From Nitrospirota bacterium (GTDB lineage: Bacteria > Nitrospirota > Thermodesulfovibrionia > Thermodesulfovibrionales > UBA6898), in NCBI GenBank assembly GCA_012026685.1, contig VEOY01000160.1, forward strand, positions 1 to 44,870: a stretch of 44,870 nt of DNA, read 5' to 3'. A program made the translations under genes and the position numbers. This document shows, piece after piece, positions 1 through 44,870 of the stretch (position 1 is the stretch's first letter; every line of letters begins with the position of its first letter). A model generated the notes under the pieces. The model did no database searches. It had not been told where the DNA came from and saw only the letters and a program-made list of their open reading frames with translations.

Positions 1-41
1 CATTATTTATCGTTTATCTGAATAAGCGTATCGGCATGTAT

Positions 42-74
42 AAAAAGGGGCCTGCTAAATATCGCAGGCCCCTT
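42..74 (-). terminator. Rho-independent terminator of the TPR protein gene
   Basis: An 11-bp stem (AAGGGGCCTGC pairing with GCAGGCCCCTT) with an 8-nt loop lies just past the stop codon of the minus-strand gene ending at 100. On the minus strand it is followed by a run of T residues, the usual layout of an intrinsic terminator. Confidence 0.8.
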
Positions 75-99
75 CATGTTGGCTGCCTCATTTATCTTG

Positions 100-1089
100 T
101 TAGGCCAATGTCTCTCCGGCGCCATAATCTGCTGCACGCTCTGTCTTCATAAAGGCAAGCCAGGCAGGATACAGAAAACCGATGAGGGGAACAAGAACGA
201 GCAACCCAAGCCATTTGTTCTTCCCGAGATTTTCGGTAATGCACATCCAGAGATAAATACCGACAAAGATATTTATGAGCGGCACAAAAAGAAGGAGGAT
301 CCACCAGGCAGGCTTTCCGGCAGACATCACAAATGTCCATATCTGTATTAACGGTATCCATGCTGTCCATGGAGCCGGGACATTAAGCTTCTTTGCTATC
401 ATATACATACAGAGACAGTAAAACGCATAAAATGCTATGGCTATCACGAATGCTATCATTCCGAACGCAGCCAAAATGCCTAACATCGCCGCAGGACCTG
501 CCCCGCCAGGAGCCTGTTTCTTAGGAGCGGGAAAATGGGGGGCAGAAGGTGCGGGCAGCGCGGGTTTCTGTGCAGCAGGAGCCTCCTTGGCTGCGGGTGG
601 CGGCTGCTGGGCTCTTGCTGTCGCTTTCTCGGTCGCTGCTGTCTTCTCGGTGACCGAGGCAGGTTTTTCTGATACGGATGGTTGGGCCTTTGTTGCCGTC
701 GGCGTCTGAGGCTTTGCTTCTGGCTCGTGAGGCTTTGTTACTGTTGCCGGAGCTGCCGGAGTTTTTTCTGTTATTGTGTCGTTTGTTTTCTTTATCAGGC
801 CTACCTTTTCCAGTGAAAATTCAGGGTCGATAAGGTATGCCTGCTTGAAATATTCGTCGGCTTCGTCGAATCTCTTCTGTTTGTATAGTGAGTAGCCGAT
901 GAGGTAGTAGGCGGTTGGATCAGGCTTCTTGGACGTATATTCCTTAAAATACTTTACGGCCTCCTTATAGTTCTTGCTGTTATAATGTTTGAGTCCTGTC
1001 CTGAATTCCTTGTCGTCCAATGCATTCGTTGCACCTGCAGTCGATACAAACATCAGAAAGAGTACCATCACCAGTGCTGCTTTCTTCAT
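100..1089 (-). CDS. Exported TPR protein with C-terminal membrane (DUF5684-like) domain
   Basis: 329 residues. The start at 1089 is chosen because GGAGGAGG lies just upstream and the protein then begins with a signal peptide (MKKAALVMVLFLMF...). An upstream in-frame ATG at 1140 overlaps the -10 box and is unlikely. After the signal come about two tetratricopeptide repeats (roughly residues 25-100), then a low-complexity linker rich in Ala, Pro, Lys, Glu and Thr (about 110-200). A C-terminal part with four or so membrane segments follows, resembling the DUF5684 family (motifs like WTAWIPLIQIW and LINIFVGIYLW). The role is unknown. TPR domains usually bind partner proteins, so an envelope scaffold is possible. 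It is transcribed away from the hydrogenase operon. Confidence 0.75.
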   Translation of the reverse strand: MKKAALVMVLFLMFVSTAGATNALDDKEFRTGLKHYNSKNYKEAVKYFKEYTSKKPDPTAYYLIGYSLYKQKRFDEADEYFKQAYLIDPEFSLEKVGLIKKTNDTITEKTPAAPATVTKPHEPEAKPQTPTATKAQPSVSEKPASVTEKTAATEKATARAQQPPPAAKEAPAAQKPALPAPSAPHFPAPKKQAPGGAGPAAMLGILAAFGMIAFVIAIAFYAFYCLCMYMIAKKLNVPAPWTAWIPLIQIWTFVMSAGKPAWWILLLFVPLINIFVGIYLWMCITENLGKNKWLGLLVLVPLIGFLYPAWLAFMKTERAADYGAGETLA

Positions 1090-1138
1090 GCCCTCCTCCT
1101 TGTAAACGAAGCCTTTTTCAGGTTTATAAATGTAGCCC

Positions 1139-1147
1139 ATTATAGCA
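1139..1147 (-). promoter_or_regulatory. Extended -10 promoter for the TPR protein gene
   Basis: On the minus strand TGCTATAAT (extended -10, TGnTATAAT) lies 50 bases upstream of the chosen start at 1089. No clear -35 box is seen, as is common with extended -10 promoters. Confidence 0.45.
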
Positions 1148-1213
1148 AATCTGCCTCCCTTTATAATGAAAAAATACGCTTTATATGGAATTTTCTGTCT
1201 ATTCTGTGGAGAG

Positions 1214-1242
1214 TTGCGGAAGGAGGCAAAACGTTATATGAT
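1214..1242 (+). promoter_or_regulatory. Candidate promoter of the hydrogenase operon
   Basis: TTGCGG, 17-nt spacer, TATGAT, ending 34 bases before the first ATG of the operon. The -10 matches 5 of 6 consensus bases and the -35 only 3 of 6, so this is a moderate candidate. Confidence 0.35.
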
Positions 1243-1276
1243 TTATTTGTAGGTTCCCGTTTAAGTCAGGAGTTAC

Positions 1277-2320
1277 ATGCTTTTCAGAGCGCTGAAAAAA
1301 GAAGACCTGAAGAGGCTGTACGACCTCCTTGCTGGCAGCAACATGATTGTGGCGCCAGTACAAAAAGGGCAGGACGGGAACAGGGCTCCAATCTATGCCT
1401 TTGAGGAAGTGTCAGGCTTCGGTGAGATTCACCTCGATTACACCTCTACCAAGATTCCCGCAAAAAGGTTCTTCATGCCATTCAGGGAGACAATGGCTGA
1501 CTTCAGGATGGACGGCAAGGACTGGGGGAAAAGGGTCGGCTTCAACATTGACAGGCCGTTTGTTTTTTTCGGCATGCATGCCTGCGACATCAATGCTCTG
1601 AACAAGCTTGACAAGGTACTTTTGGGCAGTCACTATCCAATGCCCTACTATGCCGCGAAAAGGAATAACATGTTCATCGTCGGCATCGACTGCAGGCCCC
1701 AGCCATACTGCTTCTGCCGCTCCATGGGATCTGATACCGCCCTGCACGGCTTTGACCTCTTCCTGACCGACCTCGGCGACCACTATTTTGTGGAGGTGCT
1801 CTCGGACACTGCATTCAACATCATCAGGCAGATAACGACCCGGGAGCCGGCAGAGAGCGACCATGCACTCTACATGAAAATGGTTTCGGATAAGAATAAG
1901 CAGTTTACACTGCAGGTCAACACTACTGACCTCACCAAGATCCTGGACATGGAATTCCAGTCCGACGTATGGAAACAGTGGGGAGAGAAATGCTTTTCCT
2001 GCGGCACCTGCGCGAATGTCTGCCCCACCTGCTATTGCTACGGCGTCGACGAATCAGTAGAAATGGACCTCTCGCGGGCCAGGAAGACGAAGTTCCTCTA
2101 TGCCTGCAATCTTATCGACTTTGCCGAGGTAGCGGGTGGTCACAATTTCCGGCCTGAAAGCCATACCAGACTGAAATACCGTTACTACCACAAGCATCGC
2201 GGTTTTGTTGAGGCATATGAGGAGTCCCTCTGCGTAGGATGCGGAAGGTGCGGCGAATCCTGTCTTGCCGGGATAACCGTACCTGAGGTGATCGCGAGCG
2301 TCAGGGGAGAGGATATCTGA
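1277..2320 (+). CDS. hydB: Group 3b NiFe hydrogenase (sulfhydrogenase), beta subunit, 4Fe-4S protein
   Basis: 347 residues; the start has AGGAG six bases upstream. The C-terminal half carries two ferredoxin-type cysteine clusters, CFSCGTCANVCPTC near residue 240 and CVGCGRCGESC near residue 317, each followed by sequence typical of 4Fe-4S domains. The N-terminal part matches the HydB/AsrA-like iron-sulfur subunit family. In such complexes it passes electrons between the flavoprotein (gamma) and the hydrogenase small subunit (delta). It is first in a tightly packed operon of beta, gamma, delta and alpha subunits, the order known from archaeal and bacterial cytoplasmic group 3b enzymes. An alternative role in an anaerobic sulfite reductase is unlikely, because hydrogenase delta and alpha subunits follow directly. 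Confidence 0.85.
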   Translation: MLFRALKKEDLKRLYDLLAGSNMIVAPVQKGQDGNRAPIYAFEEVSGFGEIHLDYTSTKIPAKRFFMPFRETMADFRMDGKDWGKRVGFNIDRPFVFFGMHACDINALNKLDKVLLGSHYPMPYYAAKRNNMFIVGIDCRPQPYCFCRSMGSDTALHGFDLFLTDLGDHYFVEVLSDTAFNIIRQITTREPAESDHALYMKMVSDKNKQFTLQVNTTDLTKILDMEFQSDVWKQWGEKCFSCGTCANVCPTCYCYGVDESVEMDLSRARKTKFLYACNLIDFAEVAGGHNFRPESHTRLKYRYYHKHRGFVEAYEESLCVGCGRCGESCLAGITVPEVIASVRGEDI

Positions 2321-2321
2321 C

Positions 2322-3230
2322 ATGAACGGTCAGATCAAGTTCAGGGATGTCATGGCAGGGCAGCAGAGGAAGCATTATCGCAGAAACGACCTCGGCGCCT
2401 TTGAGCAGACCTTCAAGGCGGAGATTACGGCCATACACAGGCTTACAGACCTCGAAAACCTCTTCAGGATACAGATCGTCGATGCCGAAGACAGGAGCAT
2501 GTTTACGTTTCAGCCAGGCCAGTTCGTAATACTGGAATTGCCGGGGATCGGCGAAGCCCCATTTTCCATATCTTCCTCGCCTTCCAGGCATGGCGATATT
2601 GAACTCTGCATACGGAGGGTCGGCAGCCTTACAAACTTTCTCTTCAGGCTTGAGAGGGGAACTCGAGTGGGCATTCGCGGCCCCTTCGGCACAGGCTTTC
2701 CCATGGAACAGATGCATGGGGAGAACATTCTTCTGATCGCAGGAGGATTGGGCCTTGCACCCCTTCGCTCGCCTATTTCGTATGTGCAGGAAAACAGGAA
2801 TCTCTTCAACAGCGTTGATATAATCTACGGGACAAAAGATCCTTCCCAGCTGCTTTTTACCTATCAATATGATATGTGGCGTGCCGATGATGTGAATCTG
2901 CACATAATCGTCGAAAAGGGCGACCCTTCCTGGGAAGGCCCGGTCGGCATGATAACGAAGATATTGGAGGAGATCTTCAGGAATAGGGATGCAGGATATT
3001 TTCAGAACGCCTACGCCATTGTCTGCGGACCGCCGGTTATGTTCAAATTTGTCTGCAACCTGCTGAATGAAAGAGACATACCCATGCAGAAAATGTTTGT
3101 CAGCCTCGAACGCAGGATGCACTGCGGAATGGCAAAGTGCTGTCGCTGCAATGTTGGGTCAACGTACATCTGCCTCAAGGGGCCGGTATTCGATTATTGG
3201 TCGGTGATGAACCTGAAGGAGGCGATCTGA
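2322..3230 (+). CDS. hydG: Group 3b hydrogenase gamma subunit, FAD/NAD(P)-binding electron-transfer protein
   Basis: 302 residues, starting 1 base after the beta-subunit stop. It has a ferredoxin-reductase-type FAD-binding beta-barrel (FQPGQFVIL, then FSISSSPS, near residues 65-90) and an NAD(P)-binding domain (LLIAGGLGLAPLRS near residue 143). The C-terminal cysteine cluster (CGMAKCCRCNVGSTYIC, residues about 267-283) is of the [2Fe-2S] type seen in dihydroorotate-dehydrogenase PyrK-like subunits. It is the site where the complex exchanges electrons with NAD(P)H. Its stop overlaps the start of the next gene (TGATG), pointing to coupled translation. Confidence 0.85.
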   Translation: MNGQIKFRDVMAGQQRKHYRRNDLGAFEQTFKAEITAIHRLTDLENLFRIQIVDAEDRSMFTFQPGQFVILELPGIGEAPFSISSSPSRHGDIELCIRRVGSLTNFLFRLERGTRVGIRGPFGTGFPMEQMHGENILLIAGGLGLAPLRSPISYVQENRNLFNSVDIIYGTKDPSQLLFTYQYDMWRADDVNLHIIVEKGDPSWEGPVGMITKILEEIFRNRDAGYFQNAYAIVCGPPVMFKFVCNLLNERDIPMQKMFVSLERRMHCGMAKCCRCNVGSTYICLKGPVFDYWSVMNLKEAI

Positions 3231-4030
3231 TGACAGGCTCGACCCCTAAGCCGAAGACCTATCTTGGGGTGCCTGTCTCAAGGCCCAGGGTGGCTTTTTT
3301 CGAGCTCTCTTCCTGCGAGGGATGTCAGCTCCAGATCGTCAACAATGAGGCTACGCTTCTTGAATTTCTTTCTCTGGTTCATGTGGTCAATTTCAGGGAG
3401 GCCATGACCGAAAAGTCGGATGACTACGAGATCGCCTTTGTCGAGGGGAGCGTAACAAGGAGAGACGAGATTGAACTGCTCAGAAGGATCAGGGATCAGG
3501 CAAAGGTGCTTGTTGCCTTCGGCTCCTGCGCCTGTTTTGGAGGAGTAAACCAGCTCAAAAACCGTTTTGATCCAGGCTGGGTAAAACGTGAGGTATACGG
3601 GGATGCGCCAGTTGAGACTGACAGGGCACAGCCTGTAGAAGACTTCGTGTCAGCAGACCTTCGCATATACGGATGCCCGGTCAGAAAAGAAGAGGTCGAA
3701 AGAGTCGTGACCGATATCGTCATAGGCAAGGAAATACACTACCCGAAATACCCTGTATGCATGGAGTGCAAGGCGAATGAAAACATCTGCCTCTTTGATC
3801 TCGGCGAGCCCTGCATGGGGCCGATAACCAGGGCGGGCTGCGACGCCTGGTGTCCCAATAACAGGGCGGGATGCTGGGGATGCAGGGGGCCGGCTGACGC
3901 TGCAAATCTGTCCGAGATGAAGAAGCTCATGAAAGAGAGGGGATTCAGCGACGAGATATTGCTGGACCGCCTTGAGTGCTTCGGCGGATTCGGGAAGCAT
4001 GTTGACGAATACCGGAAGGGTCAGCGATGA
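3230..4030 (+). CDS. hydD: Group 3b NiFe hydrogenase small (delta) subunit
   Basis: 266 residues. The ATG at 3230 is preferred over longer in-frame options because AAGGAGG lies upstream and it overlaps the gamma stop. Small-subunit iron-sulfur ligands are visible: SSCEGCQLQ near residue 27, GSCACFGG near residue 100, GCPV near 145, and further C-terminal cysteines (CMECKANENIC, CWGCRG). There is no Tat signal peptide, which fits a cytoplasmic enzyme. It holds the [4Fe-4S] chain next to the NiFe site. Its stop overlaps the alpha-subunit start by ATGA. Confidence 0.88.
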   Translation: MTGSTPKPKTYLGVPVSRPRVAFFELSSCEGCQLQIVNNEATLLEFLSLVHVVNFREAMTEKSDDYEIAFVEGSVTRRDEIELLRRIRDQAKVLVAFGSCACFGGVNQLKNRFDPGWVKREVYGDAPVETDRAQPVEDFVSADLRIYGCPVRKEEVERVVTDIVIGKEIHYPKYPVCMECKANENICLFDLGEPCMGPITRAGCDAWCPNNRAGCWGCRGPADAANLSEMKKLMKERGFSDEILLDRLECFGGFGKHVDEYRKGQR

Positions 4031-5301
4031 AACTTAACTGCAACATTGATGTCCATCACGTTACCCGCGTGGAAGGACACGGCAACATCAGGATATCTAT
4101 ACAGGACGGTGAACTGAAGGAGGCGAAATGGGAAATCGTGGAGACGCCCCGCTTTTTCGAGGCCTTTCTTGTGGGTAAAAAGTGGGACAATGCGCCCTGG
4201 ATCTGCGGCAGAATCTGCGGTATCTGTTCGATCGGCCATACCCTTGCCAGCATCCGCGCAGTCGAAAATGCCTTCGGCATGCAGCCTACGGACCAGACCC
4301 GGAAACTCCGCCTCCTTCTCAAGCATATGGAGACACTTCAGAGCCACGTGCTGCACCTCTATTTTCTTGCTGCGCCTGATTTCGCCGGCACTGGGAGCGT
4401 CTTTCCCCTTATAGAATCCGCCCCTGACGTTATAGCGAGAGCAGCGAGGATCAAACTCCTTGCCAATGACGCCTGCGACTGCATCGGTGGAAGGAGAATG
4501 CATCCGACAAGGACAGTTGTAGGCGGGTTCACTATGCTGCCTGCCAAGAAAGACCTTGCCGGGCTAAGGGACCGACTTTCGGGGATTATGGGAGACCTTG
4601 AGAAGACCGCCGAACTCTTCAAGTCGTTCAGTATCCCCGATTTTACAAGAGAGACCGAATATGTCTCTCTGAAAGGCAGCGGGAGTTATCCTTTTATAGG
4701 TGGCGATCTGATATCTTCCGACGGTGTTCAGAAGTCTGAGGCCAGGTACAAAGAGATGACAAACGAATACGTTGTAGAGCAGTCCACGTCCAAATGGTCA
4801 AGACTGTCAAGAAAATCCTTTGCTGTCGGAGCACTGGCACGCTTTAATAACAACTTTGAGTTTCTGCAGCCTGCGGCAAAAGAACTATCCCTGGGCCTCG
4901 GACTCAAGCCGGTGAGTCATAATCCGTACATGAACAACATTGCCCAACTCGTAGAGTCTGTTCACGTTGTTGCGGAGTCGACCCTGATTATTGACGAGCT
5001 TCTCGACTCTGAATTCTCCGAGACGAGACAGCCGGTAGTTCCGAAGGAAGGAATGGGGGTAGGGGCAGTGGAAGTGCCGAGGGGGATACTTTATCACTGT
5101 TATGAATTCAACGAAACGGGCAATATTACCAGGTGCGACTGTGTCATACCAACCAGTCAAAATCACGCCAACATCCAGCATGATCTGGAGGAACTCGTTT
5201 CGCAGTATGCTGTGCGGAGGATGAAAGACAGTGATATCGACCTGCTTGCCCAGATGCTCATACGGGCCTATGACCCCTGCATCTCCTGCTCGGTGCACTG
5301 A
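4027..5301 (+). CDS. hydA: Group 3b NiFe hydrogenase large (alpha) subunit, no C-terminal tail
   Basis: 424 residues. It carries the NiFe ligands: the N-terminal motif RICGICSIGH (Cys64 and Cys67) and the C-terminal motif DPCISCSVH (Cys418 and Cys421). It is the catalytic subunit for reversible H2 oxidation or H2 production with NAD(P)H, and in some relatives sulfur/polysulfide reduction. Unusually, the stop codon follows directly after the final His424, so no peptide remains to be removed by a maturation protease. The C-terminal Ni ligands are Cys, not selenocysteine. It overlaps hydD by 4 bases and converges on the YkgJ gene with only 6 bases between; no terminator is visible in that gap. 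Confidence 0.92.
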   Translation: MKLNCNIDVHHVTRVEGHGNIRISIQDGELKEAKWEIVETPRFFEAFLVGKKWDNAPWICGRICGICSIGHTLASIRAVENAFGMQPTDQTRKLRLLLKHMETLQSHVLHLYFLAAPDFAGTGSVFPLIESAPDVIARAARIKLLANDACDCIGGRRMHPTRTVVGGFTMLPAKKDLAGLRDRLSGIMGDLEKTAELFKSFSIPDFTRETEYVSLKGSGSYPFIGGDLISSDGVQKSEARYKEMTNEYVVEQSTSKWSRLSRKSFAVGALARFNNNFEFLQPAAKELSLGLGLKPVSHNPYMNNIAQLVESVHVVAESTLIIDELLDSEFSETRQPVVPKEGMGVGAVEVPRGILYHCYEFNETGNITRCDCVIPTSQNHANIQHDLEELVSQYAVRRMKDSDIDLLAQMLIRAYDPCISCSVH

Positions 5302-5307
5302 AAGGTA

Positions 5308-6204
5308 TTAGGAGGCCTCCGACTTCTCTTCCCGCCGTTTCTCGGACTCGGCCACACGTTTTTCCTGAGCCTGTTTCCGCGCATCTTCGTCCACGATAAA
5401 ATCCCCTTCGCCGAACAAGGTGAATCTGAGCCACGAGAGGGAAAACTTCAAAAGTTCTATTTCGTCTTCCTGTATTTTTTGGACTACGCCGGGATCGATC
5501 TTGTAGCCCTTGAGAAAATTGCTTTCAAAAACAAACCGTCTGAAGTCATCGAGATTCGAGCTCACCATATAAAAGAGCTCGAGAGACTTCCCGCTGAATT
5601 CAACATTGCCGAGGGTCTTTGCCTTGAGCACGATCTCAAGCCAGTCGTTGTTTACCTCGTCATACACATCCGATCCCTGGTCTGCCCGCCATTCGTCAAT
5701 CGTCCACTCCTTATCTTCATTATGTCCAAGGCAGTGGTCCTCCTTGACTTTTATAAAAAAGTTGGTGCCGGTCTTCTTGTCATACTGCTTCATGATTCCC
5801 ATGCCTATCGGATAATAACGGCACGTAAGCGGCCGATCAGCGTAGACCGAGCACCCCTCGGGCGACACAAAAGGGCATGATTTATTTTCGTCATCTTTCA
5901 TCTTGAGGACAGGGATTGGCAGCATGCTCTTTTCTATGAATGACTGGTACGTGTAGGCTGAAAGGAATTCAGTGCTTGTCAGGCCAAGCCTTTTCTTCAA
6001 TACGTATATATCATAGGGTGAAAGCAGGATCTTTATTCCACTGCAGCAGCGGGTAAAACAGCCAATCCCCGGATAGCAGCGGAAATGCATGCGGGACTGC
6101 CCGGTAAGGTACTCGGGCACTATCACACTTTTTGCAACGTCGGCAGGACCATCTGCCTGCATATCTGGTTGTCTCTCATCATTCTTTTTTTGTTCGCTAT
6201 TCAT
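5308..6204 (-). CDS. YkgJ-family cysteine-cluster protein
   Basis: 298 residues, with AAGGAA upstream of the start. The N-terminal half has the zinc- or iron-binding cysteine pattern of the YkgJ family (formerly UPF0153): CYPGIGCFTRCC near residue 43, then CPFVSPEGCSVYADRPLTC near residue 110 and CLGH near residue 158. The C-terminal half is acidic and charged and ends in a Lys/Glu/Arg-rich tail. Relatives are common in anaerobes and lack a firmly known function; a redox or metal-binding role is likely. It converges on the hydrogenase operon but nothing shows they act together. Confidence 0.75.
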   Translation of the reverse strand: MNSEQKKNDERQPDMQADGPADVAKSVIVPEYLTGQSRMHFRCYPGIGCFTRCCSGIKILLSPYDIYVLKKRLGLTSTEFLSAYTYQSFIEKSMLPIPVLKMKDDENKSCPFVSPEGCSVYADRPLTCRYYPIGMGIMKQYDKKTGTNFFIKVKEDHCLGHNEDKEWTIDEWRADQGSDVYDEVNNDWLEIVLKAKTLGNVEFSGKSLELFYMVSSNLDDFRRFVFESNFLKGYKIDPGVVQKIQEDEIELLKFSLSWLRFTLFGEGDFIVDEDARKQAQEKRVAESEKRREEKSEAS

Positions 6205-6637
6205 GTCAGATTCCTTATACGTGTATTTACAAACAGGCCAACAGAAAATATTTCTTCAACTGGCATGCCGTGTGGTTGCGCATTCGATTGCCTCTGGAAA
6301 GATCTTCCTCGTGATGCAATGCTTCGCTCCTGCTACAGAAGAGGATGTAATTATAACAGAAAGGAGGCTTTTCCTGCTCTGCAAATCGCTTCTACCGTTC
6401 CATTTACTACGGCAGGGCAGAAAGCCTTTGCTCAACCATATATTTCAGTTCTTGAAGCCACAGCTGCGTCCGATCCATGGCGCGCAAAACGAATTGGGCA
6501 ATTACGGTGTGGTATAATGAACACCAGCGAACTGAAAGTGGTTATTGCTGATGGCGCTTTTCGTATTGCCAGGAGCAGGACGAAAGCATCAGCCTTCATC
6601 ATGGTTTCTTTACAATAACCCTGAAAAGAGGTCTACT
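6205..6637. other. 433-base stretch without a convincing gene
   Basis: Open frames here are short, overlap the YkgJ gene antisense, or lack a ribosome site and codon bias. Apart from the extended -10 box at 6510-6518 I see no recognisable RNA gene, repeat or conserved protein. Confidence 0.5.
6510..6518 (+). promoter_or_regulatory. Extended -10 promoter for the small hypothetical gene
   Basis: TGGTATAAT is a perfect extended -10 element, about 120 bases upstream of the start at 6638. There is no good -35 at the normal distance. Confidence 0.4.
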
Positions 6638-7030
6638 ATGAGCTTTAGCGAACTGGATGATATGAACATTTATGATATCCTCGGGCTTAAGGACATAAAA
6701 GAGCGGCCGGATATCCTGTCTGAGATCAAATTTGATGTAACGCCTCAGGCCATGATGCAGCCCCGCTTTCAGTCCAGGCCTGAGGATCTCGCAAAGCTGC
6801 AGGAAATATCGGGATACCTGTTTTATATCGAGTCTGCAACTGAACCGCCAGCACTGATGCTCCTCAGAATCGGCAGGTCGGACATTACCACAACCGTCGG
6901 CAAGATCGATGAAATACCTGTTGAGATGCTGCGACGAGCGATTGACCAACCGGCACTCCCCCCGGACCACGGCATGTATGCGATTTCTGAGGAGATCAGG
7001 GAGTGGCTGAAAAAAGAACTCGGGTTATAA
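6638..7030 (+). CDS. Small soluble protein of unknown function
   Basis: 130 residues starting MSFSELDDMNIYDILGL; AGAGG upstream supports this start over a longer frame from 6545. I recognise no domain. The protein is acidic, with no membrane segment, signal peptide or cysteine cluster. It has an alpha/beta look, with a central strand-rich part (residues about 60-95) and a helical, charged C-terminus (SEEIREWLKKELGL). It stands alone between its own promoter candidate and a shared terminator, convergent with hppA. Codon use and the clear end at a terminator favour a real gene. Confidence 0.55.
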   Translation: MSFSELDDMNIYDILGLKDIKERPDILSEIKFDVTPQAMMQPRFQSRPEDLAKLQEISGYLFYIESATEPPALMLLRIGRSDITTTVGKIDEIPVEMLRRAIDQPALPPDHGMYAISEEIREWLKKELGL

Positions 7031-7042
7031 CTGTTCTGAGGG

Positions 7043-7085
7043 AAAAAAAGGGTTGCCCCGGTATGTGCGGGACAACCCTTTTTTT
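7043..7085. terminator. Bidirectional terminator between the small gene and hppA
   Basis: A stem of AAGGGTTG...CCCG pairing with CGGG...CAACCCTT (one mismatch) around the loop GTATGT/GC is flanked by seven A on the left and seven or more T on the right. It can therefore terminate both converging genes. Confidence 0.85.
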
Positions 7086-7099
7086 ACGCTATAAAGCTG

Positions 7100-9175
7100 T
7101 CACTTCATCATAGGAACGATCAGAAGCGCAACGATATTGATGACCTTGATCATCGGGTTGATCGCGGGTCCAGCAGTGTCCTTGTAAGGGTCGCCGACTG
7201 TGTCGCCTGTTACAGAGGCTTTGTGTCCATCGCTCCCTTTTTTATGAACAACGCCTTTGGAATCGGTAACGCCCTCTTCAAAGGATTTCTTAGCGTTGTC
7301 CCATGCGCCGCCGCCGCTCGTCATGGCGATTGCCTGGAAGAGGCCGGTCAGGATACTTCCGATAAGAACACCTCCGAGGGCTTCCTTGCCAAGGAGAAGA
7401 CCTACGACAATAGGAACAACAACCGGGATAAGGGCAGGGACCATCATCTGTTTGATAGCACCTTTTGTGACGATGTCAACGCACTTGCCGTATTCCGGCT
7501 TTGCCTTGTATTCCATAATTCCGGGAATCTCCCTGAACTGTCTTCTAACTTCCTCAACAATGCTGCCCGCTGCCTTGCCGACTGCCTCCATAAGGAGTGA
7601 GCCATAATAATAAGGGAGCAGACCGCCGATGAAAAGGCCGGCCAGAACCATCGGGTTTGAAAGGTCAAAGAGAATTGGTATGGAGAAGGAGCGGGAATAT
7701 TCCGCAAAAAGAACAAGGGCTGCAAGTCCTGCCGAGCCGATAGCATAACCCTTGGTAACAGCCTTTGTTGTGTTGCCGACTGCATCCAGGGGGTCTGTAA
7801 TGTTTCGGATCTCTTCGGGCAGTCCCGACATTTCTGCGATACCGCCTGCATTGTCCGTAATAGGACCATACGAGTCAATTGCGACAACGATACCTGTCAT
7901 AGAGAGCATTGATACCGCTGAAAGTGCGACAGCAAAGAGACCACCCGTCAAATCTCCGGCAAACCCTCCGCCTAATCCATACGCGCCGAGAATCGAGGCG
8001 ACAATAACGATAACGGGCGCAGCGGTTGACTTCATGCTGACAGCGAGGCCTGCGATCACGTTTGTGCCGTGGCCGGTCAGGCTGGCTTGTGCAATGTGCT
8101 TCACCGGGGCATACTGCGAAGCAGTGAAGTACTCAGTTATAACCACGATCAGGCCTGTCAATGCAAGGCCGATAATTGCCATCAGGAAAACATTCATCTG
8201 TGTAAATGAAGGGTGAGAGGCCATTGAAACTGGGTCGACGCTTTTCAAAAATTCACCTGTCACAAAATAAAATACTATTGCCGCAAGGACTCCGGCAACG
8301 GCAAGCCCCTTGTAGAGGGCGCCCATAATATAATTGCTCTTACCGAGCCTTACCGCAAATGTTCCGATAATTGAAGCGATGATCGAGATTCCACCGAGCA
8401 TCATAGGAAATTCCACCCAAGGGCTCTCAGCGCCGAAAACGGTCTTTGCAAGGAGCATTGCTGCAACAAGCGTAACGGTGTATGTTTCATAAAGGTCGGC
8501 TGCCATGCCTGCGCAGTCGCCTACGTTGTCACCTACGTTATCAGCGATAACTGCAGGGTTTCTGGGATCATCCTCAGGGATACCTGCCTCAACCTTACCA
8601 ACGAGGGCGGCGCCTACGTCGGCAGCCTTGGTGTAAATACCGCCTGCGATACGGGCAAACACGCTCATGAGTGAGCAGCCGAAGCCCAGGCCAACCAGTG
8701 CATGGAAGGCCATCTCAGGGGCCGAACTCTTTGCTATAAAATAGAAGCCTGCAAGGCCGATAATTCCAAGACCAACCACCATAACTCCGGTGACCGAACC
8801 GCCCTTAAAGGCAAGGCCAAGAGCAGCCTGAAGCCCCTTATGCGCGGCTTGCGTGGTGCGGACATTCGCACGGACAGTAACCCACATGCCAACAAAACCC
8901 GCGAGAGCAGAACCGACCGTGCCGATGATAAAACCAACAGCTGTCCAGACGCCAAGGCCGAACGCTACGATAAGCACAACGAGAATCACTGCGACAATCG
9001 CTACAGTCTTATATTCACGTGCAAGGAACGCGTATGCTCCTTCCTTGACCGCGTTTGAAATCTCCTGCATCTTGGTACTTCCTGCATCCTGTTTCGAAAC
9101 CCACATGGCGGTAATCACGGCATATACAACACCGAGAAGACCGCATCCTAAAGCAAATAAAATAGTTGAACTCAT
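7100..9175 (-). CDS. hppA: Membrane-bound proton-translocating pyrophosphatase, K+-independent type
   Basis: 691 residues, a normal length for the family, with about 16 membrane segments. AAGGAGGGAG precedes the ATG at 9175. It hydrolyses pyrophosphate and pumps H+ across the cytoplasmic membrane. The substrate-binding signature [20 protein letters not shown] starts at Glu201, and the second acidic motif (DNAGGIAEM) is near residue 441. In the selectivity motif [10 protein letters not shown] the positions that decide K+ need are Lys471 and Thr474, the K+-independent form. It follows the sulfate activation genes on the same strand. This fits use of PPi made by Sat, though the 128-base gap upstream leaves room for its own promoter. 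Confidence 0.95.
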
Positions 9176-9245
9176 TTACTCCCTCCTTGCGTTAAAGTTT
9201 AGATATCGTGCGTTTGTCAAATCGTGATAGTATTCATGATTTATC

Positions 9246-9258
9246 TGGAATAATTCCA
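9246..9258. promoter_or_regulatory. Inverted repeat upstream of hppA, possible operator
   Basis: TGGAAT-A-ATTCCA is a perfect 6-bp inverted repeat in the AT-rich gap between the CBS gene and hppA. A TTGACA hexamer (minus strand, plus-strand TGTCAA near 9217) lies between it and hppA but has no convincing -10 at standard spacing. The regulator is unknown. Confidence 0.25.
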
Positions 9259-9303
9259 ATTATTAATATTTATGAAAATGCAAGAAATATTTATTAATAA
9301 AGT

Positions 9304-9744
9304 TTATCCAGGGTATTTATCTGATATATAATCCTTCAGGTAGTGGTTCTCTGCCCGGAGGTCAGAAACCTGAGCCTTGACCACATCCCTGATGGAAAGC
9401 ATTGCAACAATCTTGTTCTTTTCAACGACGGGCAGATGCCGAATCCTGTTCTTGATCATGATCGTTGTGACGTAACAGAGGTCATCGTCATTTTCTACAA
9501 TGATCAGGTTGGTTGTCATCACCTCGGAAATTTTTATGTCTTTGAAGAGGATATCGCCTTTTCGAGTCCAGGACTTCAAAACGTCCCTCTCCGTGAACAT
9601 CCCGACCGGTTTTTCGCCGTCCAGGACAATCAAGGCTCCTACCTCATGTTCTACCATCTGGTTGATAGCATCTGCGACCGATTTGTTCCTGTCGATCGAG
9701 ATGATGTTCGCATTGACCGGAGCTAATACTTCTTTAACTATCAT
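9304..9744 (-). CDS. Tandem CBS-domain protein
   Basis: 146 residues made almost entirely of two CBS domains (about residues 8-62 and 72-128). The sequence ALIVLDGEKPVGMFTERDVL ends the first domain and HLPVVEKNKIVAMLSIRDVV the second. CBS pairs bind adenine nucleotides (AMP, ADP, ATP, SAM) and act as energy-status sensors. It starts 29 bases after the qmoC stop on the same strand, so it is probably co-transcribed with the AMP-producing sulfate pathway. An AMP/ATP-sensing role for that pathway or for the next gene, hppA, is an inference. Confidence 0.85.
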   Translation of the reverse strand: MIVKEVLAPVNANIISIDRNKSVADAINQMVEHEVGALIVLDGEKPVGMFTERDVLKSWTRKGDILFKDIKISEVMTTNLIIVENDDDLCYVTTIMIKNRIRHLPVVEKNKIVAMLSIRDVVKAQVSDLRAENHYLKDYISDKYPG

Positions 9745-9773
9745 GGCAATTTACCTGCTCTTTCGTTGATATC

Positions 9774-10952
9774 CTAAAACTTCTTTTCCTCTCTGCCCGA
9801 ATATTTCGCAAATACCAGGGCAGTCGTCCTGTATACCATATGTGCCATTTTTGAAAACGGTGCGTATGCAAAAAGGAAGAAGACCGAGACCAGGTGGATG
9901 AAGTATGTCGGATATGCAAGCATACGAACATCAACAAGTCTCAGCACCTCTGAAAGAATGCCCGTTACGACAATTGACGTGATGATACCGATGAACAGCC
10001 AGTCGAAGTAGCTCCCTGCTCCCGCCTTCTCGGCATTCTTTCTTCTGTTGGTAATCACCTGAAGGATGCCGGCAAGAAGAAGCAGCGCACTGACATTCCC
10101 GAGAATCTTCATGGGATCATACAGCGGATACGGAGATTCGCCGAAGTGGAAGACCGAGAACGCCTTAATCCCAAAAAACTCATACCCGTACAGGTAAGCA
10201 ATCGCCCATGTCGTCGTTATCGCAAGACCGACAAAGCCGAAGAAAACGAAGAGATGCGTATTCGCACGGTCTTTCGTCACTTCACATTTTTTGAAGCGCT
10301 TGTGGGTTATGAACTCAAGAATCGTTTCAAAGATAATCGCGATCATGGGACCTTTGACCTTTCTCTGCCAGGGGTTGGAACTTACCCCCATGTCCCTGGT
10401 GAGGTCTTTCCAATACCGGCTAATACCCATGATAAAACCAAAAACGGCAAAAAGGGCTGCCGCGCTGAAGATGACATCGATATACGGGACCTTCATGAAC
10501 TTCTCCGCGTAAATGATCTCCCCTTCGGGGAAGAAGGAGTGTCCCTGCATCATGATCGCGATAATGAAGATGATCACCGGCACCGCAAGGAGCCCTATCA
10601 GCGCTTTGGGGCTTGCGACCGCCTTTGCAAGAAAGCCCGGCGTCGCATAGTGCTGGATGCTCAGCTTTCTGACCGCATTAAGGACTTCTCCGGGCTTTGC
10701 GCCCCTCGGGCAATATGCAGTGCAATCGCTGCACTGATGGCAGAGCCAAACATCAGGATTGCTGAAGAGCCTGTCCTTCAGCCCCCACTGGGCGTTTATC
10801 ATCTCCTTTCTCGGAAATGGATTGTCCTCAGGAGTTACATTGCAGACTACGGAACAGGTAGCGCATTGAAAACATTTCTTTACGGACTCTCCGCCGGCAG
10901 CGATGATATCGTTAATAAAATTGACATCGGGTTTTATGATCTGTTCTGCCAT
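9774..10952 (-). CDS. qmoC: Quinone-interacting membrane-bound oxidoreductase subunit QmoC
   Basis: 392 residues; GAGGAGG lies upstream of the ATG. The N-terminal part has two [4Fe-4S] motifs, CFQCATCSVVC at residues 22-32 and CHQCSDCTAYC near residue 71, as in HdrC. The C-terminal two thirds contain about six membrane helices of the HdrE/NarI-like cytochrome b type with several membrane His residues for haem b. QmoC takes electrons from menaquinol in the membrane and passes them to QmoAB, which supply AprBA. It is the last qmo gene. Confidence 0.95.
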   Translation of the reverse strand: MAEQIIKPDVNFINDIIAAGGESVKKCFQCATCSVVCNVTPEDNPFPRKEMINAQWGLKDRLFSNPDVWLCHQCSDCTAYCPRGAKPGEVLNAVRKLSIQHYATPGFLAKAVASPKALIGLLAVPVIIFIIAIMMQGHSFFPEGEIIYAEKFMKVPYIDVIFSAAALFAVFGFIMGISRYWKDLTRDMGVSSNPWQRKVKGPMIAIIFETILEFITHKRFKKCEVTKDRANTHLFVFFGFVGLAITTTWAIAYLYGYEFFGIKAFSVFHFGESPYPLYDPMKILGNVSALLLLAGILQVITNRRKNAEKAGAGSYFDWLFIGIITSIVVTGILSEVLRLVDVRMLAYPTYFIHLVSVFFLFAYAPFSKMAHMVYRTTALVFAKYSGREEKKF

Positions 10953-11043
10953 CTACTTCCTCCTCGTTTTATGCTGTCTTCTTCCGTTATTCGCGTTCAG
11001 CGGAAAACGCTTACCGCCGAATGCTGACTGCCATCGCGGTTGA

Positions 11044-13272
11044 TCAGAATCCCTTGAACGGATTGGGGCCAACTTCGTCGATTCTCTTCATGAAATCGTC
11101 AATCATTTTTGGCAGCTGGTCATATTCCGATATAGCTACCTGCATCAACTGGCACCGGTCTTCCTCGAGCTGCAGCTTGCTGAGCGTTTCCTGCAGTTTG
11201 CTGAAACGGTAGTTCGCAAGTTCGCTGCCTTTCACAAAATGGCACTGGTAATTTTCTCCGTACTTGCAACCCAGAAGCAGCAGGCCGTCTATACCTCGTG
11301 AAAGGGCATCAGTCACCCACACAAGATTTGTTGAGCCAAGGCACCTTACCGGAATAATGCGCACACCCGGGTGAAGTTTCAGCTTCTTAATGGCAGCGCT
11401 GTCAAGTGCAGGGTACGCGTCATTTTCGCATGCAAGCACGATTACCCGCGCCCCCTCGTCCGGCACATCAAGACCACCCTTGATCATCGAGCCGACAATA
11501 TCGACGCTGAAATCTTTGAAGGAGACTATTCTTTCCGGACAGGCACCCATACAGGTTCCGCATCGCCTGCAGCGGTTGATACGATAGAATGGTGTCCCCT
11601 TTTCGTCCTCGTCAATCGCTCCGAACGGACACTCCTCCGTGCAACGCTTGCAGGATGTGCACTTAATCATCAGGGGATCAGGGAAAGTAGTATCCCAGGC
11701 CCGCGGATGTACCGCCATGCCCTGTGCTACATGCTCGACGCACTGGATCGCCTTGAGTGCTGCTCCCGCAGCATCATCAGCAGCATCTGCCATGGTCATG
11801 GGCTGCTTTACACAGCCTGCGGTATATATCCCCGTCCGTCTGGTTTCGTATTGGAAGCAGATAAAGTTCGAGTCTGCAAAGCCATATGCTCCTTCAAGCG
11901 ACGGTATCTCGGGCCCCTGACGGTAGGTAAGGTTCAGTATCGAGTCAGGCTTTGGCGTCTCATCAAGAAATGCCTTCCTCGCTTCGTCACCCTTCTTGCC
12001 GGCCTCGGTCAGAGCATCAAAGTATTCCTGAGTCGCCCGAGTGGCAGGGACGATTCCCGTTGCAAGCACTACGAGATCCGCCTCCACCTTGATCTTCTCG
12101 CCGAGGAGAGTATTTTCAGCCTCAATGTACAGGTTGCCGTTTCCCGCATCGGTAACAGCCGTAACGTCTCCCTTCGTCAGGAGCACGCCCGGATCGTTCT
12201 GCATATTCTTATAGAAGAGTTCAGTCTGACCGGGTGTCCTGATGTCTTTATAGAAAATCATGGCAACGGCATCGCTATTCTTCTCTCTCACATACTTGGC
12301 CTGCTTGAGTGACGTGCTGCAACAGAACGATGAGCAGTAAGGAAGATGGTTTGCGTCCCGTGAGCCTGCACACTGAATGAACGCAATTTTTTTGGCTTCC
12401 TTACCGTCGGAAGGACGTACGATTTTGCCCTTCTTTGCGATCTCTTCCATCTGCACATTGGTGATGACATTGGGATTACCGTACCCAAGATGCACAAGCT
12501 TGGATGCATCATACGGCTTCCAGCCCGCCGCCATTACGAAGGCGCCGACCTTTACCGTCTGCATGGAACCGTTCGTATTCAAGGTCACATCAAAGAGCCC
12601 CGGCTGACCGTCGGTCTTTTCTACTTTGGTAGATTTATAAATGGTAACGTTTTCGTTCGCTTCAACTTCCTTTATCTTGTCAAAAATCCTGGGCTCATCC
12701 AGCTTGTCATAGGGATAGACCCTCGGAGTCTCTTTATAAAGTTTTGCTGACCAGCCCCCAAGTTCAACTTCCTTCTCCACAAGATAAACCTTATATCCGG
12801 CGTTGGCAGCTTCAAGAGCGGCAGTGATGCCCGTAATGCCGCCCCCGATCACCATAAGGGTATTGCTCAGATTCTCCAGGATGTTCGGCGCCGGCAGATC
12901 TCCCTTCTGGACCTTGATCACGCCCATCTTCATATAATCTTCGGCAACAGATTGAGTATCCTCATTGTTCGGTTCCATGGTCCATGCAACAAATTCCCGG
13001 AGATTGACCCTCTCTGTGATCGTCCCCGGAAAGTCAAACTCTTCGAACTTCACACGCGGCGAGCAGGCGCCAATCACAACGCAGTTCGTGCCTTCGTTGA
13101 CATCATTCTTTATCAACTCAAGGCCGGCCGGGCTGCAGAGAATCTCGTGGTCCTTTATCAGCTCAGCGGCAATACGCGCTCCGCCTGCTGTTGTCTTCTT
13201 CAGCTCGTCAACATTGATCGCCTCGCCAATACCGCAGCCTTTGCAGATATATACGCCGAATTTCTTTTCCAT
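11044..13272 (-). CDS. qmoB: QmoB, HdrA-like flavoprotein with MvhD-like C-terminal domain
   Basis: 742 residues. The ribosome site AAGGAGG overlaps the last codons of qmoA. The protein has an N-terminal region like HdrA, an FAD-binding motif (VIGGGITGITAALEAA near residue 142) and an iron-sulfur part with CTSCKRCTEECPF and CRRCGTCMGACPE (about residues 575-620). The C-terminal domain is MvhD-like (VRIIPVRCLGS and LLLLGCKYGENYQC). This is the standard QmoB layout. It works with QmoA and QmoC in electron transfer to APS reductase, on the cytoplasmic face of the membrane. Confidence 0.95.
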   Translation of the reverse strand: MEKKFGVYICKGCGIGEAINVDELKKTTAGGARIAAELIKDHEILCSPAGLELIKNDVNEGTNCVVIGACSPRVKFEEFDFPGTITERVNLREFVAWTMEPNNEDTQSVAEDYMKMGVIKVQKGDLPAPNILENLSNTLMVIGGGITGITAALEAANAGYKVYLVEKEVELGGWSAKLYKETPRVYPYDKLDEPRIFDKIKEVEANENVTIYKSTKVEKTDGQPGLFDVTLNTNGSMQTVKVGAFVMAAGWKPYDASKLVHLGYGNPNVITNVQMEEIAKKGKIVRPSDGKEAKKIAFIQCAGSRDANHLPYCSSFCCSTSLKQAKYVREKNSDAVAMIFYKDIRTPGQTELFYKNMQNDPGVLLTKGDVTAVTDAGNGNLYIEAENTLLGEKIKVEADLVVLATGIVPATRATQEYFDALTEAGKKGDEARKAFLDETPKPDSILNLTYRQGPEIPSLEGAYGFADSNFICFQYETRRTGIYTAGCVKQPMTMADAADDAAGAALKAIQCVEHVAQGMAVHPRAWDTTFPDPLMIKCTSCKRCTEECPFGAIDEDEKGTPFYRINRCRRCGTCMGACPERIVSFKDFSVDIVGSMIKGGLDVPDEGARVIVLACENDAYPALDSAAIKKLKLHPGVRIIPVRCLGSTNLVWVTDALSRGIDGLLLLGCKYGENYQCHFVKGSELANYRFSKLQETLSKLQLEEDRCQLMQVAISEYDQLPKMIDDFMKRIDEVGPNPFKGF

Positions 13273-13281
13273 TATGTAATC

Positions 13282-14535
13282 TTACCTCCTTGCGCTCTGA
13301 ATGCTTTTGATCGCTACGCCTGTTGCATCCTGCACAGACCGGGCGACGTCAACGGGACTCTTGAGCGTCCCGACCGCGTATATGCCCTTTTTCAGGGAAG
13401 CGGCTGCGACGAATCCATCAGGAGTATACGTAATATCACCCGGTATTTTTGCGGTTTTCGTAGACGGCACCATGCCGGCAGCAAGGACAACCATATCGAA
13501 CTTCATTTTTATCTTCTTGCCTGCCATAATGTCTTCCGCTTCAACTATCACATCTTTTGTCTCGGGATCTTCGATGATATTCGCAACCTTCCCTTTTGTG
13601 AAAGTGACATTCGGATCATCCTTGACCTTCCAGTAGAACTGCTCGTATCTGCCCGGCGTCCGCAGGTCAATGTAGAATATGCTTGCTTTCGAATCCTTAT
13701 ACTGTTCCCTCACATATGTGGCCTGTTTCATCGAAGCCATACAACAAATATAGGAGCAGTAAGGCAGATGGTTTTCATCGCGCGAACCTGCGCACTGGAC
13801 AAAGGCGATGTTTCTTGCCGGCTTGTTGTCCGACGGCCTAAGAATCTTTCCTCCGGTCGGACCATTCGGGGATGCGAGCCTTTCCATCTGCATATTTGAA
13901 ATCACGTTTGCCACCTTACCACCGCCGAGATTGTCGAGCTTGGAGATATCATAGACATCCCAGCCGGTAGCCAGCACGATGGCCCCCACATTCACGTTGA
14001 TGGTCTGCGGCTTCATATTGAGATCTATTGCGTCGTATTTGCAGGCTGCGGCGCACTTGGCGCAAGACTCCCCCTTGCAGTTTTTTCCGTCAATGGCGTA
14101 CAGGAAGGGGAATGCCTGGTTGTGCGTAATATATGCCGCTTTGGTCTTGTTGAGACCGAAATTGAACTCATTGCTCATCTCGACAGGACAGGCCTCTGCG
14201 CATGCATTGCACCCAACGCACTTGTCATTTACGAAGCGAGGGCTCATTCTAAGGGTAACGTCATAGCTGCCTTCTTGTCCCGAGATCTTTTCCACTTCAG
14301 TCAGCGTATAAAACGTTATGTCCCCTCTGTTCTTGATCCTTTTATAGTTCATCTCCAGTCCGCAGTTCGGCGGACAAAGCTTAGGGAAATATTTGTTCAG
14401 CTGTGTTACCCGTCCTCCAAAAAACGGTGTCTTTTCGACGATGATCACCTCGAAGCCGGCCTCAGCGGTCTCTATTGCTGCAGTCAACCCGCTGAACCCA
14501 CCTCCGACTACCAGCACCTTTTTATTTTCTGCCAT
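13282..14535 (-). CDS. qmoA: QmoA, HdrA-like flavoprotein
   Basis: 417 residues. There is an FAD-binding motif at the N-terminus (VLVVGGGFSGLTAAIETAEAG, residues 6-26), then HdrA-type sequence and Fe-S cysteines (CVGCNACAEACP near residue 106 and CKGESCAKCAAAC near residue 153). A second nucleotide-binding segment with CAGSRDENHLPYCSYICC follows near residue 250. It is about half the length of methanogen HdrA, as usual for QmoA. It begins the qmoABC block, 143 bases downstream of aprA, with a large hairpin between. Confidence 0.95.
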   Translation of the reverse strand: MAENKKVLVVGGGFSGLTAAIETAEAGFEVIIVEKTPFFGGRVTQLNKYFPKLCPPNCGLEMNYKRIKNRGDITFYTLTEVEKISGQEGSYDVTLRMSPRFVNDKCVGCNACAEACPVEMSNEFNFGLNKTKAAYITHNQAFPFLYAIDGKNCKGESCAKCAAACKYDAIDLNMKPQTINVNVGAIVLATGWDVYDISKLDNLGGGKVANVISNMQMERLASPNGPTGGKILRPSDNKPARNIAFVQCAGSRDENHLPYCSYICCMASMKQATYVREQYKDSKASIFYIDLRTPGRYEQFYWKVKDDPNVTFTKGKVANIIEDPETKDVIVEAEDIMAGKKIKMKFDMVVLAAGMVPSTKTAKIPGDITYTPDGFVAAASLKKGIYAVGTLKSPVDVARSVQDATGVAIKSIQSARR

Positions 14536-14580
14536 CTCTATCCTCCTTAAGGCAGTGGTTCATGTAAAATGCAAAATGCA

Positions 14581-14619
14581 GATCGCTGGAGCCAAAACCC
14601 TGTTTTGTATCCGGCGATC
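14581..14619 (-). other. Second, weaker hairpin in the aprA-qmoA spacer
   Basis: GATCGCTGG pairs with CCGGCGATC (8 Watson-Crick pairs and one G-U or mismatch, depending on strand) around a 21-base loop. It sits between the strong hairpin at 14640-14669 and the qmoA start. Confidence 0.35.
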
Positions 14620-14639
14620 GGCACTGTGCCGGCAAGATA

Positions 14640-14669
14640 TTTTGGGGAGGGTCGAAACCCTCCCCAAAA
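14640..14669 (-). promoter_or_regulatory. Strong 13-bp hairpin with UUCG loop between aprA and qmoA
   Basis: TTTTGGGGAGGGT pairs perfectly with ACCCTCCCCAAAA around a four-base loop that reads UUCG in the minus-strand transcript. It lies 9 bases past the aprA stop. No U-run follows beyond the stem itself, so it may act as a partial terminator or as an mRNA-stabilising processing hairpin for the abundant apr transcript. Confidence 0.65.
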
Positions 14670-14678
14670 TGCGCTCAA

Positions 14679-16682
14679 CTATGGATACATCTGCACGTAG
14701 GGAACCTTCTTGAATTCCCATGCGTGGGTCTCGCTGTTGTACTTCGAGTTGGTGAAGCACTTCCAGTTAGCGTCATCGATCTTGTTGAAGTCTCCGCGGT
14801 AGTAGTAGCCGGGATACCGGGACTCTTCCCTGAAGAGGATGTGGCGCGCATGTGCCTCGACCGACAGAATCCTGTGGTAGTTCTCAAAGCACCGAAGGAG
14901 CTCATGGAGGTCTTTCGCCGCCATCTTTGCAGCGTCCTCTTTGAGCAGTTCGAGCTTCTGGAGGCCTGCCTCCAGCATGGTCTTCGAGGTCATGTACCAG
15001 GTCGCTACGCCGCCGAAGTACTCATCAGCGATCTTCTGGAGTCTCAGCTGAAGCGATTTCGGTCCGATATAATTCGGATTGATCGTAGGATCTGTTGTGT
15101 AGGTCTTGTATTTCTCATACATCTCGAACGGCAGATAAAGCTCAGCCGCGATCTCGTCAAGCGACAGCTTGGGAGACGGCTTGTAATCCGCATGGTCAAG
15201 GATGTAAGCAAGCGCTGACTTGGCAGCAATTCTGCCCTCAGCGTGGGAGCCGGAGGAGAACTTGTGGCCGGATGCGCCGACAACGTCACCAGCCATGAAG
15301 AGGCCGGGAACGGTGGACATCCTGTTATAGCCCCAGCTGTAGTGCTCAGGGGTGCCCGGGAGGTCGCCAGGTCCGCTTACCCAGAAGCCTGCGCAGCCTG
15401 CATGCGAGCCGAGGAGATACGGCTCAGTCGGCATGATCTCCGAAGGAGTCTTGTCCGGCTCGGTATTCGTTGCAGCCCAGATGGATGCCTGACCGATTGC
15501 CATATCGAGGAAGTCTTCCCATGCCTCTGCCTCGAGGTGCTTCATCTTCTTGGCCGCTTCCTTATCGCCGAGTTTCTCCTTGAAGGTCTTTCCGAGCTCA
15601 GCCATGGCAGTATGGGTGTTCATGAGGATCGGCCCCTTGCCGTCCTTCATTGCCCTCATCATCAGATGGTTTCTGATGGCCGTGCCGAGACCCTTTGCAT
15701 AGTCGCCGTAACGTTCAACTGCATCGTCAAAGTATTCCTTGTTGGTGCAATAGTCTTCACCAAAGCTGTCAGTTGCCTTTGCCTTGAAGAAAAGGAACCA
15801 TGCGCCGACAGGACCGTACCCGTCCTTAAAGCGGGCGGGCACGAACCTATTCTCCATAAGGGTAAGCTCTGCGCCAGCCTGCATTCCGAAGGCATAACCC
15901 GAACCTGCGCTGAATACCGGGTACCATGTCCTTCCCATACCTTCACCTACCGACCGCGGTCTGAAGCAATTAACTGCTCCTGCAGTTGCACAGATCATGG
16001 CCTTTGCCTTGAAGGAGTAGATCTTGTTTTCTCTGGTGCTAAAGCCGATAGCTGCAGCCACGTTCTTGCCGTTGGTATCCATAACAGCCTTGACGATGAA
16101 TACCCTTTCAAAATGGTTCTGAGCCATTCCGGTTTTTTCGCGGTTGGTCTGAAGGGCCTTCTTGGCAGCCTCAGCAACGATGACCTTATAGGATTCGCCG
16201 TTGATCATGATCTGCCATTTGCCGGACCTGACCGGCGTGCCGCCGTCCTTCAGACTTGCCTTCCCCGCATCTCTTGCCTGAAAACCGTCAAGGGAAAAAC
16301 CGTCATCGCCCTTCTTCCAGATGGGGAGGCCCCACTCTTCGAAGAGCTGGACGGAATTGTCAACGTGTCTTCCGAGGTCGAACACGAGATCTTCCCTGAT
16401 GATTCCCATCAGGTCGTTTCTCACGTATTTCACATAGTCGGCAACCTTGTTCTCGCCGACATAGGTGTTGATAGCAGACAGACCCATGGCACCCGCGCCG
16501 CTTCTGTCGGTCGCGGCCTTGTCAACCAGAACGACCTTCATGCCCTTCTCATTTGCCCAGCGGCATGCTTCGAAAGCTGCTCCGCAGCCTGCCATACCGC
16601 CGCCCATGATCAGGAGATCAGTTTCAACTTCGGTTACTTCCGGTCTCTTGCAATATGAAAATGTACAGGTTTCTTTTTCCAT
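14679..16682 (-). CDS. aprA: Adenylylsulfate (APS) reductase alpha subunit
   Basis: 667 residues, normal for AprA. It is a fumarate-reductase-type flavoprotein with the FAD-binding motif LLIMGGGMAGCGAAFEACRW near residue 25 and family-typical segments such as SGSHAEGRIAAKSAL. It reduces APS to sulfite and AMP at the FAD N5, or runs in reverse in sulfur oxidisers. It partners AprB, encoded 12 bases upstream. The Sat-AprBA-Qmo order is that of sulfate-reducing lineages, but direction cannot be proven here because no dsr genes lie in the window. Confidence 0.97.
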   Translation of the reverse strand: MEKETCTFSYCKRPEVTEVETDLLIMGGGMAGCGAAFEACRWANEKGMKVVLVDKAATDRSGAGAMGLSAINTYVGENKVADYVKYVRNDLMGIIREDLVFDLGRHVDNSVQLFEEWGLPIWKKGDDGFSLDGFQARDAGKASLKDGGTPVRSGKWQIMINGESYKVIVAEAAKKALQTNREKTGMAQNHFERVFIVKAVMDTNGKNVAAAIGFSTRENKIYSFKAKAMICATAGAVNCFRPRSVGEGMGRTWYPVFSAGSGYAFGMQAGAELTLMENRFVPARFKDGYGPVGAWFLFFKAKATDSFGEDYCTNKEYFDDAVERYGDYAKGLGTAIRNHLMMRAMKDGKGPILMNTHTAMAELGKTFKEKLGDKEAAKKMKHLEAEAWEDFLDMAIGQASIWAATNTEPDKTPSEIMPTEPYLLGSHAGCAGFWVSGPGDLPGTPEHYSWGYNRMSTVPGLFMAGDVVGASGHKFSSGSHAEGRIAAKSALAYILDHADYKPSPKLSLDEIAAELYLPFEMYEKYKTYTTDPTINPNYIGPKSLQLRLQKIADEYFGGVATWYMTSKTMLEAGLQKLELLKEDAAKMAAKDLHELLRCFENYHRILSVEAHARHILFREESRYPGYYYRGDFNKIDDANWKCFTNSKYNSETHAWEFKKVPYVQMYP

Positions 16683-16694
16683 GTATATAACCTC

Positions 16695-17114
16695 CTATTC
16701 TGTTCTTGCCGGACCGTTGAAGAACCCGGGCTTCTTAAGGTCCGCGAAATCCGGTGTTGGCTTTCCTGCATAAGGATCAACAGACCCTTCAGCGGTTGTC
16801 CGGATCGGGAACTTAAATCTCTTCAGGATGCCGTTCCTGAACTTGATCGTCCACATGATGGAGTCAGTACCCCTCATCGGGATATTGCTCGAGCCGAGGG
16901 GCACAAAATCCGAATAACCCCTGGTCTCGATCGCCTGCTGAGGACAGATCTTTACGCAGTTGAAGCACTCCCAGCACTGTTCCGGTTCCTGGTTGTAGGC
17001 CTTCATCTTTTCCCTGTCGAGGGCCATGAGATCGTGAGGGCAGATATACTGACATGCAGTCTTATCCTGCGCCTTGCAACCGTCGCACTTCTCAGTAATA
17101 ACAAAACTTGGCAT
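16695..17114 (-). CDS. aprB: APS reductase beta subunit, two [4Fe-4S] clusters
   Basis: 139 residues, slightly shorter than some homologues. Two cluster motifs are visible: CDGCKAQDKTACQYICP (residues 10-26) and CWECFNCVKICP (residues about 48-59), with the extended first motif typical of AprB. The C-terminal tail wraps around AprA in known structures. CAGGAGG stands upstream of the ATG. AprB relays electrons from the Qmo complex to the FAD of AprA. Confidence 0.96.
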   Translation of the reverse strand: MPSFVITEKCDGCKAQDKTACQYICPHDLMALDREKMKAYNQEPEQCWECFNCVKICPQQAIETRGYSDFVPLGSSNIPMRGTDSIMWTIKFRNGILKRFKFPIRTTAEGSVDPYAGKPTPDFADLKKPGFFNGPARTE

Positions 17115-17150
17115 TTCTAACCTCCTGTTAATATTTTGAGACTTATGTTG

Positions 17151-17167
17151 AGCCTGATAAACAGGCT
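17151..17167 (-). other. Short hairpin upstream of aprB
   Basis: AGCCTG pairs with CAGGCT around a 5-base loop, in the aprB leader about 37 bases before the start codon. It is weak evidence of a structured leader. Confidence 0.3.
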
Positions 17168-17212
17168 TTGCTGACCGAACCGGGTCCCACCCCCTCTCAA
17201 TCAGTGGTGAGC

Positions 17213-17251
17213 GACCGGTGCAGAGTCAGGCATCCCAACGCCGCACCGGTC
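17213..17251 (-). promoter_or_regulatory. 9-bp hairpin in the sat-aprB spacer
   Basis: GACCGGTGC and GCACCGGTC pair perfectly around a 21-base loop in the 226-base gap between sat and aprB. There is no T-run behind it, so it is not a normal terminator. It could be an RNA processing or protein-binding element. Confidence 0.45.
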
Positions 17252-17340
17252 ACAGACACTTAGTTCATTAATTCTGCGCCTTCTGAATATTTATGACTCC
17301 GCATCTTCCTGAGCTTGTATAGAAAAAAATAACCATGAAT

Positions 17341-18540
17341 CTATTTCTCGAGACTCTGATAATACTTGATCAGAATTTCAGCCACTTCGGGACGTGAGAA
17401 TTCTTTAGGCGGCGCAATGCCCTTACCTAACATTTCGCGAACTTTTGTTCCCGAAAGCAGAACAAAATCTTCTTTCGTATGATCAGGTGCTTCACACATC
17501 ATAACAACCTTATTCAGTTTCTTCGAATACGCAGTGTGGTCCGCCTTGAAGATTTCGATCTTCAGTGCGCCGGCAGGCACTTCTTCATCGAAGATTTTTT
17601 GTGCATCAAATGCACCGTAGTGATCACCTACACCTGCATGGTCACGACCAACGATAAAGTGGCTTGCGCCCATGTTCTGACGGAAAATAGCATGGAGAAC
17701 GCCTTCGCGCGGGCCGGCGTACAGCATATCGAACCCGTAACCGGTAACCATTGCGCTGTTCTTCGGGAAGTACATCTCGACCATCTTACGGATCGCGGCG
17801 TCACGGACCGGTGCAGGGATGTCGCCCTTTTTCAGCTTGCCGAGCAACATGTGAATCACCAGGCCATCACAGCCGAGGCGATCCATTGCCATGTGGCAAA
17901 GCTCTTCGTGAGCCAGGTGCATCGGGTTGCGGGTCTGGAAAGCAACGATCTTCTTCCAGCCGCGCTCGGTGATTTCGTTGCGGATCTCGACTGCGGTGCG
18001 GAAGGTGTCCGGGAATTCATCCTGGAAGTACGAGAAGTTCAGAACCTTGATCGGCCCTGAGAGGCAAATTTTGCCCTGAGCGTTGAATGCTTCAACGCCC
18101 GGATGTGCTTCAGGGGGCCTGGGACGATACACTTTTTCAGACATCATTGCCATATCCGCATCGCTGAATTCTTCAACCGCCTTAACGTCCATGACGGCCA
18201 GTACGGGATTTCCTTCAACGTTTGGATCTTTCAGTGCTATACGGTCGCCTGCCTTGATTGAGCCTGCATCTTTGACCAGGTTCAAAATCGGCACAGGCCA
18301 GAATAGGCCGGATGCTGTTTTCATGTCTTTTGCAACAGACAGGGCATCAGCCTTGTTCATGTAGCCTGTCAATGGGTTGAAGTAACCACCGCCCAGCATG
18401 ACTGCATTTGCTGCAGTGGCTGAGCTCACAACAATAGACTTCAGACCTTTCGCTTCCCTCTGCAGGGCCTCATTTTCAGCCGTGTCATAGACATATAGTG
18501 GCTTTAGTTCGTCCGAACCATGCGGCTTGATTAAAGACAT
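17341..18540 (-). CDS. sat: Sulfate adenylyltransferase (ATP sulfurylase)
   Basis: 399 residues, the single-domain form without an APS kinase domain. Catalytic motifs are QTRNPMHLAHEEL (QxRNPxHxxH, near residue 200) and GRDHAGVGDHYG (near residue 298). It makes APS and PPi from ATP and sulfate, or the reverse. CAGGAGGAAGG precedes the ATG. It starts 42 bases after the adk stop and very probably shares its transcript. The PPi released can be used by HppA, encoded downstream. Confidence 0.97.
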   Translation of the reverse strand: MSLIKPHGSDELKPLYVYDTAENEALQREAKGLKSIVVSSATAANAVMLGGGYFNPLTGYMNKADALSVAKDMKTASGLFWPVPILNLVKDAGSIKAGDRIALKDPNVEGNPVLAVMDVKAVEEFSDADMAMMSEKVYRPRPPEAHPGVEAFNAQGKICLSGPIKVLNFSYFQDEFPDTFRTAVEIRNEITERGWKKIVAFQTRNPMHLAHEELCHMAMDRLGCDGLVIHMLLGKLKKGDIPAPVRDAAIRKMVEMYFPKNSAMVTGYGFDMLYAGPREGVLHAIFRQNMGASHFIVGRDHAGVGDHYGAFDAQKIFDEEVPAGALKIEIFKADHTAYSKKLNKVVMMCEAPDHTKEDFVLLSGTKVREMLGKGIAPPKEFSRPEVAEILIKYYQSLEK

Positions 18541-18582
18541 ATTACCTTCCTCCTGTTTAGGTTTTATATACGAATGAAATCG

Positions 18583-19233
18583 TTATTTCAGCTCCAGGGC
18601 TTTGCAGACCGTGGCGAAGATCTCGTCAATCGTCCCGGCAGCGCCGTCAACTGACTTCAGAATGCCCTTTTTCCCGTAATAATCAATAAGCGGCGCCGTC
18701 TGGGCGCTATAGACGTCGAGACGCTTCTTGATCGTCTCTTCCTTATCATCATCTCTCTGGAACAGTTGGCCGCCGCACTTATCGCAGGAACCCTCGTTTT
18801 TAGGTGCGTTGAAGTAGACGTTGTACATCTGGCCGCAGGCCTTGCAGGTCCTCCTGCCGGTAAGTCTCTTCATAAGGTTCTCGAAGGGCACATCAACACT
18901 GAGAGCAGCGGTGAGGGACATCCCGAGATTGCCGAGCATGGCATCAAGAGCCTCTGCCTGCTTCGTGTTTCGCGGGAACCCGTCAAGGATGTATCCTGCC
19001 TTGCAGTCTTCCTGTTTAAGTCTCTCCTCTACCATGCCGAGAACAACACTGTCCGGAACAAGCTCTCCCTTGTCCATGTAGCTCTTGGCCTCTTTGCCAA
19101 GAGCGGTACCTGCTGCTACAGCAGCCCTCAACAGGTCGCCAGTCGAAACCTGCGGCATCGGATATTTCTCTATGATCTTTTTTGCCTGCGTTCCCTTGCC
19201 GGCACCAGGCGCTCCAAGCAGTACCAATCTCAT
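18583..19233 (-). CDS. adk: Adenylate kinase, zinc-binding lid type
   Basis: 216 residues. The ATG at 19233 has TAGGAGG upstream and puts the P-loop GAPGAGKGTQ at residue 7; a longer frame to 19350 runs through the promoter and is rejected. The lid has four cysteines, CKACG and CDKCGG, the metal-binding form. It converts AMP plus ATP to two ADP. Its place directly before sat and apr, which together consume ATP and release AMP, suggests a dedicated AMP recycling role as well as its housekeeping one. Confidence 0.95.
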   Translation of the reverse strand: MRLVLLGAPGAGKGTQAKKIIEKYPMPQVSTGDLLRAAVAAGTALGKEAKSYMDKGELVPDSVVLGMVEERLKQEDCKAGYILDGFPRNTKQAEALDAMLGNLGMSLTAALSVDVPFENLMKRLTGRRTCKACGQMYNVYFNAPKNEGSCDKCGGQLFQRDDDKEETIKKRLDVYSAQTAPLIDYYGKKGILKSVDGAAGTIDEIFATVCKALELK

Positions 19234-19333
19234 GCAGCCTCCTAATAAATTAAACGTATTTGTTCTCAGGAAAACCAAAACCGTTGATTTAGGCACACTA
19301 ATGACGGCGGTTTGAGCCTTTTGAAACGTTATA

Positions 19334-19363
19334 ACTATATAGTCGGACATTTTTCTTAGTCAA
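19334..19363 (-). promoter_or_regulatory. Promoter of the adk-sat-apr-qmo cluster
   Basis: On the minus strand TTGACT is followed after 16 bases by TATATA (or after 18 by TATAGT). It sits in an AT-rich 213-base gap. The predicted transcript start leaves a leader of about 95 bases before adk. Confidence 0.6.
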
Positions 19364-19446
19364 ATTCATATTTTTGATACATAGATAAAAATTACTTATT
19401 TTATTGATCATTCAGCAGGAAATCCCAATAAAACTGTCACTTCCAT

Positions 19447-20043
19447 TTAATCAAGCACTCTTTTTAAATAGACATAAAACTTGCCTATTGCCCTTCCCCT
19501 ATGGCTCAATCCATCCTTTTCATCGGCGGTCATCTCGGCAAATGTCCTATCGTGTCCAAGGGGGCAGAACACAGGATCATATCCGAAGCCGCTGAATCCT
19601 CTGGCCCTTCTTCCTATTGTGCCCCTGACGTGACCGGAAAAGGTCTTGCATCTTCCATCCGGAAGGGCTAGGGCTAGACAGCACACAAATCGCGCCGTTC
19701 TCTTATTGGGATCTGAGATATCCTTCATGTTTTTGAGTAGTTTCTTTACATTGTTTCGATCATTCGCATCTTTTCCCGCATAACGGGCTGAATAAACGCC
19801 GGGGGCCCCACCAAGGGCATCGACCTCCAGACCTGAGTCGTCAGCAAGTGCGGGACAGCCGGTATACCGGGCAATTGCGACAGCTTTTTTTGCTGCGTTT
19901 TGTCTGAACGTCCTGCCATCCTCTATCACGTCAGGACAGCCGGGAAAAGCATCCAGTGTTTCGAATGTGATGGCCCGGCCGGCAAACATTCGCGTTAGTT
20001 CTTCTACTTTCTTCTTGTTTTTCGTGGCCAATATAATACGCAC
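19447..20043 (-). CDS. rdgB: XTP/dITP diphosphatase (Ham1/RdgB)
   Basis: 198 residues from a GTG start at 20043, chosen because GAGGGAG lies upstream and the protein then begins directly with the family's first strand (VRIILATKNKKKVEEL). An ATG at 20130 would add 29 unrelated residues. Family motifs are present: ATKNKKK, DDSGLEVDAL, SARYAG, GFGYDPVF and SHRGRA. It hydrolyses non-canonical purine triphosphates (XTP, dITP) to monophosphates plus PPi, cleaning the nucleotide pool. It is upstream of the adk promoter and is probably a separate unit. Confidence 0.93.
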   Translation of the reverse strand: MRIILATKNKKKVEELTRMFAGRAITFETLDAFPGCPDVIEDGRTFRQNAAKKAVAIARYTGCPALADDSGLEVDALGGAPGVYSARYAGKDANDRNNVKKLLKNMKDISDPNKRTARFVCCLALALPDGRCKTFSGHVRGTIGRRARGFSGFGYDPVFCPLGHDRTFAEMTADEKDGLSHRGRAIGKFYVYLKRVLD

Positions 20044-20164
20044 TGTGATCTCCCTCTTGGCAAATTTCCATCCCGGTACTTTTCCTGTTGTCTCGCCGGA
20101 TGAGATAAGCTGATATTGTATGTTAAACATTGAAAAACATTAAAGGCTTTTGGTAGTATTCCAA

Positions 20165-20572
20165 ATGTCCGAAGAACCAAGAAGCGCCGGGCTTCTTTTG
20201 CGAACAGCGGCAAAAGTCCTTGATTTTATTCTCATAGCAGCGGTTATTGAAATACTTCCGAGAGCAGGGTTCTTTGCAGGGCTGGCCTATCTCCTCCTGA
20301 GCGACGGGCTGTTTGACGGCAGGAGCATAGGCAAGAAGCTGATCAAGCTGAAGGTTGTTTCTTCTGAGACTCAACAGCCCTGCACTTTCAGGGGTTCTAT
20401 CCTCAGGAACAGCACATTCGGACTGGGATACCTTCTCTGGCTTATCCCGTGGATCGGCTGGATATTCGTCATTATAGTTTCTGTGCTGGAACTTATCCTG
20501 GTACTCGGGAGCAAAGAGGGCAAGCGTCTGGGAGACGAATTCGCCCGGACATCGGTTATCGAAGAAATTTGA
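20165..20572 (+). CDS. RDD-family membrane protein
   Basis: 135 residues from the ATG at 20165; a TTG at 20150 with AAAGG upstream is an alternative. It has three likely membrane segments and the family's RDD-like start (AAKVLDFILI, with the Asp kept), the GKKLIKLKVV loop and a LGDEFARTSVI C-terminal segment. RDD proteins are small membrane proteins of poorly known, possibly ion-transport, function. It lies 20 bases before mreB on the same strand and may be the first gene of the cell-shape operon. Confidence 0.8.
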   Translation: MSEEPRSAGLLLRTAAKVLDFILIAAVIEILPRAGFFAGLAYLLLSDGLFDGRSIGKKLIKLKVVSSETQQPCTFRGSILRNSTFGLGYLLWLIPWIGWIFVIIVSVLELILVLGSKEGKRLGDEFARTSVIEEI

Positions 20573-20592
20573 CACACCAATGAGGAGTTATC

Positions 20593-21624
20593 ATGTTTTT
20601 TCATAATATACTGGGACTTTTTTCGAATGATCTTGCAATTGACCTCGGTACGGCAAACACGCTCGTGTACGTGAAGGGCCGCGGTATTGTCTGCGACGAA
20701 CCCTCCGTGGTCGTCATACGGAAGGATAACAAGAAGACCGTTGCTGTCGGTGCAGAAGCAAAAAGGATGCTTGGTAAAACACCATCAAATATCATGGCGA
20801 TACGGCCGATGAAAGACGGTGTCATCGCCGATTTTGACGCGACCGGTGAAATGCTGAAGTACTTCATCAAGAAAGTGCATAATCGCAGGAGTTTTGTGTC
20901 CCCGAGAGTTATCATCGGCGTTCCTTCGGGGATTACCCAGGTTGAGCAGAGGGCGGTGAAGGATGCAGCAGAAGCATCGGGCGCACGCGAAGTCTATCTC
21001 ATCGAGGAACCGATGGCAGCTGCGATCGGCGTCGGGCTCCCTGTTGGGGAACCTTCAGGTAATATGATCGTTGACATCGGTGGCGGCACAACAGACGTTG
21101 CGGTGATATCCCTCGACGGGGTGGTATACAGCAAGGCTGTCCGCGTCGGCGGAGACAAGATGGATGAGGCGATCATGGCTTACATAAAGCGAAGGTACAA
21201 TCTCATGATAGGCGACATGACATCGGAGCAGATCAAGATAGATCTTGGATCTGCTTACAGTTCGGACGGCACTGATAAGCGCATAATGGACATCAAAGGC
21301 AGGGATTTGATCTCCGGCATTCCCAAGACAATTACCATTAACGAAGATGAAATCCGCGAGGCACTGTCGGAACCGATCAATATCATTCTGGATACCATAA
21401 AGGTAGCCCTTGAGAACACACCGCCTGAACTGGCCGCAGACATCGTAGACAGGGGCATTGTCCTTGCCGGCGGAGGAGCGCTCCTGCGCGGTCTTGACTC
21501 GCTCATCAAACAGGAGACGAACCTTCCGGTCATTGTTGCGGAAAATCCTCTGAAGGCCGTCGTGCAGGGCGTCGGCAAGATGCGCGACGAACTCGAATTG
21601 CTCAGAAGAGTCGCCATAACTTAG
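20593..21624 (+). CDS. mreB: Rod-shape-determining actin homologue MreB
   Basis: 343 residues; GAGGAG lies upstream. The actin-fold nucleotide motifs are clear: [11 protein letters not shown] near residue 16, the second phosphate loop [15 protein letters not shown] near residue 158, and [12 protein letters not shown] near residue 290. It forms membrane-bound filaments that direct lateral wall synthesis. It heads mreBCD-mrdA-rodA, the classic elongasome operon. Confidence 0.97.
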
Positions 21625-21632
21625 CGCCTGGA

Positions 21633-22412
21633 ATGCTCAAGAAGAGGTCCATCCTTTTTCTTCTTGTCGTAGTAGTTCTTTTTTCTGTCATGACCTATCA
21701 GAGCAGGAAGGGATATTCCCTGACAGGCACGCCCCTTTCCTTGCTGATCAACGGCATCTCTTCCACATTAACTTCACTGACAGATGCGATTAAGCGGCCC
21801 TTTACGGAAATAGCACTCCGGAGCGAGGAAAACCGTGCCCTGCGCAAACAGGTTGATGAACTCCTTCTTGAACGGATGAAATACCAGGAGGCGCTTTCCG
21901 AAAACAGGAGGATGAGGGATCTCCTGAGGCTGCGTGAAACGTGGCTAAAAGCGATAGCCACTGCCCGGATCATAGCACGGGGCGCAAATTACTGGTCACA
22001 TACTTTTGTGGTGGACAAAGGAGGCAATGACGGCATAGTGAAGGACGCGGCTGCAATTACGCCAAAGGGATTGGCAGGAAAGATTTACCAGATTTCGCCT
22101 TCGTACGCTAACCTTCTCCTTATCACGGACATAAATTTCTCCGCTGCGGTCAGGCTTCAGGAAAGCAGGAAAGAAGGGATACTTTCCGGCACGGGCTCGG
22201 ACAAGACCGTTTTGAAGTATATCCCGCCGGAAGAGGATGTCAAGACAGGAGAGGTAGTCATTACCTCCGGTCTTGATCGTCTCTTCCCTGCCGGCATACC
22301 GGTTGGATATGTTTCAAAGGTCGACCGCCAGGGAACCGGGCACTTCCAGTATATTGAGGTCACCCCGTTTGTCGATAACGCGACAATAGAAGAAGTGCTT
22401 ATCGTCAAATGA
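21633..22412 (+). CDS. mreC: Rod-shape-determining protein MreC
   Basis: 259 residues. There is one N-terminal membrane segment (about residues 7-24), then a coiled coil (about 60-95, SEENRALRKQVDELLLERMK) and the periplasmic beta-domain with GLAGKIYQISPSYANLLLITD. It links MreB filaments to PBP2. It begins 8 bases after mreB and overlaps mreD by ATGA. Confidence 0.95.
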   Translation: MLKKRSILFLLVVVVLFSVMTYQSRKGYSLTGTPLSLLINGISSTLTSLTDAIKRPFTEIALRSEENRALRKQVDELLLERMKYQEALSENRRMRDLLRLRETWLKAIATARIIARGANYWSHTFVVDKGGNDGIVKDAAAITPKGLAGKIYQISPSYANLLLITDINFSAAVRLQESRKEGILSGTGSDKTVLKYIPPEEDVKTGEVVITSGLDRLFPAGIPVGYVSKVDRQGTGHFQYIEVTPFVDNATIEEVLIVK

Positions 22413-22864
22413 AATTGTTCGCAGCGATATTGGCCGTACTTATTGCATTTGTGCTTCAGACAAAGGTCTCCCTCCTGTCGATTTCTCCGAACCTGACAGT
22501 AATGCTTGCGTACTTTGCCGGTATGAAATACGGCGAGACCAGGGGAATGGCAGCCGGCCTTGTGATCGGCGGCATTGAAGACAGCCTTTCCAGTTCCATC
22601 ATCGGACCGAACATGATGGGAAAAGCCCTTGCGGGCTTTTTTGCCTCATTCTTCCTTTCCGGCGGTTTTTTTATCTGGACGCCGCTTCTCGGCATCCTTG
22701 GTGCATTCCTTCTTACTCTGGTCGATAATGCGGTTGTCTATCTCACTCTCGGGATGTTCGACAGGGTCCCGACAAGCCCCTCGGCAGCCCTGTTCACTTC
22801 GGTGTTGCAGTCGCTGCTCAATGCCGCTGCAGGTATGTTCATAAGGCCCCCTCATGCAGACTGA
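22409..22864 (+). CDS. mreD: Rod-shape-determining membrane protein MreD
   Basis: 151 residues with about five membrane segments, a normal size for MreD. Family-like sequence includes SPNLTVMLAYFAGMKYGETRG. Identity rests on topology plus its fixed place between mreC and mrdA. It overlaps mreC by 4 and mrdA by 11 bases. Confidence 0.9.
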   Translation: MKLFAAILAVLIAFVLQTKVSLLSISPNLTVMLAYFAGMKYGETRGMAAGLVIGGIEDSLSSSIIGPNMMGKALAGFFASFFLSGGFFIWTPLLGILGAFLLTLVDNAVVYLTLGMFDRVPTSPSAALFTSVLQSLLNAAAGMFIRPPHAD

Positions 22865-24635
22865 CCGGCCAGATACTGAAAAGATCACCTTAAGCGCATA
22901 TCTCATTATCCTGGGCTTCGTAATTCTCGTCCTTAGACTGTGGCAGCTTCAGATACTTCAGGGAAGCGAGATGAGAAAGGTGTCTGAAACAAATCGGCTC
23001 AGAGTCATAGGCGTACCGGCGCCGCGGGGCATAATCTTTGACCGGAACAATATTCCTTTAGTCCGAAATACTCCTTACTTCTGTGCTTCCGTGATCCCCC
23101 AGGAATTCAACAGGGCCGATATAACAGATCTTGCCCGGTTGCTTGATGTGCCTGAGACAGATCTCTATGACCGGGTCACCCGCAAGGCGGCGAGCCCTTT
23201 TACCCCTGTGAGGATCAAAGAAGGTCTCACCTTCAGTGAAGTGAGCTATATCGAAGCGCGCCGCTCCGATTTCCCCGGCCTTCTGATCGAAGTGGAAACG
23301 AGCAGAGAATATAGATACGGCGATATTGGCGCTCACTTGATCGGCTACCTGGGGAAGCTTAATCCCCGGCAGTCCAAGGACCCGAGTTTCAAGGACGTCC
23401 CGCCTGAGGCCTTTATCGGTCAGTGGGGTGCTGAAAAGCTATATGATAAGTCTCTTCGTGGTACTGCCGGCCAGAGGATCATAGAGGTCGATGCTGTGGG
23501 GAGGGAGATCCGGCTTCTCTATGAAACCGTGCCTGTAAAAGGGTCTGACATCACTCTCAGCATGGACATTGCGGTCCAGAAAGAAGCAGAGGATGCCTTT
23601 GCCGGAAGGGCAGGGGCGTTCGTCGCCATAAAACCTGACACCGGAGAAATCCTCGGCTTGGTCAGCTCGCCTTCCTTTGATCCGAACAAGTTTGCAAAGG
23701 GAATAAGCTATGATGACTGGCAGACCCTCATGGAAGACAAAAAACTGCCTATGCTGAACCGCGCAATCCAGAGCCAATACCCGCCCGGATCGACATTCAA
23801 GATCATTACCGCCATAGCTGCTCTTGAGGCCGGCGCTATTGATACCGGCACTAAGTTTGAGTGCAAAGGCGGTTTAAACTACGGGAAATGGCGCTTTGGA
23901 TGCTGGCAAAAGAAGGGGCATAACGTCCTGTCGATTCACCGTGCCCTTGTCGAGTCCTGCGATGTTTTTTTCTATGAGACAGGCAGGCGGGCAGGTTTTG
24001 ACAAGGTTGCAGAAGTTGCCAGACTCTTCGGATTGGGAACCGAGACCGGGATACCCCTCGGCAATGAAAAAAAAGGGCTCATTCCAGATTCTCACTGGAA
24101 GCTTGAGACAAAAAAGACCCCTTGGTTTCTTGGTGAAACATTCATCAATTCCATCGGCCAGGGTTATGTACTGACAACACCGATCCAACTTGCTGTCATG
24201 ATGAGTGCTGTCGCAAACAACGGACATATTTACCAGCCGACCCTTCTCCGTGATGCACCACCTGCGCTTGTCAGAACATTAGATATCAGCCCGGACACCT
24301 TTGAAATCGTAAAAGATGCGCTGAAGGGTGTAGTAAATGAGCCGGGAGGAACAGGGCACGCTGCCCATTCCGCGATGGCCGCTGTCGGCGGCAAGACGGG
24401 GACTGCCCAGGTCGTCGGCATAAGGAAAGACTCAAAGTATCTTGCTGAGCGATTTCGGGACCATGCATGGTTCGTCGCCTTTGCCCCGGTCGAAAAACCG
24501 GAAATAGCTCTTTCCGTCTTCGTTGAGCACGGAGGTCACGGAGGAAGCGCGGCCGCCCCTATCGCCAAAAAGGCCGTTGAGGCATATCTTCTGTCTGCAG
24601 ACAAGAAAAAGGAACTGGTGAATGTTCAACATTGA
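22854..24635 (+). CDS. mrdA: Penicillin-binding protein 2 (elongasome transpeptidase)
   Basis: 593 residues. It has an N-terminal membrane anchor (about residues 12-33), a dimerisation/pedestal region and the transpeptidase domain with the three active-site motifs: Ser313-xx-Lys316 (GSTFK), SCD at 368-370 and KTGT at 514-517. It cross-links peptidoglycan along the cell side and works with RodA. It overlaps mreD by 11 and rodA by 14 bases, so the operon is translationally coupled. Confidence 0.96.
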   Translation: MQTDRPDTEKITLSAYLIILGFVILVLRLWQLQILQGSEMRKVSETNRLRVIGVPAPRGIIFDRNNIPLVRNTPYFCASVIPQEFNRADITDLARLLDVPETDLYDRVTRKAASPFTPVRIKEGLTFSEVSYIEARRSDFPGLLIEVETSREYRYGDIGAHLIGYLGKLNPRQSKDPSFKDVPPEAFIGQWGAEKLYDKSLRGTAGQRIIEVDAVGREIRLLYETVPVKGSDITLSMDIAVQKEAEDAFAGRAGAFVAIKPDTGEILGLVSSPSFDPNKFAKGISYDDWQTLMEDKKLPMLNRAIQSQYPPGSTFKIITAIAALEAGAIDTGTKFECKGGLNYGKWRFGCWQKKGHNVLSIHRALVESCDVFFYETGRRAGFDKVAEVARLFGLGTETGIPLGNEKKGLIPDSHWKLETKKTPWFLGETFINSIGQGYVLTTPIQLAVMMSAVANNGHIYQPTLLRDAPPALVRTLDISPDTFEIVKDALKGVVNEPGGTGHAAHSAMAAVGGKTGTAQVVGIRKDSKYLAERFRDHAWFVAFAPVEKPEIALSVFVEHGGHGGSAAAPIAKKAVEAYLLSADKKKELVNVQH

Positions 24636-25743
24636 CCGAAGGCTTATCCGCAATTTTGACTGGATCACCTTCAGTATCATTATCGTCATATCCCTTATCG
24701 GCATCATGACCATATTCAGCGCCACTCGCCAGCCCGGAGACGCACCTCAGGCTTCGTTCTATATAAAACAGATCGTCTGGCTGCTTATCAGCATCTGCGC
24801 GCTGATCGCCATAATCAGCTTTGATTACATCTGGCTCGGCAGGATAGCGCTGGTCCTTTATATTGCCGGCATTGTGCTCCTGGTCATCGTACTTATCTCC
24901 GGCAGGACCGGTATGGGTGCCCAGCGATGGATCAGCATCGGCTTTTTCTCTTTCCAGCCCTCGGAATTTTTCAAGCTTATCTTTATCATCATGCTTGCAA
25001 ATTACTTTAGTCTGCAACGGGAGACCCTCGACACCTTTGCTCTGCTCCGGGTCTTCTTCATGATTGTCTGTATCCCTTTTCTGCTCCTGTTCAAGCAGCC
25101 CGACCTCGGCACTGCTGTCGTTGTGCTCCTGATATTCATTTCCGTTTCACTTGCGCGGGGCCTTCAGAAAAAACTGTTCGTCAGTCTTATAATCATCGGC
25201 ATGGTCTCTCTGCCGTTCATCGGGAACATTCTCTGGACCGGACTCAAGGATTATCAGAAGAATCGCCTTATCGCATTCATCGACCCCCAAGCCGATCCTA
25301 TGGGCATCGGTTACCACATCAACCAGTCCAAGATCGCCATCGGCTCGGGAGAACTCACGGGGAAGGGCTTCTTAAAGGGAACGCAAGGACCGTTCAGATT
25401 TCTGCCGGAAAAGCACACGGACTTCATCTTTGCCGTTTATGCGGAAGAACGCGGGTTCGTAGGCTCCATATTTCTGCTCTTTCTCTACTTCGTTTTGGTC
25501 CTGCGCGGACTTGATACTGCCCGTAAGGCAAAGGATGAGTTCGGTCGGCTCCTCGCCCTCGGCATTACGTTCATGTTCAGCATCTATTTCTTCGTAAATG
25601 TCGGCATGACGCTGGGCATCATGCCGGTTGTCGGAATTCCGCTGCCGTTCATGAGCTATGGGGGAACTGCGCTGTTGTCGAACTTTATCTCGGCGGGGGT
25701 CCTGATCAACATCAGGACGCGGCGCTTCAGCCTCTTTTATTAA
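24622..25743 (+). CDS. rodA: Rod-shape-determining glycosyltransferase RodA
   Basis: 373 residues with about ten membrane segments, SEDS family. Family sequences include QPDLGTAVV near residue 157, the long loop with DPQADPMGIGYHINQSKIAIGSG, FAVYAEERGFVG, and PFMSYGGTALLSN near the C-terminus. RodA is the polymerase partner of PBP2. It is the last gene of the elongasome operon. Confidence 0.96.
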   Translation: MFNIDRRLIRNFDWITFSIIIVISLIGIMTIFSATRQPGDAPQASFYIKQIVWLLISICALIAIISFDYIWLGRIALVLYIAGIVLLVIVLISGRTGMGAQRWISIGFFSFQPSEFFKLIFIIMLANYFSLQRETLDTFALLRVFFMIVCIPFLLLFKQPDLGTAVVVLLIFISVSLARGLQKKLFVSLIIIGMVSLPFIGNILWTGLKDYQKNRLIAFIDPQADPMGIGYHINQSKIAIGSGELTGKGFLKGTQGPFRFLPEKHTDFIFAVYAEERGFVGSIFLLFLYFVLVLRGLDTARKAKDEFGRLLALGITFMFSIYFFVNVGMTLGIMPVVGIPLPFMSYGGTALLSNFISAGVLINIRTRRFSLFY

Positions 25744-25755
25744 GAAGGTTGATTC

Positions 25756-25764
25756 TGGTATAAT
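25756..25764 (+). promoter_or_regulatory. Extended -10 promoter upstream of tRNA-Met
   Basis: TGGTATAAT, a perfect extended -10, sits just after the rodA stop and 84 bases before the tRNA. No -35 is needed for this class. Confidence 0.4.
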
Positions 25765-25848
25765 TTTGTTTCTGAATTATTGGCTGTTGTAAGCTTTTTT
25801 ATCTTTAACCTATTCACTGTTCACTATTTACTTGTTACTGTAGTTCAT

Positions 25849-25924
25849 GGCGGTGTAGCTCAGTTGGCAGAGCATGCGACTCATATTCGCAGTGTCCGGG
25901 GTTCAAATCCCTGCACCGCCACCA
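25849..25924 (+). tRNA. tRNA-Met (anticodon CAT), elongator type
   Basis: Cloverleaf with acceptor GGCGGTG/CACCGCC, D arm GCTC...GAGC, and anticodon stem TGCGA/TCGCA with loop CTCATAT, giving anticodon CAT. The T arm is CGGGG/CCCTG around TTCAAAT. CCA is encoded (ACCA end). The full first acceptor pair and overall sequence favour an elongator Met over an initiator. A lysidine-modified tRNA-Ile (CAT) cannot be fully excluded by eye. Confidence 0.9.
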
Positions 25925-25933
25925 ACCTTCCCC

Positions 25934-26539
25934 TCATTTACTCGAGCTGCTCACAGGCGTCGCGCACTGCAAATTCATGAAATAAAGAGGCAACGCGATT
26001 GCCACAAGCAGAACTCCCTGCCCCATAATAAGCATGTGAACACCCGCAATCGTAATCAGGTAAAAAGACGTGATCAGTGTACCGATGATGCTCCCAAAGG
26101 TAGAAAGCGCATACAGTGTACCGATCGTTTTGCCTGACGTATGTACGCTGCAGATCATGAGCTTAGCCGTATAGGGGCTGACGATACCGAGGAATATCGA
26201 TGGCAGCAAAAAAAGGATTGTTGCGGCGATGAGAGGGCTCAGCCTGACCCCAAGGTCTTTCATGAATATCCAGTCAGATAGCGGCCCGCTGTATGCAGGA
26301 AACGTTAGCAGAAGAATGCCGGGGACCAGCAACATCAGACTGAGTTTCCGCGCAGAGGGATTGATGTCTGCGATTCTGCCACCAAGATAATAACCTGCCG
26401 ACAGCCCAGCGAGAAAAACACTGATCAGGCTCCCCCAGACGAAGACGGAACTGCCGAAGTTTGGGGCAAGCACCCTGCTTCCGAGTATCTCGAACGACAT
26501 CACGATCGCTCCGCAAAAAAAGACCGCCAGATAGATCAT
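25934..26539 (-). CDS. Membrane protein resembling the membrane half of fused spermidine-synthase proteins
   Basis: 201 residues with about six membrane helices and a start like MIYLAVFFCGAIVMSFEILGSRVLAPNFGSS, which is typical of the membrane region of the proteins annotated as fused MFS/spermidine synthase. AAGGTGGGG lies upstream. It begins 9 bases after the stop of the signal-bearing spermidine-synthase-like gene, so the two probably make the two-part equivalent of a normally fused protein. Transport substrate and function are unknown. It converges on the tRNA-Met gene, 9 bases away. Confidence 0.75.
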   Translation of the reverse strand: MIYLAVFFCGAIVMSFEILGSRVLAPNFGSSVFVWGSLISVFLAGLSAGYYLGGRIADINPSARKLSLMLLVPGILLLTFPAYSGPLSDWIFMKDLGVRLSPLIAATILFLLPSIFLGIVSPYTAKLMICSVHTSGKTIGTLYALSTFGSIIGTLITSFYLITIAGVHMLIMGQGVLLVAIALPLYFMNLQCATPVSSSSK

Positions 26540-26548
26540 ATCCCCACC

Positions 26549-27469
26549 TTACGGTGCTCCTGACTTCTGGAACCGGTACAGATTTACCGGGGCAAAATCG
26601 TCCGTAAGCACCTTTGCCGCTTCATATGCATACTCCGACGAGTAGGCATATCGCGATGCTATGTCAGGGAGGTCGATATCGAACTTTTTGAGTTCCTGGA
26701 CCTTTTCTGCCCGTGCCACTATGGTGTCCCGGTCTTTTTTCCTGGACCCAGCTGTCGCGACAAAGACAAAATTGGCAGACTTTTTCCCCTTGAAGAGATA
26801 CACATGAGGGAATACTTCTCTATAGGTCATCACCATGGAGTCAAAGAGTTTGTTCCGAAAGGGCGAAGTTATATTTGAAACAACAACGCCGTCCTCTTTC
26901 AGTTTGCTTTTGACCTCGCGGAGGAACTCGGTGGTGGTCAGATGAAATGGAATGTAATCATTCTGGTAGGCATCGAGGAAGATCATGTCATATTTCTTTT
27001 TTGACCTCTTGATGAAGATCCTCCCGTCTTCCGCATGGACCTTCACCCTTTCGTTCTCCTTAAAGAAAAAATACTTCCGAGCAACGGAAACCATGTCGGG
27101 GTCTATCTCGGCAATTTCTGCCATCCCGTCCGGATAGTACTTATTGAAGTATTTGGGCATTGCTCCTGCTCCAAGACCGACAAAGAGGACATCTTTCGGC
27201 TCCCTGTCCAGAAAAGCGAGCGAAATGAATACGAGCTGCGTGAACTCAAAGAGGAGCTTATCCGGGGCATTAACCAAGATGCCTCCCTGGGCATAGTCCC
27301 TTTTCTGGTTCCGAACGTAGCGTTCTTTCTTGACCGTATCCTCAACAACAGAAATATATTGATACAGAGAATTTTTCTCAAAAAGCAGTTTCTCGGAAGT
27401 CTCCGACCGGACTAATGATGTCGAGGAAAAAACAAAAGCCATTATAATTAACAAGCAAATCTTTGTCAT
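26549..27469 (-). CDS. Exported spermidine-synthase-like protein
   Basis: 306 residues. A hydrophobic N-terminus (MTKICLLIIMAFVFSSTSLVRS) looks like a signal peptide or anchor. Behind it is an aminopropyltransferase/Rossmann methyltransferase fold: VLFVGLGAGAMPKYF near residue 92, the acidic nucleotide-binding strand EIDPDMVSVARKYF near 118, EDGRIF near 146 and the active-site-like LDAYQND near 166. Spermidine synthase uses decarboxylated SAM as donor, and how an exported version would get it is unclear. The substrate may therefore differ, or the N-terminus may be a membrane anchor with the domain inside. It pairs with the membrane protein downstream. Confidence 0.75.
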   Translation of the reverse strand: MTKICLLIIMAFVFSSTSLVRSETSEKLLFEKNSLYQYISVVEDTVKKERYVRNQKRDYAQGGILVNAPDKLLFEFTQLVFISLAFLDREPKDVLFVGLGAGAMPKYFNKYYPDGMAEIAEIDPDMVSVARKYFFFKENERVKVHAEDGRIFIKRSKKKYDMIFLDAYQNDYIPFHLTTTEFLREVKSKLKEDGVVVSNITSPFRNKLFDSMVMTYREVFPHVYLFKGKKSANFVFVATAGSRKKDRDTIVARAEKVQELKKFDIDLPDIASRYAYSSEYAYEAAKVLTDDFAPVNLYRFQKSGAP

Positions 27470-27567
27470 ATCTCTCTTCTTTCGATTTCAGTATTCCTGC
27501 AACGAGTCTTCGGGAAACGATCGTATAGTTTATCAGATTTTCTGTAGCGCAAGGAACCGTTTTCCCC

Positions 27568-29433
27568 CTACAGGGCATCTATCGCCTGCCGGGCACCTCT
27601 TTGCCCTTCAGCCACGGCAGCAAGCCAATGCTGGTGGCCGTTAAGTTCTGCATGTGCGAATGTGATCCGTCCGAATGGACTGCGTATGATGTCCCGGGGC
27701 GCCTTCCTGCCGTTTTTGCCGAAATAAAAGCCCGGCTGGGGATTGACATAGGCGTATGTCCAGCGGTTCAGAATAATGCCGGCAATGTCTTTCTCGGCCG
27801 AAAAGCCTGCATCCGAAAAAAGTCGCCGCATCTGATCAACGATCTTCACCTCAAATTCCCGGTAACTCGTCTCAAGGAGCTTTTTCCTCCCCTTTTCGCC
27901 CTGTTCCTCGATGGGGAGTCCCGGTTCATGGAAAGGCACATAGAATGTAAGAAGCGTCGGCTTATCAGGATGCAGAGGCGGGCGATATGACCCGATATAC
28001 ATCGGCTTACGGATATTGCAGCCAAATCCAAAACCATCAGACCAGAGGCACGCAGTAAGACCCCTGCGGTAGAGGAATCGCCAGTTGCTTAGCGCCACAT
28101 TCGCTACCAGAATAGGGGCCACATGAAAATGAGCGTACGCTTCAGCGTGCCCCGTGGGCAGACCAGCAACCACCTTGCGCGAAAGCCGGCTTCCCGAGGC
28201 CATCACAGCACTGCGTCCCTTCAGGCGATACAGCCGACCGTCTTTCAGATACATGACAGAAATACTATTCCCCGGAACCGCGTCATCATGCTCCACTCTC
28301 ACCACTGATGCACCCAGCCTGAAACGCACCCGGTTACCAGCGGCGTCCAGAGCTGAAAAACGCACTCGCCCGTTCTGAATCTCAGCGAAGCTCCGCCCGC
28401 CGTCGATGGCCTCAGGTATCAGCGCCTTGATGAACGAGCGGCTGAACCCATCGTTACCGCCGGGAAAGGAATGCCAGTCGCTGTACCTGAGCGACCGGTT
28501 TCCCTGGAATCCGGGAAACCCCGGCATATGAACCTGATTGGCAGCATAGGCACTGATAGCGTCGCAGCCAAGTCCGAGCACGCTGGCCAATACAGGATGT
28601 GCAAACCGGGTGATCGCGGGGTCGAGCCTGAGAACCTGCTCTATGTACTCCTGATAGGTCATGGAATCAAGCCAGCGCTCGTAGTCTCCTCCTTCATACT
28701 GCCGCTCTGTGCTATCCCACCATTTCAGAAAATCCCTGCGCACTTTATCCGAATAGGGTGTCTGTTCAAGGTCCTTTTCCCAGAAGCCGGACACCCATTG
28801 TCCACGCGCCTCTTTGTCTCGGCTGCTGAAATGGTACCCTATGCTTTTGGATCTGAACCACAGCCTGTAGCCGAAATTCGTAGGATCAAAGTCCAGCTTA
28901 TCCAAATCCCTGTCCATGTGCGCGTACTCGAATTCCCTGGGTATCCCCAGCTCGTTGTAGATCTCATACCCCGGGATGTCCGGCCGGTCTATGACACCGA
29001 ATGCATTTGATCCCTGCGGCCCTATAAGCCGCTCACCCTGCACAGTAAATTCGTTCCGTTTTGCAGCTCCTCCGAATATGAGGTGGTTCTCAAGCACGAT
29101 GCAGCGTGCCTTCTTCGGCGCGACCTTGGAGAATTCATGCGCAGCACCTAACCCGCTCAAGCCTCCGCCGATTACTACGGTGTCGTACATCTCACCCGTA
29201 TCAATGATGTCATGCGTGCGCGCGAAATCAGCGCCGCTGTTGATTGACTCGTAGATTCTGATGACTTCGGCAGTATCTCCCGCAGAGGCAGTATAATCGC
29301 CGACACCGCCGAACTCTTCTGCCTTACGGTCCTGAGCGAACAGACGCAGCGGTGCCGGCAGATCAAGGAGAAGAGCGCCTGCTCCGAGCAGTGCTCCATT
29401 GAGAAAATCCCTGCGAGTCATTCTAATTCTCAT
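27568..29433 (-). CDS. Tat-exported FAD oxidoreductase resembling spermidine dehydrogenase
   Basis: 621 residues from the ATG at 29433, with GGGAG at good distance. The N-terminus has a twin-arginine signal (MTRRDFLNGALLGAGALLL) in the style of exported redox enzymes. An FAD-binding motif follows (VVIGGGLSGLGAAHEF near residue 85). Segments such as GPQGSNAFGVIDRPD and SFPGGNDGFSRSFIKALIPEA resemble bacterial spermidine dehydrogenase (SpdH) and related amine oxidoreductases. Substrate is not proven. It lies 98 bases upstream of the spermidine-synthase-like gene on the same strand, and that context supports a polyamine or related amine substrate. Confidence 0.7.
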   Translation of the reverse strand: MRIRMTRRDFLNGALLGAGALLLDLPAPLRLFAQDRKAEEFGGVGDYTASAGDTAEVIRIYESINSGADFARTHDIIDTGEMYDTVVIGGGLSGLGAAHEFSKVAPKKARCIVLENHLIFGGAAKRNEFTVQGERLIGPQGSNAFGVIDRPDIPGYEIYNELGIPREFEYAHMDRDLDKLDFDPTNFGYRLWFRSKSIGYHFSSRDKEARGQWVSGFWEKDLEQTPYSDKVRRDFLKWWDSTERQYEGGDYERWLDSMTYQEYIEQVLRLDPAITRFAHPVLASVLGLGCDAISAYAANQVHMPGFPGFQGNRSLRYSDWHSFPGGNDGFSRSFIKALIPEAIDGGRSFAEIQNGRVRFSALDAAGNRVRFRLGASVVRVEHDDAVPGNSISVMYLKDGRLYRLKGRSAVMASGSRLSRKVVAGLPTGHAEAYAHFHVAPILVANVALSNWRFLYRRGLTACLWSDGFGFGCNIRKPMYIGSYRPPLHPDKPTLLTFYVPFHEPGLPIEEQGEKGRKKLLETSYREFEVKIVDQMRRLFSDAGFSAEKDIAGIILNRWTYAYVNPQPGFYFGKNGRKAPRDIIRSPFGRITFAHAELNGHQHWLAAVAEGQRGARQAIDAL

Positions 29434-29557
29434 GAGGTAGTACTCCCGTTTCTCCCTATTATCCCATACTTGAACAGAAATGATCGTACAGATGGCACGC
29501 AATCGCATTTTTTGCGATCAAAGGGGAAGCGAAGACCGGCCCGCACATGCACAAACT

Positions 29558-30064
29558 TCAGGCTTTGGACAACTTGGTATAGTACTCGATCTCGAGAAGC
29601 CGCCGCTTGATGTCAATGCCCGGGGTATATCCGCCGATAGAGCCGTCGGACTCGATGATCCTGTGGCAGGGGTATATGAGCGGGATAGGGTTCTTCGCGA
29701 GCGCATTGCCGACGGCGCGTGAGGCGTGAGGTTTTCCCATCTTGTCCGCTATCCATTTATAGGTCCGCGTTTCTCCATACGGTATATCGGCAAGGACCGC
29801 CCAGACCTCTTTTTCGAATTCGGTCCCTTCGGCAAAACTGGTCTTTATTGAGAACTCCATTCTGCCATCCAAAAAATATTCGCCGAGCTCCTTCTTCGCG
29901 GCTATGCTGTGCTTTGTCTGTCTGGAGATAATGCCGCTTGGTTTTTCGAAGGATATGCCTGTCAGGGAAGACGAGCAGAAGATGAGATAGAGCGTGCCTA
30001 TCGAACTCCGGAGGATATCGTAATATTCACTAAGGTCTGACCTGCTCTGCTTCATAGTGCTCAC
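29558..30064 (-). CDS. ogt: Methylated-DNA--protein-cysteine methyltransferase
   Basis: 168 residues from a GTG at 30064 with AGAGG nine bases upstream; an ATG at 30055 is the alternative. The active site PCHRI (Cys acceptor) lies near residue 131, and the DNA-binding helix-turn-helix with SRAVGNALAKNPIPLIYPCHR is typical of Ogt/MGMT. It removes O6-alkyl groups from guanine in a suicide reaction. It overlaps the end of the large kinase gene by about 35 bases, suggesting co-transcription. Confidence 0.93.
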   Translation of the reverse strand: MSTMKQSRSDLSEYYDILRSSIGTLYLIFCSSSLTGISFEKPSGIISRQTKHSIAAKKELGEYFLDGRMEFSIKTSFAEGTEFEKEVWAVLADIPYGETRTYKWIADKMGKPHASRAVGNALAKNPIPLIYPCHRIIESDGSIGGYTPGIDIKRRLLEIEYYTKLSKA

Positions 30065-33000
30065 TTGAATAGACCTCTACCCTGTCGCCGCCCTTTTTGA
30101 TCGCATTCGCCAGGGCGCGCTCCGCGCACAACATAAGATCTTCGGTCGTCTGCCCGTCAAGAAAGACAATGCCGACGCTTGCGGTAACCTTGCCCTTGGG
30201 CTGTGATTCCTCCTGAGGGAACGGAAAGTTTCTGATGATGGCGTTGAACCTGTTGCTGAGCGACAGGCCGGCCGATATGACCGTGTTCGGAAGGATCACG
30301 GCAAAGGCATCACCCCCATAGCGAACGACAACGTCTGAACCGCGGATATTTTTCCGCAGCAGTTCGGAGACTTTTTTCAGAACGACGTTGCCATGATATT
30401 CGCCGTTCTTTGTAACGTAGTTGCCGAAGTAGTCTATATCCAGCAGGACAAGATTCAGCGGAAGCTTGTACCGTGTCGCCCTCTCCACTTCCTGCGCGAG
30501 CCGAATCTGGAAATATCGGTGGCTGAAGACACCGGTCAGTTCATCGATAAGTCCGGCCCGTTTTGGATAGAGCACCTCCAGTTCTTTGATATGGTCGATC
30601 ATCTCCTTGGTATCGAAGGCATGCTTCCTGACAATGCGCTCGATCTTTCCCATGAGCGACATCCTGTCCTCGACAGAGATGTCCCTTTCCGTAAGGATAA
30701 AGATCGGGATATTCTTGGTATAAGGGTTCTCTTTCAGCTCCTGTATCACATCAAAGCTGACCATGTCAGGGAGGCTGAAATCCATAAGGATGAGGCTCGG
30801 CCTGAGGCTTGCCGCAAGGTCGATGCCTCTCTTCCCCTCCGTGGCCGTATAGATCAGGTATCCCTGGGGTTCGAAGATCTCCTTGAACGCGTTGGTAATG
30901 ACCTCCTCCGCTTCGATGATCAGGATCGAGGAAGGAAGCACAACTTTTCCCTTTGAAATGTTCAGTTCATCAAGTTTTGTCAGGAGCGCACCCTTGTCGA
31001 GCGGCTTCATGAGATAATCCGTAGCTCCGAGAGCAAATGCAAGCTCCTTATTGTCAATGATCGAATGGATAATGATCGGGATGTCGCCGGTCTGGGGATC
31101 ACTCTTGAGCGTCTGGAGCACTTCCCATCCATCTTTTTTCGGAAGCATGACATCAAGGGTAATGGCAAATGGCCTCATCGTCCTGGCTTTCATTATGGCC
31201 TCTTCACCATTGTAGGCATGAGCTACTTTATACCCTGCCTGGGTCAGATGGAGCGTGAGAAGCTCTGCCGTGGCGCTGTCGTCTTCCACCACGAGGATCA
31301 GCGGCGCTTCCTCCTTCATCCAGGGAAAGTTCAGCCCGACAGCTTCAGGCTCCTCAGGACAGACCGCCTCGACGGGTGATGCCACCGGTATCGTGAAAGT
31401 GAAGGTGCTTCCCCTGCCAAGGCTGCTTTCGACCGAAATTGTTCCCCCGTGCAGCTCGACAAGCTTCTTCGACAGCGCAAGCCCGAGACCCGCTCCCCCG
31501 AATTCCCGCGAGAGGGTTGTGTCGACCTGCTCGAACTCGTCGAAGATACGCTCCTTATCCCCTGGTCCGATGCCAACGCCGGTATCCCATACAGAGAACT
31601 TCAGCAGGTTGTCATCGGACAGGGAAAGTGCTGTCGGATCACCGGCACGATCATAAGCAACCGTAATGCCCACCTTTCCGCCTTCAGGGGTGAATTTAAT
31701 GGCGTTCGAAAGCAGGTTGTAGAGGATCTGCTTGATCTTGACCAAATCTGCTGTTATGAGATCGACATCCGTCCCTACCTGGACAGAGATCTCGATCGTC
31801 TTCTTTTCTGCCAGCGGCATAATAACCGCTGTTACCTCATCAAGGAAGTCATGCACGCGGAACGTTTCATAGACGATCTCGAACTTGCCCGCCTCGATCT
31901 TCGCGATATCAAGAACATTGTTTATCAGCTCAAGGAGGTGCTTCCCTGCCGCGAGTATGTTCTTTACATACCGCTCCTGGCTGTCATTCAGCGGCCCGAA
32001 ATTCTTTTCGAGCAGGACGTCTGAAAATCCGAGGATCGAATTAAGCGGCGTCCTCAGCTCGTGGCTCGTATTCGAGATGAATCTCCCTTTTACCTGGTTC
32101 AACCGCTCAAGTTCCCGGTTGGTCCGTTCCAGTTCCTCGGTCCTTTCGAGGACCTTATTTTCAAGCGTCCGGGTGAACTCTTCGAGTTCCGACGTCTTCT
32201 TGTCGAGCGCGGTCCTGAGCTCATTTTCCTCTCCAAGGCTGCGCATGACGAAGATCGAGCCGTATCTATTCTGCATGTTGTCCTTAAGAACGACGGCATT
32301 CAGATCGACATCGATCTCCCTTCCCTGTGAATCAAGGACGACCGTGGAATATCCCTTCAGGTTCGACCTTTTGCCCAGGGCCTTCAGGAATGCTTCTCCT
32401 TCATCGCTGCTTCTGATCAGCGAAACAAGCGTCTTGCCCGCAATGTCGTCACGCGAATACCCGAGCGCTGCAGAGGCGGCATCATTGCAGGTAATGACAA
32501 GTCCATTTGAGTCAGTAATGAGCATAAGATCATGACAGGCGCCTGCAAGCCCTGAAAATTTCTGTTTGTATTCATCTATCCCTTTCAGAAGGGAAAAACG
32601 GTCTATGGTGAGGCCGACAATACTGGTGGCAAGGGAAAGGGATATCTTCTGCCGCTCGGAAAACTGTCTCGGCCTGAGGTCATAGAGATAGAGAGCCCCC
32701 GCAACCTCTCCCCGCAACAGCACCGGGTATGCAAGCACTGACTTGATCTTCTCGCTCATGATCGCCGTATTGTTCAGATTATATGCCTTTGAGACATCTG
32801 TGAGTTCGCCGTATTCCTTTCGGCTGAACATCCTTTCGGTGATCTCTTCCGGCAACGAACTCCACGTCTTGTCCTCGAGGAACTTCCTGCTCAGCCCTTT
32901 TGACGCGAGCATCTTCATCTGTCTGCCGCTGTATATGGCGATGCAGCCTGCCGGCGCATCTGCGATCTCAAGGGACTTTGCCAGCAGCGTGTCAAGAAAT

Positions 33001-33410
33001 GTCTTGAGCGATTCTGCCGATGACATTTTTGTGGCAAGCTGATACAGGATCTTCTGGTCTGCCGTGGTCTTGATATTCTCTATCTTGGCCCGCTTCTGCC
33101 GTTCAATGATCTCCCACAGGAAGCGTGCACCGACACCTTCGATCACCTCGATCTTATGCTGGAATGCATGTCTGATCTGATTGCTGATCGCCACATCCCC
33201 CGTGACATTGATAACGACCTCAGGGGCTGCCGTGACCATATCCTCGAGTCGACTGAAGACCGGAATGTTCCATTTGCCGGCAAGTACGACACCAGGCGCC
33301 TCATGCTTCTGCTCATAGACCCCGACGAGTTCGGTGCTCGCATCGCTCCGGAGAAGGGATATGAGAGCACTTCCCCCTATGCCGCCGCCGGCGATGGCTA
33401 CCTTAAGCAT
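30030..33410 (-). CDS. Hybrid sensor kinase: Rossmann-GAF-PAS-HisKA-HATPase-REC-REC-GGDEF
   Basis: 1126 residues. Domains in order: a Rossmann-like dinucleotide-binding domain (1-100, GGGIGG at 8-13), GAF (about 125-270), PAS (about 290-395), a coiled coil (400-440), HisKA with His450 in SHELRTP, and HATPase (about 545-675; DTGVGIG, GLGLALS). REC1 follows (acidic D710/D711, phosphosite D753, K802), then REC2 (acidic pocket altered to EAEE at 833-836, D877 kept), then GGDEF (about 950-1115). The GGDEF active site reads GGDAF at 1032-1036 with the catalytic Glu lost, yet RGSD at 1023-1026 keeps the RxxD inhibitory-site pattern, so it may bind rather than make c-di-GMP. It overlaps the HD-GYP gene by 8 bases. 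Confidence 0.88.
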   Translation of the reverse strand: MLKVAIAGGGIGGSALISLLRSDASTELVGVYEQKHEAPGVVLAGKWNIPVFSRLEDMVTAAPEVVINVTGDVAISNQIRHAFQHKIEVIEGVGARFLWEIIERQKRAKIENIKTTADQKILYQLATKMSSAESLKTFLDTLLAKSLEIADAPAGCIAIYSGRQMKMLASKGLSRKFLEDKTWSSLPEEITERMFSRKEYGELTDVSKAYNLNNTAIMSEKIKSVLAYPVLLRGEVAGALYLYDLRPRQFSERQKISLSLATSIVGLTIDRFSLLKGIDEYKQKFSGLAGACHDLMLITDSNGLVITCNDAASAALGYSRDDIAGKTLVSLIRSSDEGEAFLKALGKRSNLKGYSTVVLDSQGREIDVDLNAVVLKDNMQNRYGSIFVMRSLGEENELRTALDKKTSELEEFTRTLENKVLERTEELERTNRELERLNQVKGRFISNTSHELRTPLNSILGFSDVLLEKNFGPLNDSQERYVKNILAAGKHLLELINNVLDIAKIEAGKFEIVYETFRVHDFLDEVTAVIMPLAEKKTIEISVQVGTDVDLITADLVKIKQILYNLLSNAIKFTPEGGKVGITVAYDRAGDPTALSLSDDNLLKFSVWDTGVGIGPGDKERIFDEFEQVDTTLSREFGGAGLGLALSKKLVELHGGTISVESSLGRGSTFTFTIPVASPVEAVCPEEPEAVGLNFPWMKEEAPLILVVEDDSATAELLTLHLTQAGYKVAHAYNGEEAIMKARTMRPFAITLDVMLPKKDGWEVLQTLKSDPQTGDIPIIIHSIIDNKELAFALGATDYLMKPLDKGALLTKLDELNISKGKVVLPSSILIIEAEEVITNAFKEIFEPQGYLIYTATEGKRGIDLAASLRPSLILMDFSLPDMVSFDVIQELKENPYTKNIPIFILTERDISVEDRMSLMGKIERIVRKHAFDTKEMIDHIKELEVLYPKRAGLIDELTGVFSHRYFQIRLAQEVERATRYKLPLNLVLLDIDYFGNYVTKNGEYHGNVVLKKVSELLRKNIRGSDVVVRYGGDAFAVILPNTVISAGLSLSNRFNAIIRNFPFPQEESQPKGKVTASVGIVFLDGQTTEDLMLCAERALANAIKKGGDRVEVYSSEHYEAEQVRP

Positions 33411-34407
33411 AGCTGTAATTCCCCTTTGCCATCAGCTGCATCATGCGGATGAAAATGCCGGTCAGTTCGGGATCCCACTGCCCGGAAAACCGCTCTTTTT
33501 CTATCACGGACAGGGCTTCTTCAACCGACCGCTTGCCGCGGTACGGCCGGATAGAGACCATGGCGTCAAAAGTGTCTATTATGGCAAGGATCCTTGCCAT
33601 AAGGGGGATAGAATCAGCTGCAAGCTGATCGGGGAATCCGCTTCCGTCCCATCGCTCGTGATGGTGCCTGATACCCGGCAGTATATCCTTCATGGACTTG
33701 AGCGGCCGGCATATTTCCTCGCCAAGGGTGGGATGCCTTTTGATTTCCTCGGATTCATCAAGTGTGAGAGCTGCCGGTTTCTTGAGTATCGCCTCGCTCA
33801 GGCCCATCTTGCCGATATCGTGAAGGATCCCGGCCTTTTTCAGGACAGACAGATCCTTTCCCGGAAACCCGAGAAATGCACCAAATTCGTTCGCAAGGTC
33901 GCCGACCCTTGTAGAATGCCCCTTGGTATAGTGGTCGCGAGCTTCCATGGTGATAACGAGGCTGAAGATAATGCTTTCGGAATGGTCAAGCTGCTCGTGC
34001 AATTCCTTCAGTTTCAGCAGTGAGCGAATTTTGGTGAGGAGTTCCTGTGTATCGAACGGTTTGCTGATAAAGTCGTCGGCACCAGCCTCAAGCCCGGTGA
34101 GCCTGTTCTTCTTGTCATTCAGTGCGGTTACGAGGACGACCGGAAGGAATTCCTTTTCGGAAAAGTTCTTCAGCCTTCTGCAGAGTTCGAAACCGTTAAT
34201 GCCGGGCATCATGACGTCGAGTACTGCGAGATCTATCTGATGGCTTGCATAGATATCAAGGGCTGCCTCAGCACCGAGAGCAGTAAGGACCTGCAGACCC
34301 GCTTTCTGAAAAACAGCTTCCATCAATTCCAGGTTTGGCTGGACATCGTCCACCACCAGGACTGACGGCCTCCTCTCCTCTCTCAAGCGGCTAAAGGGGG
34401 AACGCAT
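33403..34407 (-). CDS. HD-GYP response regulator (probable c-di-GMP phosphodiesterase)
   Basis: 334 residues: an N-terminal receiver domain (acidic D20/D21, phosphosite D64, K116) and an HD-GYP domain with HD at 196-197 (ILHDIGK) and HHHERWDGSGFP at 248-259. The signature tripeptide is GFP rather than GYP, a common conservative change. Such proteins degrade c-di-GMP when their receiver is phosphorylated. The gene lies directly upstream of the hybrid kinase and overlaps it by 8 bases; the two form a likely signalling pair with opposed or sensing c-di-GMP domains. There is no good ribosome site, so the exact start is uncertain. Confidence 0.9.
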   Translation of the reverse strand: MRSPFSRLREERRPSVLVVDDVQPNLELMEAVFQKAGLQVLTALGAEAALDIYASHQIDLAVLDVMMPGINGFELCRRLKNFSEKEFLPVVLVTALNDKKNRLTGLEAGADDFISKPFDTQELLTKIRSLLKLKELHEQLDHSESIIFSLVITMEARDHYTKGHSTRVGDLANEFGAFLGFPGKDLSVLKKAGILHDIGKMGLSEAILKKPAALTLDESEEIKRHPTLGEEICRPLKSMKDILPGIRHHHERWDGSGFPDQLAADSIPLMARILAIIDTFDAMVSIRPYRGKRSVEEALSVIEKERFSGQWDPELTGIFIRMMQLMAKGNYSYA

Positions 34408-34464
34408 GGCACATTTTACTCATTCGGAGCAAGAATGTCAATAATTTTCTTTAAGAATAAGATG

Positions 34465-34713
34465 TTATGGAAATAACTTCATTTTCTTCTTAAAGATATC
34501 GACGGTCCGGATGCCGGAGAAGTAGCAACAGCATTCGTTATCCAGATCATTGATGAAAGTCCTTTCAACATCATCATCAAAGCGAACCCTCACCAGACAG
34601 AACCCGCCGGCAAGAACCGAATGCTGCTCTTCGACCACCTCTCCCCTGCCCCAGTGCGGATACCGGAGATGCTCGACAGTGTCACCGACCTTCAAAAAAA
34701 GTCTCAGTGCCAT
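34465..34713 (-). CDS. Small DUF3553-like protein
   Basis: 82 residues. The sequence VGDTVEHLRYPHWGRGEVVEE followed by a strand-rich VRVRFDDDVERTF resembles the DUF3553 family of short beta-barrel proteins, also seen at the C-end of some helicases. It has three adjacent cysteines (CCCYF). No function is known. It is divergent from yjbQ and not in an obvious operon. Confidence 0.6.
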   Translation of the reverse strand: MALRLFLKVGDTVEHLRYPHWGRGEVVEEQHSVLAGGFCLVRVRFDDDVERTFINDLDNECCCYFSGIRTVDIFKKKMKLFP

Positions 34714-34796
34714 GAATATATTTTAGTAGAGTTCGGCAGAAACAGCAAAATGCAGCAACCTTGTAGTAATCCCATGGAGTTGCTATGATGTAATTC

Positions 34797-35213
34797 ATGA
34801 AAAGCTATAGAAAGGAACTCTGGTTCAATATCCCTTCGCGCAGGGCGTTCATCAATATCACACCGAATGTGGAAGAATGCCTTAATGAAAGCGCTGTCCA
34901 GGAAGGTCTTCTGCTGGTGAATGCCATGCATATAACCGCATCAGTATTCATCAATGATGATGAAGCAGGGCTGCATAGCGACTTCGACGTCTGGCTCGAA
35001 AAACTTGCCCCCCATGAGCCTGTATCACAATACCGTCACAACTCAGGAGAGAATAATGCTGACGGACACCTTAAACGGCAGATCATGGGCAGAGAAGCAG
35101 TCATTGCCATTACCGGGGGGAAGCTCGACTTCGGCCCCTGGGAACAGATCTTCTACGGCGAATTCGACGGCAGGAGAAAGAAACGGGTCCTTGTCAAGAT
35201 CATAGGCGAATGA
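34797..35213 (+). CDS. yjbQ: YjbQ / UPF0047 family protein
   Basis: 138 residues. Typical family sequence: [81 protein letters not shown]. The conserved His and Asp/Glu set suggests a metal-binding active site. Members can give weak thiamine-phosphate synthase activity, but the true role is uncertain. It overlaps pdxA by ATGA, so the genes form an operon with pdxA and rsmA. Confidence 0.93.
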
Positions 35214-36184
35214 AGATCATAGCCATAACCATGGGAGACCCTTCGGGTGTCGGACCCGAGATCATTGCCCATGCAGTCTTCAATCCGGAAATTCAGAAGG
35301 TCTGCAGGCCGCTCATCATCGGCGCTCATGACATCCTTGAAGAGGCGTTCAGGCTTGCCGGGCAGCTCTTCAAACCAAATGTTATTACTTCCACATCAAT
35401 GGTTGACCCTTCACCGGGCACTATAAACATCATGAATATCGGCTCGGTCAGCGATTTCCGGCAGCGGAAGGCTTCTGCCGAAGGGGGGAAGGCATCTGCA
35501 GCCTGCATAGAAAAAGCGGTTGAACTTGCCCGCAGCAGGCAGGTTGACGCAATTGTCACAGCTCCTATTTCAAAAGAAGCACTCAAGGCAGCAGGACTGA
35601 AATGGCCGGGGCATACGGAAATGCTTGCCGAACTCACGGGCACGACTGACTATGCGATGATGCTCGTCGGCGGCCCGCTTCGGGTGATCCTGGTGACCAT
35701 TCATACGGCGATTAGAAATGTGCCCTTGCAGATAACCAGGGCTGCCGTCCTGAGAACGATTCTCCTTGCCAAGAAGGCCTGTGACATGCTGGGCATGAAG
35801 GATCCTGTCATCGCAGTGGCCGGCCTGAACCCCCATGCCGGCGAGGCAGGCATATTCGGCAACGAAGAAATCGACTTCATCTCGCCGGCTGTTGATGAAG
35901 CAAAAAAAATGGGCCTTCCGGTCAGCGGACCTTATCCCCCTGATACCATATTCCATAAAGCATACAAGGGTGAGGTAGACATCGTCGTCTGCATGTATCA
36001 TGACCAGGGGTTGATCCCCCTGAAGATGATCTGCTTTGACACCGGCGTGAATGTGACCGTCGGCCTTCCCATCATCAGGACCTCCCCTGACCATGGCACG
36101 GCGTATGACATTGCCTGGAAGGGCATGGCCCGGCCCTCCAGCATGGTCGAAGCAATAAGACTTGCTGCTCGCCTTCAGATCTGA
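35210..36184 (+). CDS. pdxA: 4-hydroxythreonine-4-phosphate dehydrogenase
   Basis: 324 residues with the family start [23 protein letters not shown] near residue 117, [10 protein letters not shown] near 134 and [10 protein letters not shown] near 264; the His and Asp residues that bind the divalent metal are in these motifs. It oxidises 4-phosphohydroxy-L-threonine with NAD(P)+ in the DXP-dependent pyridoxal-phosphate pathway. It sits between yjbQ and rsmA, a pdxA-rsmA pairing common in bacteria; its stop abuts the rsmA ATG. Confidence 0.96.
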
Positions 36185-36967
36185 ATGCCGAAAAAACATC
36201 TTGGACAGAACTTTCTCTATGATCCGTCGATACTCAGCAGGATAATCTCTGCGGCCGATCTTTCATCAGAGGATACCGTCGTCGAAATAGGGCCCGGCCC
36301 CGGCCGGATGACACGACTGCTTGCTGAACGTGCAAAACACCTTATAGCCATCGAACTGGACCACGGTCTTTATGAGAGGCTGAAGGGTGATTTCATCGCA
36401 TACAGGAACGTCAAGATCGTTCAGGGCGATATTCTTCAGTTCCCGTTCGGTACTCTCGACACATTTAAGGTCGTAGCCAACATCCCCTACTATATAACCA
36501 CGCCTATCATCTTCAGGCTCCTCGAATACAAGAAGAACCTTCTCAGCATGACCCTAACCATACAGAAAGAAGTGGCCGAAAGAATCGTCGCTGTGCCCGG
36601 CGGCAAGGATTACGGAGTGCTTTCGATCAGCACGCAGTACCATACAAATCCGGAGCTTAAGTTCATCATACCCAAAGAAGCCTTTAAACCTTCGCCTAAG
36701 GTGGATTCAGCCGTGATCCATATGACCATCCGCCAGACCCCTCCGGTATCTGTATTGGATGAGAAGCTCTTTTTCAGCGTCGTGCGCACGGCTTTCTCGC
36801 AACGAAGAAAGACCCTGTCAAACTCGCTCAGTTCCTTTGGAAAGGACATTAAGGACATATTGAGTGAAGTCGGGGTCGATCCCCGGCGCCGGCCGGAAAC
36901 TCTCAGCATCGGGGAGTTCGCATTTGTGGCAAACGTTTTGAGAAATAAAACGGCTGCGCCCGAATAA
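36185..36967 (+). CDS. rsmA: 16S rRNA dimethyladenosine transferase
   Basis: 260 residues. SAM-binding motif VVEIGPGPGRMTRLL near residue 31, AIELDHGLYERL near 57 and the catalytic NIPYYITTPI (NxPY) near 99. It dimethylates two adenines in the 3' end loop of 16S rRNA. The final codons and the stop lie inside the stem-loop terminator that also serves the facing cytochrome gene. Confidence 0.96.
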   Translation: MPKKHLGQNFLYDPSILSRIISAADLSSEDTVVEIGPGPGRMTRLLAERAKHLIAIELDHGLYERLKGDFIAYRNVKIVQGDILQFPFGTLDTFKVVANIPYYITTPIIFRLLEYKKNLLSMTLTIQKEVAERIVAVPGGKDYGVLSISTQYHTNPELKFIIPKEAFKPSPKVDSAVIHMTIRQTPPVSVLDEKLFFSVVRTAFSQRRKTLSNSLSSFGKDIKDILSEVGVDPRRRPETLSIGEFAFVANVLRNKTAAPE

Positions 36968-36983
36968 ACTGGCGCAGCCGTTT
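36948..36983. terminator. Bidirectional terminator overlapping the rsmA stop
   Basis: AAACGGCTGCGCC pairs perfectly over 13 bp with GGCGCAGCCGTTT around a 10-base loop that contains the rsmA stop codon. On the minus strand the stem runs into TTTTATTT, giving a good terminator for the cytochrome gene; the plus-strand T-run is shorter. Confidence 0.8.
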
Positions 36984-37003
36984 CAGCGGCACTTCTCTTC
37001 TTT

Positions 37004-38218
37004 TTACTTGTCGAGAGATACGGTCTTCTTTATTGAATGGATCGGGTACTTGTTGTCAGGGTTGACAGCTTCATAAAACAGATCAACCGTAACATCTGCA
37101 GACCTCACTCCGTCAGGGAGTTCGAACTCTATCGTCTCCTTTTTGGGCTGGTGAGGCTGTATGGCTGTATCCCTGATGTTCGCCACCTTCCACTGCGCAC
37201 CGTACTTCATCTTGGTGTCCCGGCAGTTCGTGGCCTGTGGATGATAATGTCTTTCCTGCTTGTTTTCAACAACCTTCCCATCCTTGTCCTTATAGCTTGC
37301 GGTCACTACCATGACCACTCTGTTATGAGACGGTCAACCGTCAGGTATTCTGTGACCTGCCGAAGAGACGATCTTCGTGTTGACTACAACCTTGGGGACA
37401 TAGGTGGCTGCTTTTCTCAGCCATTCGTACCCGAGGGTCTCGACATCAAGCGTAAGGGCCTTGGCAAGCAGTTCCGAGGTCTGCTTGTCGTCATTGAAGT
37501 TCGGGGCGATCAGGTGGTCGCCCTTCTGCATGTGGCAATCCTGGCAGGACTTCGTTCCGCCGCCGGAAACATAGTTATGGAGATAGCTGCCGTACAGATT
37601 TGCGCACTGGAATGCCTGGTCAAACTCAAGGTTTGGGCCAAGACCGTGGCACTGGCCACAGAAGACGGAATCCTTCATGATCGCACTCTTTTTGATCTTT
37701 CCGCCTGCGTGCGAAGCTACATCCTTGTTGCCATAAATTACACCCTTTTCAGGCGCACCGAGCTCCCTCTTGTGAATGAGGGCCTTCTCATTATGACAGA
37801 CCATGCAGGTGATCTGGAGCTTTCCGACTTTTGCAGAATCCTTTGCAAGAAGAGCTTCAGCCAGCTCTGCTGCCACCGAGTCCTCAGCAGAGGTCACAGC
37901 TTGAGGAAGGTGACATTTGAAACACGGGAAATTCGAGATCTTCATCTTTTTGGGATCGTCTTCCGAAAAAGCCGTGGCGCCTTTTTCACCCTTCTTCAGT
38001 GCCAAGGGGGTCAGCATCAGGCCGCCTTTTACTCCCATCAGAGGCCGTGCGTGATGGGACTTCTCCCACTGGGCATAGATCTCGGCATGGCAGGATTTAC
38101 ACTGGCTTGAGTCGTACATCTTGGCAAGCTCATCGATGGTCTTTGCCTTTTCAGCCCCGACAGTGGATAAGGGCATAATGACAAAGGCCGTTATCAACAA
38201 CAGCAGAATAATGCGCAT
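37004..38218 (-). CDS. Exported pentahaem cytochrome c with in-frame TGA (probable selenocysteine)
   Basis: 404 residues if the TGA at 37334-37336 is read through as residue 295. Signal peptide at the N-terminus (MRIILLLLITAFVIMPLSTVGA). Five CxxCH haem motifs start at Cys40, 99, 138, 187 and 225, followed by a strand-rich C-terminal domain. The sequence before the TGA, AGHRIPDG, and after it, PSHNRVVMVVTASY, read as one continuous domain in the same frame with no frameshift. The downstream part has normal coding character and ends at a proper stop before a terminator. A hairpin 22 bases after the TGA matches the bacterial SECIS pattern, and the codon is followed by C (UGAC), as in fdhF. Nonsense mutation or sequence error is the alternative. 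The protein probably acts in periplasmic electron transfer; its partner is unknown. Confidence 0.75.
37299..37318 (-). other. Candidate bacterial SECIS element
   Basis: On the minus strand GTGGTCA pairs with TGACCGC (seven pairs, one G-U) around the six-base loop TGGTAG. The loop begins 22 bases after the TGA, and a G is among the first two loop bases. This fits the published bacterial SECIS pattern (loop 16-37 bases after UGA, G near the loop start, short upper stem). Confidence 0.6.
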
Positions 38219-38259
38219 AACTCCTCCTTTTTCCCCGATATTTTTGAATACGGCGAGAG

Positions 38260-38281
38260 GTCCTGTTTCCCCAAACAGGAC
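38260..38281 (-). promoter_or_regulatory. Hairpin in the cytochrome gene leader
   Basis: GTCCTGTTT pairs with AAACAGGAC (9 bp) around CCCC (GGGG in the transcript), in the predicted leader 41 bases before the start codon. There is no T-run, so it is not a terminator. It may influence stability or translation. Confidence 0.45.
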
Positions 38282-38318
38282 ATAAGACGTTCATCACCCC
38301 CTTTTCCCTATATGAAGA

Positions 38319-38347
38319 GTTATATCGATAGATGAGCGGCATGTCAA
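38319..38347 (-). promoter_or_regulatory. Promoter of the cytochrome gene
   Basis: On the minus strand a perfect TTGACA is followed, after exactly 17 bases, by TATAAC (5 of 6). The expected transcript start is near 38312, giving a leader of about 94 bases. Confidence 0.7.
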
Positions 38348-38351
38348 GCTA

Positions 38352-38370
38352 CAAAAATGTCACATTTTTG
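38352..38370. promoter_or_regulatory. 19-bp perfect palindrome upstream of the -35 box, candidate operator
   Basis: CAAAAATGT-C-ACATTTTTG is perfectly symmetrical around one base and ends 5 bases upstream of the TTGACA box. Its centre is near -49 of the predicted start. The size and symmetry fit a homodimeric regulator, for example of the CRP/FNR superfamily, but the regulator cannot be named. Confidence 0.5.
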
Positions 38371-38440
38371 CCGCAGAATAAACAAGCAGATCAATGAGAG
38401 AAAGATAAAAGGCAATAACAGAAATGTTTTATTCCTGTCA

Positions 38441-38456
38441 TTCCGGCCTGCCGGAA
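38441..38456. repeat. Short REP-like extragenic palindrome
   Basis: TTCCGG-CCTG-CCGGAA, preceded by CCTGTCA, resembles the short palindromic repeats spread between genes in many bacteria. It is present once in this window, so it cannot be confirmed as a repeat family here. Confidence 0.3.
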
Positions 38457-38555
38457 ATCTTTTCTTTAAGGACTCCCGACAAGCAAGAGTAGCAGAATAA
38501 GGGAATTGCCTATGTATCATTAATATGCGGGAATCAATAGCTTGTTACAATAAAA

Positions 38556-39101
38556 TCACAGGACCTTCCCGACCAGCACCTCGTCTATATACTGTTTCCC
38601 GATACGGATCCGTTTCTGCCTCGTGCCCTCTTCAATGAATTCTGCCCGCTCAAAGACATGGAGGGATTTTTTATTCGTCGTGAAAATGTTCGCCTCGAGC
38701 TTCTTGAAACCGTGCCTCTTCGCCCAGTCGATAGCAAACCTGAGCATCTGTGAGCCAATGCCAAGCCCCCGGTATGCGGTGACAATATGGAGGCCGATAT
38801 TGAGGATATGAGCTGTATGAGGCCTCTTGCCTTCATCCATCTGGATACCGGAAAGCGCACCGACAACTGTCTTGTTCGCAAGAGCCACCAACAGAAGGTT
38901 CTTGTCAAAATTCATGCTGCAGATATACTTCTTGACCGAGTCCGGCTTGGTCCCGTACATCTCCATGAGCACATAGCTCCGGTCAGGTGCATTTGTCTTG
39001 ATAACACTGATGATCTCCTCGGCGTCTTCGCATCCTGCCAGCCTGAGCACGATCTTTTCCCCGTTGGCGGCAATGAACTTCAGGACATCCTCTTCTGCCA
39101 T
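38556..39101 (-). CDS. GNAT-family N-acetyltransferase
   Basis: 181 residues; GGGGAGGG lies upstream of the start. The GNAT fold is shown by the acetyl-CoA binding segment VTAYRGLGIGSQMLRFAIDWAK (R/Q-xx-G-x-G/A pattern, near residue 110) and the C-terminal NKKSLHVFERAEFIEEG. It resembles RimJ/RimL-like enzymes that acetylate small amines or protein N-termini; the substrate is unknown. It stands alone between the cytochrome promoter region and a divergent transporter gene. Confidence 0.85.
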   Translation of the reverse strand: MAEEDVLKFIAANGEKIVLRLAGCEDAEEIISVIKTNAPDRSYVLMEMYGTKPDSVKKYICSMNFDKNLLLVALANKTVVGALSGIQMDEGKRPHTAHILNIGLHIVTAYRGLGIGSQMLRFAIDWAKRHGFKKLEANIFTTNKKSLHVFERAEFIEEGTRQKRIRIGKQYIDEVLVGKVL

Positions 39102-39211
39102 GGTACCCTCCCCTCGTATATCTTATGCTGATTATACAGCTAAATATCCTGGCCCACAACAGCCAAGTTACGTGCTGTAGCCCTCTGCTGGAGCAGCATA
39201 TGGTATCGTAG

Positions 39212-39889
39212 ATGATGCAGACCATATCGCTGCGTCCCGCTGATACCCGAAAGACCTTTTATGCATGGGCTAACGCCCTCGCATTGATAACGATCATCTA
39301 TAACATCGTCGAAGGGCTGGTATCGATCTTTTTCGGGTTTTCAGACGAAAGCCTTTCCCTCTTTGGTTTCGGGGTAGATTCCTTTGTGGAAGTGATCTCC
39401 GGGCTGGGCATATGGCACATGGTACGGCGGATGCGGCAGAACGGCAACGAGGCTCCTGACACGTTCGAGAAGACCGCGCTGAAGACAACAGGGACGGCGT
39501 TCTACCTTCTTACAGCGGGTCTGCTTCTCTCCTCTGCTTTGAATGTCTACCGTGGCAGCAGGCCCGAGACAACGCTATGGGGCATTATTGTTTCGACCGT
39601 CTCCATCCTGACCATGTGGCTCCTGATGCATTACAAACTGAAGATCGGGAGGCAGTTCAATTCACCGGCATTGATCGCCGATGCGCATTGCACAAAGACC
39701 TGCCTTTATCTTTCCTTCGTTCTTCTGATCTCAAGTCTTGGCTATGAGCTTACGGGCGTGGGCATGCTCGATTCCGCGGGCGCCCTGGTGATCGCGTTCC
39801 TGTCGTTTCGTGAGGGACGCGAGGCATTCGAAAAAGCAAAAGGGAATCTCAGCTGCAGCTGCCAGGGGCAGTGCCATACGCCGGAGTGA
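39212..39889 (+). CDS. Short cation-diffusion-facilitator-like (TMEM163-like) transporter
   Basis: 225 residues with about six membrane helices. Two family segments are seen: GFGVDSFVEVISGL in the second helix and ADAHCTKTCLYLS in the fifth, resembling the short TMEM163-like branch of the CDF superfamily. The usual cytoplasmic C-terminal domain of CDF proteins is missing and is replaced by a short tail with CSCQGQC, which could bind metal. Two ATGs (39212, 39215) are possible starts and the ribosome site is weak. Substrate is probably a divalent metal, unproven. It converges on the ArsC-like gene. Confidence 0.7.
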   Translation: MMQTISLRPADTRKTFYAWANALALITIIYNIVEGLVSIFFGFSDESLSLFGFGVDSFVEVISGLGIWHMVRRMRQNGNEAPDTFEKTALKTTGTAFYLLTAGLLLSSALNVYRGSRPETTLWGIIVSTVSILTMWLLMHYKLKIGRQFNSPALIADAHCTKTCLYLSFVLLISSLGYELTGVGMLDSAGALVIAFLSFREGREAFEKAKGNLSCSCQGQCHTPE

Positions 39890-39897
39890 AGGCAGGA

Positions 39898-40326
39898 TCA
39901 GACGCGGGGCAAATCCTTTATACCCGATATAAACCGCTCTATCCTCTTCCGTATCTCATCCCGCGTTGTCCTGAAAGCGCTCAGGATCTCCTTCTCAGAC
40001 CCTATCATTCCGACAGGGTCATGGATCGGCCAGTGCAATCTTTCTATGGCCGGAGGGGTTGCTGGACAGGAAGCCTCAGCATTTCCGCAGAGGGTGATCA
40101 CCATATCCATCTGCTGCAGGAGATCTTCATCGATTTCTTTTGAATATTGACCGGAGATATCGATCCCGACCTCTTTCATCACGGCTATAGCGCGCGGATG
40201 GACCCTGGTCGCCAGCAGCCCGGCACTATGCACTTCAAAATGCCCCATGCCGAACTCCCGCGCAAATCCTTCAGCGATCTGCGACCTGCATGAATTGCCG
40301 GAACAGAGAAACATGATCTTCAGCAT
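39898..40326 (-). CDS. arsC: Low-molecular-weight phosphatase family / arsenate reductase (ArsC)
   Basis: 142 residues. The P-loop CSGNSCRSQ (CX5R, Cys8-Arg14) and the DPVG segment with Asp match the thioredoxin-coupled arsenate reductases. Further cysteines in LCGNAEASC (near residues 80-88) are the pair used to resolve the catalytic disulfide. It reduces arsenate to arsenite. No arsR, arsB or acr3 is next to it, so a protein-tyrosine-phosphatase role is less likely but possible. Confidence 0.85.
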   Translation of the reverse strand: MLKIMFLCSGNSCRSQIAEGFAREFGMGHFEVHSAGLLATRVHPRAIAVMKEVGIDISGQYSKEIDEDLLQQMDMVITLCGNAEASCPATPPAIERLHWPIHDPVGMIGSEKEILSAFRTTRDEIRKRIERFISGIKDLPRV

Positions 40327-40410
40327 GCATTATCTCCAGCAGACAAGAGAACGGTAAGCGGCGACCAGGGAAAATGTTTATCAGGGATTCGGAAAATAAA
40401 CCTGCCTATG

Positions 40411-41121
40411 CTAAGGGACATCGCTCTCTTCCCATTTGACTAAAGTCACATTGTCAAGAACAGAAAGTTTTCTTACGATCTCAGGCCAATATTTCTCTCC
40501 AACATCAGCACAAAATAGCCGTATCCTGTAGGTTATGGCATTGGCAGGAGCATCCTGCTCAAAGTTTATGAGTTGGATCGAAAAAGACGGATAGCCGAGA
40601 ACAATGTCCTTGACGCTTTCCAGCGGCGCAGCTTTTTCCTGAAACTGAACGGTAAGGATCACATAAATCCTCCGATGAGACAAGGCTCTTAACGGATGGG
40701 CAAAATACAACACGATGAGGATGATACCGGTTGTGATCAGCGAGGCAGCTATCTGTCCGGCGCCTATGGAAAGACCTATGCCGGTTACTACCCAAAGACC
40801 TGCCGCAGTAGTTAGCCCCCGGACCGACCCTTTTCCCTTTATGATAGCGCCGGCCCCGAGGAAGCCCATACTCGCAATTGCATACGATGCGATCCTGCCC
40901 GGATCAATCCGGACGGTTGACTGGTCTGACAAATGACGATACAGATCTTCGATGTGGAGGGAAAGAAGCATCATAAGACAAGACCCGAGGCAGACGATGA
41001 TATACGTTCTGAACCCCGCTGCCTGGCCATGCGCCTCTCTCTCGAAACCGATCGCCCCGCCGACAACTGCAGCGAGGAGCAGTTTGCCGGTGTCGGGTAC
41101 TATGGTGTTAAAATCCAGCAT
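40411..41121 (-). CDS. MgtC/SapB-family membrane protein
   Basis: 236 residues. Four to five N-terminal membrane helices contain the family signature (AAVVGGAIGFEREAHGQAAGFRTYIIVCLGS, residues about 16-46, and RIASYAIASMGFLGAGAII near 80). The C-terminal cytoplasmic part (about 150-236) is ACT-like in size. MgtC proteins help growth at low Mg2+ and modulate membrane ATPase in pathogens; the role in free-living bacteria is unclear. No Mg-sensing leader was recognised upstream. Confidence 0.88.
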   Translation of the reverse strand: MLDFNTIVPDTGKLLLAAVVGGAIGFEREAHGQAAGFRTYIIVCLGSCLMMLLSLHIEDLYRHLSDQSTVRIDPGRIASYAIASMGFLGAGAIIKGKGSVRGLTTAAGLWVVTGIGLSIGAGQIAASLITTGIILIVLYFAHPLRALSHRRIYVILTVQFQEKAAPLESVKDIVLGYPSFSIQLINFEQDAPANAITYRIRLFCADVGEKYWPEIVRKLSVLDNVTLVKWEESDVP

Positions 41122-41310
41122 CTCTCTTCCCCGTGCAATCCCCTGTCCATAATCTATACCCGGATCTGCGCACTGTCAAATGGTATTTCACATAGATTGA
41201 GACAGACCCCCTGAGAATGCAGAAGATCAGGGAAAATATCTTGTCATTCTCACATACATCGGCATAAGAACCTGCATCTGCCTATAAGATAGCTGACCAC
41301 ACACTTACAC

Positions 41311-41340
41311 AAAAAAAGAGGCGAGGTACTATCCTCGCCT
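41311..41340 (-). terminator. Terminator of the HYR-repeat protein gene
   Basis: AGGCGAGG pairs with CCTCGCCT around a six-base loop, and on the minus strand the stem is followed by CTTTTTTT. It lies 30 bases past the stop of the gene ending at 41371. Confidence 0.88.
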
Positions 41341-41370
41341 CCAGCAGTTAAATCTTTACTCTTCTTCCGC

Positions 41371-44300
41371 TTACTTCAGCTTGAAGAACGCTATCCGCGA
41401 ACTGCCATCTTGTGTCGTCATCGTTACCCGGTAGCACTTGCCGGCAGTGCTGGGCGTCTTCCAGTTGTAGATGTACTGCCCCGCAGTGGTATCATAGCGT
41501 AGAACAGTTCCACCCGTAGCCACAGTTTCGATGTCATCGGTGATTGCATTGGCATCGCTAGTAGTTTGGGCATATGTCAGGCTCTTGACTACTGTTATGT
41601 CCATCAGTTCCGTTGACCCGGCAAAGACTTCAAACTTCAATGGGACAGTGGAGCCATTCTTGACCATATTGTAAACTCCATTCATGTCCACCGGCTGGTA
41701 GAAGCCATTGAGAGTCCAAGACATGACGGTGTATGTCCGGGCTGACGTTGCCGTGTTCCCGGCACCGTCAGTAGCAGTTGCGGTCAGTGTGTGTGAGCCT
41801 ACCAAAGTGCTATAGCCGGATACACTGCAGGAGACTGAGCCAGAAACCAGATCGCTTGCTGTGCAAGTCGGGGCGGCAGGGACAGAACCGAAGTAGAAGC
41901 TGTCACCAGCGCCAATGCTCCCTACAAACGTGATAGTCGGCGGCGTGGTGTCCTGCACTTTAACAGTAAAGCTCTTGGCTGCAGTATTGCCGCGAGTGTC
42001 TGAAGCGGAGCAGGTGACAATAGTTGTGCCAAGCGCAAAAGTGCTGCCTGAACCCGGCACACATGAAACAGCTACAACACCATCAACAAGATCGGTAGCA
42101 GTAGGATTTGTGTATGTGACTGGTGCGCCTGAAGGACCTGTTGCCTCGGCAGTAATATTTGCAGGAACACTACTTATTGTCGGTGGAGTGGTGTCAACTA
42201 CAGTTACAGTAAAGCTGCCATTAGCTATGTTGCCTGCTGCATCAGATGCGTTGCACTTGACAGTTGTGGTTCCAAGGGCAAATGTTGAGCCTGAAGCTGG
42301 AGTGCAGGTAACAGTGACGTTGCCACTTACGAGGTCAACAGCGGTGACGGTAAAGGAAACAGCTGCACCCGAAGGTCCTGTAGCCTCAGCAGTTATCGGC
42401 GACGGCAATGAAAGTGCAGGAGGTGTGGTATCAACCACGTGCACCGCAAATGTAGTTGCTATGGCCTTATTATTGGCTGCATCTGTTGCGTTACAAGTAA
42501 CCGTGGTCTTGCCCAATGCAAATGTGCCGCCTGATGCCGGCAAACAGGTTGCTGTTCCTGCTCCGTCAACTGCATCAGATGTTGCAGGGCTGGTGTAGTT
42601 TACGACTGCTCCAGAAGGACCTGTAGCTTCAGCTGTCTCATCACCGTGCGCTGCAATAACTGGCGGAGTAGTGTCCTTCACCGTCACCTTGAAGGTAGTC
42701 GGTATTGCCGCATTTCCAGCCTTATCCGTTGCATTACAAGTGACGGTAGTATCGCCCAAGGCGAAGGTGCTGCCAGAAGCCGGAGCACAGGTGGCAGTGC
42801 CGATTCCGTCGACTGCGTCAGCGGTTGTGGGGCTAGTGTAGGTGACAACCGCTCCAGAAGGACCCGTGGCTTCAGCTATCTCATCCCCATGAGCTGCAAT
42901 TACCGGTGGTGTGGTGTCCTGTACTGTTACGGAAAAGCTTCCACTGGTGCTATTGCTATGCCCATCCGTTGCGGTGCAGGTGACTGAAGAAGTCCCAAGA
43001 GCAAAAGTTGCTCCCGATACAGGAACGCATTCAATAGTAATAGGGCCAACAGCGTCAGTAGCGGCGGCCGTAAAGGTAACAACTGCACCCGCAGCTGATG
43101 TTGCTTCAGCTGTAATATCAGCCGGCAAAGTCAGCGATGGTTTTGTCGTATCTTGCACCGTAACTGTAAAGCTTATATTTGCAGTGTTGCCCTTCAAATC
43201 CGCTGCGCTGCAATTTACAGTAGTAGTTGCGTCAAGTACAAAGGTGCTGCCTGATATAGGACCGCAGGTAACTGTAACATCGCCGTCAACAGCATCGTTT
43301 GCAGTGGGCGTGAATGTTACAGTAGCCCCAGAAGCTGAAGACGCTTCCGCAGTTATATCGTCGATTCCGCTAAACTCAGGTGGGGTTACGTCCAAAACTT
43401 TAATAGAGCATTCTGCAGAGTCCTGAAGACCGGGAGTTCCATTATCGGTAACAATGAGCTTGAAAAACATTGTATCGTATGTGGGACCCAACTGAGGAGC
43501 CATAAAGGAAATGGCTGGCGTAGTCAAATCGATAGCTGAAAGGTCAGCATTTGGCACGCCCAAGGTCTGACTCCAGGCATATGAGGCGATGCCGTTGTCG
43601 CTGTCACTGGAACCTGTACTATTCAGGTTGACTAATTCTCCCTCATTTACAGATAAAGGACAAACAATGGCAGCGTGAGGAGGATCATTGACCCAAGTAA
43701 TATTCACTATTTTATCGGTTGAACTTGAAAGGGCTCCATCCGATACGGTCAATCTGAAAGTTAATGACTCACCAGAGGGATATGCATCATTGGGCGCGAT
43801 AAAGGTCACTACGGCACCTGAACCGCTAAGTGCCACCGGCGTCCCGCCAGGAAGTTGTGTCCATAAGTATGTAAGGGCATCATTATCTGGATCAAATGAA
43901 CTTCTGCCGTCGAGGGTTACCATTTCTCCTTCAAGCGCAAATGGATATGGTGATACAGTCGCACTTGCGACAGGCGCGCTGTTGACATTCGTCACATTGA
44001 CTGTTGTAGTGGCAGTGCTGGTCTGCATGGGAGTACAGCCTGTGACTGTTAACTGAAAAGTCAGAGTTGCTCCGGCAGGACCAACGCTCGGTGCAGAAAA
44101 AGTAGGTTTAGTATCAGTCGGGTTGATAAGTGTAACCGCTGGTCCGGACAATTGCACCCATGAATAGGTTCCGCCCTTATTTGGTTTGGGATCTGAGGCC
44201 TGCCCATTTAGTGTAACTGTTGTAGGTGTCATGACACCGTTAACCATCCCCGCCTCAGGTACTGTTTGGTTATCGGGGTTTATTTTAGCGGTTGCGGTAC

Positions 44301-44376
44301 AAACTGGGTCTGCCATTGCCGGTGCTGCAAACAACAGAAGAACTAGAATTGAAACGAAAAGACTTTTCACTTTCAT
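41371..44376 (-). CDS. Exported protein with PKD-like domains, HYR repeats and PxKF-like C-terminus
   Basis: 1001 residues. The start at 44376 has AGGAGGGGG upstream and gives a signal peptide (MKVKSLFVSILVLLLFAAPAMA). Three PKD/REJ-like Ig-fold domains cover about residues 25-325 (YSWVQLSGP, YLWTQLPGG, YAWSQTLG). Six HYR repeats of about 80 residues follow (each DTTPP...AEATGPSGA...TATC/VTCxP.SGSTFALGTTTVTCNATD.AGN), plus a shorter seventh Ig-like unit. The C-terminus (VYNMVKNGSTVPLKFEVF and YIYNWKTP) resembles the PxKF domain. No anchor or sortase motif is visible, so it is secreted or envelope-bound, probably adhesive or structural. It is a single-gene unit with its own terminator. Confidence 0.85.
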   Translation of the reverse strand: MKVKSLFVSILVLLLFAAPAMADPVCTATAKINPDNQTVPEAGMVNGVMTPTTVTLNGQASDPKPNKGGTYSWVQLSGPAVTLINPTDTKPTFSAPSVGPAGATLTFQLTVTGCTPMQTSTATTTVNVTNVNSAPVASATVSPYPFALEGEMVTLDGRSSFDPDNDALTYLWTQLPGGTPVALSGSGAVVTFIAPNDAYPSGESLTFRLTVSDGALSSSTDKIVNITWVNDPPHAAIVCPLSVNEGELVNLNSTGSSDSDNGIASYAWSQTLGVPNADLSAIDLTTPAISFMAPQLGPTYDTMFFKLIVTDNGTPGLQDSAECSIKVLDVTPPEFSGIDDITAEASSASGATVTFTPTANDAVDGDVTVTCGPISGSTFVLDATTTVNCSAADLKGNTANISFTVTVQDTTKPSLTLPADITAEATSAAGAVVTFTAAATDAVGPITIECVPVSGATFALGTSSVTCTATDGHSNSTSGSFSVTVQDTTPPVIAAHGDEIAEATGPSGAVVTYTSPTTADAVDGIGTATCAPASGSTFALGDTTVTCNATDKAGNAAIPTTFKVTVKDTTPPVIAAHGDETAEATGPSGAVVNYTSPATSDAVDGAGTATCLPASGGTFALGKTTVTCNATDAANNKAIATTFAVHVVDTTPPALSLPSPITAEATGPSGAAVSFTVTAVDLVSGNVTVTCTPASGSTFALGTTTVKCNASDAAGNIANGSFTVTVVDTTPPTISSVPANITAEATGPSGAPVTYTNPTATDLVDGVVAVSCVPGSGSTFALGTTIVTCSASDTRGNTAAKSFTVKVQDTTPPTITFVGSIGAGDSFYFGSVPAAPTCTASDLVSGSVSCSVSGYSTLVGSHTLTATATDGAGNTATSARTYTVMSWTLNGFYQPVDMNGVYNMVKNGSTVPLKFEVFAGSTELMDITVVKSLTYAQTTSDANAITDDIETVATGGTVLRYDTTAGQYIYNWKTPSTAGKCYRVTMTTQDGSSRIAFFKLK
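41941..43385 (-). repeat. Six tandem HYR-encoding repeats, about 240 bp each
   Basis: The unit border GGTGT/GGAGT-GGTGTC recurs near 41943, 42185, 42422, 42664, 42908, 43141 and 43382, giving steps of about 234-244 bases. The two units between about 42420 and 42908 are most alike (both encode DTTPPVIAAHGDE), pointing to a recent duplication. Confidence 0.85.
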
Positions 44377-44462
44377 AATTTCCCCCTCCTTAACGGGACT
44401 TACTTTCATAACTCAATATTTTTCTCACTCGATGATGAATATCCCAGATTTCCCCCAAAAAA

Positions 44463-44489
44463 AGAAAAACAAGACAGGGAATAACCCTG
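44463..44489 (-). terminator. Terminator of the PilZ gene
   Basis: CAGGG pairs with CCCTG around a five-base loop, and on the minus strand it is followed by TCTTGTTTTTCTTTTTTT. It lies between the PilZ stop and the HYR-protein gene, which is on the same strand. Confidence 0.65.
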
Positions 44490-44639
44490 CCCCCCTGATC
44501 TATGCTGCTTCTGTGATGTTCAGCCCCTGAAATCTGCTTTGTTTTTCATTAATTGTATTGACTCCTGGTCCGGACCTCAATTCATCACAGGATATATTTT
44601 TTATAACTTTCGATATAGACCGAGCATGCTTCCCGTGCG

Positions 44640-44870
44640 CTATGCGCTCATCTGCCCGTTTTCGAATGAATGGGACACAAGGGCAGCGGCAACCCCTACC
44701 CCCGTGGAAGCCGGTTCCACTCTCACAACCTCTCCCTGGCAACGCAGGCAGACCGAAGGGTTCGGTACCGCATAGTGCATGGCAATAGTGAACTCGACCG
44801 TATCACCCACGGAAAAGGGCTGATCTGTCTCAAAAAATACTCCCTTCATACTTACATCCCGGGTAACGCC
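44640..44870 (-). CDS. PilZ-domain protein, N-terminal part outside the window
   Basis: The open frame continues through the right end of the window, so the 77 codons seen are only the C-terminal part. The segment GVTRDVSMKGVFFET carries the conserved PilZ D-x-S-x-x-G motif for c-di-GMP binding; the RxxxR part would lie upstream, beyond the edge. The strand-rich FSVGDTVEFTIAM and CQGEVVRVEPASTGVGVAAAL match the beta-barrel. It could be a receiver of the c-di-GMP signal also handled by the HD-GYP and GGDEF proteins, though it is 10 kb away. Confidence 0.75.
   Translation of the reverse strand, partial: GVTRDVSMKGVFFETDQPFSVGDTVEFTIAMHYAVPNPSVCLRCQGEVVRVEPASTGVGVAAALVSHSFENGQMSA

Follow-up and report, generated by a model that had tools for sequence, protein, structure and literature searches.

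The ExtKL family of selenoproteins was first predicted in 2007 from the Geobacter sulfurreducens genes GSU2937 and GSU2936, at which time its authors knew of no homologue devoid of selenocysteine (Sec) and found no SECIS element (PMC1914089); the family is also included in a 2026 review (PMC13188914). In Geobacter the genes lie in the extHIJKLMNOPQS cluster, a trait of the Geobacter representatives that forms no part of the NCBIfam definition of ExtKL. An extI mutant of this cluster is impaired in selenite and tellurite reduction, and the authors of that study cited preliminary data that link ExtKL to the reduction of selenite (PMC5877670); the reduction of Fe(III) and Mn(IV) has also been tied to extHIJKL (PMC6148476). 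In work on cable bacteria, ExtKL is described as a pentahaem cytochrome that is encoded by two genes and bears an Ig-like domain; the cable-bacteria sPHC/lPHC proteins and cytochrome c552 of Thermochromatium tepidum (PDB 5ze8) have a related five-haem fold that likewise ends in an Ig-like domain (PMC11976967). The structural database also holds a multihaem cytochrome c selenoprotein, MccSep (9wt8, 9wta and 9wtb, with the U325A mutants 9wt9 and 9wtc); searching the literature for MccSep by name returned nothing relevant.

We examined a related gene in a 44,870-nucleotide stretch of DNA from a Nitrospirota bacterium (hereafter the window). On the minus strand, positions 38218 to 37004 form a single 404-codon frame that is interrupted once, by a TGA at codon 295 (37336-37334), and ends at a TAA (37006-37004). 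The frame length, the place of the TGA and the number of codons after it had been given exactly in a preliminary description of the DNA, as had the C that follows the TGA (TGAC). The gene (37004..38218) has a strong Shine-Dalgarno sequence (AAAGGAGGAGTTATG), and its product starts with a signal peptide, carries five CXXCH haem sites (residues 40-44, 99-103, 138-142, 187-191 and 225-229 of 404) and ends in a C-terminal Ig-like beta domain. The promoter that was said to be intact can be read by eye as a promoter-like TTGACA-N17-TATAAC (38319..38347, minus strand); it is absent from the listing of the consensus scan, which requires a T in the last position. Downstream, also read by eye, lies the expected intrinsic terminator (about 36943..36980, minus strand), a perfect 10-bp stem (CGGCTGCGCC/GGCGCAGCCG) around a 10-nt loop, followed by a T tract (TTTTATTT). 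The loop exceeds the limit of our hairpin scanner. The end of the plus-strand ksgA gene (36185-36967) falls inside this stem-loop.

The preliminary description left it undecided whether the family was already known. The protein matches NCBIfam NF040886 (ExtKL) over profile positions 23-422 of 423 with 439.8 bits, where the cutoff is 250, and shows the traits of that family: five CXXCH motifs, the motif GHxIPDGU and, at the PDG-U site, Sec or Cys, here TGA codon 295. Residues 22-365 also match MccSep (9wt8, E=9e-68). In 9wt8 the position aligned with 295 is a non-standard residue, printed X, and in the mutant 9wt9 it is Ala; U325 of MccSep thus aligns with Sec295. The family is consequently one already described, under the names NF040886, ExtKL and MccSep.

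We compared the site across homologues. A scan of public bacterial genomes gave 23 loci, comprising 19 close relatives with a readable site, one close relative broken before the site and three distant cytochromes. The aligned codon is TGA in all 19 readable relatives, and in most of them PSHNR comes next. Among 396 genomes of Nitrospirota searched, 252 contain a match at E<=1e-20 and 113 a match above the ExtKL cutoff; most of the genes above this cutoff have exactly one TGA. When 20 genes without the TGA were fetched, 18 had Cys at the site and two distant ones His. The full alignment of 89 proteins, that of the window among them, shows TGA at the site in 50, Cys in 18 and His in 21, with no other residue, and the tree of these proteins requires at least three changes among the three states. 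All 68 ExtKL-type proteins therein have either TGA (50) or Cys (18) at the position. Two of the Cys forms (L078 and L079) belong to the same family as the window gene, and their genomes keep selA, which argues that Cys is a functional replacement and does not merely reflect loss of the Sec machinery. That the Cys forms arose through loss of the machinery was indeed ruled out: of the 16 genomes in which a Cys form was verified, 15 still have selA (the exception is G244). Judged from sequence comparison, codon 295 almost certainly encodes Sec, and the gene very probably specifies an ExtKL-type selenoprotein.

Bacterial SECIS elements lie 16-37 nt from the UGA and carry a G in the apical loop. 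A hairpin with these features was found at 37299..37318 (minus strand), 16-35 nt after the TGA, with a 6-bp core stem (GTGGTC/GACCGC) and the apical sequence ATGGTAGT. Counted with the adjoining pair it reads GTGGTCA-TGGTAG-TGACCGC; the loop, which contains UGG, then begins 22 nt after the TGA (21-23 nt, depending on the pairs counted). The UGG-rich apical part and the loop distance fit the bacterial SECIS model (PMC13188914). The hairpin had been proposed from this one sequence; its presence and spacing were borne out, whereas the single sequence by itself does not rise above chance. Synonymous-codon shuffling of the window sequence gave an equally long stem in 1200 of 5000 cases (24%), and we dropped the lone hairpin as proof on this ground; in the minimum-energy fold, the 50 nt from the TGA onward also pair differently. 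A scan for bulge-free hairpins missed most family members, which have a C-U mismatch or a bulge at position 22/29, a problem overcome by counting pairs in a fixed register. Counted in this way, five or six of the six pairs (16-21 with 30-35 nt after the TGA) are kept in 50 of 51 TGA genes, and the same pairs are eroded to a mean of 3.5 in 20 genes without the TGA. For 17 distinct sequences, 92% of the cells contain a pair, and sliding the 3' side by one to three positions lowers this share to 18-61%. Three pairs show two-sided, compensatory changes, and the covariation score was reached by no shuffle. The SECIS hairpin is thus shown comparatively, by the alignment of relatives and not by the single sequence. 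In one TGA member (L050) the stem, at 15-35 nt after the TGA, is shifted in register by one, lacks the bulge and is altered in sequence on both sides.

The Sec machinery that the preliminary description had proposed to look for is complete, with selA, selB, selC and selD all present in the genome. SelA and SelB are encoded near each other on one contig, and the tRNA-Sec scores 70.9 bits and has the anticodon TCA. The SelD gene (G000:C88:19799-20722) has a TGA of its own, at the U of the catalytic CxxU (SSCAGUAAK), and from this sequence SelD is itself a selenoprotein. Insertion of another amino acid at the UGA, such as Trp or Cys, or simple leaky readthrough could draw on the readthrough-prone TGAC context; given the full Sec system, the conserved hairpin and the fact that the residue exchanged is Cys, we consider it very improbable.

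The other way to read the TGA is as a true stop, separating adjacent extK and extL genes in one frame or marking a decayed gene. A two-gene structure appears in some of the Geobacter and cable-bacteria literature (PMC11976967), and a conserved operon could not be excluded by the authors of the 2007 prediction (PMC1914089). Against this, 18 relatives read through the site with Cys, so that homologues do not all end there, and the hairpin downstream is conserved. The 14 close relatives aligned have no further stop after the TGA. Measured against the window gene, pN/pS lies at 0.10-0.28 upstream of the TGA and at 0.14-0.37 downstream, close to each other, values by which the downstream codons are under purifying selection. 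In the AlphaFold model the C-terminal domain is a beta sandwich whose high-confidence strands (273-285, then 300-310 and onward) flank residue 295; the two sides of the TGA had been taken for one domain, and this agrees. Since strands lie on either side of the Sec, termination at the UGA would be expected to halve the Ig-like domain. A true stop is accordingly given hardly any weight, the Cys homologues having refuted it already, whether as an extK/extL pair or as decay; pseudogene decay, which had been thought less likely because of the promoter, is ruled out by these homologues together with the selection after the TGA. The original proposal of a Sec-containing pentahaem cytochrome c is thus upheld by the TGA/Cys exchange, the SECIS hairpin, the Sec machinery, the NCBIfam match and a selenoprotein homologue in the PDB. 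In outline, the hairpin immediately after the UGA would guide SelB in delivering Sec-tRNA to this codon, yielding the full 404-residue periplasmic protein with its five-haem domain and, at the C terminus, its Ig-like beta domain.

What might Sec295 do? It lies six residues after His289, probably in a loop adjoining the haem domain; the AlphaFold model of the haem domain is poor (mean pLDDT 58, residues 293-297 below 50). His289, in the motif AGHRIPDGU (codon 37352..37354, minus strand), and His235 are invariant in both the Sec/Cys and the His groups and are probably haem ligands, His289 being a candidate distal ligand kept in distant relatives too. In more distant relatives, residue 295 is Val (Blastocatellia) or Ala (5ze8) while the equivalent of His289 stays, which suggests that 295 is a function-specific rather than a structural position. 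A second conserved residue is Cys205 (codon 37604..37606, minus strand), which lies between haem motifs 4 and 5 and is present in 67 of 67 Sec/Cys members; it seems to be present too in the remaining distant Cys member, L094. None of the 21 Nitrospira-type relatives with His295 has it, the residue there being Leu, Ala, Ser or another. The presence of Cys205 with Sec/Cys295 and its absence with His295 favour a redox or metal pair of Sec295 and Cys205 beside a haem.

That Sec295 is a redox centre or a ligand, as first proposed, would fit the interchange of Sec, Cys and His at the site. We tentatively prefer a model in which Sec295 and Cys205 work as a pair in a low-potential reductase site, either in catalysis or by binding a metal, with electrons supplied by the haems, and judge it to be a little under an even chance. 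Caution is due on two counts: few independent events underlie the association of the two residues, and in 5ze8 a Cys occurs in the region corresponding to Cys205, yet without Sec, which counts against the pair. The likeliest substrates would be oxidised chalcogen species; by analogy selenite or tellurite may be reduced, a suggestion that we hold with clearly less confidence, and the transfer of function from Geobacter is uncertain because the gene lies outside an ext cluster here. Alternatively, Sec295 could be an axial ligand of haem iron that tunes electron transfer and takes no part in a substrate site. Sec, Cys and His, the only residues at 295 in the 89 proteins, are all able to ligate haem iron; His289 is nonetheless the better candidate, as it persists where 295 is Val or Ala, and the occurrence of Cys205 with Sec/Cys but not with His speaks for a pair, so that we regard axial ligation as unlikely. 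In the sulfite reductase MccA, two Cys bind Cu(I) next to a haem. Sec295 and Cys205 are both conserved soft ligands, and the protein is a multihaem cytochrome, so that by analogy they could coordinate a second metal, for instance Cu(I), in this way, an idea that we find less probable still; MccA was not among the PDB matches at E<=0.01. More broadly, and with reserve, residue 295 may be exchangeable among Sec, Cys and His and, together with Cys205, may set the role of this widespread pentahaem fold: a selenenylsulfide or heterometal reductase centre where Sec/Cys295 is joined by Cys205, and an electron carrier or other enzyme in the Nitrospira-type relatives, which have His295 and no Cys205. 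If this is true, it would be an uncommon case of Sec acting directly at a c-type multihaem centre.

The genome holds a second ExtKL gene on another contig (G000:C204:8755-9900), 34% identical and also with an in-frame TGA, which groups with the Cys forms in the tree, though on a long branch. It has an eligible hairpin and lies beside an L,D-transpeptidase-like gene; the neighbours also include a hybrid histidine kinase. The gene in the window stands alone, with ksgA and pdxA converging on it and a GNAT gene upstream. A ksgA homologue was found within the fetched stretch of 13 of 70 related loci, many stretches having only 1-1.5 kb of flank, and ksgA is close to extKL at several other loci of Nitrospirota; the ksgA-extKL order is thus partly conserved, with no obvious functional link.

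These results supply the two elements reported missing in 2007, Cys homologues and a conserved SECIS, and add a distant clade with His at 295 as well as the association with Cys205. Together, Cys205 and the Sec/Cys/His exchange offer direct handles on mechanism. With 113 of 396 genomes, ExtKL selenoproteins are widespread in Nitrospirota, beyond Geobacter and its relatives. Set beside the known systems, the gene differs from Geobacter ExtKL in standing alone, convergent with ksgA and among pdxA, ksgA and a GNAT gene, outside extHIJKLMNOPQS. MccSep is a homologue but a different protein, the best aligned stretch ending at residue 365; a fold search with the AlphaFold model matched only the Ig-like domain, to ApaG-like folds, and did not return MccSep. 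The c552 of T. tepidum shares the fold and has Ala at the aligned position, and so has neither Sec, Cys nor His there. The Nitrospira-type pentahaem cytochromes (L092, L093, L098 and L100-L117) have five CXXCH motifs and are related by profile, their 'LVPHxLP..H' motif aligning with GHxIPDGU; they differ in having His at 295 and no Cys205, and score 74-113 bits, under the ExtKL cutoff. Two of them were scanned against NCBIfam, and no better-fitting family was found. Measured against all of these, the window gene is a well-supported added member of the known ExtKL/MccSep family and not a new kind of protein.
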